A DNA stretch of 64,000 nt from Levilactobacillus brevis ATCC 14869 = DSM 20054 (GTDB taxonomy: Bacteria; Bacillota; Bacilli; Lactobacillales; Lactobacillaceae). The notes below the pieces were generated by a model. The model worked only from the letters and a program-made list of their open reading frames with translations, searched no databases and was not told the DNA's origin. The translations under genes and the position numbers were made by a program. Of this stretch, positions 1 through 64,000 are shown in pieces. Position 1 is the stretch's first letter. Every line of letters starts with the position of its first letter. Location: NCBI RefSeq assembly GCF_001433855.1, contig NZ_AZCP01000001.1:437187-501186 (forward strand), read 5' to 3'.

Positions 1-128
1 TCAAAATGATTAATTACTTGATTATGCTGGACGAAGACGCACCCAATTTGGATAATGCGGTCGCCATCTGTCACACTGGTTCCGGTGGTCTCAATATCCA
101 CCACCGCATAAACCGTGTCTTTATCCAT
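1..128 (-). CDS. dinG: DinG-type helicase/exonuclease, 5' end only
   Basis: Partial gene running off the left edge; only the first 42 codons are present. They begin ATG at 128, seven bases after a GGTGAG ribosome binding site. The peptide has the ExoI motif of DnaQ-like 3'-5' exonucleases (VVDIETTGT, Asp and Glu as metal ligands) followed by DRIIQIGCV. In Firmicutes this N-terminus with no leading extension is typical of the DinG family, in which the exonuclease domain is fused to an XPD-like helicase. The helicase part is outside the window, so a stand-alone DNA polymerase III epsilon-like exonuclease remains possible. Confidence 0.7.
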   Translation of the reverse strand, partial: MDKDTVYAVVDIETTGTSVTDGDRIIQIGCVFVQHNQVINHF

Positions 129-392
129 AATATGCTCACCAATTTCTGCACAATTGCGATAATAACTGGAACTTATGATACACCACTTAGCGGGCCAACG
201 CTACGGTAAAAGCCGACCGGGCGACCGATCCATCCTCAGTCGCTTAACTGCGGCTAACAAGCCCTAAACTTTATAGAAAACGTTAATTTTTACGAGATTT
301 TAAGATTTTAACGGGCAAAACTAGCGCAACGCTACCCAGTAGAGTATGATATTCTGGTAGATAAATTCGACAAAGAAAGTGAGCGATCGACC

Positions 393-1340
393 TTGGGGAA
401 AACGGCAAGTGGCAGTAGTAATGCCAAAATCATTCTTATCGGGGATCATAGTGTGGTGTATGGTCAACCAGCCATCGCCCTCCCGCTCCCTTCAGTCACC
501 ACCCACGTCACTATGACGGCAACGGATCAAGAACAACTTCTCACGAGTCGTTATTATGACGGCCCTATCGCTCAAATGCATCAGAATTTAGCCGGCGTAG
601 CCACCCTGATTAAAACTCTGCTACGTCGTTTTGACGCGGTTAACACGCCATTTCACATGACGATTACCAGTGATCTGCCGGCAGAGCGCGGCATGGGCTC
701 TTCGGCAGCAGCGGCCGTAGCCATTACCCGAGCCATGTACGCTTTTTTTGACCGCTTTTTAAATCGTGAACAATTGTTAGCCAGTGCCGCCATTGAAGAA
801 GCCATCACGCATGGTAAACCCAGTGGTATTGACGCGGCTACTGCCAGCTCAAATGCACCAATCTGGTTCATCCCCCATCAAGAAAGCTTGCAAATTCCAT
901 TTGCTTTAACCGGCTACTTGGTGATTGCTGACAGCGGCATCAAAGGACAAACTGGCAAGGCCGTAGCAGCGGTGGCCCGGCGAAAAACCGCTTTCCCTCA
1001 AGAAACTCAAACACAGATTAACCGATTGGGTGACTTGACATATCAGGCACGCCAGGCATTAGCAACGCCTAACATTCATCAACTCGGGCAAATCTTAACC
1101 GAAGCACAGCAGCAATTACGAGCGTTAGGTGTTAGTTCACGCGAACTTGATCACCTAACGCAGGTTGCTACCGATAATGGCGCCTTAGGGGCCAAATTAA
1201 CCGGCGGCGGCATGGGCGGTTGCTTAATTGCTCTATGCTCGGACTTACCAACCACGCAACGCGTTCAACAGGCCCTCTTAGACGCTGGTGCTACGCAAAC
1301 GTGGATTGAAACTTTCAACCTTGAGGAGGCACATTCATGA
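393..1340 (+). CDS. mvk: Mevalonate kinase
   Basis: GHMP-family kinase of 315 residues that phosphorylates mevalonate with ATP, the first committed kinase step of the mevalonate route to isopentenyl diphosphate in the cytosol. The N-terminal AKIILIGDHSVVYGQPAIA segment, the glycine/serine-rich ATP loop ERGMGSSAAAAV near residue 100 and the C-terminal KLTGGGMGGC motif near residue 270 are all visible. The start is TTG at 393, placed after AAAGTGAG. First gene of a four-gene operon; its stop overlaps the next start (ATGA). A weak TATGAT box lies at 345-350. Length is normal for the family. Confidence 0.93.
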   Translation: MGKTASGSSNAKIILIGDHSVVYGQPAIALPLPSVTTHVTMTATDQEQLLTSRYYDGPIAQMHQNLAGVATLIKTLLRRFDAVNTPFHMTITSDLPAERGMGSSAAAAVAITRAMYAFFDRFLNREQLLASAAIEEAITHGKPSGIDAATASSNAPIWFIPHQESLQIPFALTGYLVIADSGIKGQTGKAVAAVARRKTAFPQETQTQINRLGDLTYQARQALATPNIHQLGQILTEAQQQLRALGVSSRELDHLTQVATDNGALGAKLTGGGMGGCLIALCSDLPTTQRVQQALLDAGATQTWIETFNLEEAHS

Positions 1341-2311
1341 CAGCGGTCACCGCACGGGCACACACCAACATTGCGCTGGTCAAATATTGGGGTAAAGCCG
1401 ATCCAAACTTGATGCTGCCCCAAACCAGTAGCTTATCACTAACCCTTGACCAATTTTACACGGATACCACCGTTGAATTTGATTCACGTTTAACCCGCGA
1501 TATGGTCCAGATCAATGACCAATTACTGGCAACTCCTGCCAGCCAAAAGGTCGTTGACTTCTTAAACATCGTGCGCGAACAAAGTGGCCAATCGGCTTTC
1601 GCACATGTAACCACCGTTAATCACGTGCCGACTGCAGCAGGTTTGGCCTCTTCGGCCTCGGCTTTTGCGGCTCTGGCTGGAGCAGCTAGTCGTGCTGCCG
1701 GGTTAGAGCTCACGCCAAGGGCGTTATCACGATTGGCTCGACGCGGCTCTGGTTCTGCCACGCGCTCCATTTACGGTGGTTTTGTTGAATGGCAAGCCGG
1801 TAGCGATGATCGCACCTCTCTGGCCATTCCCTTGCAGGAAACGGTTGACTGGCCAATCGCTGTTGTGGCCCTCGTATTGGATCCCCATCACAAGCGAATT
1901 AGCTCACGTCAAGGAATGCAATCCAGTGTCACCACATCTCCCTACTACCCAGCGTGGAAGACCGTTGTTGCTCAGGATTTAGCCACCATCAAACCAGCTA
2001 TATTACATCAAGACTTCTCAACAATGGGCGAAGTTTTGGAAAGTAACGCCATGCGAATGCATGCGTTAACATTAAGTGCGCAGCCCCCTTACAGTTACTT
2101 CAATGGAGACACGTTAAGGGCCATGGACACGGTCCGAGTCTTACGGCAAGCGGGACAAGAATGTTACTATACCTTAGACGCTGGCCCTAACCTGAAAGTC
2201 TTTTGCCAGACGCCGGACCTGCCCGCCATCACGCAGAAATTTGCCGAACAATTCGGTACTGAACACGTGATCGTTGCTCATCCCGGACAAGGGTTACGCT
2301 TTCTTTCATAA
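1337..2311 (+). CDS. mvaD: Diphosphomevalonate decarboxylase
   Basis: Protein of 324 residues that converts mevalonate diphosphate to isopentenyl diphosphate with ATP hydrolysis and loss of CO2. Seen: the N-terminal TARAHTNIALVKYWGK signature of the family and the GHMP loop GLASSASAFAAL near residue 100. The GAGGAGG ribosome binding site lies inside the end of mvk and the start overlaps that stop by four bases, so the two are probably translationally coupled. The short ORFs in other frames here are shadows. Confidence 0.93.
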   Translation: MTAVTARAHTNIALVKYWGKADPNLMLPQTSSLSLTLDQFYTDTTVEFDSRLTRDMVQINDQLLATPASQKVVDFLNIVREQSGQSAFAHVTTVNHVPTAAGLASSASAFAALAGAASRAAGLELTPRALSRLARRGSGSATRSIYGGFVEWQAGSDDRTSLAIPLQETVDWPIAVVALVLDPHHKRISSRQGMQSSVTTSPYYPAWKTVVAQDLATIKPAILHQDFSTMGEVLESNAMRMHALTLSAQPPYSYFNGDTLRAMDTVRVLRQAGQECYYTLDAGPNLKVFCQTPDLPAITQKFAEQFGTEHVIVAHPGQGLRFLS

Positions 2312-2365
2312 ATAAAGGCATTATTTAATAGTCATAATAGTTGTTACAAGAAGGGACCTGATTAT

Positions 2366-3439
2366 TTGATTTCCGCGCAAGCACCCGGAAAATTATACAT
2401 TGCTGGTGAGTACGCTGTGGTTGAACCGGGATATCCGGCCATCATTGTCGCACTTAATCAATTTGTGACCGTTACAATCGAGGCTAGTCGAGACTACGGT
2501 CGCATTGCATCGAAACAATACCAAGAAAATTCGCTCTATTGGCAACGGCAAGGAACGGAACTGGTTTTTGATAATCGCGATAACCCGTTCCACTACATTC
2601 TGTCGGCCATTCATCTGACTGAGCAGTACGCCCAAACACTGGGCAAGCCTCTCAGCATTTATCACTTGAATGTTAATAGCGAGTTAGATAGTGCTGACGG
2701 TAAGAAATACGGCTTAGGTTCCTCAGCCGCCGTCACCGTGGCAACCGTCAAGGCCCTGTGCCAATTCTACGACATCCCTATGAGTCAGGATCGTTTATTC
2801 AAGCTAGCGGCTATCGCTCACTTAGACGTCCAAGGTAACGGCTCGCTTGGAGATATTGCTGCTTCCGTATATGGCGGTTGGATTGCCTACCAAGCATTTG
2901 ATCGCGATTGGTTGGCTTCGGCGCGGCGGGAACTTTCTTTAGAACAATTGCTAGACACTCAATGGCCCGGGTTACAAATCGAATTGCTCACGCCACCTGA
3001 ACCCCTACGACTAATGATTGGTTGGACCGGAACACCGGCGTCCACCTCCCATCTCGTTGATAAAATCGCGCTGTTCAAGGCAACGCGTCGCAAAGACTAT
3101 CACACATTTCTTCGGGAGAGTCGTGAGTGCCTACAACGCATGATCGATGGTTTCCATCATCAAGACCTCAACGCAATTCAAACCGAAATTGCGGTCAATC
3201 GGCAATTACTGAATCATTTAGCTCACCTGAGCCATGTAACCATTGAAACAACTTTGTTAAAGACCATGTGTGACATTGCTGAGCATGTCGGTGGTGCGGC
3301 CAAGTCTTCTGGTGCCGGTGGTGGTGACTGCGGGATTGTCATTATTAACGCCGCTAAGGATTTGGCTCACCTGTTAACTGAATGGGAAGCTCGCGGAATT
3401 GAACCACTAAAACTTAACGTCCATCACGTTATCGAATAA
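2366..3439 (+). CDS. mvaK2: Phosphomevalonate kinase
   Basis: GHMP kinase of 357 residues, the middle kinase of the mevalonate pathway (phosphomevalonate to diphosphomevalonate). The N-terminus [20 protein letters not shown] is diagnostic for the bacterial enzyme; the ATP loop [11 protein letters not shown] lies near residue 117 and the closing [12 protein letters not shown] motif near residue 312. The start is TTG at 2366 after AAGAAGGG. It follows mvaD by 54 bp and precedes fni by 13 bp, so it belongs to the same operon although its reaction precedes that of mvaD. Confidence 0.92.
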
Positions 3440-3452
3440 GGAGATTATCCCT

Positions 3453-4490
3453 ATGGACCTATCACGTCATGCCCATCGCAAAGATGAACATCTATCCTTA
3501 GCAGAAAAGTTTTACACGCCAACGGCCGCTAGTCAATTTGACCAATTACGGTTTATTCACCAGAGCTTGCCTGAAATCAGCCTCACTGACGTTGATTTTT
3601 CCACTCAGCTTGGCCCGTTATCTCTAAAGGTACCACTCATGATTGAGGCCATGACGGGCGGTAGCCCACGAACGGGCGTTGTTAACGCCCAATTGGGACG
3701 AATTGCTGCAGCGACTGGCATGGCGGTCGCTAGTGGTTCACAGAGCATCGCCCTTAAAGATGAACAGGCCATTCCAACCTTTACTTCCCTGCGTGAAAAC
3801 AACCCCGACGGCCTGGTTTTTGCGAACATTGGCGCTGGTCACGATGTACGGGCAGCCAAACGCGCTGTCCAGATGCTGGCGGCTAATGCTCTGGAAATCC
3901 ACGTCAATACGGCGCAAGAGTTGGTCATGCCTGAGGGCGATCGCGACTTTCACTGGCTGGATAATATTGGAAACATCGTTGCGGCACTAGACGTTCCCGT
4001 TATTGTAAAGGAAGTTGGGTTCGGCATGGCGCAAGAGACTCTCCAAAAACTCCAACACATTGGCGTCAAACTAGTCGACCTGGGTGGCCGGGGCGGGACT
4101 AACTTCGTTGATATCGAAAATTTCCGCCGTCATCAAAAAGAACTCAACTACCTTGATACCTGGGGACAGTCGACGGTCGAATCTTTACTTGAAGCTCGCC
4201 AACAACCTGACTTACAGGTCATTGCTACCGGCGGCGTTCGTCAACCCCTGGATGCTGCCAAGGCGTTGGCTTTGGGGGCACGGGTTGTCGGCAGTGCTGG
4301 CCAGATTCTACACAGTCTAATCAAGACCGATGAGGCCACCACCACGGCTATGCTGTTAGACTGGCAAGTCGGTTTGCAAACGATCATGACCTTACTGGGC
4401 ACTACCGACTTAACGCAGCTTCGGCAACAACGACTCCTGTTGTCACCAGAACTAATCAACTACTGCCAACAGCGTCAATTAACTTATTAA
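3453..4490 (+). CDS. fni: Type 2 isopentenyl-diphosphate isomerase (FMN)
   Basis: TIM-barrel flavoprotein of 345 residues that interconverts isopentenyl and dimethylallyl diphosphates using reduced FMN. The sequence shows [17 protein letters not shown] at the start (substrate-binding Arg/Lys), MIEAMTGG near residue 67, and the glycine-rich phosphate-binding stretches [10 protein letters not shown] and ATGGVR. Strong AAGGAGAT ribosome binding site. It is the last gene of the operon and is followed at once by an intrinsic terminator. With the three upstream kinases/decarboxylase it completes the lower mevalonate pathway, so prenyl precursors for undecaprenol and quinones come from here. Confidence 0.94.
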
Positions 4491-4495
4491 ACAAA

Positions 4496-4530
4496 AGGCG
4501 TGTTCCCCAAGACCTGGGAGCACGCTTTTA
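4496..4530 (+). terminator. Intrinsic terminator of the mevalonate operon
   Basis: GCGTG-T-TCCC pairs with GGGA-G-CACGC across a short loop, followed by TTTTATT. It sits six bases after the fni stop and before the convergent methyltransferase gene. Confidence 0.75.
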
Positions 4531-4540
4531 TTGATTTCAT

Positions 4541-5902
4541 TTAATGATCGTAGACGGTGAATCGTAGCCCTTTAGGGAAAAAGTTTTTAACGGTATTACC
4601 GACAACTTTGCCAAAGCCAACTGGTTGACCCGCACAAACTAGCAAATACCAACCTTTCTCCGGTGCCGTGGTTAAAGTAAAGGTGTCACCATGGACCCAT
4701 GCTCGCCACTGATCCGCCGTAATGGTTAGTGAACGACTAACGACTTGCGGATCACTCGCTAAGGCCAAAGCGTAAGCCGGCTCAAATCGATTCTTCTTGA
4801 AGACACCCAGATGCAAGCCCGGACGGAAAACATGAGCGTGTTTCAAATCCGGCAGTGTTACTGGTAAAGCAAAGAGTTGATCTTTGACTGTCACTAAGTT
4901 GGTAAACGTCGCTTGACCGAGAACCTGACCAGCGAAGTCTTGCCATAACTTTTGTTGGTCCCGCGTCAATGTTTGACCCAAGGTAGCCGACCCGCGAAGC
5001 TCATGGGCGTCACCGGTGTCACGCTCTAGTTTTGCCACAAAATGCCCCTCACCTTGCATGAGATGGGGGAACAACCGGGCGGCCTTAGCGAGTTCGGGAT
5101 TGCCATCAGCCCATTCTGGTCGCGCATCAACCACGCAACCGACCTTTTGGATCGGTACCAAGTGAAATTCAGGGAAGTTTTGGAGTACCCACGCCATCAT
5201 TTGCTCATCTTCTTCGGGCGCAAAAGTACAGGTGGAATAGATCAATTGTCCACCGGGCTTAACCATCTTCAACGCTTCTGTCAAAATATCACGTTGACGT
5301 GCGGCACAGTCATTCACATAATCTAATGACCAATACGTCATGGCCGCTGGATCTTTTCGAAACATGCCCTCACCAGAACAAGGTGCATCAACTAGTACCT
5401 TATCAAAATAATCCGGGAATACCGGACTCAGTTGTTCCGGCGCATCATTAAAGATGACTGCATTGGGCACACCAAACCGTTCAACATTTTCGGCCAATAC
5501 CTTAACCCGTTTGCGATTAATTTCATTCGTGACGAGCAATCCGGTTCCTTGCAGATAGCTGGCTAAATGCGTCGTTTTTCCGCCAGGCGCCGCGCATAAG
5601 TCTAGCACCCGTTCACCAACTTTAGGTGCCGCCGTTGCGCCTACAAACATGGCACTTGGTTCCTGACTGTAGACTGCCCCGCTTTGATGCATCAGACTAC
5701 GGCCACTTACTGAACCAAAATGACCTAAGGGCTCATAAGCAACCGTTGGTGTCTCTGTCAATGTCGTTGGTAAGTCATGGTGAGTTGGATTGACGCGATA
5801 GCCACTTAGACTGGGAGTGTCAAAGCTTGCTAAAAATGCGGCAGCCTCCGTTCCCAGTAGGCGTTGATATTTCGTAACAAAGTCATCAGGTAAATTCACC
5901 AT
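4541..5902 (-). CDS. rRNA (cytosine-C5) methyltransferase, NOL1/NOP2/Sun (RsmF-like)
   Basis: Protein of 453 residues that methylates cytosine C5 in rRNA with S-adenosylmethionine. Visible motifs: LCAAPGGKTTHLASYL (AdoMet motif I) near residue 104, VLVDAPCSGEGMFRKDP (motif IV with the PC cysteine) near residue 190, and STCTFAPEEDE (motif VI with the TC nucleophile cysteine). The C-terminal part after about residue 310 matches the RsmF/YebU PUA-like extension in size. GGAGGAATA precedes the ATG. Monocistronic, convergent with fni. The exact rRNA position modified cannot be read from the sequence. Confidence 0.88.
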   Translation of the reverse strand: MVNLPDDFVTKYQRLLGTEAAAFLASFDTPSLSGYRVNPTHHDLPTTLTETPTVAYEPLGHFGSVSGRSLMHQSGAVYSQEPSAMFVGATAAPKVGERVLDLCAAPGGKTTHLASYLQGTGLLVTNEINRKRVKVLAENVERFGVPNAVIFNDAPEQLSPVFPDYFDKVLVDAPCSGEGMFRKDPAAMTYWSLDYVNDCAARQRDILTEALKMVKPGGQLIYSTCTFAPEEDEQMMAWVLQNFPEFHLVPIQKVGCVVDARPEWADGNPELAKAARLFPHLMQGEGHFVAKLERDTGDAHELRGSATLGQTLTRDQQKLWQDFAGQVLGQATFTNLVTVKDQLFALPVTLPDLKHAHVFRPGLHLGVFKKNRFEPAYALALASDPQVVSRSLTITADQWRAWVHGDTFTLTTAPEKGWYLLVCAGQPVGFGKVVGNTVKNFFPKGLRFTVYDH

Positions 5903-6108
5903 TATTCCTCCATCTTGTTAGATACAATTATATACTTGCAATATGCATAATCCCATAAAACGTGTTTTTCTCTTTGCCTATTATACCCGTTTCTTAAAGC
6001 CGACACTAGCCCAAAATGGTAGTAACTTTTCAATACTTGTGGTACATTTAAAAGGCTAGTTTACATTTGATTCGACTTAAATACACTAAGAACTGTGAGG
6101 TGTTCTCT

Positions 6109-6921
6109 TTGGAACGAAAACTAATTGCGATTGATTTGGATGGCACCACATTAAACGCTGCTGCTGAGATTGCTCCCCGCACCAAAGCTGTTTTGAAAGA
6201 AGCCCGGGCGGCCGGACATATCGTCAGTATCGTCACGGGACGGCCAAATCGGATTTCCGCCAACATCTATGATGAACTGGGGCTAGACAGTCCCATGATC
6301 AATTTTAATGGCAGTTTGGGATACCTACCCCATCAGGATTGGGCCGATGAATACCAGTATACTTTCAACAAAGAAGTGGCCTTTGATCTCTTAACCCACC
6401 GTGAAGAACTGGGCATTAACATGATTGCTGCTGAAGGTAAAAACCTCTTTTTAGCTGTCCGCGATCAGCCGGTCGAAGTTGGCTTTTTCCCTTCCGTCTT
6501 GCAAGCTAACCAAATTCTTAACCAAAAGACCCTTCAGGAAAACCCAACTAGTTTGACGGTTGCCGTTGACCGTAGCCATCAAGAACACCTATTGAGTTAT
6601 TTGCAGCACAACTTTGCCGACGAAATCGATGCAGCGCCGTGGGGTGGCCCTAACTCCGTGGTTGAACTCGGGGTAAAGGGGGTTCAAAAAGCAACCGGCG
6701 TTGAGTTTCTGGCAAACCATTACCACATTGCGCGTAAGGACATCATTGCTTTCGGGGATGAACATAACGATACTGCGATGATTGATTATGCCGGTTGGGG
6801 AGTTGCGATGCAAAATGCGACCCCTGCCATCAAGGCACTGGCTAATGACATTACGCCTTTGGACAATGATCATGACGGTTTGGCAACTTACCTACAGGAT
6901 TATCTAAAATTAGCCGAATAA
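6109..6921 (+). CDS. Cof-type HAD-IIB family phosphatase
   Basis: Haloacid dehalogenase superfamily sugar-phosphate-type phosphatase of 270 residues. Motif I IDLDGTTLN carries the Asp nucleophile at the N-terminus, motif II is SIVTGRP, and the closing FGDEHNDTAMI motif supplies the Mg-binding acids. I place the start at TTG 6109, six to seven bases after GTGAGGTG; the open frame extends 14 codons upstream to 6067 but has no ribosome binding site there. Substrate unknown. Convergent with the M20 peptidase gene across a shared terminator. Confidence 0.85.
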   Translation: MERKLIAIDLDGTTLNAAAEIAPRTKAVLKEARAAGHIVSIVTGRPNRISANIYDELGLDSPMINFNGSLGYLPHQDWADEYQYTFNKEVAFDLLTHREELGINMIAAEGKNLFLAVRDQPVEVGFFPSVLQANQILNQKTLQENPTSLTVAVDRSHQEHLLSYLQHNFADEIDAAPWGGPNSVVELGVKGVQKATGVEFLANHYHIARKDIIAFGDEHNDTAMIDYAGWGVAMQNATPAIKALANDITPLDNDHDGLATYLQDYLKLAE

Positions 6922-6972
6922 AAGGACGTCGACAGTTTCCCACTATCTGGAAAACAGTCAGCGTCCTTTTAA
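6921..6972. terminator. Bidirectional terminator
   Basis: AAAGGACG and CGTCCTTT arms flank a second inner stem (GTTTCC/GGAAAAC), with A and T runs on both sides, between the converging phosphatase and peptidase genes. Confidence 0.75.
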
Positions 6973-6977
6973 TCCAT

Positions 6978-8138
6978 CTAGGAGCGTGTTGCTTGTTGCA
7001 AGTAATCAATAAACAATTGCTGATACAGTTGCGTGAAATCTAAAAACATTTGCTTATTAACATATTCATCAACCTGATGAGCGGTATCGCTCCCGGGACC
7101 AAAAATAATAAATGGAAATTCGTGGCCCTTTTGTTTCAACAAGTTAGAGGCATCTGTAACAGCTGGTAAGGCTAATTTGGGAATAGCCGTCCCGGCATAG
7201 TCAGCCCCAATTTTAACAGCTAACTGGCTCAATAACGTCTCCTTGGGTTCTTCCACTGGCCACTGAGACATATACACATCCGTGGATACTTGAGCCCCTT
7301 GCTGATTTTGCTGATCGACCAATTCTTTAAGTGTGGCGACAACCTGATCATTATTAAATTCGGGAATTGTCCGCACATTCATTTCTGCCGTGGCCATCTC
7401 TGGAATTGAATTAACTTGATTTCCGCCTTGGAAAACCGTTGTATTAAAGGCTAAATCACCAAGCAGCTCATTATGGCGATCGCTATTCCGAAAGACCTGG
7501 TTCGCTTGATTCAAAATCACTAGCAAGGGGTCAATAGCGTTAACGCCCATTTCCGGCATTGAACTATGTGCCGCCTTGCCTTGAGAGGTTAATCGAATGT
7601 CCATTGACCCCTTGTGTGCGTAAAAGACGCGATAGCCGGATGGTTCACCAATCAGCAAAGCATCTACATCATCCATGGCACCTTGTTCTAGAAATGCCTG
7701 TGATCCCGTTTCGCCAACTTCTTCTGCAATAGTCGCCATCAGTCTAATTCGACCCGTCTTGGGCTGCCCCGCTGCTTGCAACTCAATCATCGCGATAACT
7801 AAGGCCGCTAATCCAGACTTCATATCACTGGCACCGCGACCATACAAGTTGCCGGATCGTTCTCTGAGCTTAAAAGGATCACTCTGCCATTGTGTGACAT
7901 CGCCAGGAGATACCACATCCATGTGCCCAGAAATACCTAAAACGGGTGTGCCATGGCCAATCTCTGCGATCAGATTAGCTCGTCCAGAACTGACCGGCAC
8001 AATTCTCGCATCAATATCATGATCCGTCAGTACCCGCTTAAGGTACTGCGCCACCAATTCCTCATGGTCATTCACTGATTGAATGGCGATCAAATCTGCC
8101 AACAGTTGAACTTTCTGTTCATCTGTAAAAACTGTCAT
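6978..8138 (-). CDS. M20 family metallopeptidase, ArgE/DapE type
   Basis: Zinc amidohydrolase of 386 residues of the ArgE/DapE/ACY1 group. Seen: GISGHMDVVSPGD (metal His and Asp), GRGASDMKSGLAAL (bridging Asp), TIAEEVGETGS (catalytic Glu pair) and the C-terminal FGPGSDTAHQVDEYV with the last metal His. Lactobacillus members are often called succinyl-diaminopimelate desuccinylase, but specificity (diaminopimelate, ornithine or dipeptide) cannot be decided here. ATG at 8138 is preferred over GTG 8141 because it is eight bases from AGGAGG. Confidence 0.85.
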   Translation of the reverse strand: MTVFTDEQKVQLLADLIAIQSVNDHEELVAQYLKRVLTDHDIDARIVPVSSGRANLIAEIGHGTPVLGISGHMDVVSPGDVTQWQSDPFKLRERSGNLYGRGASDMKSGLAALVIAMIELQAAGQPKTGRIRLMATIAEEVGETGSQAFLEQGAMDDVDALLIGEPSGYRVFYAHKGSMDIRLTSQGKAAHSSMPEMGVNAIDPLLVILNQANQVFRNSDRHNELLGDLAFNTTVFQGGNQVNSIPEMATAEMNVRTIPEFNNDQVVATLKELVDQQNQQGAQVSTDVYMSQWPVEEPKETLLSQLAVKIGADYAGTAIPKLALPAVTDASNLLKQKGHEFPFIIFGPGSDTAHQVDEYVNKQMFLDFTQLYQQLFIDYLQQATRS

Positions 8139-8235
8139 CACACTGATTCCTCCTTTTTACAAAAAAAGTATACCGCAACTATCATGCAAAATCAGCTATT
8201 TTGTTATGATAAATCATTACTAACGGAGTGATTAC

Positions 8236-8700
8236 GTGATAACCGTACAAGACTACTATGAACCAACTCAACCAACGTTACTCTTTTCCCTACATCCGGA
8301 ACCCGCACAAGCGATCGAAGCCGGCACTAAACGTATCGAGTATCGGCGTCGTTTTTACCATCAAGAGCCATTTCAGGCGTTCGTTCATGTAACCGGTACT
8401 CACGGCGGTATTGGCCTATTTCTTCAAATTAGCCAGCCGCTAGTGGCAGCTCCCAACCGTTTACTAGCCAATCTGACCGCTACTGATGCTACCGCCATTC
8501 GCAACTATCTCGGCAATGTTTCCCAGGCTGTTGCACTGCCGATCCGGACTGTGATTGCCATTCCACGACTTACACTCGCTGACTTGCGTCAAGTGGATCC
8601 CCAGTTTACAGCCCCACGTGCATACCGGTTTCTCGATAAACCGGCGCAACACCCCTTGCGCCAATTTCTCTTACAACAACCAGGTATCAAAAAACCATGA
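8236..8700 (+). CDS. ASCH/PUA-like domain protein
   Basis: Small cytosolic protein of 154 residues. The stretch TLLFSLHPEPAQAIEAGTKRIEYRRRF near the N-terminus resembles the opening strand-helix of ASCH-domain proteins (a PUA-like RNA-binding fold), in which a Lys/Glu-rich helix follows SxxPxxAxxIxxGxKxxE. The start is GTG at 8236 after AACGGAGTG. It stands alone between divergent M20 peptidase and convergent aldo/keto reductase genes. The fold call is by eye; function unknown. Confidence 0.55.
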   Translation: MITVQDYYEPTQPTLLFSLHPEPAQAIEAGTKRIEYRRRFYHQEPFQAFVHVTGTHGGIGLFLQISQPLVAAPNRLLANLTATDATAIRNYLGNVSQAVALPIRTVIAIPRLTLADLRQVDPQFTAPRAYRFLDKPAQHPLRQFLLQQPGIKKP

Positions 8701-8722
8701 TCTCAAACGATCATGGTTTTTG
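8689..8722. terminator. Bidirectional terminator
   Basis: AAAACCATGATC pairs with GATCATGGTTTT around a six-base loop. The left arm overlaps the end of the ASCH-like gene, and the structure also serves the converging aldo/keto reductase pair. Confidence 0.8.
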
Positions 8723-8724
8723 CA

Positions 8725-9588
8725 CTAATCATTAGCGTGCACGTCAAAGGCCCGTAATAACATATCCGCAACACCTGGTGCATCAGGATCATGTTGCCCA
8801 TGCCCTTGATCTAACGCAGCTAATTGCGCCATTTCAGTTGGTGTTAAGTCAAAATCAAAAATATCTAAATTACTCTTAATTCGCGCTTCATGCACTGACT
8901 TAGGAAAGACAATAATCCCTAATTGATTTTCATACCGCAGAATCACTTGCCCAGCGTCTTTGCCGTACTTGACTGCTAGTTGTTGGATGACGGGTTCATT
9001 TAGGAGAGACTGATTTCCTTGTCCTAATGGCGCCCATGCCTCAAGCTTCACATCATGCGGTGCCAACAACTGACGCAATTCGGTCTGTTGAAAGTACGGG
9101 TTGAATTCAACCTGATTAACAGCGGGAATCGTGGTGAACTCTGGAACAAACTGTTGCCACAACTTAGGTGTCATATTTGACACCCCAATTGAGCGAATCT
9201 TTCCCGCCTTTTGAGCCGTTTCCATGGCCCGCCAAGCACCAGGAACATCACCATATGGTTGGTGAATTAAATATAAATCAAGGTAATCTAACCCCAATTT
9301 TTGGAGCGATACGTCAATTGCACGTTGGGCTGGTTCGAACCCAAAATCCTGTAACCACAGTTTACTAGTTACCCAAATCTCATCACGTGGAATGCCACTG
9401 TCCCGTACCGCCTGTCCAACCTCAGCTTCATTGAAATAAGCAACGGCTGTGTCTAAATGGCGATAGCCCGCTGCCAAAGCCGCTTTAACGGCTTGATACG
9501 TTGAGCCGTCGTTGGGAATTTGAAAAGTACCGAAACCAACTGCTGGAATTTGGTTCCCATCGTTTAATTGAATCGTTGGTGTTGTCAT
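8725..9588 (-). CDS. Aldo/keto reductase (diketo-gulonate reductase type)
   Basis: NADPH-dependent aldo/keto reductase of 287 residues. The family pattern is complete: GFGTFQIPND, the GYRHLDTAVAYFNEAEVG stretch with catalytic Asp and Tyr, the LYLIHQPYGDV segment with active-site His, and the C-terminal FPKSVHEARIKSN cofactor motif. It lies three bases after an upstream paralog (9591-10466), to which it is clearly related, so the pair is a tandem duplication read as one unit. Physiological substrate unknown. Confidence 0.88.
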   Translation of the reverse strand: MTTPTIQLNDGNQIPAVGFGTFQIPNDGSTYQAVKAALAAGYRHLDTAVAYFNEAEVGQAVRDSGIPRDEIWVTSKLWLQDFGFEPAQRAIDVSLQKLGLDYLDLYLIHQPYGDVPGAWRAMETAQKAGKIRSIGVSNMTPKLWQQFVPEFTTIPAVNQVEFNPYFQQTELRQLLAPHDVKLEAWAPLGQGNQSLLNEPVIQQLAVKYGKDAGQVILRYENQLGIIVFPKSVHEARIKSNLDIFDFDLTPTEMAQLAALDQGHGQHDPDAPGVADMLLRAFDVHAND

Positions 9589-9590
9589 TG

Positions 9591-10466
9591 TTAATCAACA
9601 TCCTTTCGTAATTGCTTAAGACTTGACCCAAAAATTTGCTCAATCGTGGCAGGATCGCGGTGGTCAAAAAATTGGCTCTCACCACGATCTAATCCCGCTA
9701 ACGTTGCCATTTCTGCCGCAGTTAATTCAAAATCAAAGACTGCTAAATTTTCGGCCATCCGTTCTTGGTGAACAGACTTAGGAATGACCGTAATTCCTCG
9801 CTGTAATAACCATCGCAAAATAACTTGACCAGTTGTCTTCCCATGTGCTTGGGCAATCGTGCTAATCGTCGGATCTGTAAAAATTCCGTGCTGTCCTTCT
9901 GCAAATGGTGCCCAAGCTTCAACTCGCACATGATCGGCTTGGTTAGCGGCCACTTCTTGTGGCTGTTGATACCATGGATTAACCTCAATTTGATTAACCG
10001 CTGGTTGGACGGTCATCGTCAGCTCCAAATTTTTAAGTTGATCCGCATAGAAGTTCGACACCCCAATCGCCCGAATCTTCCCCGCATGGTAAGCTTCCTC
10101 CATTGCTCGCCAAGCGCCCATGACATCGCCATACGGCTGATGTAACAAGTAGAGGTCCAAATAGTCTAATCCTAAACGTTGCAGGGAAGCATCAATTCCC
10201 TTCTTAGCTCGTTCATAGGTGAATTCTGAAATCCACAATTTAGAGGTCACAAACAAGTCACTACGCGCCACACCACTCTGCTGAATCGCTCGGCCAACTG
10301 CCGTTTCATTTTGATAAGCCGTAGCAGTGTCAATCAACCGATACCCGGTTTGAATTGCCTGGGTAACAGCCCTTTCACACTCAGCTAAATCCGGCACTTG
10401 AAAAACGCCAAACCCCAATTGGGGCATCGTCACGCCATTATTTAACACAATTGTTGGTACGGACAC
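9591..10466 (-). CDS. Aldo/keto reductase, upstream copy of a tandem pair
   Basis: Aldo/keto reductase of 291 residues with the same motif set (GFGVFQVPD, GYRLIDTATAYQNETAVG, LYLLHQPYGDV, IPKSVHQERM). I start it at GTG 10466, nine bases after AAAGGA; the frame is open 16 codons further but without a ribosome binding site. It is divergent from the LysR gene at 10590, which may regulate the pair. Parallel active-site residues argue that both copies are functional, probably with different carbonyl substrates. Confidence 0.87.
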   Translation of the reverse strand: MSVPTIVLNNGVTMPQLGFGVFQVPDLAECERAVTQAIQTGYRLIDTATAYQNETAVGRAIQQSGVARSDLFVTSKLWISEFTYERAKKGIDASLQRLGLDYLDLYLLHQPYGDVMGAWRAMEEAYHAGKIRAIGVSNFYADQLKNLELTMTVQPAVNQIEVNPWYQQPQEVAANQADHVRVEAWAPFAEGQHGIFTDPTISTIAQAHGKTTGQVILRWLLQRGITVIPKSVHQERMAENLAVFDFELTAAEMATLAGLDRGESQFFDHRDPATIEQIFGSSLKQLRKDVD

Positions 10467-10589
10467 ATGATCAAATCCTTTCTTGTTACCTGATTGGCCC
10501 CTATGATAGAACAAACTGAGACGGTTGAAAATTACTTCTTAAACATGCTAGTATACCATTAACGCATACTACGGAGGAGTGGAACTCGG

Positions 10590-11462
10590 ATGTTAGATAA
10601 TCACTTGCTGGAGGAATTGGCAACCTTTGCTCAAACTAAGACATTGGCAGAAACCGCAACTAAACTCAATATCACGCAACCAACCGTGACTCGGGGCATG
10701 CAAAAATTAGAAGAGCAACTCGGCGTTAAGCTTTTTGAGCGCCATCCCAATCGACTCACTCTAAACGCCACGGGGAAACTCGCTGCAGCCGAAGCTACCC
10801 GATTACTGGCAGCCCAGCGTGAGGCTGTCACTCGGATTCGCAATTTTGACTCATCACACCAAACCTTTCCCATTGCTACCACCTTACCCGGTCCGTTACT
10901 TTACTTGCAACACACCCAAGGGCACTTACCAACTACAACGCACTTGCCAACCACATTGCTGGCACCGGAGCGAGTCACAACGGCTCTCACGTCACAACAA
11001 GCCATTGTGGTATTAACCAATCAGCCGCTCGACACGCCATTAATCACGAGCCAATCAATCGGTATTGAGCGTTTAGCCGTCAATCTGAATCAATTCATGT
11101 ATCAGGCTAATCAGGCAACCGTTAGTTTTGCTGAGCTTCAAGGATTAAATTTTATTGTGTTACGTGATATTGGCCCGTGGCGAGACATCATTCAGCAGGC
11201 CATCCCTAACGCCCAATTCTTCTACCAGGAACAGCGAGCCGCATTACTCGCCTTGACTAAATCTGCTAATTTGCCGTTCTTCACCACAAATTTATCTATA
11301 TTTGACCCCACTTTTACCACAAATCAGGTCACAGAACAACGCGTTTGCTTACCGATCAATGATGTTGCGGCCCAAATGACCGTCTATGCCACCTACTTGC
11401 GCACTGAAAAAACACGAGTCCAGCCACTGATTACCCAACTTTCAACCCATTGGCCCAACTAA
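10590..11462 (+). CDS. LysR family transcriptional regulator
   Basis: Protein of 290 residues with an N-terminal winged helix-turn-helix (FAQTKTLAETATKLNITQPTVTRGMQKLEEQLGVKLFER, residues 10-50) and a LysR-type effector-binding domain after about residue 90. GGAGTGGAACTCGG precedes the ATG. It is divergent from the tandem aldo/keto reductases, the usual arrangement for control of a neighbouring divergent operon. It also lies upstream of a zinc alcohol dehydrogenase on the same strand, but that gene has its own MerR-type promoter. Effector not predictable. Confidence 0.85.
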   Translation: MLDNHLLEELATFAQTKTLAETATKLNITQPTVTRGMQKLEEQLGVKLFERHPNRLTLNATGKLAAAEATRLLAAQREAVTRIRNFDSSHQTFPIATTLPGPLLYLQHTQGHLPTTTHLPTTLLAPERVTTALTSQQAIVVLTNQPLDTPLITSQSIGIERLAVNLNQFMYQANQATVSFAELQGLNFIVLRDIGPWRDIIQQAIPNAQFFYQEQRAALLALTKSANLPFFTTNLSIFDPTFTTNQVTEQRVCLPINDVAAQMTVYATYLRTEKTRVQPLITQLSTHWPN

Positions 11463-11510
11463 GCTGTCACGGGTATGCCTGCAAAAAAATAATTATTTTT
11501 CAATTTTCAC

Positions 11511-11541
11511 TTGCTTTCGAGTGGACTCGAAGGCGTACACT
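11511..11541 (+). promoter_or_regulatory. MerR-type promoter of the alcohol dehydrogenase gene
   Basis: TTGCTT at 11511 and TACACT at 11536 are separated by 19 bp, longer than the usual 17. The spacer holds a perfect dyad, TTCGAGT-GG-ACTCGAA (11516-11531). A stretched spacer with a central dyad is the signature of promoters activated by MerR-family proteins. No MerR gene is adjacent. Confidence 0.6.
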
Positions 11542-11601
11542 AAGGTTAAGCTGGTTGAATGTGGGCTATCACCACTTCTCAACCCAACAAGGAGGAAATA
11601 C

Positions 11602-12645
11602 ATGATGAAATCCACTATGTTTATGGAACCCGGCAAAGTTGCCATCGAAGACATCGAAAAACCGCAAGTTCAGGCACCTGATGATGTGATTATTCACGTC
11701 GTTCGCACCTGTGTTTGTGGGTCAGATCTGTGGGCTTATCGCGGCTTAGAAGATAAGCCACATCATTCTGAGAACACTGGTCACGAAGCCATCGGGATCG
11801 TCGAAGCGGTTGGGTCTGACATCACAACTGTCGTTCCTGGTGACTTTGTGATTGCGCCATTTACTCATGGTTGTGGTCACTGTGCCGCTTGTCGTGCCGG
11901 TTTTGACGGCGATTGCCAAAACCACACGGACAACTTCAGTAATGGTGTTCAAGCCGAATACATTCGTTTCCAACACGGCGAATGGGCCTTAGTCAAGATT
12001 CCTGGCCAACCATCTGACTACAGTGAAGATATGTTGGCCTCCCTGTTAACTCTCGCCGATGTTATGGCGACCGGTTATCACGCCGCTCGTGTCGCTAACG
12101 TGAAAACGGGTGATACCGTTGTCGTCGTTGGTGATGGTGCCGTGGGTCTTTGTGGGGTTATTGCCGCACAAATGCGCGGTGCTAAGCGTATTATTATTAT
12201 GAGTCGGCATGAAGATCGGCAAAAGCTAGCCCGTGAATTCGGCGCAACTGATGTCATCGCCGAACGGGGCGATGACGCGATCGCCAAAGTTAAGGCCTTA
12301 ACCAATGGTGCTGGCGCTGACGCCGTCTTAGAATGTGTCGGCACGGAACTATCCAATGTTACCGCCATGCAGGCTGGTCGTCCTGGCGCCATCGTTGGCC
12401 GGGTAGGCTTACCCCATGAACCCAAGATGGATATGACCGCATCATTCTACAACAACACTATCATCGCTGGGGGCCCTGCTTCTGTCACGACCTACGATAA
12501 GCAAGTCTTATTGAAGGCTGTCTTAGACGGTGATATTCACCCAGGCAAGGTCTTCACCAAGCAATTTAGCTTAGACGATATTGACGCTGGCTACCAAGCC
12601 ATGACCAATCGTGAAGCAATCAAATCATTGATTGTCGTTGACTAA
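11602..12645 (+). CDS. Zinc-dependent alcohol dehydrogenase
   Basis: Medium-chain dehydrogenase/reductase of 347 residues. The catalytic zinc site is CGSDLWAYRG followed by GHEAIGIVE; the structural zinc site is a four-cysteine cluster of the form HGCGHCAACRAGFDGDC; the Rossmann cofactor motif is VVGDGAVGLCG near residue 180. The start is ATG 11602, five bases after AAGGAGG; the frame is open 27 codons upstream into the promoter, which is not coding. It reduces or oxidises an alcohol/aldehyde with NAD(P); the substrate is unknown. Confidence 0.88.
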   Translation: MMKSTMFMEPGKVAIEDIEKPQVQAPDDVIIHVVRTCVCGSDLWAYRGLEDKPHHSENTGHEAIGIVEAVGSDITTVVPGDFVIAPFTHGCGHCAACRAGFDGDCQNHTDNFSNGVQAEYIRFQHGEWALVKIPGQPSDYSEDMLASLLTLADVMATGYHAARVANVKTGDTVVVVGDGAVGLCGVIAAQMRGAKRIIIMSRHEDRQKLAREFGATDVIAERGDDAIAKVKALTNGAGADAVLECVGTELSNVTAMQAGRPGAIVGRVGLPHEPKMDMTASFYNNTIIAGGPASVTTYDKQVLLKAVLDGDIHPGKVFTKQFSLDDIDAGYQAMTNREAIKSLIVVD

Positions 12646-12666
12646 TTAGACAGTCATTCAGATAAA

Positions 12667-12703
12667 AACACCAACTAAGCCTATTACCTAGTTGGTGTTT
12701 TTT
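12667..12703 (+). terminator. Intrinsic terminator
   Basis: AACACCAACTA pairs with TAGTTGGTGTT, followed by TTTTT. It ends the alcohol dehydrogenase transcript. Confidence 0.85.
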
Positions 12704-12734
12704 GTGTTCAGATTTAGCTGTTAAATCAGCGGCA

Positions 12735-13037
12735 TTAATCCGCTAAGCTTCCCCGCCGAATGCGGCCTTGATTTAAAAACCAATGCCGTAATGGCGATCC
12801 GTTTAAGCGGCTGTAAGGAATAGGCTGCTGTTGTTGCGCCTGTATGGCGGCGTTGAGATAATTTCGTAAGATCCACGGGTCTTCAATCCGACTAACCTGC
12901 AACTCCAATACCGCGTCCACGTAATCTGGTGTGGTTTGGAGGTCTGCCGCAACCTGGTCAACCGTTAAGCCACTTAATTTAAAGTTAGCCTGTAGTTCTT
13001 TTCGCGTTGCTTGTTCTTCTGAAATCGTTAATGACAT
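12735..13037 (-). CDS. DUF2316 family protein
   Basis: Protein of 100 residues beginning MSLTISEEQATRKEL and containing a helix-turn-helix-like stretch (LSGLTVDQVAADLQTTPDYVDAVL), as in the DUF2316 family of lactic acid bacteria. It follows the MarR gene by two bases, a common pairing, and is presumably co-transcribed with it and its repression target. The molecular role is not known; a small DNA- or regulator-binding protein is plausible. Confidence 0.75.
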   Translation of the reverse strand: MSLTISEEQATRKELQANFKLSGLTVDQVAADLQTTPDYVDAVLELQVSRIEDPWILRNYLNAAIQAQQQQPIPYSRLNGSPLRHWFLNQGRIRRGSLAD

Positions 13038-13039
13038 TG

Positions 13040-13477
13040 TTAGGACTCCCTTGATAATCGCTGTAAGATCAGCTTCAACGTCTCAGAAAGTTGCGTCTGC
13101 TGGTCGACAGGAACTGCCTGCATCATTTGGCGATTGACCGTGGTGAATGCAGCCGCAATCTGTTGCGCCACCTGCTCACCGGCAGTCGTAACGTGCAACT
13201 GTTTTTCTCGATCATTGTCAGCTGCCACCTGGCGTACCACCAATTGCTGCGTTAACAACCGCTTAATCAGATTTGATGTACTCGCCGCTTGGCGCCCCAG
13301 GTAACTGCCAACTGCTCGCTGATTAGTCCCCGGGTGCTGATCAATATAATTCAGTGCTCGGGCCTGCTCATTGTTCAAATTTAACTGCTTTAGTTGCTGA
13401 TTCAACGCCTGTGTTTCTGCTTGGGCCAGTTGGTAAATCAGCCCCATCAAGTTTTGCTGCGTTTGCACTACCACCAC
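13040..13477 (-). CDS. MarR family transcriptional regulator
   Basis: Protein of 145 residues with the MarR winged helix (NLNNEQARALNYIDQHPGTNQRAVGSYLGRQAASTSNLIKRLLTQQLVVR) and a basic wing rich in Asp-Asn-Asp-Arg-Glu-Lys. The start is one of several in-frame GTG codons (13477 to 13468) behind AAGGAAGTAGGTGG; I keep the longest. It is the first gene of a pair with the DUF2316 gene. A palindrome just upstream (13510-13533) overlaps its promoter and suggests autorepression. Confidence 0.85.
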   Translation of the reverse strand: MVVVQTQQNLMGLIYQLAQAETQALNQQLKQLNLNNEQARALNYIDQHPGTNQRAVGSYLGRQAASTSNLIKRLLTQQLVVRQVAADNDREKQLHVTTAGEQVAQQIAAAFTTVNRQMMQAVPVDQQTQLSETLKLILQRLSRES

Positions 13478-13509
13478 CTACTTCCTTAGACGTAGGTCCA
13501 GTTTATCAC

Positions 13510-13533
13510 AAACAGTTTTAAATACAACTGTTT
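13510..13533. promoter_or_regulatory. Probable MarR operator
   Basis: AAACAGTT and AACTGTTT form eight-base inverted arms around an eight-base AT-rich centre, between the MarR gene start and a minus-strand TTGTAT...TAAACT promoter candidate. Size and placement fit a MarR autoregulatory site. Confidence 0.55.
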
Positions 13534-13543
13534 TGTTTAAAAC

Positions 13544-13990
13544 TTAATTTAAAGGTGCCAAATACGGATTGGGTAAGCCATTGGCAATTTTTTCCGCTTG
13601 GGCCACCGCCTGTTCTTGGGCAACTAAAGCCGCCGCATCCGGATCATCATAAATATTGAGTTTAAAATCAATTTCCTTCAAATTATCCTGGATGAGAGCT
13701 AATCGGGCTAAAATAGCTTCACGGTGAGCGTGCAATAGACGCTGTCGTTGTGGCACACTGGTGGGGCCTTGCATCACGTAACCAATGTATTGGCGAATAT
13801 CAGCAATGGTCATCCCGGTATTCTTTAAACAGGTAATCGTGTGGAGCAAATGCAAGTCGCCCTCAGTAAATGCCCGATAACCCGACTGATTACGGGCAAC
13901 GAATGGCAGTAAGCCTTGCTTATCATAGAATCGAAGCGTATAGATGGATAATCCCGTCTTGTCCGCTACTTGTTTGATCGTATACGTCAA
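13544..13990 (-). CDS. MerR family transcriptional regulator
   Basis: Protein of 148 residues. The N-terminal winged helix is of the standard MerR form (YTIKQVADKTGLSIYTLRFYDKQGLLP, then GYRAFTEGDL) followed by a long dimerisation helix; no cysteine pattern for metal sensing is seen, which points to the aldehyde/electrophile or drug-sensing branch. TTG start ten bases after AGGAGG. It is divergent from the epimerase gene, whose promoter has a 19-bp spacer with a dyad, so that gene is its likely target. Confidence 0.85.
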   Translation of the reverse strand: MTYTIKQVADKTGLSIYTLRFYDKQGLLPFVARNQSGYRAFTEGDLHLLHTITCLKNTGMTIADIRQYIGYVMQGPTSVPQRQRLLHAHREAILARLALIQDNLKEIDFKLNIYDDPDAAALVAQEQAVAQAEKIANGLPNPYLAPLN

Positions 13991-14008
13991 AAAAATTGAC
14001 CTCCTAGC

Positions 14009-14039
14009 TTGCCCTAGAGTGTGGTCTAGGGTTTATGCT
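14009..14039 (+). promoter_or_regulatory. MerR-type promoter of the epimerase gene
   Basis: TTGCCC at 14009 and TATGCT at 14034 with a 19-bp spacer that carries the perfect dyad CCCTAGA-GTGTGG-TCTAGGG (14012-14031). This is the classical architecture of a promoter untwisted and activated by a MerR protein; the MerR gene lies immediately to the left on the other strand. Confidence 0.75.
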
Positions 14040-14090
14040 GTCTACATTAACTAATTTCATCGCGCCATGCAAGCGCTAAAGGAGATCACT

Positions 14091-15110
14091 ATGTCAAATG
14101 AAAAGGTCCTAGTTACTGGGGGCAATGGCTTTCTGGCCCTCCATATTATTCAACATTTACTTATCCAAAACTATCCCGTTCGGGCGACCTTACGTCGCTT
14201 AGACAAGGCTAAAACCGTTCGCCAAGCACTCACTAATGTTCAAACGCCCCATTTGGACCGATTAGAATTCGTTCAGGCCGACTTAACTACCGACGCCGAC
14301 TGGCCAGCCGCTATGACTGGTATCACGTATGTGATGAGTGTGGCTGCCCCGGTCTTCGTTAACGGCGCGACTGTCACAGATGCCGTTGCCAACACCGCCG
14401 AAGCCGGTACGCTACGAATTCTCAAGGCCGCCGCGGCCGCTGGCGTCAAGCGGCTTGTCATGACTGCTAACTTTGGTGCAGTCGGGTTTAGTAGTCTTGA
14501 TCCGACCCATGTGATTACGGAGGACGACTGGACGGATCCCCAACAATCAGGACTTTCGGCTTATGAGCAATCAAAACTACTCGCGGAAAAGGCGGCTTGG
14601 AACTACGTCACCGACCACAATCACCCCTTTGAGTTGGTCACGGTCAATGCCGGCGCGATATTGGGACCCGCATTAGACGATCATGTGAGTGGGAGCTTTG
14701 GTCTCGTAAAACGCCTGCTGACGGGCCAGGCTACGCCTAATTTAACCGTTAGTGTCGTTGACGTTCGCGATGTTGCCGATATCCATATCCGGGCAATGAC
14801 CACCCCAGCCGCTGCCAATCAACGTTTCTTGGCAGTAGAAGATCATCCTATTTCTATGAAAGAAATTCGGACGTTGGTTAGAACCCGTTTTCCTGAATTA
14901 GCGGACCGACTACCTAAGCACTTTTTACCCAATATTGTCATTAATGTCTTAGCCCCCTTTAGCTCTGCCATTAAAGAAGGTCATCTCATGTTGCATTTGA
15001 GCCATCACGTTAGCAATCAGAAGGCCCGAACGGTATTGGGATGGACCCCATTAAGTAGTGCAAAAACGGCTGTAACCGAAGCCGTTAAACAACTCAAACC
15101 AACGTTATAA
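14091..15110 (+). CDS. NAD(P)-dependent epimerase/aldehyde reductase (extended SDR)
   Basis: Extended short-chain dehydrogenase of 339 residues. It has a glycine-rich nucleotide motif VTGGNGFLALHI at residue 8 and the YEQSK catalytic Tyr/Lys pair, as in dihydroflavonol-reductase-like proteins. ATG at 14091 follows AAAGGAGATCACT; the eight extra upstream codons overlap that site. Controlled by the adjacent MerR-type promoter. A role in reduction of toxic aldehydes or ketones is an inference from family and regulator. Confidence 0.85.
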   Translation: MSNEKVLVTGGNGFLALHIIQHLLIQNYPVRATLRRLDKAKTVRQALTNVQTPHLDRLEFVQADLTTDADWPAAMTGITYVMSVAAPVFVNGATVTDAVANTAEAGTLRILKAAAAAGVKRLVMTANFGAVGFSSLDPTHVITEDDWTDPQQSGLSAYEQSKLLAEKAAWNYVTDHNHPFELVTVNAGAILGPALDDHVSGSFGLVKRLLTGQATPNLTVSVVDVRDVADIHIRAMTTPAAANQRFLAVEDHPISMKEIRTLVRTRFPELADRLPKHFLPNIVINVLAPFSSAIKEGHLMLHLSHHVSNQKARTVLGWTPLSSAKTAVTEAVKQLKPTL

Positions 15111-15130
15111 CGGCACCAGTGTTGGAAATT

Positions 15131-15171
15131 AAAAATCAGTCCTTTCCAAAATGTGGAAGGACTGATTTTTG
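15131..15171. terminator. Bidirectional terminator
   Basis: AAAATCAGTCCTTTCC pairs with GGAAGGACTGATTTT, with flanking A and T runs, between the converging epimerase and oxidoreductase genes. Confidence 0.85.
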
Positions 15172-15195
15172 TTATTTAACCGATCGTCATTATTT

Positions 15196-16166
15196 CTATG
15201 CTTCAATCACCACAACATACTTTCCCCAGCCCTGGCGGCTCTCAATTTCCGCGTGGGCCTGAGCCCCACCTCACGGAGAGTAAACACCTTCGTCGGGTGA
15301 ATGTCGACGTGTTTTTCCGTCACGAGGTCCACTAACTCCTGCAACAATTGTGGTTCCACCTCACCAGAAGAAAACGACGTCAAATACCGATTATTGGGAA
15401 TATCGCCAATCGGTTCAAATGCATCGAAAGCCCACTGACCACCCAATTCACCAGTTGAGCTGACAATGCCACCGGGCGTTAAATGTTGTAGAGAGTCCTT
15501 GGCCGTCTTAGGACCGATTAAGTCTAAAATCTTATCAAAGGTTGCTGCGGCTGGCAGATGCGTTAATTCACCCGTCAAAACTTGATCAGCCCCTTGTTCT
15601 TGTAACGTCGCCGCCTTATCAGCATGACGGGTCGTACTAGTGACGCGAATGCCGGGTTGCAACGCATGGGCCAACTTGGCAGCCATCATGCCCACGCCAC
15701 TTGATCCCCCACGAATCAATACGTGATCTTGTGGCTGCAATCGTAAGCCGCGTAGTGCCCCATACGCCGTATATCCCGTTTCGGGTAATGCCGCCAATTC
15801 AGCCCAGCTGAGATCCGTCGTAATCGGATATAGCTGCTCATTAGGCAGAAGCACATACTCCGCATAACTACCGTCAAACGCCCGGCCCATCTCGCCCATA
15901 ATTGAGATGACCGTTTGACCAGTGGTGAACTGATCGGGCGCTGTGGTAGCAGCTACCTCGCCAACGACTTCAATTCCCAAAATCCGAGGAAACTCGACAC
16001 TCGGCGACAGGCCCTGACGCGTAAAGACTTCTGAATGATTAATCCCAAAACCGTGAACCCGAACTAAGCTCCAACCAGGCTTTAACGCTGGGCGGGGCAC
16101 TTCGCGATACGATAAAACGTCCGGTGCCCCGGGATGATCAACAACCACTGCGTGCATCATCTGCAT
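15196..16166 (-). pseudogene. Zinc-type alcohol dehydrogenase-like/quinone oxidoreductase, 3' frameshift
   Basis: Medium-chain oxidoreductase of the quinone-reductase/YhdH-like group without zinc ligands. The body is intact: GINHSEVFTRQG, the HVLIRGGSSGVGMMAAKLA cofactor motif, and the VFTLREVG segment near the end. After that the open frame runs into an arginine-rich tail and stops at 15207. In the next frame the expected family ending is present (QAHAEIESRQGWGKYVVVIEA, stop 15196-15198). One missing base in the GGGG run near 15264-15267 explains this. As written the protein loses its proper last 24 or so residues; a sequencing error in a homopolymer is the main alternative. ATG 16166 follows GGGAGG. 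Confidence 0.8.
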
Positions 16167-16276
16167 AAATATTGCCTCCCTTTTAAGTTAAGCATAGTTC
16201 ATGATGTCACTATTTGGAAAGGACTAAACTTAAGCAAAATCGTCGCAATTCTTTCAAAACCAAAGTTTTTGATCAT

Positions 16277-18304
16277 TTACACTTGATGACGAGTTGTCTG
16301 TCGTTTCGCTAAATGAACCAGCGCTGGGTCGGTCATTGGCTTGGTAAATAACGGAATCGTTTCTTCAAGCACATCGCTAAATTCCAAGCCATACCAAATC
16401 GCTGGCGACGGCGTAATGTTTTGTAAGAAGATCCGTCCACCAATTAAGAATCGATCGAATTGGTGCATTGTGGGATTTCCCGCCAAATCCATAATCTGCT
16501 GATTCTGAACAACAAATTTAAAGTCACCGACCTGTCGCGGTTGCGTAATCCCATAACTCGAATACTGAGGGTCAATACTATGATCGGCAATCAGGCTGGT
16601 TACAATTGCCCGTAAATAACGATTAATATGTTGTGACTTACGGAATCCTAGATTCAGCCGCACTTCAACCACATTGCGCGTTCCCAACATGTCAACGCTG
16701 TAGCTACAGTCGTAAGGACGATTGGTTTCATTAATCGTAATAAACCAATAGACCTTCGCGCGCTTGGGTCGTTTATCTAAAATAGAATATAGAATTGACC
16801 GCTTGACTCGATGCAACTGATCCACCTTAGCCAGGTAAACCAAGTTAGTTGCAAATAGCGGCTGGTTATCGTCTTGACTTAGTTGAATCAACTGCGACCG
16901 ATAATCCAACAAACTGATCTGTTCATCGGCTTGGTTATAGCGTAGGCGCCGCCGGTTACCAAAAAACCAAACGACCATAATTAAGAAGATCATCAACGTG
17001 AGTCCTAATGTCAGATATCCACCATGAATAAACTTTGTTAAACTGGCCACCAAAAAGAGGGTTTCCAATAAACCAAATCCCACCAATAAGGCCAATGACC
17101 AGAACCGGTGGCCTTTCATTTGAACCCACTGGCTCAACAATATCGTTGTCATCAACATCGTCAAGGTGATGGCCAATCCATACGCCGCTTCCATATGCGC
17201 CGAGGTTTGAAATAGCCAAACAATGCTCAGGGTTACCAAGCACAGCAGCCAATTGATAGCACCAATATAGATTTGACTACGCACGTTGCTAGGATGTTTG
17301 ATAATCATACGCGGGAGAAACTTCAGTCCCACTGCTTCATCAACCAACGTGTAGGACCCCGTAATCAAGGCTTGTGAGGCAATAATCGCCGCAATTGTGG
17401 CCAGCACAATCATGGCAACCCGACCACCACTGGGAATCATCTCATAAAACGGATTGATATTGGTCACATTTCGCCAGGCGGGTACTTGACTATGAGTTAA
17501 CATCCAAGCGCCCTGCCCTAGATAGTTTAAAATCAACATCGCATAAACGAAGGGCCAAGTTGCATCTATATTGGCCTTACCCACGTGCCCCATATCGGAA
17601 TACAATGCCTCTGCGCCGGTGGTTGCCAGGAAGACGCTCCCCAGAATAAAAATACCCATTTTATTCGTTGGACTAAACAGCACCTGAATCGCATAAACGG
17701 GTGAAAATGCTCGGAGAATCGCCGGTGCCTGACTAATGTTGAGCATCCCAACGCCCCCGATGATGGTAAACCAGAGTAACATCATCGGTCCGAATGAACG
17801 CCCAACGACTGCCGTTCCTAAGACTTGAATCGTAAAGAGAATGACCAATATCAGCGTAACACTAAGCGGAACCAACCATGAATACTGAGAAAAGGCCCTT
17901 AGATCCGGTAAGCCTTTAAGGCCCTCAACCGCTGAGGTCACGGTGACGGCGGGGGTCAACGTCCCATCTGCCAGTAAGGCGGCGCCACCAATCAAAGCCA
18001 CGAAAATCAGCCACTTAGCACGATGGCGAACCAGCGCATAGAGGGCAAAGATACCACCTTCGTGGTGATTATCAGCCCGCAAAGCAACGAGCACGTACTT
18101 CACTGTCGTAATCAGCATAAGTGTCCAAAAGATTAAGGAAACACTGCCAATCACGTAATCCGGTGTCGCATTTTTCAATGGACCAGCATCGTTAATCAAT
18201 GCATTCATAACATACAAGGGCGATGTCCCAATATCACCGTAAACCACCCCCAACGTAATCAGCATACCGAGCCATGAGCCCTTTTCTAGCCGCTCTTTAC
18301 GCAT
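16277..18304 (-). CDS. kup: Kup family potassium uptake protein
   Basis: Potassium/proton symporter of 675 residues. The diagnostic N-terminus [20 protein letters not shown] is present, followed by about 12 membrane segments to residue 440 and a hydrophilic C-terminal domain of about 230 residues. It moves K+ into the cell across the cytoplasmic membrane. GGGG precedes ATG 18304, with a minus-strand TATAGT box in the leader. I looked for a cyclic-di-AMP riboswitch in the leader and did not recognise one. Confidence 0.93.
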
Positions 18305-18581
18305 AATGGTCCCCCCATTTCAGCCTAATCTGCGACTCATACTATACTAGCTTTTTTCACGATTGGGTAATTAAACGACCTTAAACTGTATTATCCACAT
18401 AAGTCTTGGCTGTCGCTTTGTTATATGAAGTTACTTACCATAAGTTCCCTCTGCAAGCGTTAAACACTTCTACCGGTTTCGTTGAGACGTAAATTTCCAC
18501 TGGTTATTTCTCGTTGTTTCAGCTATACTGGTTGCAACAAATCAATTCCGATAGCGAGACCATCTCGTCATGTTACTAGTT
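18305..18581. other. Intergenic region between kup and an MFS gene
   Basis: About 280 bp with no open reading frame of note. It must hold the divergent promoters: a minus-strand TATAGT-like box near 18340 for kup. No RNA gene or known riboswitch consensus was recognised in it. The last 40 bp before the MFS gene form a hairpin described separately. Confidence 0.5.
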
Positions 18582-18622
18582 AGGACACCCTACTAGGCTG
18601 GAAGAAGCCTAAGGAGTGTCCT
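18582..18622 (+). promoter_or_regulatory. Hairpin sequestering the MFS ribosome binding site
   Basis: AGGACAC-CCT-AC-TAGGCT on the left pairs with AGCCTA-AGG-A-GTGTCCT on the right around the loop GGAAGA. That is sixteen pairs with only one small internal loop. The Shine-Dalgarno AAGGAG (18611-18616) lies inside the right arm and the ATG is four bases beyond it. The structure should block translation unless opened; TTTT after the stem means it could also act as an attenuator. Confidence 0.6.
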
Positions 18623-18625
18623 TTT

Positions 18626-19753
18626 ATGTCCAAGAAATTAACGCCATTGATCCTATTACTTGCTATGAATCTGCGCTTAGCGGTCACCGCAATTCCCCCC
18701 TTATTCGGCATTATTCAACAGCACCTTCACATAACCAATACGACTACTGCTCTATTAGTTACACTACCATTAATCTGTTTTGCAATTGGTGCCCTAGCAG
18801 CGCCCAGATTAATTCACCAACTAGGCATCGGACCATTATTATTGCTCACCACTGGCATTCTCGTAATCGCCAACATTGGTCGACCAATCAACAGGTTGAC
18901 TCTAATTGGTGGAACCATCCTGATTGGCGGGGCCATTGCCCTATTGAATATCCTAATCCCCACACTGATTGCAGCCACCACGCCATCCCGCGTCACCCAA
19001 ATGACCAGTTATTATTCCCTGACTATGAATCTTATTGCCGCTATCGGTACCGCTATTATCTTACCGTTAGCCACTGTTTGGGGCTGGACAACTGCCATGC
19101 AATTGCTTGGACTACCGGCTGGCTTTGCATTATTGGCCAGTGTTTTTTATCGTCACGCACTGCCCACCCAATCGCGTGTTACCTCCACAACTAACGTGCA
19201 CTGGAAACTCGATCGCTCAACCACCTTGCTAGCCTTATTTATGGGTTGCCAATCTCTTATTTTTTATACACTAACAACTTGGTTACCGACCATTTATCAA
19301 GCCTTTGGGGCCAGTGTCGCTGAGGCAGGTACCTTATTATCAGTCTTTCAGCTTGTCGGTATCCCTGCCGCGCTCGTTCTCACCTACCGCTGGCACTTCC
19401 AACGATTACTTCCGCTTATTTTACTGGGGTACCTGGTTGGCTTGACCTGTCTACTTTGGCGCGGTTGGGGACACTGGCTCTCAGCAATTATTCTGGGATT
19501 CACATGCTCATTGGTTTTCACGCTCGCCCTTAATCTCATCGCCACCAGCAGTCGCCGGGTCACAGTAGTCGCCCAGCGATCCGCTATTGCCCAATCCTGT
19601 GGATACTTATTAGCGGCTGTTGGGCCACTTCTACTAGGTCAACTTAATCACATTTTTGCTAGTTGGCAACCCGGACTTTTCCTCATTGGTGGGTTAATGA
19701 TCTTAACCGTTAGTATTGGTTACGCCTTAGTCACGACTACGCATCAACAATAA
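18626..19753 (+). CDS. MFS transporter, CynX/NimT (cyanate permease-like) family
   Basis: Integral membrane protein of 375 residues with about 12 predicted segments. It starts LTPLILLLAMNLRLAVTAIPPL, the pattern of the CynX/NimT branch (LR at the first helix, TxxPPL at its end). Transported substrate unknown; relatives carry cyanate or 2-nitroimidazole-like compounds, but this is family-level only. The ribosome binding site is buried in a hairpin, so its expression is probably conditional. Another long frame inside it is a shadow. Confidence 0.78.
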   Translation: MSKKLTPLILLLAMNLRLAVTAIPPLFGIIQQHLHITNTTTALLVTLPLICFAIGALAAPRLIHQLGIGPLLLLTTGILVIANIGRPINRLTLIGGTILIGGAIALLNILIPTLIAATTPSRVTQMTSYYSLTMNLIAAIGTAIILPLATVWGWTTAMQLLGLPAGFALLASVFYRHALPTQSRVTSTTNVHWKLDRSTTLLALFMGCQSLIFYTLTTWLPTIYQAFGASVAEAGTLLSVFQLVGIPAALVLTYRWHFQRLLPLILLGYLVGLTCLLWRGWGHWLSAIILGFTCSLVFTLALNLIATSSRRVTVVAQRSAIAQSCGYLLAAVGPLLLGQLNHIFASWQPGLFLIGGLMILTVSIGYALVTTTHQQ

Positions 19754-19756
19754 CTG

Positions 19757-19789
19757 ATAAAAAAGCCAACGCCATGAATCACGTTGGCC
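19757..19789 (-). terminator. Intrinsic terminator
   Basis: On the minus strand GCCAACGTG...CGTTGGC is followed by TTTTTTATC, ending transcripts that come the other way into the MFS gene tail. It lies between the convergent MFS and antiporter genes. Confidence 0.7.
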
Positions 19790-19798
19790 AATCGATTA

Positions 19799-21775
19799 TT
19801 AACTTAAAAACGCCTGTTGGTTTTGAATGTAGCCTGTTTCATCAAACACAATTTCTTGTTGGAGCTGTTGCGCCAGCGTCGCCGGTATCTGGCCCTTTTT
19901 AAAAGCAGCTTGTACTAATTCATACTGGACGTGAAAAGCTTGTAAAAATAGCTCGTACACGATATCCGAATCAGCAGGAGCTAAATTCATCTGGCGATGA
20001 CGTTCGTGATAATAACGACGCACCACATCCACGGCTGCACGATTATCCACCGTACGCTCTGCCGTCAATTGCTGCATGGCTGCGTGATAGCCGCTCTTTT
20101 CCAGTGGTCGAATTGACCGCCCCTTAGCCGTAAACTGATCAGCCCAATACTGTTGCTCCATCACTAATGGCGACGTCATAAAGGTCTCCTGCGCTGTCTG
20201 AATATCGTGGGAAACATGCCCCATATGCAGACCAAACCACAGCCGTAATCCTAGATTGCGCCACCAAATCTGATCAACCGTAAAGCGACTATAGGTCAAG
20301 AATTTTAGGTAGTCTCGCTGTTCATCCGCTGTTATTTTACCTTGAACCCGTAACGTCGTAATCTCTTGCTGCTCTGCCAAATCCGCCTGGCGGAATAAGG
20401 CTCGTTGTTGTTGCTTTTTAAAACCATGCTGTTGTTGTAATTGCTGCCGTAATGCATCAATAACAATCTGGGCTTCACTAGATGTTGTAACTTGCTGTTC
20501 TAGCTGCGTAATTGCCGCTAATTTTAGGCGCTTGCTCCAACTTGCTAGATCATCAACTTTGTCTTCTTCTGAACCAACAATCCGGGGCAAGACAACGGTC
20601 GGAACCAATAAACTTAATAAGATGACAACCGCCGCCATAAAGATCAACGATCCCCGTAAATTAATGGTGAGTGGTAGTGAAAAGGCTAATGCTAACGTTA
20701 TGGTTCCATTGGCACCGCTCAATGCCATTAACCAACTATCAAGCCACCGATGTTGGCTCGGCTTATGCATCCAAACCAAATAACGGGACCAGATTAACCG
20801 TAATCCCAATTTGATCACGTAGATAAGTCCCCCAGCCAGAACTAATTGCCACCAAGGAACCAACGTATTCTGTAAAGCTGACTGCCAAACCAAAGGCAGT
20901 GAAATGCCGAGCAACACAAAGACCAAACTCGATAACATTCCGTCAATCATTTCCCAAACATTAGCACTCACCAACTGCATCCGACTTGCAGTCAATCGCA
21001 GTTTTTCTCGTTCAACCCCTTGAATAATCCCGGCCGCCACCACGGCTAAAATTCCAGAAACACCCATGATGGTCGCTAAGTAATACAGTAAAAACGGCAT
21101 TGCCACTTCGATGGTAACCAAGATCAGTGGCGTGTCATCCCTCTGACGGATTAACCATAAGCGTACCTGTGCAATGACCAAGCCCAGGATTGCCCCAACC
21201 AATAATCCCCCTAAGAACTCTCGCCCAAAGTCAACCACTGCAGTGCCTAATGAGAATTGACCTGACAAATACGTGGCCAAGGCTAAGTCAAACGCCACAA
21301 TCCCAGAAGCATCATTAAACAGCGATTCATTTTGTAAGATAATCTGTGGAATCGTGAACTCGTCTGATGCCGGAACAATCGCACTCACTGCTGCCGCGTC
21401 GGTTGGCGTCACAATAGCGCAGAGGGCCAAGGCCAAGCTCAGTGGTAGGAACGCAAATAATTGATGTAAGATGATCCCCACGAATAACACTGTTACGATG
21501 ACCAAGACAATTGCCAGCGAAAAAATATTCACAATTCCCCGTCCAACCCAATAACGTGAGACATTTTCGGCCTCGTTATACATGAGTGGCGCAATGATGG
21601 CAAAAGTAAACACATCCGGGCTGAATTGAAAACCGTGATAGAGTGGCAGAAAAGAAAATATCAGTCCGAGGCCTATCAAGAAGAAGGGCAACGGCAACCG
21701 CTGATAATGCCGCCCCAAAACATTTCCCACAACAACGGCCACTAATAATAGCAGCACCAAAAACACAATTTTCAT
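19799..21775 (-). CDS. Na+/H+ antiporter, CPA1 (NhaP-like) family
   Basis: Cation/proton antiporter of 658 residues. About twelve membrane segments fill residues 1-400, including the ion-site stretch CAIVTPTDAAAVSAI (TDA with the conserved Asp) and NESLFNDASGIVAFDLALA (ND motif). A large hydrophilic, glutamine-rich C-terminal tail of 250 residues is likely cytosolic and partly coiled. It exports Na+ in exchange for H+ and helps pH and salt homeostasis. GGAGGAATTGG precedes the ATG. Confidence 0.9.
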   Translation of the reverse strand: MKIVFLVLLLLVAVVVGNVLGRHYQRLPLPFFLIGLGLIFSFLPLYHGFQFSPDVFTFAIIAPLMYNEAENVSRYWVGRGIVNIFSLAIVLVIVTVLFVGIILHQLFAFLPLSLALALCAIVTPTDAAAVSAIVPASDEFTIPQIILQNESLFNDASGIVAFDLALATYLSGQFSLGTAVVDFGREFLGGLLVGAILGLVIAQVRLWLIRQRDDTPLILVTIEVAMPFLLYYLATIMGVSGILAVVAAGIIQGVEREKLRLTASRMQLVSANVWEMIDGMLSSLVFVLLGISLPLVWQSALQNTLVPWWQLVLAGGLIYVIKLGLRLIWSRYLVWMHKPSQHRWLDSWLMALSGANGTITLALAFSLPLTINLRGSLIFMAAVVILLSLLVPTVVLPRIVGSEEDKVDDLASWSKRLKLAAITQLEQQVTTSSEAQIVIDALRQQLQQQHGFKKQQQRALFRQADLAEQQEITTLRVQGKITADEQRDYLKFLTYSRFTVDQIWWRNLGLRLWFGLHMGHVSHDIQTAQETFMTSPLVMEQQYWADQFTAKGRSIRPLEKSGYHAAMQQLTAERTVDNRAAVDVVRRYYHERHRQMNLAPADSDIVYELFLQAFHVQYELVQAAFKKGQIPATLAQQLQQEIVFDETGYIQNQQAFLS

Positions 21776-21796
21776 CCAATTCCTCCATTAATCAAA

Positions 21797-21848
21797 GAAA
21801 AGCAAGGCCCGTTAGTCTTCGCCACGGAGACAACGGTCCTTGCTTTTA
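21797..21848 (-). terminator. Intrinsic terminator
   Basis: Minus strand AAAAGCAAGG...CCTTGCTTTT with an inner CCGTT/AACGG pairing, followed by CTTTG. It ends the HesB-like gene transcript. Confidence 0.75.
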
Positions 21849-21850
21849 GA

Positions 21851-22204
21851 TTACACGTTATGCGACGCATCTACAATCTCAACGTTATCATCAATCATTT
21901 CATTACCCGATAATTGAATCGTTCCGTAAGTTGTATTCAACGTTAGCCGCATACGCTCATCCAATAAACTGGTTGAATACCCTTTAACGTACCACGTTCC
22001 TAAGTTCGTTGTCAGTGACGCTTCATAATCGGTCATCGGCATGTCAGCCGCAATAATGACAATTTGAAAGTCCACCTGTAAGGCAATTAAACCGTGATGC
22101 GAGTATGGCCCTACCCCATCGTTGTAACTGAGTAAAACCCGTTTATCCGGCCCAAGCTTTGGCAGCAATTTAGCTTGAACCGCAGCATCGATCTCTAATT
22201 CCAC
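21851..22204 (-). CDS. HesB/IscA-fold protein without cysteines
   Basis: Protein of 117 residues. Its pattern (acidic start, DGVGPYSHHG, a central strand-rich part, TWYVKGYSTSLLDERM, late LSGNEMIDDNVEIV) matches the 'iron-sulfur cluster biosynthesis family' proteins of lactobacilli that share the HesB/IscA fold. It contains no cysteine at all, so it cannot bind an Fe-S cluster as IscA does. GTG start at 22204 with a weak ribosome binding site. It follows the lactate oxidase gene by 32 bp on the same strand. Confidence 0.65.
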   Translation of the reverse strand: MELEIDAAVQAKLLPKLGPDKRVLLSYNDGVGPYSHHGLIALQVDFQIVIIAADMPMTDYEASLTTNLGTWYVKGYSTSLLDERMRLTLNTTYGTIQLSGNEMIDDNVEIVDASHNV

Positions 22205-22236
22205 ACCAATCGCCTGCTTTCTATTTCAGATTAGGC

Positions 22237-23340
22237 CTAATGGCGCAGTAACTTCGCCTGCTTAACGTCTTCAATGGTTTTCGTTCCCGCCAACTGCATA
22301 TCAATTAGGAGTTCGTCGTTTAAGTGATTAATCACTGAAGTCACGCCTTGAGCACCACCCAAAGCTAAACCATAAATTACTGGTCGGGCCAAGGCCACCA
22401 AATCAGCACCATTGGCTAGTGCCTTAAAGACATGTGAACCCCGGCGAACGCCACTATCAAAAATGATGGGTACCCGGTGATTAACTGCTAAGGCAATATC
22501 GTGTAACACATCAAATGATGCTGGACCACCGTTTAACTGTCGACCACCATGATTGGATACATAAATTCCGGCTGCACCAGCGCCAATCGCGGTCATGGCA
22601 TCTTCCACGGATTGGATACCCTTAACAATCACCGGCAAATGTGTATATTCTGCAATCCGCCGAACGTCATCCGCATTAATCTTCTGCGCAGCGGCCGCGT
22701 AAATTTCTTGAATTCCCTTGCCCTTACCATCGCCTTCACTGAACTTTGTCAGATTAGCCATTGGAATTGGGAATTGGAACTTATTAACGATATCGGATTC
22801 ACGATAGCCATCCACAGTCGCATCAACTGTCAGGATAATCGCCTTCACATTTGCCTTAATGGCCTCATCTAACAGACTTTCGTTGAAGTGCCAATCCTTG
22901 CTCATATATAGCTGGAAGAATTGCGGTGCTCCCTGACCTGCCGCCGCCGTATCAGCAATTGAGGTAGAAGAATACGTACTCTGCGCCATCAAAGCACCGG
23001 CTGCGGCAATTCCTTGTGCCGTTGCCATTTCACCCCGTGAATGCGCCAAACCTTGGGCAGCTGCCGGTGCCATCATAATCGGCGTTTGTAGATCTACCCC
23101 AAAAATCTGGGTCTGCGTGCTGGGATGTTCAATATTGGTCAAGGCACGGGGGATAATCTGAACATGATTAAAGGCCTCTGTGTTTTCCTTTAACGTCCAT
23201 TCATCTTCGGAACCACCACTGATATAACCAAATCCTCCAGCTGGAATAATTTGCTTGGCTCGTGCTTCCAGGGACGGTAAATTCAAAATATCTAAAGATT
23301 CTTCGCGATCACTTTGTTCATAACCATTAATCATTGTCAT
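22237..23340 (-). CDS. lox: L-lactate oxidase (FMN alpha-hydroxy-acid oxidase)
   Basis: FMN TIM-barrel enzyme of 367 residues that oxidises L-lactate with O2 to pyruvate and H2O2. Seen: GFGYISGGSEDEWTLKEN near the start, MMAPAAAQGLAHSRGE, the VIVKGI lysine strand, and SNHGGRQLNGGPAS with the catalytic His and substrate Arg. ATG at 23340 follows GAGGAG by ten bases; a longer frame starts within that site. It gives a peroxide source that the catalase at 48.9 kb could relieve. Its upstream region has a strong promoter with repeat elements. Confidence 0.85.
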   Translation of the reverse strand: MTMINGYEQSDREESLDILNLPSLEARAKQIIPAGGFGYISGGSEDEWTLKENTEAFNHVQIIPRALTNIEHPSTQTQIFGVDLQTPIMMAPAAAQGLAHSRGEMATAQGIAAAGALMAQSTYSSTSIADTAAAGQGAPQFFQLYMSKDWHFNESLLDEAIKANVKAIILTVDATVDGYRESDIVNKFQFPIPMANLTKFSEGDGKGKGIQEIYAAAAQKINADDVRRIAEYTHLPVIVKGIQSVEDAMTAIGAGAAGIYVSNHGGRQLNGGPASFDVLHDIALAVNHRVPIIFDSGVRRGSHVFKALANGADLVALARPVIYGLALGGAQGVTSVINHLNDELLIDMQLAGTKTIEDVKQAKLLRH

Positions 23341-23384
23341 CAGATCATCACTCCTCAATCATTGATGTGTTTTTTATAAGCACA

Positions 23385-23437
23385 GGTAGATAATAACACC
23401 TGGAATTATTTTGTCAACACTTACTAAAAATAAGTGT
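23385..23437 (-). promoter_or_regulatory. Lactate oxidase promoter with possible operator
   Basis: On the minus strand TTGACA and TATTAT are 16 bp apart. Immediately upstream, ACACTTA-CTAAAAA-TAAGTGT (23417-23437) is a seven-base inverted repeat overlapping the -35 box, and a second TTGACA copy lies 23 bp upstream. Aerobic or lactate-responsive control is possible; no regulator gene for it is adjacent. Confidence 0.5.
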
Positions 23438-23480
23438 CAACTTTTGACCTTTTTACCAGCTCAATTTTATCGTGCACAGC

Positions 23481-23509
23481 AAAAAGGCCACAATTACTCG
23501 TGGCCTTTG
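23481..23509 (-). terminator. Intrinsic terminator
   Basis: Minus strand AAAGGCCACGAG...TTGTGGCCTTTTTG just after the TetR stop; it ends the ABC exporter-TetR operon. Confidence 0.8.
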
Positions 23510-23511
23510 AC

Positions 23512-24150
23512 TTATTTATGAATAAGTCGAATCAGTTGTTCCGTAATTCGTTGTAAATCAGCGGTCTCGTTGGTATCACTCACTGGCATGTAGGTTGTTT
23601 GAATGCCATAGCCGACAATTTGACCGATAAACGACCGAATTAAATCGGCCGCTTGAATATCGTCACGCAATTCTCCGGTCTGGCGGAAAGTCGTAATAAT
23701 TTTATTGAAGGTCGCAAAATTACCAACCCCAACAATTTTAATGAATGACTGGCGAATTTCAGCATTAGTCATCATCTCAACGGCAAATATTTTCACAGCC
23801 TCACGATTAGCTTTAAAGAAGGCGTACCGATCTAATACGACGAAATGGACCTTTTCCGCCAATGTTTGTGGTCGTTGAATTCCCGCCACAAACTCATCCC
23901 GGTAAACCGGAAAGAAGTTGTCCATTACTGGCTGAAGAATCGCCAATAACAAATCCTGTTTCGTTTTAAAATACTTAAAAATCGTTGCTTGACTGATACC
24001 AGCACGATCAGCAACGGCTTGCGTCGAGGTGCCATCAAATCCTTGATCGGCAAAGAGTTCCAGCGCGGCTAATAGTGCAACTCGTTTGCCCCGTGGCATT
24101 TTTTGCTGGTCCAACCAGTCACGATAATTTCGAAACATATCCGTTGCCAA
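23512..24150 (-). CDS. TetR/AcrR family regulator
   Basis: Protein of 212 residues with a TetR helix-turn-helix at residues 20-65 (ALELFADQGFDGTSTQAVADRAGISQATIFKYFKTKQDLL) and a variable ligand domain. Start at TTG 24150, eight bases after AAAGGAG. It is the third gene of an operon behind an ABC exporter, and two palindromic operators flank that operon's promoter, so it is most likely an autorepressor that releases the exporter when its drug-like ligand binds. Confidence 0.85.
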   Translation of the reverse strand: MATDMFRNYRDWLDQQKMPRGKRVALLAALELFADQGFDGTSTQAVADRAGISQATIFKYFKTKQDLLLAILQPVMDNFFPVYRDEFVAGIQRPQTLAEKVHFVVLDRYAFFKANREAVKIFAVEMMTNAEIRQSFIKIVGVGNFATFNKIITTFRQTGELRDDIQAADLIRSFIGQIVGYGIQTTYMPVSDTNETADLQRITEQLIRLIHK

Positions 24151-24197
24151 GCTTGTCACTCCTTTTTAACAATCCATTCACCTATTCTACCTGACTT

Positions 24198-25376
24198 TTA
24201 AACTTTCCGGTAGCGCCGTAGTCCCACGATGTTTAAAACCGTTAGGACAATCAGAAATCCCAGTAAAACAGCAATATCACCACCGAGCTTAAAGATTGAG
24301 GTACCCCGCATAATAATCTCGTTAACGGCGTCCCCCGAGTATTTAAGCGGAATAATGTAGGAAATGTCTTTGACCCAATCAGCCATTGAATCTAAGGGAA
24401 TGATTCCGGAGAAAAAGACCTGGGGAACCACCACCAACGGGATGAACTGCATCATTTGAAATTCGGAGTTGGCAAATGTTGATAATAAAATCCCAAAAGC
24501 TAAAGCGACTAATGCCAACAAGAGGTTGATTAACACCACGCTCACCAAGCTGCCGACGACTTCAATCCCCAGCAACCAAACCGTTACCAGCACAATCAGT
24601 ACCGTTTGCAGAATAGCTAGAATACCGTAACTCAGCATATACCCAAAGACAATCGATGATCGTTTCACGGGAGTTGCCAGCAGTCGATCGAGCGTCCCTG
24701 TCGTTCGTTCTTTTAACAGCGCCATTCCCGAAATTAGGAAAACAAAGAAGAAAACGAAGAAGCCCATCAAAATTGGCAGCATTTTAGCAAAATACCCGGT
24801 ATCCTGATCACCATAAACGTAGTGGTTCGTTACCTTTGGTGCATTATTGGACTGACTGGTTTTCGGCGTCACCGCGTTCACGTGGTTGGTGGCTGACGTT
24901 GTCGGACCATTAGCTGCTTTTTGAGCTAGTGCCAGTTGTGCTTGCAGTTTTGCCACCGCCGTTGTGCTTTGCTTAAGCGCCGATTTCAATTGTGAAATAC
25001 TGGTTGCCGTTAAGGCATTTTTGAATGCCAGCTTAACAGCAGTCGTCTTACTTGAATCGGTATTGGCATAGGTCAGATCATAGTTCTTTCCAGACTTTTG
25101 AACGATAGCATCCACCGTTTCTTGGTTCAACGCGTGCTTCGCGTCTGCTTTAGTATCATAGCTCTTAACGGTAACGTGCTTCAGGCTTCCCAGTTCTTCA
25201 TTGAGCTTCGATGAGACAGAAACGGTAGCTACATTAACATCAGTGGTCGAATTGGTATTAAAGATCACGCTCATCAACAACATAATTAGGATGGGTGCCA
25301 CAAACATTAACGCCAGCGTTCGTTTATCCCGAAATAATTCTTTTAGCACCCGGTTCATAATCGCAATGGTTCTCAT
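24198..25376 (-). CDS. ABC-2 type exporter permease
   Basis: Membrane protein of 392 residues. One membrane helix near residue 25, a long extracytoplasmic part (residues 45-195), then five or six helices, including the conserved LKERTTGTLDRLLATPVKRSSI segment of ABC-2 permeases. It overlaps the ATPase stop by four bases (ATGA) and is translationally coupled. With the ATPase it should form a drug or lipid exporter. Confidence 0.85.
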   Translation of the reverse strand: MRTIAIMNRVLKELFRDKRTLALMFVAPILIMLLMSVIFNTNSTTDVNVATVSVSSKLNEELGSLKHVTVKSYDTKADAKHALNQETVDAIVQKSGKNYDLTYANTDSSKTTAVKLAFKNALTATSISQLKSALKQSTTAVAKLQAQLALAQKAANGPTTSATNHVNAVTPKTSQSNNAPKVTNHYVYGDQDTGYFAKMLPILMGFFVFFFVFLISGMALLKERTTGTLDRLLATPVKRSSIVFGYMLSYGILAILQTVLIVLVTVWLLGIEVVGSLVSVVLINLLLALVALAFGILLSTFANSEFQMMQFIPLVVVPQVFFSGIIPLDSMADWVKDISYIIPLKYSGDAVNEIIMRGTSIFKLGGDIAVLLGFLIVLTVLNIVGLRRYRKV

Positions 25377-26098
25377 GCTTCCACCCCCTCTGCCTTTAAG
25401 AAGACATCCTCAATCGTGGCAACACCGTACTGTTCTTTTAAGGCAGCCGGTCGATCAAAGGCCATCACTTTGCCATCAAGCAACAGAGCTACGCGATCAG
25501 CTAACTCGGCTTCATCCATCACGTGGGTCGTAATCAAGATACTACGTCCCACATCCCGTAGCCGTCCAAGTTCGGCCCAGATTTGTCGCCGGAGTGCTGG
25601 ATCAATCCCCACGGTTGGCTCATCTAAAATTAAGAGTTCCGGATCACCTAATAAGGCAATGGCTAATGATAAACGGCGTTTCATCCCACCGGAGTACCCG
25701 GCCACGCGTTTGTTCAGGTCTGGTGTTAAATCAACCACCTGGGCCACGTGACTGATGGCCTGGTTCATATCTGCTGTTTTAATGCCCTTCATCAGTCCAA
25801 AAAACTTTAAATTCTCTTGTGCCGTTAACGTCTCATATAAGGCATCTGTCTGGGCCATGTAACCAATTTGACCTAACAATTCTCGATTAGGCATCGTGGT
25901 CCCTAACACCGCGGCATTGCCACCACTAGCGACTTCCATCCCCAATGCGACCTTAATAACGGTTGATTTACCAGCACCGGATGGGCCAATTAGACCAACA
26001 ATTTCACCGCCGTTAACTGTCAAATTAATATCCTTTAGCACTGTTTGCTCACCAAACTGCTTAGCTAAATGACTTAATGCAATCATAGTCGTTGACAT
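25373..26098 (-). CDS. ABC transporter ATP-binding protein (drug exporter type)
   Basis: ATPase of 241 residues. Walker A GPSGAGKST near residue 40, signature YSGGMKRR, Walker B LLILDEPTVGIDP and a His-loop TTHVMDEA are all present; the DrrA/CcmA-like branch fits the ABC-2 partner. AAGGGAG precedes ATG 26098. First gene of the three-gene operon controlled by the palindromes at 26120-26207. Confidence 0.9.
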   Translation of the reverse strand: MSTTMIALSHLAKQFGEQTVLKDINLTVNGGEIVGLIGPSGAGKSTVIKVALGMEVASGGNAAVLGTTMPNRELLGQIGYMAQTDALYETLTAQENLKFFGLMKGIKTADMNQAISHVAQVVDLTPDLNKRVAGYSGGMKRRLSLAIALLGDPELLILDEPTVGIDPALRRQIWAELGRLRDVGRSILITTHVMDEAELADRVALLLDGKVMAFDRPAALKEQYGVATIEDVFLKAEGVEA

Positions 26099-26119
26099 AT
26101 GAACACTCCCTTAATTAAA

Positions 26120-26135
26120 GTGAGTAATTACTCAC
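26120..26135. promoter_or_regulatory. TetR operator, promoter-proximal copy
   Basis: Perfect 16-bp palindrome GTGAGTAATTACTCAC, downstream of the operon promoter on the minus strand and 22 bp before the ATPase start. Its half-site GTGAGTA recurs at 26188-26207. Confidence 0.75.
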
Positions 26136-26152
26136 CTAAATGATCTAAATAA

Positions 26153-26188
26153 TAGCTATTTTTAGCCTCAAGTAGGTAAAAATAGCTA
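26153..26188. repeat. 12-bp perfect inverted repeat spanning the promoter
   Basis: TAGCTATTTTTA (26153-26164) and TAAAAATAGCTA (26177-26188) are exact inverted arms around a 12-base loop. The minus-strand -35 candidate TTGAGG (26166-26171) lies in the loop and the -10 candidate TTAGAT lies 17 bp on. The structure may be a second regulator's site or a cruciform-like element. Confidence 0.6.
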
Positions 26189-26207
26189 GGTGAGTATTTA
26201 CTCACCT
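26188..26207. promoter_or_regulatory. TetR operator, upstream copy
   Basis: AGGTGAGTATTTACTCACCT has nine-base inverted arms with a two-base centre. It shares the GTGAGTA half-site with the downstream copy; the two centres are 70 bp apart and bracket the promoter, which would allow looping repression. Confidence 0.75.
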
Positions 26208-26590
26208 TTGGTGCTTCTAATATACCACGTCTCTGGCGTAAGTCAATATAAGTCCACAAAAAAATACTGCGGATTCAGATTTGATCTAATGATCCAATCT
26301 TGAATCAGCAGTATTTTACGCTAGCTAGTTCGTGATTATATAACTTGATTACAGCCAGCTTGAAACCCTCAGCCTGTGATGGGGTAAAACTCTTGCTAAC
26401 TCAAAATTTTACATAAATTGTTCACTACACTTAAAACAGCACTCTTAGTTGAGTATCGTTTCCGGCAGGAAAACAATTATCCGTATTGTTTTGAATTACC
26501 AACAGTCTCTACTATCACTATACACAACCTACTTGGTCACATAAAACTTTTCCGACCCGCAAAACTGGTTGTTCTTTCACAGGTTACTTT
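26208..26590. other. Long intergenic region with terminator
   Basis: A large hairpin at 26259-26317 (AAATACTGC-GATTCA pairing with TGAATC-GCAGTATTT) has seven T residues on the minus side, so it ends minus-strand transcripts that come through the Mor-like gene at 26591. The 270 bp in between shows no convincing reading frame and would be a long 3' untranslated segment; a lost gene or small RNA cannot be excluded. A short perfect hairpin (ACAGGTTA-CTTTC-TAACCTGT, 26579-26599) overlaps the Mor stop codon. Confidence 0.5.
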
Positions 26591-26848
26591 CTAACCTGTT
26601 TGTCGGTTGTGTTGCAAATAATTCCGCACGGTCCGTTCAGCCAAATCATACTTTTGACTCAGCTGATGGATCGAGCAACCTTGCTGGTAATCAAACTGAA
26701 CGTGTTGAACCGTAACATCATGCCGTACCAAATTCAACGGAAAGTTGGCCGTGCTCCCCCGAAAATTCATAAAAACTTTCAAAGTTGCTTCTTCACCAAT
26801 AACATCCGCTAACTCCTGATAAATAACTTGCCAATCGCTATGAGCCAT
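26591..26848 (-). CDS. Mor-like transcription regulator, copy 1
   Basis: Protein of 85 residues resembling the Mor/C transcription activators of Mu-like phages: N-terminal helical part DWQVIYQELADVIGEEATLKVFMNFRGS and a C-terminal helix-turn-helix (CSIHQLSQKYDLAERTVRNYLQ). It is plainly homologous to the proteins at 27709 and 28078. All three are on the minus strand around a secreted amidase. The target is unknown; the phage-type family suggests an acquired regulatory module. Confidence 0.7.
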   Translation of the reverse strand: MAHSDWQVIYQELADVIGEEATLKVFMNFRGSTANFPLNLVRHDVTVQHVQFDYQQGCSIHQLSQKYDLAERTVRNYLQHNRQTG

Positions 26849-26879
26849 TCACTCCACCTCATCGTTCTAAATATTTACG

Positions 26880-26921
26880 CAAAAAGGGTGTCGAGAAATC
26901 CCCCTGATTTCTCGACACCCC
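26880..26921 (-). terminator. Intrinsic terminator
   Basis: GGGTGTCGAGAAATC pairs perfectly with GATTTCTCGACACCC; the minus strand continues TTTTTTG. It ends the amidase transcript ahead of the first Mor-like gene. Confidence 0.9.
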
Positions 26922-26936
26922 CAATTATAATTAACC

Positions 26937-27626
26937 TCACCGAATATTTTCATGTGTAATCGCTTCAATATCTGCCTTCGCAATTTTACCAATATTTTTA
27001 CGAATATGAGCCATATCCGTCCGATTCGTAATGAACCCCGTCTCAATTAAACTATAGTCAATCCCACGTTTTCGCAAAACATTACAGTTTTTCAGGTCTG
27101 TTCGATAACTATAGCCATGATAGGCCCGATTCAAGCCAACATACTTTTTAATCACCTGCGCCAGTCGTTTATCACGTGCCGTTGGCCGCCGCTTGTGAAT
27201 AGTCACATGACCACCATGACCACCGGCTGCATCCAAATGAAACATAACGACGGTGGCATGGCGGTTTAGCTTGTAGGACCCTTTATGGTAGGTCAATGTA
27301 TCCTTCACAATATCCTGTTTAGGATTATAAAACGTCACCTGACTATGTTTGACTTTTCTGGCATACTTTCTCAGCTGAGGCAATAAATGTTGCCGCAAAA
27401 ACATTGCCTCCGTGGTGCCATTGCCTCGCGCACCACTATCACCAGCTCCGTGACCCATCACTAAGATATATTGGTGCTTAGTTGGTGCCTTGACCGTCCG
27501 ATTGACCCTGGGTTTTACTGCCTTAGTGGCAGCCGTCGCCGTTAAGGCCTGTCCGGTTACTACCACCATCGTCAACACAATCATGCTACACCAAGTGGCC
27601 TTCCACCACCGTTTCACACCCGTCAC
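26937..27626 (-). CDS. Secreted N-acetylmuramoyl-L-alanine amidase-like protein (Amidase_3 type)
   Basis: Protein of 229 residues with an N-terminal signal peptide (basic start, hydrophobic SMIVLTMVVVTGQALTATAA, cleavage near residue 33). The domain shows GHGAGDSGARGNGTTEAMFLR (metal His and the Glu of the zinc site), MFHLDAAGGHGGHVTI (second His) and YSLIETGFITN (catalytic Glu), the order of zinc amidases that cut the bond between peptidoglycan sugar and peptide. It has no cell-wall binding repeats. It lies between Mor-like genes, which may mark a former phage or competence-type lysis module; a housekeeping cell-wall role is the alternative. Confidence 0.72.
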   Translation of the reverse strand: MTGVKRWWKATWCSMIVLTMVVVTGQALTATAATKAVKPRVNRTVKAPTKHQYILVMGHGAGDSGARGNGTTEAMFLRQHLLPQLRKYARKVKHSQVTFYNPKQDIVKDTLTYHKGSYKLNRHATVVMFHLDAAGGHGGHVTIHKRRPTARDKRLAQVIKKYVGLNRAYHGYSYRTDLKNCNVLRKRGIDYSLIETGFITNRTDMAHIRKNIGKIAKADIEAITHENIR

Positions 27627-27708
27627 TCCTCATTTACTCGACTGATTAATTTTATCCATAACTATTTTAACACCTATTGATTCACAATTACGGAACCAGT
27701 TACTTTAG

Positions 27709-27969
27709 CTACTGATCCGTTTTTGCCTGTTTTAACTCTTGTTTCACCCAACGTTGCGTATAACCATACGTATCGGCAAGTTCTTTAACCGTCATTTCCG
27801 GATAATGTCGACGAACCGCCTTGGCCGCGCCTTCTCGATCATAAAGCTTCATCGGCAAGCTCAACTGAGTCCCCCGGAATTCTTGGTAAAACTTCATCAT
27901 CAGATCATCGCCCAACAAGTCAGCCAGTTTTTTATAAGTTGCTTGTAATGCATCATTATCTACTTCCAC
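27709..27969 (-). CDS. Mor-like transcription regulator, copy 2
   Basis: Protein of 86 residues, GTG start at 27969 behind AGGTGGTGG. The longer frame to 28059 has no ribosome binding site and the two paralogs begin at the matching point. Core: LADLLGDDLMMKFYQEFRGT, then the helix-turn-helix MTVKELADTYGYTQRWVKQEL. It is the most diverged of the three copies and lies upstream of the amidase gene on the same strand. Confidence 0.68.
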   Translation of the reverse strand: MEVDNDALQATYKKLADLLGDDLMMKFYQEFRGTQLSLPMKLYDREGAAKAVRRHYPEMTVKELADTYGYTQRWVKQELKQAKTDQ

Positions 27970-28077
27970 AAAATTCCACCACCTAAATGTTTTCTTGATA
28001 TCATCATAGTAGCAAATCTTTATGGCAGATAAAAATTCGTTCGACATTACACTTTGCAAGTCAAATTGATTGTATGA

Positions 28078-28329
28078 TTACTTCACTTTTTCCCGTAAAT
28101 AATTACGGACTGTCCGATCGGCTAGTTGATACTTATGTGCCAACTCGTGAATCGTCATCCCCACCGTGTAGTCTTGCTGAACACGCGTTACCAGCGCTTG
28201 GTGCGTCAGCAAACGTAACGGAAAGCTCACACTGCTCCCTCGAAAATGCTGATAAACTTTACGCGTAGCCGTCTCCCCAATAATATCCGCCAATTCCTGA
28301 TAAACTGTTTGCCAGTCGTCTCGTTTCAC
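28078..28329 (-). CDS. Mor-like transcription regulator, copy 3
   Basis: Protein of 83 residues very similar to copy 1 (DWQTVYQELADIIGETATRKVYQHFRGSS and MTIHELAHKYQLADRTVRNYLRE). It ends 108 bp before copy 2 starts. The three probably arose by local duplication; this one keeps a full helix-turn-helix. Function unknown. Confidence 0.7.
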   Translation of the reverse strand: MKRDDWQTVYQELADIIGETATRKVYQHFRGSSVSFPLRLLTHQALVTRVQQDYTVGMTIHELAHKYQLADRTVRNYLREKVK

Positions 28330-28486
28330 ATCCCCAACCTACCTTTTCCACAACTCTCACAATCCTGATCGCCAATTTCTAACAATCGTATCTACTATAT
28401 TCTTGTCGATACCATTAAAATTTGCAACTGACAACCCGCCATAACTTTTTTGACAGTTAAACGTTTATCAGATAACCGTTATAGAA

Positions 28487-28531
28487 AAAAATCCCCGTCT
28501 TTGTGCAAGGCAACTGTCAGGGATTCTTATT
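28487..28531 (-). terminator. Intrinsic terminator
   Basis: Minus strand AATCCC...GGGATT with TTTTTTT after it, just downstream of the ArsC stop. Confidence 0.65.
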
Positions 28532-28540
28532 AACGGCATA

Positions 28541-28939
28541 CTAAATTTCTTTAATATGCCTAGCAATTTCATCACGAACCTGCCGAAAAATTAATAAACG
28601 TTCGGCCACACTTCCTGTAGCCTGAGCTGGATCAGCTAGTGGCCAGTGAATTCGCTTAACCGTGGCCGGGGTCACGGGACATCTATCTCGCGCATCGCCA
28701 CACAACGTCACGACCAAATCACACTGTCTTAAATAACCCAGATCAATGACCGTTGACGTCTGCTGCGAAATATCAATGCCAATCTCGGCCATCACCTGAA
28801 CGGCTAGTGGATTTAGTCCATGCGCTTCTATTCCGGCGCTCGCTACGTGCCAACTGGGATCTAGTATGTTACGGGCTAACCCCTCTGCCATCTGACTGCG
28901 ACAGGAATTTCCCGTACACAAAAAATAAAGCCGTTTCAT
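28541..28939 (-). CDS. arsC: Low-molecular-weight phosphatase/arsenate reductase ArsC (thioredoxin type)
   Basis: Protein of 132 residues. The P-loop [15 protein letters not shown] begins at residue 6 and carries the nucleophile Cys; two more cysteines in [11 protein letters not shown] match the relay pair of thioredoxin-coupled arsenate reductases. It would reduce arsenate to arsenite. The ATG overlaps the TetR stop (ATGA), so it is translated with that regulator. No ArsB/ArsR is nearby, so a tyrosine-phosphatase-like role stays possible. Confidence 0.8.
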
Positions 28940-29520
28940 TGCGCCCCATGCTCCCTTCCCGCCAAACCGTACAGGCACAAATCCTCTAGCTGAACCATCA
29001 TCGTCTCAGACAAAGGCCCCTCCGCGATAGCTTGGGCCTCCATCATTTGAATAAAGAGTCGCGCCGCCTGATCACTAATTTCGGCGCGCACTAGTCCACT
29101 TCGTCGCCCATCGGCAATGACCAACTGCCAGAATTCATCTTGCCATTGGTTGACTTGCGTTCTTAGCTCCGGGTGGCGATGGGCAAATTCAAAAAATTCG
29201 TGTCCCACGTGTGAAGAAAACTCATCACGTAAATTGGCTGCATATCGCAAAAACGCGTGTAATCGTTCTTGAAAACTCAAGCTCTGATCCTTGGCGAGGG
29301 CCATCATGGCCGTCATATGTTTTTCAAACAAGCGTTGTACCACAGCCATTACGAGGTCATCCTTCGTGGGAAAATACTTATACATCGTCACAAAAGAAAT
29401 CCCAGCAGCCTCACTCACCGCTTTAACACTGGTCTCTTGAATACCTTGTGTACTCATTAACTCAAAGGCCGCATCCACTAACTTTTGTCGATTTATTTTT
29501 TTCTTCGTTTCTCGTTTCAT
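28936..29520 (-). CDS. TetR/AcrR family regulator
   Basis: Protein of 194 residues with a TetR DNA-binding region ([44 protein letters not shown]). Start at ATG 29520 after GGGAGGTGG; 16 extra upstream codons lack a ribosome binding site. It is divergent from the MacB-like exporter at 29706, its likely target, and is co-translated with the ArsC-like protein. Confidence 0.82.
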
Positions 29521-29610
29521 GACTGACCACCTCCCACAGCAACTTAAAGTCGTCTTAGTGTACCACATTTCACCAAAACATTAAATATTTCAATTTTATG
29601 TTAAAGTAAT

Positions 29611-29639
29611 TTGACTTTCAAATCCGTCAAGCGTAACCT
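29611..29639 (+). promoter_or_regulatory. Promoter candidate of the MacB-like exporter
   Basis: TTGACT at 29611 and TAACCT at 29634 with a 17-bp spacer; the -10 is weak. It lies in the TetR-exporter intergenic region where a repressor would act. Confidence 0.35.
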
Positions 29640-29705
29640 AGGCTTCACAAAAGTTAAACAGAAAAATATGATGTTAAACCTTAATACATTCAGAGGAGCG
29701 AGCGA

Positions 29706-31709
29706 ATGGCGATTTTACAGTTAAAGGATATCCACAAGTCCTATTATTTAGGTAAAGAAGAATTTCCCGTCTTAAAGGGAATTGACTTAGATTTCAATCT
29801 AGGTGAATTTGTTTCTATCTTAGGTGAATCTGGTGGTGGTAAATCCACATTAATGAATATTATTGGCGGCTTGGACCGGGAATTCCAAGGTGAAGTCAAG
29901 CTAAATGGTAAGCCTATCGATCACCGCAATGAAAAATCATTGGATCGGTTCCGGCGGGAAACGATTGGCTACATCTACCAAGCTTACAATTTAGTCAACC
30001 ACTTAACAGTCCTCGACAACGTCTTAATTTCATTAGACATGACAACTTTGACTAAGGAACAGCGGGTTGACCGGGCAAACCATCTGTTGGAACGCGTCGG
30101 ATTGGCCGAGCAGGCTAAGAAATATCCTAACCAATTATCTGGTGGACAAAAGCAACGGGTCGCCATTGCGCGGGCCTTGGCAAGCGATCCCCAGATCATC
30201 ATTGCCGATGAACCGACTGGTGCGTTGGATTCACAAAATACGGCTGAAGTTCTCGACATTTTAAATGATATTGCCAAAGAAGGTCGACTGGTCATTACCG
30301 TGACCCACTCACAAGCCGTGGCGGATGCTGGGACCCGGATTGTACAGCTGGTCGACGGCAAGATCGACAGTGATACCTCAATCCGCCAGCCTTATCCAGT
30401 TACTGGAGATGCTGAGCGCTTAACGGCCCGTAAGCTTCCGGCTCGGGTCAGTTACCAAACCGCCTTCAAACATTTTAAGTTCACTTTTGGTCAAAATTTC
30501 TTAATCATGCTGGGAACTGCTATTGGTCTGTTTGCGGTCATTCTCTTCTCGGGATTAGGCAACGGCTTGAGTGGCTATATCAACGAACAGATCACTAATG
30601 TGGCGAACCCCCAAGTCGTTTCCGTTTCTCGCCATACAAAGTCAACCAGTAATGCCAACAAGCAGCAGGCACAGGCTGAAAGTCAACGGGCAGCAATGGG
30701 GATGGGAACCACCACAACCAAGCCCAAAACCTTTAGTCAGACACAAATCAGTCAAATCAAACAGCTCAAACATGTGACTAAAGTCGAAAAAAGCTACTCA
30801 CTGACTGACGTTAAGATCAAGCATGGTAAGAAGTCAGTCACCACTAGTACCGCATCCAACTGGACCAGTTCTGCAACGACGTCTTCCATCAAAGTCGGTC
30901 ACAAACCTCAGGCTGGCGAGATTGTCCTTGATAAAACTGCGGTTGCTAAACAGCTCAATAAAAAGGATTGGAAATCACTAATTGGTAAAACCGTCACGGT
31001 TAGCTATTCCACCGCTAACGCGAATAATCGACCTACCAAAGTGACCTTTAAAGCCAAAGTAGCGGGTATCGCTGAAAGTTCCACTGGGGCGATGTCAATT
31101 ACAGCGGTTAACACCAACACCTTGGTCAAGGCTCTCAACAAGGCCAACGTTAGTACTAAGCCGGCCGCTCTAGCCGTTTCTATTGATAAGCTGGGGAGTG
31201 TCAACGGTGTGGTTAAGCAAATTAATAAACTCAAAAATGACGGCACCAGATTATATGCCGCCACATCAATTACTAGTTTGATTAGCACCGTTCAGACGTA
31301 TGTTCACTTAGCTTCTTCCATTCTAGCAGCCATTGCAGCCATTTCCCTGATTGTCTCTGCACTGATGATCATTGTCACCATGTACATGTCCGTTAGTGCG
31401 CGGACCAAGGAGATTGGGATTTTACGTGCTTTAGGTGAAAGCAAGGCTGATATTCGACGCCTGTTCATCAGTGAATCCCTCATTATTGGTGTTCTGAGTG
31501 CCGTACTGGCAACGGTGATTGCATTAGGCTTAGGTGCATTAGCTAATACGATGTTATCTAAGATTGCGTCATATGCCTTCATTCAGATTACCCTTGGCAA
31601 TATCATCACAACTTTTGTGATTGCCATCGTGATTGCCCTCATCGCGGCTTACTTACCAGCCCGCCATGCAGCAAGTCTGAATCCGATTGACGCGCTAAGC
31701 GCCGATTAG
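29706..31709 (+). CDS. MacB-type ABC transporter, ATPase-permease fusion
   Basis: Protein of 667 residues. ATPase domain at residues 1-225 with Walker A GESGGGKST, signature LSGGQKQR and Walker B IIADEPTGALDS. A first membrane helix follows near residue 260, then a periplasm-type (here extracellular) domain rich in Thr/Ser/Lys (about 285-525), and three C-terminal helices of the FtsX/MacB permease. Such fusions export peptides or antibiotics (mechanotransmission). GAGGAGCGAGCGA precedes the ATG. Confidence 0.88.
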   Translation: MAILQLKDIHKSYYLGKEEFPVLKGIDLDFNLGEFVSILGESGGGKSTLMNIIGGLDREFQGEVKLNGKPIDHRNEKSLDRFRRETIGYIYQAYNLVNHLTVLDNVLISLDMTTLTKEQRVDRANHLLERVGLAEQAKKYPNQLSGGQKQRVAIARALASDPQIIIADEPTGALDSQNTAEVLDILNDIAKEGRLVITVTHSQAVADAGTRIVQLVDGKIDSDTSIRQPYPVTGDAERLTARKLPARVSYQTAFKHFKFTFGQNFLIMLGTAIGLFAVILFSGLGNGLSGYINEQITNVANPQVVSVSRHTKSTSNANKQQAQAESQRAAMGMGTTTTKPKTFSQTQISQIKQLKHVTKVEKSYSLTDVKIKHGKKSVTTSTASNWTSSATTSSIKVGHKPQAGEIVLDKTAVAKQLNKKDWKSLIGKTVTVSYSTANANNRPTKVTFKAKVAGIAESSTGAMSITAVNTNTLVKALNKANVSTKPAALAVSIDKLGSVNGVVKQINKLKNDGTRLYAATSITSLISTVQTYVHLASSILAAIAAISLIVSALMIIVTMYMSVSARTKEIGILRALGESKADIRRLFISESLIIGVLSAVLATVIALGLGALANTMLSKIASYAFIQITLGNIITTFVIAIVIALIAAYLPARHAASLNPIDALSAD

Positions 31710-31723
31710 GCTATGCCGGATAA

Positions 31724-31773
31724 AACCCAAAAAAGGAGTCTGAGACAAAAGTCTCAAACTCCTTTTTTGGGTT
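31724..31773. terminator. Bidirectional terminator
   Basis: AACCCAAAAAAGGAGT-TGAGAC and GTCTCA-ACTCCTTTTTTGGGTT form a very strong hairpin between the converging exporter and XrtG-locus genes. Confidence 0.9.
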
Positions 31774-31799
31774 GCCAAATATCTGGTGCCAGCTTACCT

Positions 31800-33386
31800 T
31801 CACATACTCTCTTCGTCAGCAGCTATTGCCGCGGCTAACTTTTCAGTATACCAACCCCACAGTTGTCGCACATTAGCCACCGCTCGGTCGAACGAAAAGG
31901 CTGCTAGTAGTAACAGACACGGTAAATATTGAATTAAGTATCGACTACGACCACCTTCGAACAACAGTAAAAATAAGAAGCCGCCAACCATCGATAATCG
32001 TAGAATTTGAATGACGTGTCGCTGTGGCCCAAATCCCAATGCAATGATGCTTAACAGAATAATCCACCAGAATTGCGCGATAAACCGAAAATCAGCGATA
32101 TGCCGCCCATATAGATAGAGAAAATTCTTTAACTTGTTACTGATCCCCCGGTTATTTGGCCGCTGGTTATCATGAAAGAAGTGTCCTTCTTTCAGCCAAC
32201 CAAAGGTACCATCGGCCGTATTATTTCGTTGTTTCTTAACCAAAAAGGTCAAGTAGCCGATCGGTCCCAGCTTCTTTAATCGCTTCGTCAACATGGTAAC
32301 AGAGTAGTCCGTTTTTTGCTTAGATGTTGGTAATACTGCCATCTGAACAGCTTGTTTGGCACTATAGCCGCCCGAGCCATAGACCCCCATCGCCATAAAA
32401 TGAATGGCTGGAATTGCCCGAGCTTTGTTCAACTGAATATAAGTCTGACTCTGGACTTTCTGGTTAGCATACTGATACGTATGCCAAGCGCTTCCACCGA
32501 CCATGACTAGCAGTGCTACCGCCATAAACCATACCTGATCTGATACTGGTTTACGCCGAATGAACCACTCCAGCAACTCAATAATGACAATCGCAATGAC
32601 CGGGATAATGGCAGAAGGCTTGATAAAGTATGTCAACGTCACGCTAATACCAAAGCCGTTCGCTGCCAGCACGCGCACTAACGCGGGTAACGTGGACTTA
32701 CGCATCGCAAAATAGCAAAGCAGATAAATTGAGACCAGTGGTAATCCCCAAGCATCGGTGTACGGCATAATAATGCTGGGAAAAACCGCTAACCAGCCAA
32801 CATGCAGATAGATGGCTGCCCCCAATGCTCGCGGTCGCACTAACCACACACTAATCAAGTTGCAGATTGCCGACAGATCCACAAAGAATAGCGTTACAAA
32901 ATCAAAAAACAGCCACGAGGTTTGACCCGTTAGTTCGGTTAGCCAATGCATAAACAACATGATTGGCAGGTTGTTTTGGTTCAAACTGTAATAAGCCATA
33001 ACATTGACTTCTTGGACATGTTTGGCACTGGTTGCCGCATAATGAAGCATCCCGGCATCAAAACCACTGGCCGGATGAACAAAGATGATTAAGAAAATTT
33101 GCCCAGCAAGCACCACCCCGAGCATGATGCTGCCAGTTAATAGCCGTTTTTTAATGAACACAGCAACCAACCACGCGTGAATCTCTGGATAAGCATAATT
33201 CATGACTAACACGGCCACTAATCCCAACACCAGTCCGGTCGTCACCATGGTCGTACTGGTCCCAAACGTTGGATTATCCCCTAAAATAATATTGGGTGAT
33301 GTAATGGCAAAGAATAACATCAGAAAAAACAAAATTCGCCACGCCCAATTAATAACGGCTTGGCTGAATTGATAAAATCTATGCAT
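31800..33386 (-). CDS. XrtG-locus integral membrane protein (GT-C glycosyltransferase-like)
   Basis: Polytopic membrane protein of 528 residues with about a dozen segments. It resembles the conserved membrane protein found in exosortase-G loci of Firmicutes (TIGR03766-type). The early extracytoplasmic loop (FVHPASGFDAGMLHYAATSA) holds acidic residues, and NQNNLPIMLFMHWL and TYFIKPSAIIPV follow; this layout resembles lipid-linked-sugar GT-C transferases of the PMT/ArnT kind. It overlaps the PTPS-like gene by eight bases. Last gene of the locus. Its acceptor may be the Firmicu-CTERM protein; this is inferred from location. Confidence 0.7.
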   Translation of the reverse strand: MHRFYQFSQAVINWAWRILFFLMLFFAITSPNIILGDNPTFGTSTTMVTTGLVLGLVAVLVMNYAYPEIHAWLVAVFIKKRLLTGSIMLGVVLAGQIFLIIFVHPASGFDAGMLHYAATSAKHVQEVNVMAYYSLNQNNLPIMLFMHWLTELTGQTSWLFFDFVTLFFVDLSAICNLISVWLVRPRALGAAIYLHVGWLAVFPSIIMPYTDAWGLPLVSIYLLCYFAMRKSTLPALVRVLAANGFGISVTLTYFIKPSAIIPVIAIVIIELLEWFIRRKPVSDQVWFMAVALLVMVGGSAWHTYQYANQKVQSQTYIQLNKARAIPAIHFMAMGVYGSGGYSAKQAVQMAVLPTSKQKTDYSVTMLTKRLKKLGPIGYLTFLVKKQRNNTADGTFGWLKEGHFFHDNQRPNNRGISNKLKNFLYLYGRHIADFRFIAQFWWIILLSIIALGFGPQRHVIQILRLSMVGGFLFLLLFEGGRSRYLIQYLPCLLLLAAFSFDRAVANVRQLWGWYTEKLAAAIAADEESM

Positions 33387-33807
33387 CTATATCATCCTGT
33401 GACGCCGACTGATCTGGCAAAACTTCCGCCTCGGTTGGGAACTGGCGCTCAGTTATGTCGATACAATAAGATCGGGTTGGCGAGTCACTGACTTCAATTC
33501 GTAACAGAACAGCATTGTTTTGCCGCAAGATCGAATCAATCTCATTAAATAAATACTCAGTGACATTTTCCACCGTAGGATTAATCACCTGAAACTCGGG
33601 CAGATCATTGAGATATTGTCCCGACAAAGCATTAATAGCCTTATTTAAGGATTTTTCAATTTCAAAGAATGAAACCATCCCTTCAAACACATGAAGTTCA
33701 CAGACGATTTCCCAAGTATGGTTATGCTTTTTACCCGTCCCCGATTCCCATCGAACCGCATGACTGGCATTAACATAGGATTTGATTTTATAAGAGCGTT
33801 GTTTCAT
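33379..33807 (-). CDS. 6-pyruvoyl-tetrahydropterin-synthase-like protein of the XrtG locus
   Basis: Protein of 142 residues. The T-fold zinc triad is retained: His16 in NASHAVRW, and His28 and His30 in KKHNHTWEI. The closing PTVENVTEYLFNEID motif is also as in QueD/PTPS. The cysteine that normally sits just before the HxH pair is absent, and the late glutamate motif (WETPT-type) reads SDSPTRSYC. It belongs to the PTPS-related family known next to XrtG (TIGR03112-type). The start is ATG 33807, two bases after the glycosyltransferase stop. Whether it acts on a pterin or on a sugar is not known. Confidence 0.75.
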   Translation of the reverse strand: MKQRSYKIKSYVNASHAVRWESGTGKKHNHTWEIVCELHVFEGMVSFFEIEKSLNKAINALSGQYLNDLPEFQVINPTVENVTEYLFNEIDSILRQNNAVLLRIEVSDSPTRSYCIDITERQFPTEAEVLPDQSASQDDIDA

Positions 33808-33809
33808 TG

Positions 33810-35171
33810 CTAATCTCGCTTTCCTTTCCGTGCTTGCCGCCATCGTTGCCGGATTGTCTGGACATCATCACGAATAACGGCGGTTAATCGGTTCTTTTCC
33901 TCCGATAAGCCCCGCATCTTCCATGAAGCCTTCGTCGTCATCGCGTTAATAATCCCAATTAAACGAATCCAAGAACAAATGAACATATATACAGGTAACG
34001 TCAACGTTACCCACCACAACCGTAAATAAAAACGTTGCTCCGTCGGGTACGGTTGTAACAGGATGCTCACACTCACAAAGTTGACCACCGCAACGACAAC
34101 GTATAGGGCATAAATCAACAGGTATGACAACAGCAGAATCAGTGATGAATAACCAAAGGCAATTAAAACGACTGTGGCAAATGTCCAGATCATTCTGGGA
34201 AATGTAAACGTATGGTCAATCATCATTCGTCGAACTAAGAAGTTTTTAAAAAATCGTTTTAAACTAGCCGTTTGCTTCATATAGTTTTCGGTAACTTCCA
34301 ACTCACCGCGCTGCCAGCGCTGGCGTTGTGTATACAGTTCAGAAAAACCAGAGATCGGCTCAACATAAAAGATGGCATCGGCACAAATAACCACTTTTTT
34401 ACCTAACCGGGTACGAATCTGAAACGTCATATCCGTGTCCTCACCGATGGTATCAATATCATACAAGAACGTCTCCATTAAGACTTCCCGTCGGAATGCT
34501 GAAAACGCACCGGACATGGTAAATAACTGATCGCGTGACGCTTCAATCGTTCGTCCCGATAAGAAGGCCTGCGCGTACTCATAGTATTCGTTCTTGGCCA
34601 ATAGCCGGTGACCGAACCCCTTGACCTTTTGAACCAGTTCCTCTTTTGGTAGGATCGCGCCAGTCATAGCCGCAATACTTAAATCATTTTCAAAACGCAA
34701 TACCATATTCTTAACAGCATTCTTTTCTAACAACCCATCGCTGTCAATATTAATCACGTAAATACCAATACTTTCGTAAATCGCCGTATTTAACGCCCGG
34801 GCTTTCCCCTTATCAGTATTCACATAACGTAAAATCAATTCAGGAAAGGTGTTTTGTGCCCGGGCATACGCTCCAAAGCTGCCATCGGTACTCTGATTGT
34901 CAGCTAGAATAATTTGCATGGCCTCTTTAGGATAGGTTTGCTCATTAATTGATTGAATACACTCAAACAGCGTGTCCTCCGAGTTATAAACGGGAACAAT
35001 GATCGTCACCCACGGCCACTTACCAGGCGGCGTTAATTTCGGCTCATGACGATGCAAGTGCATCAGCTTAGCCGTTGAGATCAAAGCCGGGATAATTTCA
35101 ACCACAATGGGGATCAGCGCCCAAGTAATCCAGAAGCCCATCCGCGTCAAGGCTAAATTGATCCAGTACAT
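33810..35171 (-). CDS. Family 2 glycosyltransferase of the XrtG locus
   Basis: Membrane-bound GT2 protein of about 453 residues. After an N-terminal helix the catalytic domain has VPVYNSEDTLFECIQSI, the DNQSTDGS loop, the metal motif INIDSDG, GAFSAFRREVL and GEDTDMTFQIR, and QRWQRGELE resembling the QxxRW of processive transferases. Two or three C-terminal helices follow. This matches the XrtG-associated transferase family (TIGR03111-type). ATG 35171 touches the XrtG stop (TGATG); a GGAGG ribosome binding site lies 14 bases upstream and GTG 35174 is an alternative start. Confidence 0.85.
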   Translation of the reverse strand: MYWINLALTRMGFWITWALIPIVVEIIPALISTAKLMHLHRHEPKLTPPGKWPWVTIIVPVYNSEDTLFECIQSINEQTYPKEAMQIILADNQSTDGSFGAYARAQNTFPELILRYVNTDKGKARALNTAIYESIGIYVINIDSDGLLEKNAVKNMVLRFENDLSIAAMTGAILPKEELVQKVKGFGHRLLAKNEYYEYAQAFLSGRTIEASRDQLFTMSGAFSAFRREVLMETFLYDIDTIGEDTDMTFQIRTRLGKKVVICADAIFYVEPISGFSELYTQRQRWQRGELEVTENYMKQTASLKRFFKNFLVRRMMIDHTFTFPRMIWTFATVVLIAFGYSSLILLLSYLLIYALYVVVAVVNFVSVSILLQPYPTEQRFYLRLWWVTLTLPVYMFICSWIRLIGIINAMTTKASWKMRGLSEEKNRLTAVIRDDVQTIRQRWRQARKGKRD

Positions 35172-35770
35172 CACGACTTTTCTTGCCTCCAATCAATGAA
35201 TTCCCGATAGATACCTCGTGCCAATTGCGAATACGTGAAGACATTGTAATACAGCGCAATCACCAAAACATAAAATAGTAACCGACCAATCACGGAGTGG
35301 GCTAGGAAAAAGGTCTCACCGCCGCCAAAGTGCACGATGATAATCACAACCACCAGCCGTAAAACATTGATTGCGTAGATATACAGCACACCGAAGACCG
35401 CGTAGAAGACTTTTTCCTTTCGCTGATACATCGGGAAAAAGACCACCAAGGCTACGAAGGCACACGTCTCAATAATGCCTGAGCACTCGTAATCAATTGA
35501 CATCACTACGGGATTGCCCGTATTAGTAATATAAACCAATCCCATTTTGAACATAATCGTACACCAATGTGACAAGGTGCCAAAGAAAGCCACACCGTGA
35601 ATCACGGCATGCGTAAAGAACCATACCCAATATGGCCGGCTAATCGCGGTTAAAATGAAAAAAAGCCCGGCACTCCCCACAATAAAATAGAAGGCAGATA
35701 ACCGCGCTCGCTTGAGCACTGAAAGTCCATATAGCCATATCACAATGCCCAATAGGATTTTGATATTCAT
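35171..35770 (-). CDS. xrtG: Exosortase family protein XrtG
   Basis: Membrane protease/transpeptidase homolog of 199 residues with about six helices. The exosortase catalytic set is visible: Cys96 in DYECSGIIE, Arg138 in INVLRLV and His158 in FLAHSVIGR. Exosortases recognise a C-terminal tripartite signal (motif, helix, basic tail) and cut or transfer the protein. AGGACGGATACGT precedes the ATG. It lies directly downstream of its presumed substrate and overlaps the glycosyltransferase by one base, so the set is one functional unit. Confidence 0.88.
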   Translation of the reverse strand: MNIKILLGIVIWLYGLSVLKRARLSAFYFIVGSAGLFFILTAISRPYWVWFFTHAVIHGVAFFGTLSHWCTIMFKMGLVYITNTGNPVVMSIDYECSGIIETCAFVALVVFFPMYQRKEKVFYAVFGVLYIYAINVLRLVVVIIIVHFGGGETFFLAHSVIGRLLFYVLVIALYYNVFTYSQLARGIYREFIDWRQEKS

Positions 35771-35887
35771 ACGTATCCGTCCTAATTAATCAACTTATCA
35801 AACGTTCTCGTTAGCCAATTACCGTCAGCTCACCACTTTGATCGTGGCAATCACTAACTATCAATCACAAACCATTATCATACCACA

Positions 35888-37108
35888 CTATTTACCGGAA
35901 GTGGATGTTTTTGATCGACCAAGCCTACCGGATTTACGTAACCGCCAGTAACCTAGTCCCGCAATAACCACACCGATTCCAGCAATGACATACGGCCCAG
36001 TTGAACCACCGGCCACCGTCACTTTTTCATTACCAATATTTGGATTATACATCGTAATCGTTTGTCCAGTCATTGTCGATAGATTGAACTTTCTTAGATC
36101 CACTTTAAATTCAGCAATATTATGACCATCTTCGGAAGAGACATAACCATCACCAACGGTGCCGTATTGGCCGCCTTCGTTCCATTTACCACCAGTAAAG
36201 CTGACAGCCTTAGCATCGCCCGCACTCACCGGACTAGTTGGCATTTCCTTAGACCAAACGTAGTACTTCTGACCACCAATATCAAAGTTATAGTCACCAT
36301 AGCCCGGAACTAAGCCATACTTCATTTTGACATAAACGTAGACGTAATTGCCATCACTAACCATGGCGGTATAGCCATTGTACCCTTCAGTTAAGGTAAC
36401 ATGCTTCCAGTCAGCAAACTTACCGTCAATCACAATATTTAAGTTATCATTATCGTTATTGGCATTACCGTCCGTGGTAGTCGTTGCCTTAGACGATTGG
36501 TCTTCTTTACCCGCAACCACACCAGTTGCACTTGATGAGCTCGCACTATCGCTAGTCGCCGCGTTCGTCAGATCGTCAACCGTTGTTGAAGCCGAGTCAC
36601 TACCAATGTTGGGGTTGGCCATCGTGACGGATTTGCCATTAGCCGCTTTCGTCAAGCCCAAAGCCGTCAAATCCACTCGAAATTCCGCAAGGTTGTGCGT
36701 GCCATCATTTGATACATAGCCAGTTCCCACAGCACCATACTGCGTGCCTTCATTGGTCTTACCACCAGTAAACGTCACCTTTTTAGTTTCCCCTTTACTG
36801 ACGTTACTTGGAATATTATCTGACCAAATGTAGTATTTTTGCCCGTCAATCGTGAAATTATAATCCCCATAACCAGGTACGGGACCATTTTTCATCTTCA
36901 CGTAAACCTCAACGTATTTCCCGGAACTCACAAGTGCCGTGTCCCCATTATAGCCTTCGGTTAAATTAGCATCTTGCCAATCAGAAAAATTGCCATCAAT
37001 GGCCACTGATGAACTAGCCGCTGCCGCCAACGTTGGTTCCGTGACGATTGCCGTTCCTGCAAGTCCTAACGCTACTGCTCCAGCTAAAATAATCTTTTGT
37101 AATTTCAT
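35888..37108 (-). CDS. Firmicu-CTERM surface protein, likely XrtG substrate
   Basis: Secreted protein of 406 residues. Signal peptide to about residue 31 (LGLAGTAIVTEPTLAAAA). Two tandem homologous domains, about 33-165 and 225-362, each start IDGxFxDWxxxxLTEGYNG and contain GYGDYNFxIxGQKYYxW and GGxxNEGxQYGxVGxGYVS; they resemble DOMON/CBM9-like carbohydrate-binding folds. A Ser/Thr/Asp linker joins them. The end is GGSTGPYVIAGIGVVIAGLGY, a helix, then a basic tail (WRLRKSGRLGRSK), the sorting-signal layout used by exosortases. GGGAGCAGGG before the ATG. Confidence 0.85.
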   Translation of the reverse strand: MKLQKIILAGAVALGLAGTAIVTEPTLAAAASSSVAIDGNFSDWQDANLTEGYNGDTALVSSGKYVEVYVKMKNGPVPGYGDYNFTIDGQKYYIWSDNIPSNVSKGETKKVTFTGGKTNEGTQYGAVGTGYVSNDGTHNLAEFRVDLTALGLTKAANGKSVTMANPNIGSDSASTTVDDLTNAATSDSASSSSATGVVAGKEDQSSKATTTTDGNANNDNDNLNIVIDGKFADWKHVTLTEGYNGYTAMVSDGNYVYVYVKMKYGLVPGYGDYNFDIGGQKYYVWSKEMPTSPVSAGDAKAVSFTGGKWNEGGQYGTVGDGYVSSEDGHNIAEFKVDLRKFNLSTMTGQTITMYNPNIGNEKVTVAGGSTGPYVIAGIGVVIAGLGYWRLRKSGRLGRSKTSTSGK

Positions 37109-37420
37109 AAAGTCCCTGCTCCCAAAAAAAGTTCACGACCCAGCTTTCCCGCCAGTCGTTTTATCTTCATTTACGTTATATAATGATTGAAATATATTGC
37201 TCACAATCATATTATATCATCAGCATTAATTAAGCAACATAACTAACGCTACCAGATACGCGAATCTGGGCGATTTTTACGCGTTGGCGAGCCCCCATCG
37301 AAAGAGAGTGGGACCTGGCTGACGAGATTAAGCCGGAACTAGTTGCCTTTTAGCGCACGTTTTGGTACCCAATACTCGGCAACGCAAAAGAGGTCGAGAC
37401 TTTTGTCCCTGACCCCTCAC
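37109..37420. other. Intergenic region upstream of the XrtG locus
   Basis: 312 bp without a gene. On the minus strand TTGCTT (37232-37237) and TATAAT (37211-37216) are 15 bp apart, a short but possible promoter for the surface-protein gene. ATGATTG (37183-37189) and CAATCAT (37204-37210) form an inverted repeat just downstream of the -10. 37389-37418 folds as a hairpin (GAGGGGTC...GACCTC with TTTT on the minus strand) and terminates the XRE gene. About 37297-37388 holds an unexplained conserved-looking intergenic stretch. Confidence 0.45.
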
Positions 37421-37624
37421 TTACTCTTCAACGTATTGTAGAATATCACCTGGCTGACAATCCAGTGCCTGACAAATCTTCTCTAATGTACTGAACCGGA
37501 TTGCCTTAGCCTTGCCCGTTTTCAAAATTGATAAATTGGCAGGTGTAATGCCGACCAACTGGGCCAATTCTTGGCTACTGATGTTATGTTCTGCCATCAC
37601 AACGTTTAGCGTTAATTTAATCAC
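37421..37624 (-). CDS. XRE-family small regulator (YozG/Cro-like)
   Basis: Helix-turn-helix protein of 67 residues (LNVVMAEHNISSQELAQLVGITPANLSILKTGKAKAIRFSTLEKICQALDCQPGDILQY), i.e. essentially a bare Cro/C1 domain. GTG start behind GAAGGTGACG. It follows the DUF2975 gene by 19 bp. XRE-DUF2975 pairs are common in lactobacilli; the membrane partner may modulate this DNA-binding protein. Confidence 0.82.
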   Translation of the reverse strand: MIKLTLNVVMAEHNISSQELAQLVGITPANLSILKTGKAKAIRFSTLEKICQALDCQPGDILQYVEE

Positions 37625-37643
37625 ACCGTCACCTTCCCATCAT

Positions 37644-38219
37644 TCAAACGGTCAAGTCATTCTCAGCCTTGATGGCCATCGCATGCTGGTACGTCACATA
37701 GATGGCTCCCAAGGCAATCGCGACAAATAAATCATCGAAACAAGTCGGCCACGTTGCCGAAGCAACACCGTTGTTAATGCGGAAGAACCAACTACTAGAC
37801 AGCTGGTTCCCACTAGCCATAAATACATCGGCTACCACCATCACCAATTGGGCCATCACCATTGTTTTTAACGAGCCAACATTCTCTGTAGAAAAATAGT
37901 GTTGTTGATCAATATTTTCCAAAATTTCCAATAACGCTCGCAAGAACTTAATACCAGCCCATACATTGATGGCAATCCCAATGGCCATCAAAATAGCATA
38001 TGGCCAACTGGGAAAACTCTGCATCACGGCCGCAGAAATGACATGCCTTCCTGGCGTCAATAAAAAATCATCCCCGGTTAAAATACTATTAACGATACGG
38101 CCGGAAATTGCTTCGTATAGGTAATAAAACGGTACGATAAAGCAAAGATACATGAAGAACACTGCAATATTACCAAAAATCATAATCGCGTTTAGTCCCG
38201 CACTCAACCACTTTGACAT
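37644..38219 (-). CDS. DUF2975 family membrane protein
   Basis: Membrane protein of 191 residues with four segments (about 15-40, 75-100, 120-145, 160-180). Start at ATG 38219 after AAAGGGAG; the frame is open 13 codons further without a ribosome binding site. It is coupled with the YozG-like regulator downstream. Function is unknown; the pair may be a small membrane-sensing switch. Confidence 0.7.
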   Translation of the reverse strand: MSKWLSAGLNAIMIFGNIAVFFMYLCFIVPFYYLYEAISGRIVNSILTGDDFLLTPGRHVISAAVMQSFPSWPYAILMAIGIAINVWAGIKFLRALLEILENIDQQHYFSTENVGSLKTMVMAQLVMVVADVFMASGNQLSSSWFFRINNGVASATWPTCFDDLFVAIALGAIYVTYQHAMAIKAENDLTV

Positions 38220-38349
38220 GATTAGCATCTCCCTTTTACTCATTTTCGATAATAGCATATCGATAAACGATAATCAATAATTGTTTCTCAATAATTTTAA
38301 CGTTTAACTAACCATAGCATTTATATCCCATGCCTATTTTCTGAGGGCA

Positions 38350-38379
38350 CAAAAAAAGCCGGCCAACGCCGACTTTTTG
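38350..38379 (-). terminator. Intrinsic terminator
   Basis: Minus strand GTCGGC-GTTG-GCCGGC followed by seven T residues, just after the glpK stop. Confidence 0.75.
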
Positions 38380-38391
38380 CTATCTGCTCCA

Positions 38392-39909
<1,518 letters not shown>

Positions 39910-40005
39910 TCATTCGTTGTTAGCAACGGCCTTATTTTGCCGTGATGTCGCACATGCTTCTAGTATACCGAAAAGTCACGGCTACGCCAATTACTTTTCC
40001 AAATG

Positions 40006-40049
40006 AAACCGCCACCAAGCTGAATTTGTCGGCGTTGGTGGCGGTTTAT
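40006..40049 (-). terminator. Intrinsic terminator
   Basis: AACCGCCACCAA pairs with TTGGTGGCGGTT between the tautomerase and glpK genes; both sides have short A/T runs. It serves the tautomerase transcript. Confidence 0.75.
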
Positions 40050-40069
40050 AAGTTTTCACAAATGTTTTT

Positions 40070-40258
40070 TTACTTTTCGTCGCTCTTTAAAACGCCGGCC
40101 ACGCCGTAACGGTTAGGTTGCATTTCACGTAAAATAACGTGGACGTGTTCAGCAGGAGCCCCCGTGTTTTTAGTCACAGCGGTCGTCACGTCTTGAACTA
40201 AAGCCTTGAGTTGGTCTTGTGAACGACCAGCAATTAAGTCGATGTTTACGATTGGCAT
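40070..40258 (-). CDS. 4-oxalocrotonate tautomerase family protein
   Basis: Small enzyme of 62 residues. The catalytic Pro1 follows the start Met (MPIVNIDLIAGRS), with the QLKALVQDVTTAV helix and VHVILREMQPNRYGVAG strand region of the family. These form hexamers that tautomerise enol/keto acids; in lactobacilli the physiological substrate is unknown. GGGAACG precedes ATG 40258. Stand-alone gene. Confidence 0.88.
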   Translation of the reverse strand: MPIVNIDLIAGRSQDQLKALVQDVTTAVTKNTGAPAEHVHVILREMQPNRYGVAGVLKSDEK

Positions 40259-40340
40259 TGAGTTTCGTTCCCTTCTCTTCTTAGATACCCATCATTATAC
40301 CGGTTCTGGTAGCTCGGAGCAATTTTATTATAACCACTCG

Positions 40341-41234
40341 TTATTTTTGATGCTGCCGTAATTTTAATTGGGCCGTTTCATCATAAAAATTCCCTTCGAT
40401 GTCGACCGTGTTCACTAAGTTAACAAACGCATGGGGATCAACGTCTTTAACCGCATGTTCCAATTCGTACAGCTCATAACGAGAAATCACGGTCATCAAC
40501 ACGGCACTTTCTTTACGGGTGTAGGCCCCAAACGATGGCATCACAGTGATGCCTCGAATTAAACGTTGATTCAACTCGGCAATAACGGCATCTTGCTGAG
40601 TTGTCACAATAAACGCTGTCAGTTTTTGATGCCGCGTGTGAATGCTATCAACTACCCGTGACATGGCATAAATCGAAATAATCGTATACAGTGCACTTTC
40701 CCAGCCAAAGAGAAATCCTGCCACAATCACAATACCAAAATTAATGATCATCATCAGCGTCCCAATTGTCCGCCCGGTCGTCTTCTCCAAAACCACGGCA
40801 ACAATATCCATACCACCAGTGGAAAACCCATTCTTCAACGGATAAGCCACGCCGACACCCGTTAAGATACCACCAAACAGTGCCGCTAATAACGAGTTGT
40901 TGGAAATATTTGAGACGGGCACCACAATGGCTAACACCGAAGTCAAAACCGCGACCATAATTGAATAGACTGTGAAGCCACGGCCAACCTTGAACCATCC
41001 CAATAATCCAATTGGAATGTTAAACAGCAAAATAAACCACCCAGTACTCACATGAATACCGCCCATTTGTAGCAAAGTTGCGATAATTTGTGAGACCCCG
41101 TTAATCCCGGCACTGAAAATCTTACCCGGTACCAGAAATTCATTTAGCGCAATGGCCGTAATCAATGCCGAGCCAATCATAATTAAAAGGTGTTTGCCCA
41201 CCTCACGGCGACTCTTTTCTAACATAATTCTCAT
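40341..41234 (-). CDS. YitT family membrane protein
   Basis: Membrane protein of 297 residues with five or six helices and a C-terminal cytosolic domain (DUF2179-like, including RGITVMPSFGAYTRKESAVLMTVISRYELYEL). The N-terminal part GSALITAIALNEFLVPGKIFSAGINGVSQII is typical. Start at ATG 41234 after GGAAGGGGCG. Transport role is unproven in the family. The short hydrophobic frame just upstream (41267-41455) is not supported. Confidence 0.82.
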   Translation of the reverse strand: MRIMLEKSRREVGKHLLIMIGSALITAIALNEFLVPGKIFSAGINGVSQIIATLLQMGGIHVSTGWFILLFNIPIGLLGWFKVGRGFTVYSIMVAVLTSVLAIVVPVSNISNNSLLAALFGGILTGVGVAYPLKNGFSTGGMDIVAVVLEKTTGRTIGTLMMIINFGIVIVAGFLFGWESALYTIISIYAMSRVVDSIHTRHQKLTAFIVTTQQDAVIAELNQRLIRGITVMPSFGAYTRKESAVLMTVISRYELYELEHAVKDVDPHAFVNLVNTVDIEGNFYDETAQLKLRQHQK

Positions 41235-41504
41235 TATTCGCCCCTTCCACAGGATAGTCGTTTTCATTATTTAACCACATCCCCTAGCACTTGACCAGTG
41301 AAACTATGCGTCTGGTTGGGCCACTTGGAAAACCTAGACGGCGATTTACCCGGTACTTCGGTTTTCACACCGACTGTATAAATATTTGCTTTTATGAGAA
41401 TAATAAACAAAATAATTAAAATGCCCCCGAAATTAAGCGACAATAATCTAATCATGCTAAAATAGGAATGTAATTTTATTCAAAATTTTGAAAGGAGCGC
41501 TCCC

Positions 41505-42920
41505 ATGAATTATTCCGCTTGTACCAGTATCTTAGTTGGCCCGCAGGCAACAATGGACGGGTCCGTTTTGATCGGTCGTAATGAAGATGCTAAAGCCGCT
41601 TGGCCCAAGCATTTCATCGTACATCCCGCCACAACCGTTGCTACCCCACCACAGTTTGTCAGCACAGACAATGGCTTCACTATGCCACTGCCAACACAGG
41701 CCGCCAAATACACAGCCACACCTGAATGGACTGACAAGTACGGTCTATTCGAAGAGGACGGTATTAATGAATACGGTGTCGCCATGAGTGCCACTGAAAG
41801 CACCTATTCTAATGAACGCGTCTTGGGCGCTGATCCGCTAGTTAAGGACGGCCTGGGTGAAGAGGCTATGGTTACTGTCGTCTTACCCTACGTGAAGACG
41901 GCCCGAGAAGGTGTTGCACGACTCGGTCAACTGATCGAACAATACGGAACAAATGAATCTAATGGGATTTTGTTTGCTGACCAACAAGAAGCCTGGTACC
42001 TAGAGACCGGTGCTGGTCATTACTGGGTAGCTCAACGTATCCCAGCTAACGCCTATGCAGTCGTAGCTAACCAGATGGCTATCCAGGCCGTCGATTTTGC
42101 CGATGCGGATAACTTCATGTTTGCTAAAAATCTGCAAGCATTTGTGACCGATAATCACTTGAATCCCCATCCAGACCGTTTTATTTGGCGTGAAATCTTT
42201 GGGACCCAAGATCAATCCGATTTGTACTACAATACCCCACGGGTTTGGTACGGTCAGAAACGCTTCACACCCCAAGTCTCACAGGAACCGCAATCATTTG
42301 ATTTGCCTTTTATTCAATACGCCGATCGACTCTTGTCGGTTGATGACGCCCAGCAATACCTGAGTAGCCACTTTGAGGAGACACCTTACGATCCTGTGGG
42401 ATCAGGGACCGCTGAACAAAAACATCGCTTCCGACCCGTTAGTCTCGCCAAAACGCAAGAATCGCACGTCTTACAGCTGCGACCAAATATGACTCCCGGC
42501 TTGGCCGGCATTCAGTGGTTGGCCATGGGCGTCGGTGCCCAAAGTGTTTACGTGCCCTTCTACGCTGGCATCGATAGTACTCCGTCAGCCTATCACTTGG
42601 GCACCGAAACTTACGATTCAAAGTCTGCCTACTGGACTTACAAGTTAGTGAGTGTGTTGCTAGATGCCCACTACCACACCGCTTTGCCTACAGTCAGTGA
42701 GACGCAAAAGGCCTTGCGAATTGCCTTCAAACAGGCAGTCCAAGAAACGGACCGTGGGGCACAGACTCTCAGTGGCACTGAACTTAGTCGCTACCTGACC
42801 CAACGCTCTAACGAAGTCGCTGAACTGGGATTGAAGCGTTATCGCGAGCTAGCTGCAACGTTAATTACACAAGCGACCGATCTTGGGCCGTTGAACTATC
42901 ACCAAGATTTAAACTTATAA
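41505..42920 (+). CDS. C69 family dipeptidase
   Basis: N-terminal nucleophile hydrolase of 471 residues related to PepDA. The nucleophile Cys6 is in MNYSACTSILVG; the next motif DGSVLIGRNEDAK is also typical. It cuts dipeptides in the cytosol. AAAGGAGCGCTCCC precedes the ATG. It is followed after 45 bp by a YjeM-type amino acid permease, probably in one transcript, which suggests joint use of peptide-derived amino acids. Confidence 0.88.
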   Translation: MNYSACTSILVGPQATMDGSVLIGRNEDAKAAWPKHFIVHPATTVATPPQFVSTDNGFTMPLPTQAAKYTATPEWTDKYGLFEEDGINEYGVAMSATESTYSNERVLGADPLVKDGLGEEAMVTVVLPYVKTAREGVARLGQLIEQYGTNESNGILFADQQEAWYLETGAGHYWVAQRIPANAYAVVANQMAIQAVDFADADNFMFAKNLQAFVTDNHLNPHPDRFIWREIFGTQDQSDLYYNTPRVWYGQKRFTPQVSQEPQSFDLPFIQYADRLLSVDDAQQYLSSHFEETPYDPVGSGTAEQKHRFRPVSLAKTQESHVLQLRPNMTPGLAGIQWLAMGVGAQSVYVPFYAGIDSTPSAYHLGTETYDSKSAYWTYKLVSVLLDAHYHTALPTVSETQKALRIAFKQAVQETDRGAQTLSGTELSRYLTQRSNEVAELGLKRYRELAATLITQATDLGPLNYHQDLNL

Positions 42921-42965
42921 TCGAAGCTGAGACAATCCTCACTTCAAATGGGAGATAATTTAAAC

Positions 42966-44474
42966 ATGGAAAAGCAAAAAAAGATTGGCGTCTTTAGTCT
43001 GATCTTAATGATCTTTTCGTCAATTTATGGTTTTGCCAACACAACTGTGGCCTTTGATCAAATGGGCTACGCTAGTATCATTTGGTACATCTTAGCTGCA
43101 TTACTGTTCTTCTTACCGAGTGCACTAATGCTAGCCGAATACGGTTCCGCCTTCAAGGAAGCCAAGGGGGGAATCTACTCGTGGCTGGCTGGATCAATTG
43201 GAGAAAAATGGGCCTTTATCGGCACATTTATCTGGTTATCCTCTTGGATTATTTGGATGTTATCCACGGCGACTAAAGTCTGGATCCCCTTATCAACGTT
43301 AATTTCCGGGAGTGATCAAACGCAAACGTGGTCATTTCTAGGATTGTCCTCCACGCAAACAGTGGGGCTCCTCGGGATTATCTGGATTCTAGCGGTTACC
43401 TTCTTCGCCTCTCGGGGGGTTAAGTCAATCGCCCGTATCTCCTCTATCGGCGGCATGTTCGTGATGTTTCTCACCGCTCTCTTCTTTGTTGCTAGCATCG
43501 TCATTCTTTTCTTAAATGGTGGTCAGCTAGCTGAGCCGATCGATGGCTTTCACAGTTTTGCCGCCTCACCAAATCCCCAATTCTCATCACCAATGGCCCT
43601 CGTTTCTTTCATTACTTATGCGGTCTTTGCCTACGCCGGTATGGAATCAATGGGTGGGATTACGGATAGTATGGATAAGCCTGAAAAGACGTTCCCCCGT
43701 GGCTTAATTATCTCCACCATCGCCATTACCATTATGTACTCGCTATCTATCTTCCTCTGGGGGATCAGTACTAACTGGACGGCTGTGCTTGGTAAGAATC
43801 AAGTCAACTTGGGAAACATTACTTACGTCTTGATGAACAACCTAGGCCTTGAATTGGGTAAAGCGATGGGCTTATCTGGGGCAACAGCCATCACATTAGG
43901 CCATCTATTAGCTCGTTTGACTGGATTAAGTATGTTTATGGCTTACTTAGGGTCCTTCTTTGTCCTTATCTACTCACCACTGAAATCATTTATCTTAGGA
44001 TCATCGCCTAAGCTATGGCCTAAGAAGATGACTAAGCTCAATAAAGCCGGCATGCCGGCTTTCTCCATGTGGATTCAAGCAATTGTAGTGGCTGTCTTCA
44101 TCTTCCTAGTCGCCTTTGGGGGCTCCGCAGCTAATCAATTTTACTTGATTCTAACGGACATGGGGAATGTCTCCACCTCCTTCCCTTACCTCTTCTTGAT
44201 TGGTGCCTTTCCTTTCTTTAAACGCCGTCAAGATTTGGAACGACCATTTGTTATTTTTAAGAGTCGTTTCTGGACAGATGCCATCGTCACGGTCGTGATG
44301 ATTGTCTTAATCGGAGGGATTGGCTTTACTTGTCTCCAACCCATTATGGAGCATGATTATATGACGGCTTTCTGGACCATCATCGGTCCAATCTTCTTCG
44401 GGGCTGTCGCTTGGATCTTCTATCGTGGCGCACAAAAGCGTTCTACTTCAGTCGACTCAGCTAACGAAAACTAA
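42966..44474 (+). CDS. APC family permease, YjeM/glutamate-GABA antiporter type
   Basis: Integral membrane protein of 502 residues with about 12 helices. It begins KKIGVFSLILMIFSSIYGFANT and has AEYGSAFKEAKGGIYSWL in helix 2-3, the pattern of the YjeM/GadC-like group. The ATG at 42966 follows GGGAG; the six codons before it overlap that site. Likely an amino acid exchanger; specificity unknown. Same operon as the C69 dipeptidase; ended by a terminator. Confidence 0.83.
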   Translation: MEKQKKIGVFSLILMIFSSIYGFANTTVAFDQMGYASIIWYILAALLFFLPSALMLAEYGSAFKEAKGGIYSWLAGSIGEKWAFIGTFIWLSSWIIWMLSTATKVWIPLSTLISGSDQTQTWSFLGLSSTQTVGLLGIIWILAVTFFASRGVKSIARISSIGGMFVMFLTALFFVASIVILFLNGGQLAEPIDGFHSFAASPNPQFSSPMALVSFITYAVFAYAGMESMGGITDSMDKPEKTFPRGLIISTIAITIMYSLSIFLWGISTNWTAVLGKNQVNLGNITYVLMNNLGLELGKAMGLSGATAITLGHLLARLTGLSMFMAYLGSFFVLIYSPLKSFILGSSPKLWPKKMTKLNKAGMPAFSMWIQAIVVAVFIFLVAFGGSAANQFYLILTDMGNVSTSFPYLFLIGAFPFFKRRQDLERPFVIFKSRFWTDAIVTVVMIVLIGGIGFTCLQPIMEHDYMTAFWTIIGPIFFGAVAWIFYRGAQKRSTSVDSANEN

Positions 44475-44487
44475 ATCAATTTATCTT

Positions 44488-44530
44488 TCAAGAGTCCGGG
44501 ACAGCAGTTCCGGACTCTTTGTATTTTTAA
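44488..44530 (+). terminator. Intrinsic terminator
   Basis: GAGTCCGG pairs with CCGGACTC around a ten-base loop, then TTTGTATTTTT. It ends the dipeptidase-permease transcript. Confidence 0.85.
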
Positions 44531-44638
44531 ATATCGGGAACTGAAACGGCGGCGTTGTTTACCAGGGGGAAGTCATTCTATGGTCATATCGTGCTAACCT
44601 TTGCTATTATTGAGACTAAACGAGAGGAGCTGAGGAGA

Positions 44639-45463
44639 ATGCCTTCACAATTAGGGATTACCCTAAAACAAGTCCGATTGCAGCAACACCTATCACAAGC
44701 TACCGTGGCAACCGGCATTTGCGCCCAGTCCATGCTATCGGCCATTGAAAACGGCAAATACACCCCTAACGCGACTCTGTTAATGCGCCTGTGTCAGCGG
44801 CTGAAAATTAGCCTTGACCAATTAAGTCTCGCTGAGAATTTTACCATCAGTGATCTTGAGCAGATAAACGACCGACTCGCCAAATTATGTGATCACCATC
44901 GTTATACCGATCTACGAGAATTCTTACTGACCGACGCCGTTCAAGCACGCTTGACAACAAATGTCCAACTTGCAGCCTATTACTATTATCTAGGCATCAC
45001 CGATTTTCAACTCGGTCACCTAACCGATGCACAGCAGCAATTTCAGCTCGCCCTCGCCAGTGCCCCAGCACAACACCGGACCACCCTTAGTCGGTTATGT
45101 TGGATGTCCTTGGCGCTGATTCATGCGAGTCGCCAACAGGCTAACGCCAGTGAGGAAGCCATGACACAGGCAGTCACGCAACTCAAAACGGCCCCCTATG
45201 AAGCTAACTTAAACAGTCTCTTCTACTTAGCGGCGGTTAGCCACTTAAAGTTAAACCAACTAACGATCGCAGCTCAGTGGCTCGAACGGGGAATTGACTT
45301 TGCGACTGACCATGACTCACATTACATGCTAGCCAATGATTATCATTTACTGGCGGTTATTGCCAGTCGAAGCGAACAAATAGACCAGCAACGGACCGCC
45401 CAAGCAACTGAACACGTCCTAACCACTTTGTTTCACGAGTCCATTTACGATCGACTAGACTAA
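44639..45463 (+). CDS. Rgg/PlcR-like XRE regulator with TPR domain
   Basis: Protein of 274 residues. The helix-turn-helix is at residues 6-60 (LKQVRLQQHLSQATVATGICAQSMLSAIENGKYTPNATLLMRLCQRL); the rest is all helical with repeats of tetratricopeptide type. Proteins of this form bind short peptides. ATG 44639 is behind GAGCTGAGGAG. I searched both sides for a short pheromone gene and found no convincing one, so it is an orphan or senses an external peptide. Confidence 0.8.
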   Translation: MPSQLGITLKQVRLQQHLSQATVATGICAQSMLSAIENGKYTPNATLLMRLCQRLKISLDQLSLAENFTISDLEQINDRLAKLCDHHRYTDLREFLLTDAVQARLTTNVQLAAYYYYLGITDFQLGHLTDAQQQFQLALASAPAQHRTTLSRLCWMSLALIHASRQQANASEEAMTQAVTQLKTAPYEANLNSLFYLAAVSHLKLNQLTIAAQWLERGIDFATDHDSHYMLANDYHLLAVIASRSEQIDQQRTAQATEHVLTTLFHESIYDRLD

Positions 45464-45475
45464 GACGTTCAACTT

Positions 45476-45520
45476 AAAAAGCGACTGCAGAATTCTGACA
45501 ATTCCGCAGTCGCTTTTTAA
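45476..45520. terminator. Bidirectional terminator
   Basis: AAAAAGCGACTGC-GAATT and AATTC-GCAGTCGCTTTTT pair across a short loop, between the convergent Rgg-like and TetR genes. Confidence 0.9.
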
Positions 45521-45547
45521 GTAATGAACCGTAACATCTTATACCAT

Positions 45548-46144
45548 TTATCGACCTAATTGCTGCATGGCCGGTAAGATGAGATCATCTACCAATCGTG
45601 TGATTTCAATTTCTCCAGGGATTGCCCCACCGATCATTGTCACATACCGAATCTGATTAAACATGGCCAATAACGTAGCCTGGGGTGGCGTGCGTAAAAG
45701 CTCATGACGGCGTCTGGCGTTTTCTACGACTTGCTGCATTAAGGCCAGATTAGCCGTTGTTGATAACGATAAGATTTTAGCTAATTGCCGTTGATCCTGC
45801 TCATCAACAGCTAAGCTAAAGAGTTGCCGAAAGTATTGGGAAACACCCGCCGTTGCCGCTTGTGCAAATGACGTTCCCACATAAATTAAATCTGCTCGTA
45901 GGCTGCCCTGATCGATATGTTCCAGTTGCATCGACTGTGGATCTTGCTGCCGATAATGAGTCAGAGTCGCCAATACCAAGTCAAACGGCGACTCCCAATA
46001 ACGGTACAAGACCGTTCGACTTGTGTGGGCGGCCTTCGCCACTTGACTAAAGGTCAACGCTGTCCCATTATTCGTGGCCAATAATTGATACGTCACTTGA
46101 TAAATGGCCGTTTCTAATTCATCACCCCGTCGTCGTGTTCCCAT
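45548..46144 (-). CDS. TetR/AcrR family regulator
   Basis: Protein of 198 residues with a TetR helix-turn-helix (YQLLATNNGTALTFSQVAKAAHTSRTVLYRYWESPFDLV). ATG 46144 is six bases from GGAGGG; an earlier in-frame ATG abuts that site. It is divergent from the flavoprotein gene at 46276, and a perfect operator-like palindrome overlaps that gene's promoter, so this is its probable repressor. Confidence 0.83.
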   Translation of the reverse strand: MGTRRRGDELETAIYQVTYQLLATNNGTALTFSQVAKAAHTSRTVLYRYWESPFDLVLATLTHYRQQDPQSMQLEHIDQGSLRADLIYVGTSFAQAATAGVSQYFRQLFSLAVDEQDQRQLAKILSLSTTANLALMQQVVENARRRHELLRTPPQATLLAMFNQIRYVTMIGGAIPGEIEITRLVDDLILPAMQQLGR

Positions 46145-46213
46145 AAGCATCCCTCCAAGATACAGTATAAGCGAAGTTGTGCTTTAAATAAATAAGAAAC
46201 ACCATGAACCCTA

Positions 46214-46242
46214 TTGATTCACTAAGATACGAGGCGTATCTT
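46214..46242 (+). promoter_or_regulatory. Promoter with TetR operator for the flavoprotein gene
   Basis: TTGATT (46214-46219) and TATCTT (46237-46242) are 17 bp apart. AAGATACG-AGG-CGTATCTT (46224-46242) is a perfect palindrome that covers the spacer and -10 box. A half-site copy (AAGATAC near 46158) lies near the TetR start, so repression of both directions is likely. Confidence 0.7.
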
Positions 46243-46275
46243 GTACTCATCACTTAATTAAAGGAAGTCCTCTTC

Positions 46276-47538
46276 ATGAAACTTTTAGTTGTCGGATCAT
46301 CACACGGCGGCCGGGCTGCAATAACCGCTGCCCTTGCCCAAGACGCAACCATTGAAATCGATCTTATCGAAGCCGGACCCGTAACAACGGTCTATCCAAC
46401 ACAGGTCAAGGTTCACGCCAATACGCGTGCCATTCAGTTATTAGCCACTCAACATCAGTTACTGATTTCCCATGCTGGCCAGAAACAACGTCTCTCTTAC
46501 GATAAATTGATTCTGGCTCCTGGCGCTCAGGCAACAATCCCGGCCGTTCTCAGTACGACCAGCCAAAATGTCTTGCCTATGCGAACTCGAGCACAAATCA
46601 ATCACTTAAAGGCCGCAGCAACGGACGCGACCATCCATCACGTCATCGTCATTGGTGGTGGCTATATTGGCGTAGGTGCTGCCGATCTATTCAGTCAGCA
46701 TGGTAAACAGGTGACTTTAATCGAACACGGTCCCCAATTGCTCGGGTCTTACCTAGACAATGACTTCTCGATGCCAATTCAACAGGCCTTACAACAGCAA
46801 GGCGTAACCGTGCACGTTAACGAGCTGGTTACTGGGCTAACTGGTGCACCGGACGTGACAGGCGTGACCACTAATCAGACAACCTTATCGGCCGATTTGG
46901 TAGTCGTGGCTACCGGAACTACCCCTAACACGGACTGGCTAAAAGGCACCCTCGATTGTCTACCCAATGGTCTCATTAAAACTGATGCTTATTTGCAGAC
47001 CAGCGCGACTGACGTATTCGCTGTTGGGGATGCAATTGCCGTCACTTATTTGCCTCAGCATCAGTCACGAAGTATTGCTTTAGCCAGCAACGCCCAACGG
47101 CAAGGTGAACTGGCTGCTTTGAATTTACAGACGCCGGTTTTACCTTATACCGGTGTCGTTGGAACATCACAGTGGCAAGCCGGCCATCTGCAATTCGGTG
47201 TAACGGGACTGACGGACACAGCAGCACAACGAGCAAACATTTCCCATACAAGCGTCACCCTTACGCAGGACCAACGGCAATCACCCAACCCTGCTATCCC
47301 TACAAAACACGTTCAGCTCAGACTCACCTACGATCCACAAACTAAACAGCTCCTGGGCGCCCAAGTTCTAGCAGATGGCAATATTGACGAACTAATCAAC
47401 CTATTGGCACTAGCATTGCAAGCCCAGCAAACACTCGCGGATTTAGCCGTCGCCGATTTTTATATGTCACCAGGTAAAAATGATCTCCCCCATCTGATAA
47501 ATGCCGCCGCTATGACCGCCTACCGTCAGGAAAAATAA
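46276..47538 (+). CDS. NADH oxidase/CoA-disulfide-reductase-like flavoprotein
   Basis: FAD/NAD-dependent oxidoreductase of 420 residues. FAD-binding start LLVVGSSHGGRAAI, the LAPGAQATIP segment, the NAD motif VIVIGGGYIGVGAADLF near residue 127, and the second FAD site DVFAVGDAIAV near residue 250. The redox cysteine motif (SCG, near residue 42 in NADH oxidase and CoA-disulfide reductase) is missing, and the part where it would sit is shorter. It may oxidise NADH with O2 at the flavin or have another electron acceptor. Divergent from TetR. Confidence 0.78.
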   Translation: MKLLVVGSSHGGRAAITAALAQDATIEIDLIEAGPVTTVYPTQVKVHANTRAIQLLATQHQLLISHAGQKQRLSYDKLILAPGAQATIPAVLSTTSQNVLPMRTRAQINHLKAAATDATIHHVIVIGGGYIGVGAADLFSQHGKQVTLIEHGPQLLGSYLDNDFSMPIQQALQQQGVTVHVNELVTGLTGAPDVTGVTTNQTTLSADLVVVATGTTPNTDWLKGTLDCLPNGLIKTDAYLQTSATDVFAVGDAIAVTYLPQHQSRSIALASNAQRQGELAALNLQTPVLPYTGVVGTSQWQAGHLQFGVTGLTDTAAQRANISHTSVTLTQDQRQSPNPAIPTKHVQLRLTYDPQTKQLLGAQVLADGNIDELINLLALALQAQQTLADLAVADFYMSPGKNDLPHLINAAAMTAYRQEK

Positions 47539-47616
47539 CACTTATCAGGATACTGATTTTCTTCGTGCGTTTCAGTCAGCTAGAATGACCTCATCATCTA
47601 AAGGAGGTAACCGCTT

Positions 47617-48039
47617 ATGACTGACCAAAAACTTTTTACCAATACCGTTCTCATCCCTGCTGATGCTACTCGGGTTCATGCCACACTGACTAACCCACAA
47701 AATCTACTGAAATGGGTACCAGAAATCACGGCCGTTGACCCCGAAACCAATGTATTTGTCATCACCCGAACCCGGGCGGCCATTAATCAACATGAAGTCC
47801 TGACCGTCACTAGTAACGCGACCACTGTCACTTATACGAGCCGTGAGGGCCGCTTGCCTTATCAACTTGTCTTCACAATCGTTGGTCAAGCCAGTCAAAC
47901 CCTGCTGCAGGAAACCTTGTTCGTGCCCCGTAATACTGGCCTACCCTTGACATTACTGTCACCAATCGCTAAACACGCGTTGAAACAAAACCTAGAAATG
48001 CTCGCCATACTGTTGCGCCGACCAGCCATGCCAGACTAA
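47617..48039 (+). CDS. SRPBCC-like (START/Bet v1 fold) protein
   Basis: Protein of 140 residues. The start KLFTNTVLIPADATRVHATLTNPQNLLKWVPEITAVDPE has the strand-helix-strand pattern of polyketide-cyclase/SRPBCC proteins, followed by several predicted strands and a C-terminal helix. AAAGGAGGTAACCGCTT precedes the ATG. It lies 79 bp after the flavoprotein gene and may share the TetR-controlled transcript. Ligand unknown. Confidence 0.6.
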   Translation: MTDQKLFTNTVLIPADATRVHATLTNPQNLLKWVPEITAVDPETNVFVITRTRAAINQHEVLTVTSNATTVTYTSREGRLPYQLVFTIVGQASQTLLQETLFVPRNTGLPLTLLSPIAKHALKQNLEMLAILLRRPAMPD

Positions 48040-48061
48040 CTAATAGCGGATTGACAGACAA

Positions 48062-48109
48062 TTAAAATGACCCGAGATTATCAATTTGGCAATCTCGGGT
48101 CATTTTTGT
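48062..48109 (+). terminator. Intrinsic terminator
   Basis: AAAATGACCCGAGATT pairs with AATCTCGGGTCATTTTT around an eleven-base loop, after the SRPBCC-like gene. Confidence 0.85.
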
Positions 48110-48243
48110 GCGACTGCGCGCGTCAACTGATAGTTAACTTGTCAAAACCTCCCGATATGCTATATTAGATATACACGCTTAATCATAAATTCATTTTCTC
48201 ATTAAATGTTCATTTTATAACCACTTGAATCGAGCTGAATTCT

Positions 48244-48789
48244 ATGGAAAATCTACATCTAACTGACCATCTGGCGCTAGTTGCTCCTATTTCACCGCTA
48301 GCAGCGGACCTGTATGCGCTAATTGCCGCCGACAGAGTCAATTTAAGTCGCTGGTTACCTTGGGCCAACACCATGCATGAGGTCGCCGATGAAGCGGCAT
48401 TTCTTACCTACGCGCAAGGGCAAATAGCAGCTCATCAGCTGTGGCTAGCTATCATCACCGTCAACGGGAAGCCGGCCGGCATGATTGACTTGCACGACAA
48501 AAAGGATGGTCATGCTGATGTCGGTTACTGGTTGGGACGCCCGTATCAGGGACATGGTTACATCAGTCAAAGTCTCCAAGCACTGGAAAAGTTAGCTTTC
48601 AACGATTGGCAACTAAACAAGCTTCAGATTCTCACGGTTCCTGACAATATCGCCAGCCAAGCTGTGGCTAAAAGTAATCATTACCACCGCGACGCTCGAC
48701 TGCCCAAACATATCCCCACGTTAGCTGGTAACTATCAAGACGCTATTATCTTTTCCAAATTACGTCAAGACTGGTTAACACAAATTTAG
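48244..48789 (+). CDS. GNAT acetyltransferase, RimL/RimJ type
   Basis: Protein of 181 residues with the GCN5-like core: VGYWLGRPYQGHGYISQSLQALEKLAF supplies the acetyl-CoA binding motif, and the N-terminal LHLTDHLALVAPISPLAADLYALI fits the ribosomal-protein serine acetyltransferase group. Weak ribosome binding site (GAG) before ATG 48244. Stand-alone. Acceptor is unknown (ribosomal protein N-terminus or small molecule). Confidence 0.8.
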   Translation: MENLHLTDHLALVAPISPLAADLYALIAADRVNLSRWLPWANTMHEVADEAAFLTYAQGQIAAHQLWLAIITVNGKPAGMIDLHDKKDGHADVGYWLGRPYQGHGYISQSLQALEKLAFNDWQLNKLQILTVPDNIASQAVAKSNHYHRDARLPKHIPTLAGNYQDAIIFSKLRQDWLTQI

Positions 48790-48805
48790 TCCGCAGCCAC
48801 TAAAA

Positions 48806-48852
48806 TAAACCGGTATTTCAGCACTTAACTGAAAATACCGGTTTATTTTTAA
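48806..48852. terminator. Bidirectional terminator
   Basis: AAATAAACCGGTATTTCAG pairs with CTGAAAATACCGGTTTATTT between the convergent acetyltransferase and catalase genes. Confidence 0.85.
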
Positions 48853-48882
48853 TGACTGACCTAATCAGCCCAGTTATCTGAT

Positions 48883-50349
48883 CTAGTGCGTTGTATCAAA
48901 TGGGTAGTCCTTAATTTCATCTAATTTTAGGCCCAGCCCTTTGGCAACTGCCAACCCATAATCATGATCTGCTTCATAGAACTGAGCCGTCTCTAATCGC
49001 TTAACGTCATGGCTCTTAACTTGTCCCAGGTTCATGACAATGGTTTCAATTAACCGTTGTCGTTCATCGGCTGGTAACAAACGGTAAAGTTTTCCAGCGG
49101 CCCGACCATAATCTGTTTGATAGGCATAGTTACCGGCCTTTCCAGAAACAGTGTATGGTGTCAGCCGACCAGCAGGGTCTTCTTGCGGGCCACCCTGACC
49201 ATTCGGTTCATAGTTAACTTGATCCCCGTGATTATCCGTTTGCATGAACCCATCGCGCTCATAATTATTCGGATGGTTAAGTGGTCGATTAGCTGGCAAC
49301 TGCTCGTAGTTAACCCCTAACCGATAGCGTGCTGCATCCTTATAAGCAAACAGCCGACCCTGCAATAACTTATCGGGGGAAGGTTCAATTCCGGGTACCA
49401 AATTAGCCGGTGAAAAGGCAGCTTCCTCAACACCTTCAAAGTAATTATCAGGATTTTTATTTAGTGTGAACTCACCAATCTCAATCAACGGATAATCTTT
49501 TTGAGAAACGACTTGCGTCACATCAAAAATGTCAGCTGGATAATCGAGACCTGCCTGTTCAGGAATCACCTGTACACAAACTTTCCAGGTTGGAAAATCG
49601 CCGGCTTCAATCGCGTGATATAAATCAGCTTGCAGGTAATCGGGGTTCTCTCCGGCTAGACGCTGAGCGACGTCGTTGGATAAGTTCTGAATGCCTTGGG
49701 CCGTCCGGAAATGATACTTCACCCAAAAGACTTCACCCGCTTCATTCACCCATTTGAATGTGTGAGACCCATAACCATGCATCTTACGGTAGGAAGCCGG
49801 AATCCCCCGATCACTCATCAGAATCGTGACTTGGTGAACCGATTCGGGTGAGTGGGCCCAGAAGTCCCATTGCATATCTTGTGAACGCTCGTGTGTTCGT
49901 GGATCACGCTTTTGTGAATGAATAAAATCTGGAAACTTCAATGGGTCATTGACAAAGAATACCGGTGTATTGTTTCCCACGATGTCGTAATTCCCATCAT
50001 CTGTGTAAAACCGGAGTGCAAACCCCCGGACATCTCTAACTGTATCTGCTGAACCCATTTCTCCGGCCACTTGAGAAAAGCGAATCCGCATGGGAACTGA
50101 TTTCCCCATCTCAGTAAAAATATTGGCTTTGGTATATTGATGCATATCTTTAGTTAGTCGAAAAGTACCTTCCGCACCGGCACCTTTGGCATGAACCACC
50201 CGTTCTGGAATCCGTTCGCGGTTAAAGTGCGCCAACTTTTCCAATAAATTATAATCTTGTATGAGAACAGGCCCGCGTTGTCCGGCCGTTAGAGAGTGTT
50301 CATTATCTCCCCACGGTTGGCCCGCTGAGTTTTTTAAATCTTCACGCAT
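48883..50349 (-). CDS. katA: Heme catalase
   Basis: Monofunctional heme catalase of 488 residues (small-subunit clade). RERIPERVVHAKGAGAEG near residue 42 holds the distal His, RDVRGFALRFYTDDGNYDIVGNNTPVFF gives the distal Asn, and the proximal RLFAYKDAARYRLGVNYEQLP segment gives the heme-ligand Tyr. It decomposes H2O2. AGGGGGAATTTCTA precedes the ATG. Lactobacilli need external heme for activity. Lactate oxidase in this window makes its substrate. Confidence 0.95.
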   Translation of the reverse strand: MREDLKNSAGQPWGDNEHSLTAGQRGPVLIQDYNLLEKLAHFNRERIPERVVHAKGAGAEGTFRLTKDMHQYTKANIFTEMGKSVPMRIRFSQVAGEMGSADTVRDVRGFALRFYTDDGNYDIVGNNTPVFFVNDPLKFPDFIHSQKRDPRTHERSQDMQWDFWAHSPESVHQVTILMSDRGIPASYRKMHGYGSHTFKWVNEAGEVFWVKYHFRTAQGIQNLSNDVAQRLAGENPDYLQADLYHAIEAGDFPTWKVCVQVIPEQAGLDYPADIFDVTQVVSQKDYPLIEIGEFTLNKNPDNYFEGVEEAAFSPANLVPGIEPSPDKLLQGRLFAYKDAARYRLGVNYEQLPANRPLNHPNNYERDGFMQTDNHGDQVNYEPNGQGGPQEDPAGRLTPYTVSGKAGNYAYQTDYGRAAGKLYRLLPADERQRLIETIVMNLGQVKSHDVKRLETAQFYEADHDYGLAVAKGLGLKLDEIKDYPFDTTH

Positions 50350-50714
50350 TAGAAATTCCCCCTAAAGTGATTTTGGTACAAACCTAGTTTATTCATTTGG
50401 TAAATCCATGTAAACAAAAGACACCTTGTGAACTTATACCAGGGTGCTATTAATCACTCTATCGCTTATTTGCTAGGGGTTAACTGATACTTACTTCAAT
50501 AAACAAACTAACTAGCATTAATCTTTTCTCCCCACTAACTAGTAATAGCCGTCAACTTGCTTTAATCAAGTTAACGGCCATTACTAGTTTTCACGTACAA
50601 TGCTGAACACTCTATGCGGTAAGCTATCAGCTAATCAAGCACCCACTTACGGCCACTTGACATTTTCATTTTAACACTTCATACAAATGACGGGCTATTA
50701 AATTAAGCCCTAAA
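50350..50714. other. Intergenic region with a long hairpin
   Basis: 365 bp without a gene. A long stem-loop at 50536-50592 (AACTAGTAAT-GCCGT-AACTTG pairing with CAAGTT-ACGGC-ATTACTAGTT) is followed by TTTTC on the plus strand. No plus-strand gene ends just before it. The stop-side segment of the acetyltransferase gene is at 50715. The left 120 bp probably hold the catalase promoter; I could not fix its boxes. Confidence 0.45.
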
Positions 50715-51200
50715 TCAATATAGCGGTTTAACCAAATTAAACCAAACTTCACCAGCATGAGTTGAGTTAGCAACACCATGATTTTCAAATCCATTTTTAA
50801 GGTAAAAAAGCACGTTTCGTTCTAAGCTAGTTAAAGACAACGTTTCACGGTGAGCATTTTGTGCCCGTTCCTGCAATGCCACTAATAACCTACTTCCAAG
50901 GCCATGTCCTCGATACGCAGGATCAATGGCAATGGTATAGATTAGCTGGTGTCCACCCGTCGGTAAGTTTGTCGGCGTATGCTCGAACATCCAATCGGCC
51001 ACGTACGGTTCTTGTGTAGCTGCTCCGACGACAAATCCCACTAACTTATGCTTTTCCTTTGCAACTAAGAAGGTACCAGCTAACCGAGCCAATCGATCTT
51101 GATATTGTTCAGCAGTTCCCGCTTCTTCAGCCGTAAAACCTAACTGTTCGATTCGTAGGATTTCAGGTAAATCTGCCAATGTTGCATCCGTAATTTTCAT
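50715..51200 (-). CDS. GNAT acetyltransferase
   Basis: Protein of 161 residues with a GCN5 acetyl-CoA motif (TIAIDPAYRGHGLGSRLLVALQERA) and NVLFYLKNGFENHGV near the C-terminus; it resembles serotonin-N-acetyltransferase-like bacterial acetyltransferases. ATG 51200 is preceded by GTGAG; an upstream extension of 20 codons has no ribosome binding site. Substrate unknown. Confidence 0.8.
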   Translation of the reverse strand: MKITDATLADLPEILRIEQLGFTAEEAGTAEQYQDRLARLAGTFLVAKEKHKLVGFVVGAATQEPYVADWMFEHTPTNLPTGGHQLIYTIAIDPAYRGHGLGSRLLVALQERAQNAHRETLSLTSLERNVLFYLKNGFENHGVANSTHAGEVWFNLVKPLY

Positions 51201-51288
51201 CTTGCTCACACTCTCAATCGTCTTAAAATTCTTACACGATTTTAGCATAGCCAATCGCATTATCTGGTTACCATTCTAACATTCAGAG

Positions 51289-51939
51289 TTAGTGCTGGAT
51301 ATGCAAAATTTGTTGTGTGGCAACGCGATCCGTTCGAAACTGATTGAGCACTTTATCAGGCTTTTCATAGCCCAAGGCAATTCCCATAGCAATCGTTCGA
51401 TCCGTTGGGACGGCTAATTCCTGACGCAAAATATCAGGATATTTAACCAATTCGTACGACGAAAGTGATTGCACACCCCGTGCGGTTGCCGCCAGAGATA
51501 GTGTTTGGGAGAAGGCCCCTAGATCATAAATCGACCAACTATTTGGATTCTGTCCCAAAACCAAGTAGGCAATTGCCGGTGCCCGGTACAAGTTTTCTCG
51601 ACTATCCCAGTAGGTTGTCTGGTCAGCTTCGATGATTGGCCGAAACGTCCCGACCCAATGCCCCATATTTTGATTAGCCATAGTAGAAAAGTCGCCACGA
51701 TGGGCCTTGGCTAAATCGGCCGCCTCGGTAACCCCAGCTTGAGCGGCAGCTGCATACCGAGACTTAATCTGTTCTAAGGATTTCCCTGTCGCAATGTAAA
51801 CCTCCCACGGTTGAGAGTTCCCCCACGATGGCGTGCGTTGGGCATCCGTCACAATAGCTGTCAAGTTTTGATCGTCAATTGCTTTATCATCAAAGGCACG
51901 AGTTGCATGCCGGTCTTTAATCGCTTCTAATACATCCAT
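51289..51939 (-). CDS. Nitroreductase family protein
   Basis: FMN oxidoreductase of 216 residues. IKDRHATRAFDDKAI at the start (Arg for FMN), TPSWGNSQPWEVYIATG (FMN-binding Ser/Asn), SLSSYELVKYP and a C-terminal MGIALGYEKPDK are family hallmarks. It reduces nitro compounds or quinones with NAD(P)H. AAGGAGCTGATAACAA before the ATG. Part of the redox/oxidative gene neighbourhood around the catalase. Confidence 0.88.
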   Translation of the reverse strand: MDVLEAIKDRHATRAFDDKAIDDQNLTAIVTDAQRTPSWGNSQPWEVYIATGKSLEQIKSRYAAAAQAGVTEAADLAKAHRGDFSTMANQNMGHWVGTFRPIIEADQTTYWDSRENLYRAPAIAYLVLGQNPNSWSIYDLGAFSQTLSLAATARGVQSLSSYELVKYPDILRQELAVPTDRTIAMGIALGYEKPDKVLNQFRTDRVATQQILHIQH

Positions 51940-52072
51940 TTGTTATCAGCTCCTTAAACGCTGATATCTACACTTAGCTTTCATCAGCATAGAATCATTA
52001 TAAAAGATAGCTCTATCTTTTTCAAGGGCTAATTTTAAAAACGACTAGTCTTTCGATTAAACCATCTCGGAA

Positions 52073-53095
52073 CTACTTTTTCTGGTCAATCAAAATCGTC
52101 CCGGCCGCTGGGTTATGGTCAAGAGCCCCGACAATTGGGTGTGGCCTGTATAAGTCTTCCAAGTAATCAATGTCGGCTGTGGTTAGTTTCACCGATAATG
52201 CGGCAACTGCTTCGTCTAAATGGCTAGTCTTGGTTGAACCGACAATCGGTGCGGCGACGCCCTTAGCCCACTGCCAGGCCAAGGCAATCTGCGTCATCGA
52301 CACCTGATACTTGTGGGCTAATTCAGCGACTCGCGCCACGATCCGCTGGTCTTCCGTTTCAGTACGATCGTATTTTCCCATAGCTACCCGATCCGTTTGA
52401 CTGCGCAAGGTATCCACTTGCCAAGCAGAATGGCTAAGATGACCAGCCGCTAGTGGGCTGTAAGGCATCAACGAGACCCCCTGCTGTTGACAAATCGGAA
52501 TCAATTCTCGCTCATCTTCTCGGTACAATAAATTATAATGATTCTCCATCGTCTGAAATTGCGCCCAACCGCGATCCTTAGCAACCTGTTGCATATTGTT
52601 GAACTGATACCCGTACATAGCTGACGCGCCAATAGCCCGAACTTTTCCGGCCGTCACCAGTTCATTCAAAGCCGCCATGGTTTCCTCAATTGGGGTGTCA
52701 TAATCAAAGCGATGGATGATATACAAGTCCAAATAATCAGTTCCCAAACGCTTCAGCGTGCCATCAATTTCATGGTGAATAGCTTTAGCCGACAATCGTC
52801 CGGGATTGAAATAAACTTTAGAGGCCAAGACTACTTGATCCCGAGCAACTCGTTGCGCCTTGAGTGCCCGACCCAAATACGTTTCACTAGTTCCAGCCGA
52901 ATAGCCATTGGCCGTGTCAAAAAAATTAATGCCTAAGGACAACGCATGGCCAATGACCCGTTCACTAGCCGGATAATCTAACGTCCAATCATGCATCGTG
53001 CCCGGCTGACCGAAACTCATCGCGCCAACGCAAATCTTAGACGCCATAATCTCTGTGTGCCCTAACTTCGTGTATTGCATAGATGTCTGTGTCAT
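52073..53095 (-). CDS. Aldo/keto reductase
   Basis: NADPH aldo/keto reductase of 340 residues of the YajO/YakC-like group: ICVGAMSFGQPG at the start, INFFDTANGYSAGTSETYLG (Asp/Tyr catalytic), YLDLYIIHRFDYDTPIEET and the C-terminal PIVGSTKTSHLDEAV cofactor motif. The third, unrelated-position AKR in the window. AGGAGGATAAA before the ATG. Controlled by the divergent MerR-type promoter at 53157-53187. Confidence 0.88.
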   Translation of the reverse strand: MTQTSMQYTKLGHTEIMASKICVGAMSFGQPGTMHDWTLDYPASERVIGHALSLGINFFDTANGYSAGTSETYLGRALKAQRVARDQVVLASKVYFNPGRLSAKAIHHEIDGTLKRLGTDYLDLYIIHRFDYDTPIEETMAALNELVTAGKVRAIGASAMYGYQFNNMQQVAKDRGWAQFQTMENHYNLLYREDERELIPICQQQGVSLMPYSPLAAGHLSHSAWQVDTLRSQTDRVAMGKYDRTETEDQRIVARVAELAHKYQVSMTQIALAWQWAKGVAAPIVGSTKTSHLDEAVAALSVKLTTADIDYLEDLYRPHPIVGALDHNPAAGTILIDQKK

Positions 53096-53156
53096 TTTAT
53101 CCTCCTAGAATCATTATCAGTTCTCAACTATCTAGCTGATTTACCCGTTGTTGAAA

Positions 53157-53187
53157 ACCTTACCACTTAAAGTATACTTTAAGTCAA
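53157..53187 (-). promoter_or_regulatory. MerR-type promoter of the aldo/keto reductase
   Basis: On the minus strand TTGACT and TAAGGT are separated by 19 bp. The spacer and -35 contain the perfect 20-bp palindrome ACTTAAAGTATACTTTAAGT (53165-53184). The adjacent divergent MerR gene is the obvious activator. Confidence 0.75.
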
Positions 53188-53201
53188 GAAGGTGATCATT
53201 T

Positions 53202-53555
53202 TTAAAAATCGAAACTGTGGCTCAGCGTTACCACATCTCAACATCGGCCATTCGTTACTACGAACAACAGGGACTTATCGGCCCCATTAACCGCATCAAC
53301 GGTATCCGGGACTTCAACACTACTGATTTGGAAAGAATGGACTTCATTCTCTGCGTCAAACAATGTGGAATGACGATCAAGCAAATGAAGCAGTTCATCG
53401 CTACCTACGAACAAGGTGATAGTACGCTGCGTGAACGCTTGGCTATTCTCCAGGCCCAGTTAAGCACATCGGAAGAACAACGCACAACACTAACCCGATC
53501 CATTAACCATCTAAAACAAAAGATTGGCGATATTCGCATTCGTCTTGCTGAGTAA
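53202..53555 (+). CDS. MerR family regulator with altered start codon
   Basis: MerR-type protein: winged helix VAQRYHISTSAIRYYEQQGLIGP and DFNTTDLERMDFILCVKQCGMTIKQMKQFI, then a dimerisation helix. No cysteine metal site. The expected start, six bases after AAGGTGA, is TTA AAA ATC GAA ACT; TTA is not a normal start codon. The first usable start is GTG 53217, inside the first helix and without a ribosome binding site (112 residues). Possible explanations: TTA start, single-base loss of the start, or sequence error. It is divergent from the aldo/keto reductase. Confidence 0.65.
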   Translation, partial: LKIETVAQRYHISTSAIRYYEQQGLIGPINRINGIRDFNTTDLERMDFILCVKQCGMTIKQMKQFIATYEQGDSTLRERLAILQAQLSTSEEQRTTLTRSINHLKQKIGDIRIRLAE

Positions 53556-53637
53556 ACTAAAAATAACAGCGTACCCATGATTGAGGTACGCTGTTATTTA
53601 TTATATTCAGCAATCTATGATTGTTGTTCCAGCCTGC

Positions 53638-54534
53638 TTAAAATTGATGATTGTCGAAATACCGTTGAATCTGTTTAATCAATGGCTGGTGATTATTGTG
53701 GTGATAAATGAGTTTAAATTCAGAATGGGCAGTCGTCACACCATCCAACGATAGATAAGTAATGTGGTCATACGGTGTTGCCATATATTTAATAAGTTCA
53801 GTCGGATAAAAAGAGATCGCTTTTCCCATGCCCACCAGCAGCTGCATTTGTTCATAAGAATTCACTCGACGAGCGCTAAATGTGTCGGCGAACTGACCAA
53901 TACTACTCTTGAAAACCTCTTCTAAGTAGGTCGACTCCTCACTGCTGTAGTAAATCACCGGGAATTTAGCTAAATAATCTGCCGGCGAATCGGTTTGATC
54001 GGTTATTAAATCAGGGCTGATCCCCAGTGTCATATGATCCGTTACCAACGTGACACTATCCAAATTGGTTTGATCGATCTTCGCATTAAACAACGGATTG
54101 TCAATAATGACTGCACAATCTATTTTCTTTAAGAGCACATCTGAAATTAGATGTTCAATACCCGCCTCTTCAATTAAAAAGTTCGTTGTTGTTGGCAAGT
54201 CCAATAAGGCCATTCGTAACAACGCCCCTTCGAATGGTGAGAAATAACCCACACTAAATTGCTCTTTAGCTTGTTGCGTGATTTGCTGAACTTCATAAGT
54301 TGTCATGCGCATCGTATTCAGTAATTCCGTAGCCCGCGTTAAAAAATGCTTTCCAGCAGCTGTTAAGTTAATCTTATTTTTTTGCCGATCAAATAAGGTT
54401 GCCCCTATTTCAGTTTCTAACGCGCTTATTCGTTTTGACACTGCACGCTGCGACATTAAATTTAACTCGGCTGTTTTTTGAAAACTACCAAGTTGTACGG
54501 TTTCTACGAATAAGATTAATTGTCGTTCCTCCAT
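53638..54534 (-). CDS. LysR family transcriptional regulator
   Basis: Protein of 298 residues; the helix-turn-helix is at residues 8-50 (FVETVQLGSFQKTAELNLMSQRAVSKRISALETEIGATLFDRQ) and the effector domain follows. CTGGAGGTAAAT precedes the ATG. It is divergent from the zinc alcohol dehydrogenase at 54653, its likely target. Effector unknown. Confidence 0.86.
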   Translation of the reverse strand: MEERQLILFVETVQLGSFQKTAELNLMSQRAVSKRISALETEIGATLFDRQKNKINLTAAGKHFLTRATELLNTMRMTTYEVQQITQQAKEQFSVGYFSPFEGALLRMALLDLPTTTNFLIEEAGIEHLISDVLLKKIDCAVIIDNPLFNAKIDQTNLDSVTLVTDHMTLGISPDLITDQTDSPADYLAKFPVIYYSSEESTYLEEVFKSSIGQFADTFSARRVNSYEQMQLLVGMGKAISFYPTELIKYMATPYDHITYLSLDGVTTAHSEFKLIYHHNNHQPLIKQIQRYFDNHQF

Positions 54535-54652
54535 ATTTACCTCCAGACGAACTTTTGGTTCGGGTCCCGATTGATTTTAACAGAATACAGATCAGATTGC
54601 CATGACTATACTGTAATTGTGAATATTATATCAAGACAGGGTGGTTATGTTT

Positions 54653-55741
54653 ATGCAAATCAAAACAGCTTTTTCTGACGGTACTAGTGGACAACTTAAA
54701 ATTATTGATGCAACGTTAGACGAGCCAAAAGCTAATGAGGTACTCATCAAAATGGTGGCTACTGGTGTCTGCCACACAGATACTGCTGGACGTGATGGTC
54801 TTACAACCCCACTACCAGTCTCCTTGGGTCACGAAGGTGCCGGTATTGTTGAACAGGTCGGTTCTAGCGTCATGGATTTACAACCGGGTGACCATGTTGT
54901 TTTATCTTTTGCATACTGTGGTCGCTGTCAGCATTGTTTAACGGGTCACCCAGGTATGTGTGAGCATTTTAACGAACTTAACTTTGCTGGACACAACTTT
55001 GACGGTAGCCACCGAATCCACACTTTAGACGGTCAACCTATTTCTACATTTTTTGGTCAATCCTCATTCTCAACTCATGCGGTGGTTGACCAACACAACG
55101 TGATCAAGGTTGACCCAACGGTTGACTTACGTCTTCTAGGACCACTTGGTTGTGGTATTCAAACTGGAGCCGGAACCGTTTTAAATTATCTTCAACCGAA
55201 ATTTGGTGAGTCACTGGTTATTTTTGGTACGGGTGCTGTCGGACTCTCCGCTATCATGGCGGCTAAAATTACGGGGGCTAATCACATTATTGCCATTGAT
55301 ATTTTTGATAATCGACTAGCCCTAGCCAAAGAACTAGGGGCTACCGAAGTCATCAATAGTCATCAGGCCGATGTCGAAGCGACACTTAAAGAAATTTTAC
55401 CAACGGGGGCCGACTATACCATTGATACAACGGGTGTATCGCCAGTTGTCATGAATGCTCTGCATGCGTTAAAACCAGGTGGCGAATGCGCTGTCGTTGG
55501 AATGGGTCGTGACTTAACATTTAATCTCATGAATGACCTGATGGCTGAAGGTAAGAAAATCTCGGGCGTTATCGAAGGCGATGCCATTCCCCAACTGTTT
55601 ATCCCTAAGTTGGTCGATTATTATAAAAAAGGCCGCTTCCCGTTTGATAAGCTAATTAAATTTTATGACTTTGACCAGATCAATGATGGCTTTGCAGCTT
55701 CAAAAGATGGTTCTGTTTTAAAGCCCGTAGTCACGTTCTAG
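54653..55741 (+). CDS. Zinc alcohol dehydrogenase, aryl-alcohol type
   Basis: Medium-chain dehydrogenase of 362 residues. Catalytic zinc: GVCHTDTAGRDG and GHEGAGIVE; structural zinc cluster: FAYCGRCQHCLTGHPGMCE; Rossmann motif FGTGAVGLSAIMAAK near residue 200. FGQSSFSTHAVVD and GPLGCGIQTGAGTVLN resemble benzyl/aryl-alcohol dehydrogenases (XylB/AreB-like). ATG 54653 lies eight bases after AGGGTGG, so I prefer it to the closer ATG 54647. Divergent from LysR. Confidence 0.86.
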   Translation: MQIKTAFSDGTSGQLKIIDATLDEPKANEVLIKMVATGVCHTDTAGRDGLTTPLPVSLGHEGAGIVEQVGSSVMDLQPGDHVVLSFAYCGRCQHCLTGHPGMCEHFNELNFAGHNFDGSHRIHTLDGQPISTFFGQSSFSTHAVVDQHNVIKVDPTVDLRLLGPLGCGIQTGAGTVLNYLQPKFGESLVIFGTGAVGLSAIMAAKITGANHIIAIDIFDNRLALAKELGATEVINSHQADVEATLKEILPTGADYTIDTTGVSPVVMNALHALKPGGECAVVGMGRDLTFNLMNDLMAEGKKISGVIEGDAIPQLFIPKLVDYYKKGRFPFDKLIKFYDFDQINDGFAASKDGSVLKPVVTF

Positions 55742-55756
55742 TCTAAAATGAATCGG

Positions 55757-55807
55757 CTCAAAAAGTCGAGTCTCCGCAACGTTTTCCATCGTGGAGACCC
55801 GACTTTT
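55757..55807. terminator. Bidirectional terminator
   Basis: AAAAGTCG-GTCTCC pairs with GGAGAC-CGACTTTT with flanking A and T runs, between the convergent dehydrogenase and MmcQ/YjbR genes. Confidence 0.85.
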
Positions 55808-55840
55808 ATTTGTCATCATTAGGTACCGCCACAGTACCTA

Positions 55841-56194
55841 TTACCCACTGACCAACGTGTAACTGTGTTCTAGCAATCGGTAACTTTCTTCTGTACTAAT
55901 CTGGTCCAACCGTGCGCTAACCCAATGGCTCTTATTCATGTGGTACGCTGGCAAAAAAGCTGGATCAGCTTGTAACGACTCAACCGCTTCTGGCTCTAAC
56001 TTGATAACCATAATCGGTACGGATTGCTCTGTCAGTAACCCTAACTTGTCAGCTGAAACATCCATTAAGATTGCAAACCATTTATGGTTTTGGGGCTGTC
56101 TTAAGATCGCATAGCTCGGATACTTGGACCATAAGTACTCCGGCTGGATGCCGTATTGATCTTCAACATGTTGAAAAATTACTGTTCGCTCCAT
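55841..56194 (-). CDS. MmcQ/YjbR family protein
   Basis: Protein of 117 residues with the small DNA-binding-like fold of MmcQ/YjbR (PEYLWSKYPSYAILRQPQNHKWFAILMDV; later IMVIKLEPEAVESLQADPAFLPAYHMNKSHWVSARLD). AAAGGAGACAGATT precedes the ATG. It follows the DJ-1/PfpI gene by 12 bp and is co-transcribed with it. Function unknown. Confidence 0.82.
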   Translation of the reverse strand: MERTVIFQHVEDQYGIQPEYLWSKYPSYAILRQPQNHKWFAILMDVSADKLGLLTEQSVPIMVIKLEPEAVESLQADPAFLPAYHMNKSHWVSARLDQISTEESYRLLEHSYTLVSG

Positions 56195-56206
56195 AATCTG
56201 TCTCCT

Positions 56207-56797
56207 TTACGGTTTGAACGGATCACCGTATTGCCGCGTATACTCGTAATAGCCCAGTTGCTGCAAGTCTAAAGCCTGTTTTGCCGCTGTAGTTAGTTGT
56301 CCACTGGCCTTCAGGACGGCCGAGGTAAAGGCTAATGCCGCCGTGCCATTAGCAGTCACTAGTTGACGATCAACGACCACTTGCTGCGGTTCAAAATCAG
56401 TTGGATTTTGATATCTTGGAAATGATTGCCATAAAAACTGTGCATTTCCAGTATGATTATATCCCGTTAGTAAACCGTTACGGGCCAAGTAATCAACTGC
56501 ACCACAGATGGCTCCGACAATAACTTTTCGTTGAAGGCACTGCTGAACTAAAGCAGTTAACCTAGGATCGTCATGTTGCCAAGCGTTACCGCCAATGAGT
56601 ACCAACAGCGTCATCTCAGGTTTAAGCTCACTAATCTGGTAGTCCACTAGTGTTGTCCAACCACCAATTGAAGTAACCTCTGACTGATTAGATGCTGTCT
56701 TAACTACCCAGTCGGCCATTTGGTTCAGTTGACTGGATAGGTAAGCCCCTTCCCAGTCGGCGTAATGATCCATCATGATAAATATTGCCTGTTTCAT
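56207..56797 (-). CDS. DJ-1/PfpI family protein
   Basis: Protein of 196 residues of the class I glutamine amidotransferase-like fold: FIMMDHYADWEGAYLSSQL at the start (acid residue), and VGAICGAVDYLARNGLL at the nucleophile elbow with Cys. Members act as chaperones, deglycases or proteases. ATG 56797 after GAGAGAGGG. Upstream gene of a pair with MmcQ/YjbR. Confidence 0.84.
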   Translation of the reverse strand: MKQAIFIMMDHYADWEGAYLSSQLNQMADWVVKTASNQSEVTSIGGWTTLVDYQISELKPEMTLLVLIGGNAWQHDDPRLTALVQQCLQRKVIVGAICGAVDYLARNGLLTGYNHTGNAQFLWQSFPRYQNPTDFEPQQVVVDRQLVTANGTAALAFTSAVLKASGQLTTAAKQALDLQQLGYYEYTRQYGDPFKP

Positions 56798-56894
56798 TAG
56801 CGATAACCCTCTCTCCAATTAACTTAAGTTCAGTATATAGAATGATGTAAGTAATGTAAAGAACGTCCGTTCGATTTGACTATGTCATTAGTAA

Positions 56895-57050
56895 GTACTG
56901 TCAATTTTGGCTTGGGTATTGCTGCAATACACTTACGAATTTTTGGACAATCGTCAAAAGTGGGATCGTCCGGCAACTCGTAACCAGTCTTACATCGAGT
57001 ACACCGTCAATAAGGCATTGAGCTACGCTCTCGAAAATATAAAAGATTAG
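56895..57050 (+). pseudogene. Remnant of an unrecognised small gene
   Basis: An open stretch of 51 codons begins right after a TAA and ends TAG 57050. The translation has a hydrophobic start (VLSILAWVLL) and a well-formed charged end (NRQKWDRPATRNQ...ALSYALENIKD). There is no ATG/GTG start with a ribosome binding site; only TTG is available. A textbook terminator follows seven bases after the stop, as for a real gene. I read it as the 3' end of a gene that lost its 5' part; family not recognised. Confidence 0.4.
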
Positions 57051-57056
57051 TCCCTG

Positions 57057-57084
57057 CGGGTGTCATTGGCACCCGTTTTGTTTT
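57057..57084 (+). terminator. Intrinsic terminator
   Basis: CGGGTG pairs with CACCCG around a seven-base loop, followed by TTTTGTTTTG. It ends the remnant gene transcript. Confidence 0.75.
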
Positions 57085-57112
57085 GCGAATACGGTCAGAA
57101 AGGAGTCGTAAT

Positions 57113-57229
57113 ATGTTTAACTTTTTAAAGTCTTTTGGAAACGCTATTATTGTTCTTAGTGCAATTGGTGCCTTTGAGGTCATTCGCTTCGTAATTACCG
57201 TAGTGACTACCATCGCCGGGCTATTTTAA
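57113..57229 (+). CDS. 38-residue hydrophobic peptide
   Basis: A very small gene with AAAGGAG nine bases before its ATG. The peptide is a membrane-type helix with few charges (MFNFLKSFGNAIIVLSAIGA, FEVIRFVITVVTTIAGLF) and no signal cleavage site. It could be a small membrane protein, a holin-like or toxin-type peptide, or a leaderless bacteriocin-like peptide; none is proven. It is the first of three small genes in a row on the plus strand. Confidence 0.5.
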   Translation: MFNFLKSFGNAIIVLSAIGAFEVIRFVITVVTTIAGLF

Positions 57230-57257
57230 TAAGATTCTATGAAAGGAAGTGATTCAA

Positions 57258-57332
57258 ATGGAATGTCCCTACTGCGGTCAACCCGTCAGTGCCTCAGACA
57301 CGCAATGTCCCTATTGCCATCGCGATCTTTAG
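57258..57332 (+). CDS. 24-residue double-CxxC zinc ribbon
   Basis: A minimal gene: GAAAGGAAGTG ribosome binding site, ATG 57258, stop TAG 57330. The peptide has two CPYC motifs (MECPYCGQ and TQCPYCHRDL) about ten residues apart, exactly the spacing of a zinc-ribbon knuckle pair, and nothing else. In larger proteins such a ribbon sits before membrane helices; here no helix follows in any frame. It may be a free zinc-ribbon mini protein or the preserved start of a lost gene. Confidence 0.5.
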   Translation: MECPYCGQPVSASDTQCPYCHRDL

Positions 57333-57444
57333 CATTCAGTAGCATGCACGTAAAATAGGTTTTGTAATCGCTGATACAAGATGATGGCCTACAAATTCTG
57401 TCGCGCCGTTATCCAAATTAATCTAAAATTGGAGGAATATTATT

Positions 57445-57675
57445 ATGAATATTGAAGCAGCACATAACTCTGTCGTTCTTTGGGAAAACAAAACGGCTGA
57501 TCTACAAGAACACATTGATGGATTTTGCACTATTCTTGAGTCTCACGATGATCCTGAGATCAAAGAAATGGTTCAACAAGCAATAAATGAAAAGGCACGC
57601 TACAACAAGGAACTACAGAAAGCCCAAAGCGACCTAGATGCTGCGATTGGTTCTATTTTGTCCAGTGTCCATTAG
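57445..57675 (+). CDS. Small helical protein, unknown function
   Basis: Protein of 76 residues, TTGGAGGAATATTATT before the ATG. Predicted all-helical and charged (WENKTADLQEHIDGFCTILESH, EIKEMVQQAINEKARYNKELQKAQSDLDAAI), with heptad-like spacing that suggests a short coiled coil. It is the third small gene in the run, after the hydrophobic peptide and the zinc ribbon. Followed by a terminator at 57735-57782. Family not recognised. Confidence 0.65.
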   Translation: MNIEAAHNSVVLWENKTADLQEHIDGFCTILESHDDPEIKEMVQQAINEKARYNKELQKAQSDLDAAIGSILSSVH

Positions 57676-58052
57676 TCACGGCTACCTGCTTCAATTCCTC
57701 CCCTATCAGCGCTTACACAAACTATTTTATCTAAAGAGCATCAGCTTTCGGAACACCGTGTCTTCCGGAGCTGATGCTTTTATGTGTAAAATCATTTTAT
57801 TTGCGAACGCCCTACGTGCCGTATTTTGCCCGTATTAGGCGTTTTAGGTGATTCATGGTTGATTATGCGTGTGTTTGCCTTTGCACCGTACCACACCCGT
57901 TATTTGTACACTGTGAGGGGAATAACTTCCGGTAACCTTCTCAACACTTAAAATAGTAACTATTTTAAGGATTTTTTAAAATTCAATTGTATTACTCGTA
58001 TATATGTTGAATAATATAAGTGTATAAAACAATACGAAAAGGGGAATTCAAA
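57676..58052. other. Intergenic region before the CAP gene
   Basis: 377 bp. A terminator lies at 57735-57782 (AGCATCAGCT...AGCTGATGCT with TTTTAT). At 57947-57969 CTTAAAATAGT-A-ACTATTTTAAG is a perfect 11-base inverted repeat, operator-like, about 25 bp before an AT-rich promoter area. The rest shows no gene. Confidence 0.5.
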
Positions 58053-59015
58053 TTGTCTACAAAAGCGCAAAAGTTACTTTGCATAGCATTTAGTGCCTTA
58101 GTCGGCCTCAGCATCACAGCGGCTGTTCCAACTACATCACAGGCCGCAAAACGAAAACCTGGTAAGGTAGTCCGTACCATGAAGTACAAGACTATGAAGG
58201 TTAAAGCCAAGAAAGGTTATGTTTACACCAGTACCAAATTAACCAAACGTGGCGTTCATCTTACGAAGTACAAAAATAAAACAATGACCACTAAGAAGGC
58301 ATACTTGATTAAGGTTCCCGGCAAACCAGCGGTTTGGTACGATCGTGTAAGCTCAAAGAATAAGAAACTTAACGGCTATGTCTACAACAATTACCTAAAG
58401 GTCATCAAGAAAACATCAACTAAAGGAAAAACGTCGACTAAGTCAACGAACAAGGTTCCGGTTGACCCAGATGCAAATGTGCCACTGAAAGACCTTTACA
58501 GTTATGGGACTAACAGTAAAAATAACACTACTCAGAAGCTCGGTCTCGACGGTGACCAGTCGTACTTTGATACCGATGTATTCTCAAAGTATCCTGCCAA
58601 CCTAGACGAGTTTAAATCCATCTTTGTCGAACTGTTAAATCAAGAACGGCTGTCACGCGGGTTATCACCAGTATCTGTTGATTCTGACCTATCCAAGATT
58701 GCAGATAAACGAGCGCTAGATTCCCAGAAAATTAATGATCTCGTACATCTTGACAGTGCTGGAAACTCTATCGCTGCTGTTTATGCCAAAAAAGCTGGAC
58801 TAAATGTACCACCATTTAGTGAGTGTTTAGGCTTTGTAGAAAACGCTCCGGCACGAATGGTAGCACGGGAGAGCCTGAGAGACTATATTTATCAAGATGC
58901 CGCATCAGATTGGGGTCACCGTAATATACTATTAAACCCTTCGTATACTCGTATTGGAGTTGGAATCACAACTGCAAAAAATAAAATGACGGTTAATGCT
59001 ATTGAAATGTATTAG
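58053..59015 (+). CDS. Secreted CAP-domain (SCP/PR1) protein
   Basis: Protein of 320 residues. Start TTG 58053 nine bases after AAGGGG. Signal peptide to about residue 33 (LLCIAFSALVGLSITAAVPTTSQAA). Residues 40-125 are Lys/Thr/Tyr-rich SH3-like or surface-layer-type sequence (KKGYVYTSTKLTKRGVHLTKYKNK). The C-terminal CAP domain (about 190-320) has FVELLNQERLSRGLSPVSVDSDLSKIADKRALD, AFSEC-type core and WGHRNILLNPSYTRIGVGI. CAP proteins act on the cell surface; a cell-wall or lipid role is unknown. No LPXTG signal. Confidence 0.82.
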   Translation: MSTKAQKLLCIAFSALVGLSITAAVPTTSQAAKRKPGKVVRTMKYKTMKVKAKKGYVYTSTKLTKRGVHLTKYKNKTMTTKKAYLIKVPGKPAVWYDRVSSKNKKLNGYVYNNYLKVIKKTSTKGKTSTKSTNKVPVDPDANVPLKDLYSYGTNSKNNTTQKLGLDGDQSYFDTDVFSKYPANLDEFKSIFVELLNQERLSRGLSPVSVDSDLSKIADKRALDSQKINDLVHLDSAGNSIAAVYAKKAGLNVPPFSECLGFVENAPARMVARESLRDYIYQDAASDWGHRNILLNPSYTRIGVGITTAKNKMTVNAIEMY

Positions 59016-59029
59016 AAAATAGCTTTAAA

Positions 59030-59081
59030 AAAAGAACCCACATCGCTGTTGATGTAAAACAGCAATGTGGGTTCTTTTTTA
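59030..59081. terminator. Bidirectional terminator
   Basis: AAAGAACCCACAT-GCTGTT pairs with AACAGC-ATGTGGGTTCTTT with T runs on both strands, between the convergent CAP gene and the truncated surface-protein gene. Confidence 0.85.
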
Positions 59082-59116
59082 CTCACTAACGCAAGAGAGT
59101 ATTTACTTAGAGGAGA

Positions 59117-60922
59117 TTATTTCACGAAGCGGTAGATAAAGTTGTAGAACCAATTGTTACTTAACTTATCAGTCCCACCAGTTTGACCAAATGTTGGACG
59201 CGTAACACTTGGACGGACGTAAGTTGTTCCTTGAAGTGGTTGCCCTTGTGAGAACACTGAACGTGCTTGTGAAGGCAATTGACTAGGAACTTGTGTGGTC
59301 GTCGTTCCATTTTGACCAGGTTGAGTAGTTGTGTACTGTGATCCTGGCGTTGTGCTACTTCCAGTTGTTGGGTTACTGCCATTCGATAAACTACCACCGT
59401 TTGATGGGTTGCTACCATTCGTTGGATTACTCCCATTTGAAATGCTACCACCGTTGGATGGGTTATTAGCGTTATGGCTATCTAGGCTGCCGTCGTTTCC
59501 TTGTTTCTGACCATTTTGGTTATTAACCGTCAATCCACCTTGCGCATTATTATCTGTGGTTCCAGCGTTATGCGTAATTGAGATAGTTTGGCCCGTGTCA
59601 GAAGCATCCTTATGTTCGGCAACAACATTCCCATCGGCACTTTGTGCCGTTTCATAGGCTACCCATTTAGCTTGGTCGCCATCTGACAATGCCGCTAATG
59701 AGTTAAGAGACTGCAAATTGATATTGTACGCCGTTGTGTCGGTTTCGGCATCTGTATCATCAGTCCCTAGACCTAGACCAGCAACTCCTTGATAAGCACC
59801 AGTAACGCTTCCATCAGCTTGCTCATCATTAGTTTCGTCACGGTTAACAGCATCTGAGTTGTTATCACTGTCTTGTGCAGATGAAATTCCATCGTTCACA
59901 ACACTATTGGTAACAAGACCAGCGCTATTCAGTACCGGGGTCATATAACGAGCATTCGGAGCACCATCAAATTCATTGAATTGAACGGTGGCCACACCAT
60001 CAGAAGTCGTTGGCGTAAGCGACTTACGCCCAATCAAATACTGATTGTCAAGGATTACTGGTTGTTGGGTTCCAGCATCCATTTCAACGGCCGTTAATAC
60101 CATCTTTTCACCCGGTGCAAAGTCAGTAAACGAAACTTTATCGACGATTGGTTCTTGAACATTTGAGCCATCGCCCTTCAAAACAAAGTTCTTTTTGTTG
60201 TTGACGGTTTGCATGGTATGAATTGCTGGATTGGTAACACGAACAGTCTGTTTCGTGTTATTCACATCAACCTCAGAAGTGATCTGGTCTTCCTTGGTTC
60301 CTTGCCCAGTAGACATATCTTCAAGCATAACCATCTTCTGACCACGAAGACCAGTTGTATCAATCAGATACTTCTTATCATGTGGGTTAATTGGCGTAGT
60401 GTCATAATCTGGCTTGACTGGGACTAACTTATTCTCAGAAAGACGCTTATTGGCGGCCGCCGTTCCGCTTAAATTAGTTGTGTAGCCAGTGTTAGCATGA
60501 TTAGGATCTGAAGCATTGTCCCCAGTGTTCTGATCGACAGTGTTTTGATCGGAGTTCTGAATATCTTTAATCTTTGAGACCACGTTACTGAATGCAGCAA
60601 CAATTTCAGCCTTATCAGTTGCTGACATTGGGTCTGACGCCTTAGCAACCACGTTATCTAAAGCTGTAGTGCTAAGGCTGTAACGAGCCGCAATCTTTTC
60701 AAGACTTGCAACAGCCTGCTTGATCTGTTCATCAGAATCGTTTGAACTGATTGATACTGAGATACTTGAACTATTATCATCACCAGTGGCGCTTGAACCG
60801 TTACCGGTATCAGTGTTGCCCCCGGTACTAGAGCCATCCCCAGTATTGAGACCACCTCTACATATATGCAGAATATGAGCTGATGGATCTTCTTGTTGCA
60901 AGCAAGATGAGGTCACCCCCAC
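59117..60922 (-). pseudogene. Surface protein with T-Q ester (VaFE-like) domain, 5' end lost
   Basis: The frame gives 601 residues, but its apparent GTG start is inside a CRISPR repeat and the first 24 or so residues are translated spacer/repeat DNA. There is no signal peptide. Genuine protein sequence starts near 60850 with Gly/Asn/Ser/Thr-rich text, then a domain of T-Q ester/VaFE type (DKVSFTDFAPGEKMVLTAVE, then GVATVQFNEFDG), an acidic linker and a repetitive tail (NPSNGGS, NPTNGS units). It ends NNWFYNFIYRFVK without an LPXTG motif. I read it as a surface or adhesin gene truncated at its 5' end by loss of DNA up to a CRISPR repeat. Confidence 0.65.
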
Positions 60923-60998
60923 ACCCGTGGGGAATACAACAGGTTCAGCATGACCTTTTGCTCATTACGAGGATCACCCCCACACCCGTGGGGAATAC
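60910..60998 (-). CRISPR. Two-repeat, one-spacer type I-E CRISPR remnant
   Basis: Two copies of a 28-nt repeat (60971-60998 and 60910-60937) flank a 33-nt spacer (60938-60970), so the unit is 61 nt, the type I-E length. Read on the minus strand each repeat starts GTATTCCCCACGGGTGTGGG and can form the CCCCAC-GGGT-GTGGGG hairpin of type I-E crRNA. The second repeat differs at two positions near its 3' end, as terminal repeats often do. No cas gene lies within the window. No further repeat is found at 61-nt steps on either side. Confidence 0.8.
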
Positions 60999-61005
60999 AC
61001 TAAAG

Positions 61006-61075
61006 AAACGCCGCCACACCGGCATTTTAAAATTTCAAAACCGGCGTTTTTTATGAGTTTCGTCATGAGACTCAT
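61006..61075. other. Hairpins next to the CRISPR remnant, possible leader
   Basis: AAACGCCG (61006-61013) pairs with CGGCGTTT (61042-61049), followed by TTTTTT on the plus strand; ATGAGT-TC and GA-ACTCAT (61053-61074) form a second stem. On the minus strand TATAAAATATAG lies just upstream, a promoter-like box that would transcribe the array. This occupies the place of a CRISPR leader, but I cannot confirm leader identity. Confidence 0.35.
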
Positions 61076-61151
61076 CTATATTTTATAGCATACCGCAGAA
61101 TCCTAGCGACAGCAATCCGGTTCGTTATCCGACAACTCACTCTCATACATA

Positions 61152-61190
61152 ATAAAAAGCCGATCCCTTTAACCGGGACCGGCTTTTTAT
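61152..61190 (-). terminator. Bidirectional terminator
   Basis: AAAAAGCCG-TCCC pairs with GGGA-CGGCTTTTT. It ends the HicB-like gene transcript. Confidence 0.85.
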
Positions 61191-61208
61191 GCTTTATTTC
61201 ATCAATGA

Positions 61209-61520
61209 CTAAGTCAATTGTAGGTCTGCTTGATCAGTTGGTACTGCGTGTTCGATGACTTGGTCTAAATCTACCGCGACAAACTGAATGAATGCCATGG
61301 GGTATTGATGCATCAACTCAGTGATGGTCGTCGCTGTTGGCAGTACCATCGGATGATGATGGAGCGTCTGACCGAGAACGGTTGTCGCGTTGACCAGACT
61401 CTCGCCTAGGGTTTGGCCGCTGGTCATAGCTTCTTCAATATCGGGGAAAGTTACGATATACCCACCAGCTTCATTATCATGGAACACGGCCGGGTACGTA
61501 ACGATATTTGCTTTCGTCAT
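61209..61520 (-). CDS. HicB-like antitoxin-family protein, no HicA partner
   Basis: Protein of 103 residues with the HicB N-terminal fold (YPAVFHDNEAGGYIVTFPDIEEAMTSGQTLGESLVNATTVLG), in which HicB resembles a degraded RNase H. ATG 61520 behind AAGAGGTG. No HicA toxin (a short dsRBD-like protein) lies directly upstream or downstream. Its C-terminal half lacks an obvious DNA-binding motif. It may be an orphan antitoxin, or act with a distant toxin. Confidence 0.75.
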   Translation of the reverse strand: MTKANIVTYPAVFHDNEAGGYIVTFPDIEEAMTSGQTLGESLVNATTVLGQTLHHHPMVLPTATTITELMHQYPMAFIQFVAVDLDQVIEHAVPTDQADLQLT

Positions 61521-61649
61521 TATATTTTGCACCTCTTATTCACATTCGATAGCCGCAATTGTACGCTATTTGGTCTAGACATGGCAATCGCTGGTTAGCC
61601 CAATTAATTAAGTTGGCGTGAATCAAACGATAAGCTAGATAATTGGAAA

Positions 61650-63089
61650 TTATGCCTTTTTAGTAGAACGTTTTACCAAAAAGGCCATTAAAAATCCCAA
61701 GAAGCTCATGGCGGCAGTCACAATGAAGGCCGCTGTGTACCCATCTAAGTTCGCATTCATGATTAAATGGTGCAATAAAGTTGGTTGTTTAATATACAAT
61801 CGTACGTTTGGCATATTTCCTTTGGTGACATTCGCCATGATTGAAACGACCAATGCCGTTCCAATTGAAGAAAAAATCTGTTTCACCGTATTATTAACGG
61901 CTGTTCCGTGCGCAATCAGCGACCGGTCTAGCGCGTTCATTCCCACAGTTGTGATCGGCATCAAGACCATCGAAACCCCTAACATCCGAACTGCATAAAC
62001 CAAAATGATCCACCACAAGGCTGTATCACTTTGCAAAAAGCACAATGGCAACGTTCCTAAGGTTAAGCAGGCTAAGCCAATAATCGATAATTCGCGGCCA
62101 CCAATCCGATCGACGATTCTCCCGGTAATGGGATTCATCAAAGCAATCACAATAGCCCCCGGTAACAATGTCAATCCTGATATTAATGCCGATTGTCCTC
62201 GTACAATTTGTAAATACATGGGTAGAACTAATTCAGCACCCGTCATTGCCGTATTAGCAATGGCTCCCAAAATTGTTGCCACTGTAAACTGCCCCTTGGC
62301 AAACACACGTAATTCCAAGAACGGTTCACTAATCGTCAGCTGGCGAACTGCAAATAAGGCCACAAAGATAACGCCAACGGCCAAGGCCGTAATCACAGTT
62401 GAATCAGTCCATCCATTTTGTCCAACTGTTGAAAAACCATAGAGCACCGAACCAAATCCAATACTCGATAAAATTAATGATAAAACATCCAAATGAGTCC
62501 GCCGATTTTCAATCACTGGCCGCATGAAGAAGAAACTCAGTAGAATAATCACGAACGCAATGGGAATCATAATCCCAAAAATATTACGCCATGACCCGTT
62601 ATCAACTACAAATCCCGCTAAGGTCGGGCCAATTGCTGGGCCAACACCAACCGCAATGCCCACCAAGCCCATTGCTGAACCGCGCTGTTCTGGGGGGAAA
62701 ATAGAAAACATAATTGTTTGTAGCAGTGGCATAGCCACTCCCACCCCGACCGCTTGAATCAACCGGCCACTAAGCAACATCGCAAATGAAGGAGCTGCCC
62801 AACAAAGTATCGTCCCACCGGCAAAAATTGTCATGGCGCTAATCCATAACCACTTACTGTTAAATTGAGTCGACAACCAAGCTGACAATGGAATCATAAT
62901 CCCATTGACCAATAAGAAACCGGTTGTTAACCACTGCACTGTCGTGGCATTAATACTGAACGCCTTCATTAAATCTGGGAATGCTGTTGCCAAAACAGTT
63001 TGATTCAAAACGTTTAAGAAAGTACCAATTAATAGAATCGTCACCATCATGGCGCGATTATAAGGTTTATCTGTAATATCAGTTGTCAT
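61650..63089 (-). CDS. DHA2 family MFS multidrug transporter
   Basis: Membrane protein of 479 residues with 14 predicted helices (EmrB/QacA type). FLNVLNQTVLATAFPDLMKAF at the start (DHA2 helix 1 motif), GRLIQAVGVGVAMPLLQTI, and the antiporter motif GPAIGPTLAGFV are seen. It exports drugs with proton motive force. CAAGGAGGAAAATA before the ATG. Divergent from a MerR regulator at 63211. Confidence 0.88.
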   Translation of the reverse strand: MTTDITDKPYNRAMMVTILLIGTFLNVLNQTVLATAFPDLMKAFSINATTVQWLTTGFLLVNGIMIPLSAWLSTQFNSKWLWISAMTIFAGGTILCWAAPSFAMLLSGRLIQAVGVGVAMPLLQTIMFSIFPPEQRGSAMGLVGIAVGVGPAIGPTLAGFVVDNGSWRNIFGIMIPIAFVIILLSFFFMRPVIENRRTHLDVLSLILSSIGFGSVLYGFSTVGQNGWTDSTVITALAVGVIFVALFAVRQLTISEPFLELRVFAKGQFTVATILGAIANTAMTGAELVLPMYLQIVRGQSALISGLTLLPGAIVIALMNPITGRIVDRIGGRELSIIGLACLTLGTLPLCFLQSDTALWWIILVYAVRMLGVSMVLMPITTVGMNALDRSLIAHGTAVNNTVKQIFSSIGTALVVSIMANVTKGNMPNVRLYIKQPTLLHHLIMNANLDGYTAAFIVTAAMSFLGFLMAFLVKRSTKKA

Positions 63090-63210
63090 TATTTTCCTCC
63101 TTGTTCAAGATGCTATTATCACAGTCTGAGAGGATAAAGTCAATAACTAAGATGAAAAATTTGAAATTTGTGGTAAACTTAGGCTACTAATATGTAAAGG
63201 AGACCTTACT

Positions 63211-63663
63211 GTGACAGTAACCGATAACTTTTCTAATTGGCTCAATTTAATTCAACAGGTTTCACAACCAGAAGGCATCACCTTAGGCACCTCGGACCTG
63301 GTTAAAGCAACAGGTGTACCAGCTAGTCAGCTTCGTTATTGGGTTGAACAAGGGTATATTAAACCAATCGATGTCCCCAATGAACGGAGCCGAAAGTTTA
63401 GCTACCGGGTTGTTTTTCGCGTACGTGCTATTAAATATTTTCTTGATCACGGATATACGCTTTCAGCAGCAATGGATAATGTAAATCAATTTCGTAATCT
63501 GGATATTCAATTGCAACGTATTCTGACCGACCATTTAACAGATTTACAGCTCCACGAGGATGGTCAGATTGATATTTCATTAGGCACCGTTCAGGATGGT
63601 CAAGAGTTATTAGGCCTCACTATTAAGGATGGTTCCTCACAATTTTGGACGAAAAAAGTCTGA
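63211..63663 (+). CDS. MerR family regulator
   Basis: Protein of 150 residues: an N-terminal extension (NFSNWLNLIQQ) then a winged helix (LGTSDLVKATGVPASQLRYWVEQGYIKPI, SRKFSYRVVFRVRAIKYFLDHGYTL). GTG start after AAAGGAGACCTTACT. It is divergent from the DHA2 exporter, its likely target. A TTGAAA...TACTAA promoter with an 18-bp spacer precedes it. Confidence 0.83.
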   Translation: MTVTDNFSNWLNLIQQVSQPEGITLGTSDLVKATGVPASQLRYWVEQGYIKPIDVPNERSRKFSYRVVFRVRAIKYFLDHGYTLSAAMDNVNQFRNLDIQLQRILTDHLTDLQLHEDGQIDISLGTVQDGQELLGLTIKDGSSQFWTKKV

Positions 63664-63687
63664 GTGAAATTGTAAATCTTAACGCTA

Positions 63688-63724
63688 AAAGCCGTGAACC
63701 TATTGAACCAGGTCACGGCTTTTG
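63688..63724 (+). terminator. Intrinsic terminator
   Basis: AAAAGCCGTG-ACCT pairs with AGGT-CACGGCTTTT, then a short T run; after the MerR gene. Confidence 0.8.
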
Positions 63725-63767
63725 TTAACCAAATATCCGGTACTAACGACCACATGCTCCGCAGAAC

Positions 63768-63796
63768 TTGCTGCCCCCTGTAAAACTGCGTATGCT
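63768..63796 (+). promoter_or_regulatory. Promoter of the LytTR gene
   Basis: TTGCTG and TATGCT with a 17-bp spacer, 28 bp before the ATG of the next gene. Confidence 0.5.
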
Positions 63797-63824
63797 GAAC
63801 TTATTAGAAAGGCAGGCGGTAACC

Positions 63825-64000
63825 ATGCACGTAACCTTTAATCTCAAAGCCAGTTTTATTCCCCCCTTCATTACCATTAACGCTCCCGCCGAAACACCGG
63901 AGCTTCAGCACTTGGCGGCTAATATCTCACAGTTGACTAATAGCCAACTAATCGCCGGTATCTCTCCCCGGGGGACTCGCGAGCTAGTTCCAGTGAACCA
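63825..64000 (+). CDS. LytTR family regulator, 5' end only
   Basis: Partial gene running off the right edge: 58 codons. GAAAGGCAGGCGGTAACC precedes the ATG. The peptide (MHVTFNLKASFIPPFITINA, then ETPELQHLAANISQ, and LIAGISPRGTRELVPV) fits the small LytTR DNA-binding proteins of lactobacilli that often precede a DUF3021 membrane protein. The LytTR domain proper would lie beyond the window. Confidence 0.6.
   Translation, partial: MHVTFNLKASFIPPFITINAPAETPELQHLAANISQLTNSQLIAGISPRGTRELVPVN

Follow-up and report, generated by a model that had tools for sequence, protein, structure and literature searches.

A compact XrtG/Firmicu-CTERM locus in Levilactobacillus brevis ATCC 14869 and its possible coupling to a synthase-type surface polysaccharide

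What does an exosortase-family protein do beside one presumed substrate and a set of glycosyltransferase genes in Levilactobacillus brevis ATCC 14869? The question is raised by positions 31800-37108 of the window (the whole 64,000-nucleotide stretch of DNA analysed), where a sequence-only reading had named five minus-strand genes and proposed that cutting of a C-terminal signal is coupled to glycosylation or lipid attachment of one protein. The family names hold: HMM searches with TIGR03110, TIGR04145, TIGR03111, TIGR03112 and TIGR03766 matched all five ORFs, each well above the NCBI cut-off. The features are:

31726..31771, minus strand: terminator-like hairpin at the end of the unit, with a stem of 20 pairs leading into a T-rich tail
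31800..33386, minus strand: TIGR03766 multi-pass membrane protein, 528 aa, a predicted extracytoplasmic GT-C-like glycosyltransferase
33379..33807, minus strand: PTPS-like protein (TIGR03112), 142 aa, histidine zinc-type motif retained, catalytic Cys absent
33810..35171, minus strand: GT2 glycosyltransferase of processive-synthase type, 453 aa, assigned by TIGR03111 and motifs
35171..35770, minus strand: xrtG, exosortase-family membrane protein, 199 aa, assigned by TIGR03110 and TIGR04178
35297-35299, minus strand: His158 codon of xrtG (His in 121/121 relatives covering the site)
35357-35359, minus strand: Arg138 codon (Arg in 122/122 relatives)
35483-35485, minus strand: Cys96 codon (Cys in 110/122 relatives)
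35888..37108, minus strand: Firmicu-CTERM surface protein, 406 aa, with N-terminal hydrophobic signal, two beta-sandwich repeats and C-terminal sorting tail
35888..36010, minus strand: the sorting tail (GGSTGP, hydrophobic helix, basic residues), with residues conserved in 36 CTERM proteins

The GT2 gene most likely starts at the ATG at 35171 and so shares 1 nt with xrtG; the PTPS-like gene begins 2 nt past GT2 and has 8 nt in common with the TIGR03766 gene, and 117 nt separate the CTERM gene from xrtG. A promoter scan of the locus did no better than chance, with 13 matches against 12.9 expected.

The window locus is an instance of the XrtG system known from Lactobacillaceae, and it is an ordinary one because the same system has already been named in L. 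plantarum, where LP_RS09090-LP_RS09075 was called a complete Exosortase G system on evidence at transcript level only (PMC12854382). That system shares with the window its CTERM protein, exosortase and two XrtG-associated glycosyltransferases (PMC12854382); an L. plantarum relative (L136) lacks a PTPS gene within the flank, whereas the window has a PTPS-like gene. The system type is thus already described, and the locus is less novel than the earlier reading implied. Among more distant systems, exosortase/PEP-CTERM and archaeosortase/PGF-CTERM resemble it in having a polytopic enzyme with Cys-Arg-His or Cys-Arg-Arg, a tripartite C-terminal signal and a link to surface polysaccharide (PMC1569441, PMC9263693). 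Unlike these two, the XrtG system has one dedicated substrate rather than many, a GGSTGP-type signal, a Gram-positive envelope and, nearly always, one adjoining GT2. The literature that we searched held no XrtG with a demonstrated cleavage, acceptor or glycan, and no biochemical test of any Gram-positive XrtG member. On balance, we judge it somewhat probable that the locus encodes an XrtG/Firmicu-CTERM system coupled to a synthase-type surface polysaccharide, in which XrtG would process and anchor the beta-sandwich protein.

XrtG scored 260.9 bits against TIGR03110 (cut-off 102.75) over profile positions 2-185 of 187; no solved structure was detectable from its profile. Aligned with 121 relatives, it carries the exosortase-superfamily triad Cys96/Arg138/His158, correctly placed by the earlier reading.

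The presumed substrate scored 262.6 bits against TIGR04145 (cut-off 50), matched in two stretches, and belongs to the Firmicu-CTERM proteins by this domain together with its GGSTGP-helix-RLRK tail. Among 36 CTERM proteins, Gly367, Gly368, Ser369, Thr370 and Gly379 are invariant and Gly371 and Pro372 are kept in at least 90%. AlphaFold2 gave two well-predicted beta domains (pLDDT mostly >90). We call the substrate domain only a beta-sandwich, because neither Foldseek nor sequence profiles gave a reliable fold: matches to the window protein were unspecific, antibody-like beta-sandwiches, a match of the fused protein (below) to ethylbenzene dehydrogenase gamma (E 0.045) was not adopted, and a sequence profile search with the substrate domain returned no significant match. 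The genome carries one xrtG and one Firmicu-CTERM gene, and the GGSTGP signature occurs once in it, the only other DNA match having a Cys codon for Ser. The single-substrate claim of the earlier reading therefore stands for this genome, by domain and by signature, but is not a general rule, since four genomes of the same genus (L068, L083, L089 and L090) have two CTERM genes each.

We compared 122 distinct XrtG proteins, 110 of them unfused and 12 with a target-type domain fused in front. All 110 unfused proteins, which span Bacillota and Chloroflexota, keep Cys at the catalytic position; all 12 fused ones have replaced it, by Asn in 11 and Ser in one, evidence that is unbiased where it comes from HMM searches, the contig scan having admitted only Cys or Asn there. 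Further class-level samples gave only already known matches. The fused proteins form one clade, from Peptococcaceae to Syntrophomonadaceae, and lack the target's own membrane helix and basic tail; the one in Syntrophomonas wolfei has 400 aa. Asn135 and Arg138 are invariant in all 122 XrtG proteins, and His158 wherever covered (12/12, 12/12 and 11/11, respectively, in the fused proteins). As this Cys-less clade shows, XrtG can be maintained in the absence of its presumed nucleophile, a point against the processing role favoured above; our literature searches for catalytic-Cys-less or pseudo-exosortases found none. An attempt to place the recognition motif in the active site using a model of the fused protein was dropped: the XrtG part was well predicted, but the junction (188-202) had pLDDT <50.

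Such a clade invites the reading that XrtG acts chiefly as a receptor or scaffold in the membrane, holding the CTERM beta-sandwich at the synthase, with cutting minor or lineage-specific. A long-lived lineage that fuses the domain to XrtG, sheds the target helix and tail, and has lost Cys yet holds the three other residues fits this. Against it, retention of Cys in 110/110 unfused proteins implies selection for chemistry, and fusion and Cys loss fall on a single stem branch and so count as one event; we consider it rather unlikely as an account of the window. A related idea, slightly less doubtful to us and still tentative, is that holding a partner is the core job of XrtG and cutting is optional, the Syntrophomonas/Peptococcaceae 'pseudo-exosortase', fused to a former substrate that ends at the recognition motif, working with Asn or Ser.

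Equally unlikely, in our estimate, is that XrtG cuts the protein and anchors it to a lipid or lipid-linked amine (compare archaeosortase and rhombosortase), the product of the neighbouring glycosyltransferases being unrelated. XrtG does carry the exosortase/archaeosortase signature TIGR04178 (65 bits), and ArtA, a Cys/Arg/Arg enzyme, has a substrate that becomes lipid-anchored (PMC9263693). The neighbourhoods speak otherwise. Of 79 distinct XrtG loci flanked by 5 kb or more on each side, 77, from several phyla, have a processive-type GT2 directly beside XrtG; a CTERM gene is near or fused in 76, PTPS is present in 67 and TIGR03766 or PF10131 in 72. Some otherwise complete loci lack PTPS or the GT-C slot, a point against the polysaccharide-coupled reading. 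In another lineage (Thermincola-type genomes) a PTPS-PF10131 membrane protein carries the target domain at its C-terminal end, and XrtG there keeps its Cys. The GT2 adjacency and this fusion argue that the glycan genes are not bystanders. Two independent fusions, one to XrtG with Cys lost and one to the PTPS-PF10131 protein, also suggest that the target domain must stay by the machine. Coupling of XrtG, substrate and glycosyltransferases is strongly supported by the conservation and the gene fusions, the latter pointing to a complex in which XrtG, the substrate domain and the glycosyltransferases are physically associated. For the substrates themselves, hhalign aligned only the C-terminal part of the clostridial and lactobacillar domains (98%) and the fused N-terminal domain over 33 columns (95%); weak TIGR04145 matches covered the N-terminal part. 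The clostridial and lactobacillar domains are likely homologous, with full-length extent not proven.

That part of the joint function proposed earlier is thus upheld, while nothing found supports another part, protein glycosylation, and the findings speak neither for nor against lipid attachment. Glycosylation of the CTERM protein by both glycosyltransferases, coupled to its C-terminal cutting, would suit the tight gene packing and the naming of the families as XrtG-associated glycosyltransferases; it is improbable given the GT2 and given that the cluster showed no member of an oligosaccharyltransferase family. The GT2 scored 690.9 bits against TIGR03111 (cut-off 363.95), and its DxD (D143, D145), ED (E244, D245) and Q282-R283-x-R285-W286 motifs, kept in at least 119 of 120 sequences, form a polymer-synthase pattern. 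These motifs and C-terminal hydrophobic segments are shared with PgaC/IcaA (PNAG) and cellulose synthases. PgaC/IcaA (TIGR03937) is the next best family, at 116.5 bits against a cut-off of 422.3, so the GT2 lies outside it, and the system differs further in its XrtG, CTERM, PTPS-like and TIGR03766 parts. The processive-synthase motifs and this next best family favour a separate glycan polymer. GGDEF and EAL genes, known from synthase-dependent polysaccharides, also occur in some relatives' operons: in two related genomes (L064 and L066) a GGDEF gene, and in L064 also an EAL gene, lies between the TIGR03766 and CTERM genes of the same run, as expected for a c-di-GMP-controlled polysaccharide.

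The TIGR03766 protein scored 721.8 bits against its family (cut-off 500) and had no match in a Pfam search; its GT-C nature is predicted, from NCBI naming and inference. An extracytoplasmic GT-C enzyme is usually supplied by a GtrB-type GT2 plus a small transporter (PMC11127046). Clostridial XrtG loci resemble that GtrA/GtrB/GT-C arrangement: they have a large PF10131 membrane protein and, close by, a GtrB-type GT2, a small EamA/SMR-type transporter and DUF2304. The operon in the window showed no GtrA/GtrB-type donor genes. Homology of TIGR03766 and PF10131 was rejected (hhalign probability 6%), so the clostridial argument reaches the window by position only.

The PTPS-like protein scored 128.7 bits against TIGR03112 (cut-off 69.35) and falls below the cut-offs of PTPS and QueD (TIGR03367, TIGR00039). 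It is most improbable that it synthesises a precursor of pterin or queuosine on which the system depends: it also matches PF01242 and keeps zinc-site His16, His28 and His30 (82, 82 and 83 of 85 sequences), but none of the 85 has a Cys within six residues ahead of HxH, and relatives have the domain fused to membrane proteins. Judged by sequence, PTPS catalysis has been lost.

For the favoured polysaccharide-coupled system, the five families, gene order, substrate signal and tail, XrtG triad, GT2 motifs and loss of PTPS catalysis are read from the DNA itself, and we envisage the following course. The CTERM protein would be exported and retained by its C-terminal helix. XrtG would cut at GGSTG(P) or immediately behind it, by means of Cys96 together with Arg138 and His158, and the acyl-enzyme would then be passed to an acceptor located either in the membrane or on the growing glycan. 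The GT2 would polymerise and extrude this glycan, the TIGR03766 protein may add or transfer sugars outside from a polyprenyl-phosphate donor, and the PTPS-like protein may belong to the synthase as a structural component or sensor in the cytoplasm rather than being a pterin enzyme. The beta-sandwich protein would end up fixed beside or on the polysaccharide, where it may help to assemble, retain or recognise it.

The fused Cys-less clade amounts to a natural experiment on XrtG, asking whether cleavage or tethering is its essential output. The window locus is compact, has a single substrate and comes from a genus that is harmless and can be cultured, which makes the cleavage, the acceptor and the glycan experimentally accessible.

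The five family assignments proposed in the sequence-only reading all matched in an hmmscan search against NCBIfam, far over the curated cut-offs: Firmicu-CTERM (TIGR04145), XrtG (TIGR03110), GT2 (TIGR03111), PTPS-like (TIGR03112) and a membrane protein (TIGR03766). Pfam confirmed the GT2 and PTPS assignments and gave a marginal exosortase match. The genes and their support are:

35888-37108, minus strand, Firmicu-CTERM gene (ORF, NCBIfam hmmscan)
35171-35770, minus strand, xrtG (ORF, NCBIfam hmmscan)
33810-35171, minus strand, GT2 gene (ORF, NCBIfam hmmscan, Pfam)
33379-33807, minus strand, PTPS-like gene (ORF, NCBIfam hmmscan, Pfam)
31800-33386, minus strand, TIGR03766 gene (ORF, NCBIfam hmmscan)

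The last four genes are as tightly packed as had been claimed (a 1-nt overlap, a 2-nt gap and an 8-nt overlap, in turn); the CTERM gene lies 117 nt upstream of xrtG, and the unit ends at a strong hairpin resembling a terminator. The idea of a single substrate also held, the genome (2.47 Mb, 11 contigs) having one xrtG and one Firmicu-CTERM gene, the latter with two repeats. No second readable copy of the GGSTGP signature was found in the genome; the other DNA match reads Cys for Ser. AlphaFold2 gave two good beta-sandwich domains for the CTERM protein, assignable to no specific fold family. Upstream of its gene, an HTH_26 regulator stands beside a DUF2975 membrane protein (37421-38258, minus strand).

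This locus is a further, ordinary member of the known XrtG family. In L. plantarum, Exosortase G with a CTERM protein and two glycosyltransferases has already been named a complete system, with higher transcripts in strong interferon-inducing strains (PMC12854382). Occurrence of xrtG is patchy: it was found in 21/36 genomes of the genus, 14/295 of the order sample, 16/398 of the phylum sample (11 of these above cut-off) and 20/299 of one further family, judged by the tree to be probably Lachnospiraceae. Several Levilactobacillus genomes have a second xrtG locus, in most cases from another clade (L068/L062, L069/L060, L079/L090, L077/L089). Their substrates are either long, with two repeats, or short, and some of the short ones end in TGG in place of TGP. 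In L. brevis CD0817, an insert of ~1.2 kb splits xrtG in an otherwise intact operon (L088, = L127, 6730-7990), making this strain a natural xrtG mutant; the product of the insert resembles a transposase (391 aa, IS256 type by eye).

We fetched flanks for 48 loci and 80 named loci, and counted neighbours at those distinct loci whose sequence extends 5 kb or more to either side, 79 in all. At 77 of these, xrtG has a TIGR03111-type GT2 gene in the same orientation no more than 100 bp away; a CTERM-type domain is nearby or fused at 76, PTPS is present at 67, and the membrane protein is TIGR03766 at 54 and PF10131 at 18 (either one at 72). Of 120 GT2 proteins, at least 119 retain DxD, ED and QRxRW, the set of motifs that marks processive synthases. 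The PTPS-like proteins keep three zinc-type histidines and are unlikely to be pterin enzymes, since the catalytic Cys of PTPS was never present in those compared. CTERM tails share a (G/S/T)-T-G-(P/G) type motif immediately before the helix. Most likely, XrtG would cleave its CTERM substrate at GGSTG(P) and hand it to an acceptor (membrane or glycan) that the neighbouring enzymes presumably make or present. Two irregular loci were also seen: at L166 (8545-9078) a PTPS-like domain is fused after the first membrane helix of a GT2 whose catalytic part is absent, and at L122 (8037-9485) XrtG and GT2 form one 482-aa ORF lacking part of the GT2 catalytic core, either degenerate or an assembly artefact.

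Clostridial XrtG loci also hold a GtrB-like GT2, an EamA/SMR-type transporter and DUF2304. At L064 (1769-3663) and L066 (1781-3049), from a second family of Lactobacillales, the order of the window genome, a GGDEF gene sits inside the XrtG operon between the TIGR03766 and CTERM genes; an EAL gene in the operon was confirmed for L064, and GGDEF also occurs near xrtG at L138 and L163. Like the GT2 motifs, the clostridial neighbours point to a link with polysaccharide, and the GGDEF and EAL genes fit an exopolysaccharide under c-di-GMP control. No GGDEF or EAL gene adjoins the XrtG operon in the window. The L163 contig (10.9 kb, G+C 27%), binned to the methanogen Candidatus Methanovirga australis (MAG), carries XrtG, GT2, TIGR03766, CTERM, GGDEF and EAL genes (3832-10797); the system was either acquired from a lactobacillus-like donor or sits on a mis-binned contig.

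Clostridial XrtG proteins are of two types, one of which (Syntrophomonas wolfei, Desulforamulus putei, Peptococcaceae BRH_c4b and others) has a domain of ~200 residues ahead of the XrtG part. In sister genomes, the gene immediately upstream of xrtG encodes a free protein homologous to this domain (hhalign probability 100%, E 1e-52); homology stops at GDIQW-x-P-x-P, after which the free protein continues into a helix and basic tail and the fusion into XrtG's own first helix. We compared 122 distinct XrtG proteins. The presumed nucleophile (Cys96 in the window protein) is Cys in all 110 unfused proteins and, with no exception, Asn (11) or Ser (1) in the 12 fused ones; Arg138 and Asn135 never vary among the 122, and His158 is present in each of the 121 that extend over it. 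At the D. putei locus (L111, 200-7900) the protein was scored as fused because its ORF begins within the domain; most of the domain is missing, and by eye the ORFs immediately upstream resemble phage genes, which suggests an insertion. Motif placement from a model of the fused protein was dropped, as the junction was not predicted well enough.

The fused proteins form a single clade (100/95, one change), which makes the fusion and the loss of Cys a single event in evolution. Their codons are AGT for Ser and AAT/AAC for Asn, and the one-step path TGT-AGT-AAT links all three residues. The fused, Cys-less state persists across a deep lineage, isolates included. The simplest reading is that covalent tethering of the domain made cutting unnecessary while the rest of the XrtG site kept a function; Asn-based chemistry is possible.

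In Thermincola-type genomes (L091, L098-L100), which retain the XrtG Cys, the target domain with its tail instead forms the C-terminal end of a PTPS-PF10131 membrane protein (~1300 aa where complete); the PTPS-PF10131 fusion was seen in 18 distinct proteins. That the domain is fused to XrtG and to a membrane glycan protein in different lineages argues for one physical machine. We found no report of a fused, Cys-less exosortase in the open-licence literature, and the comparison adds, outside the window, a clear and testable variant to the family.
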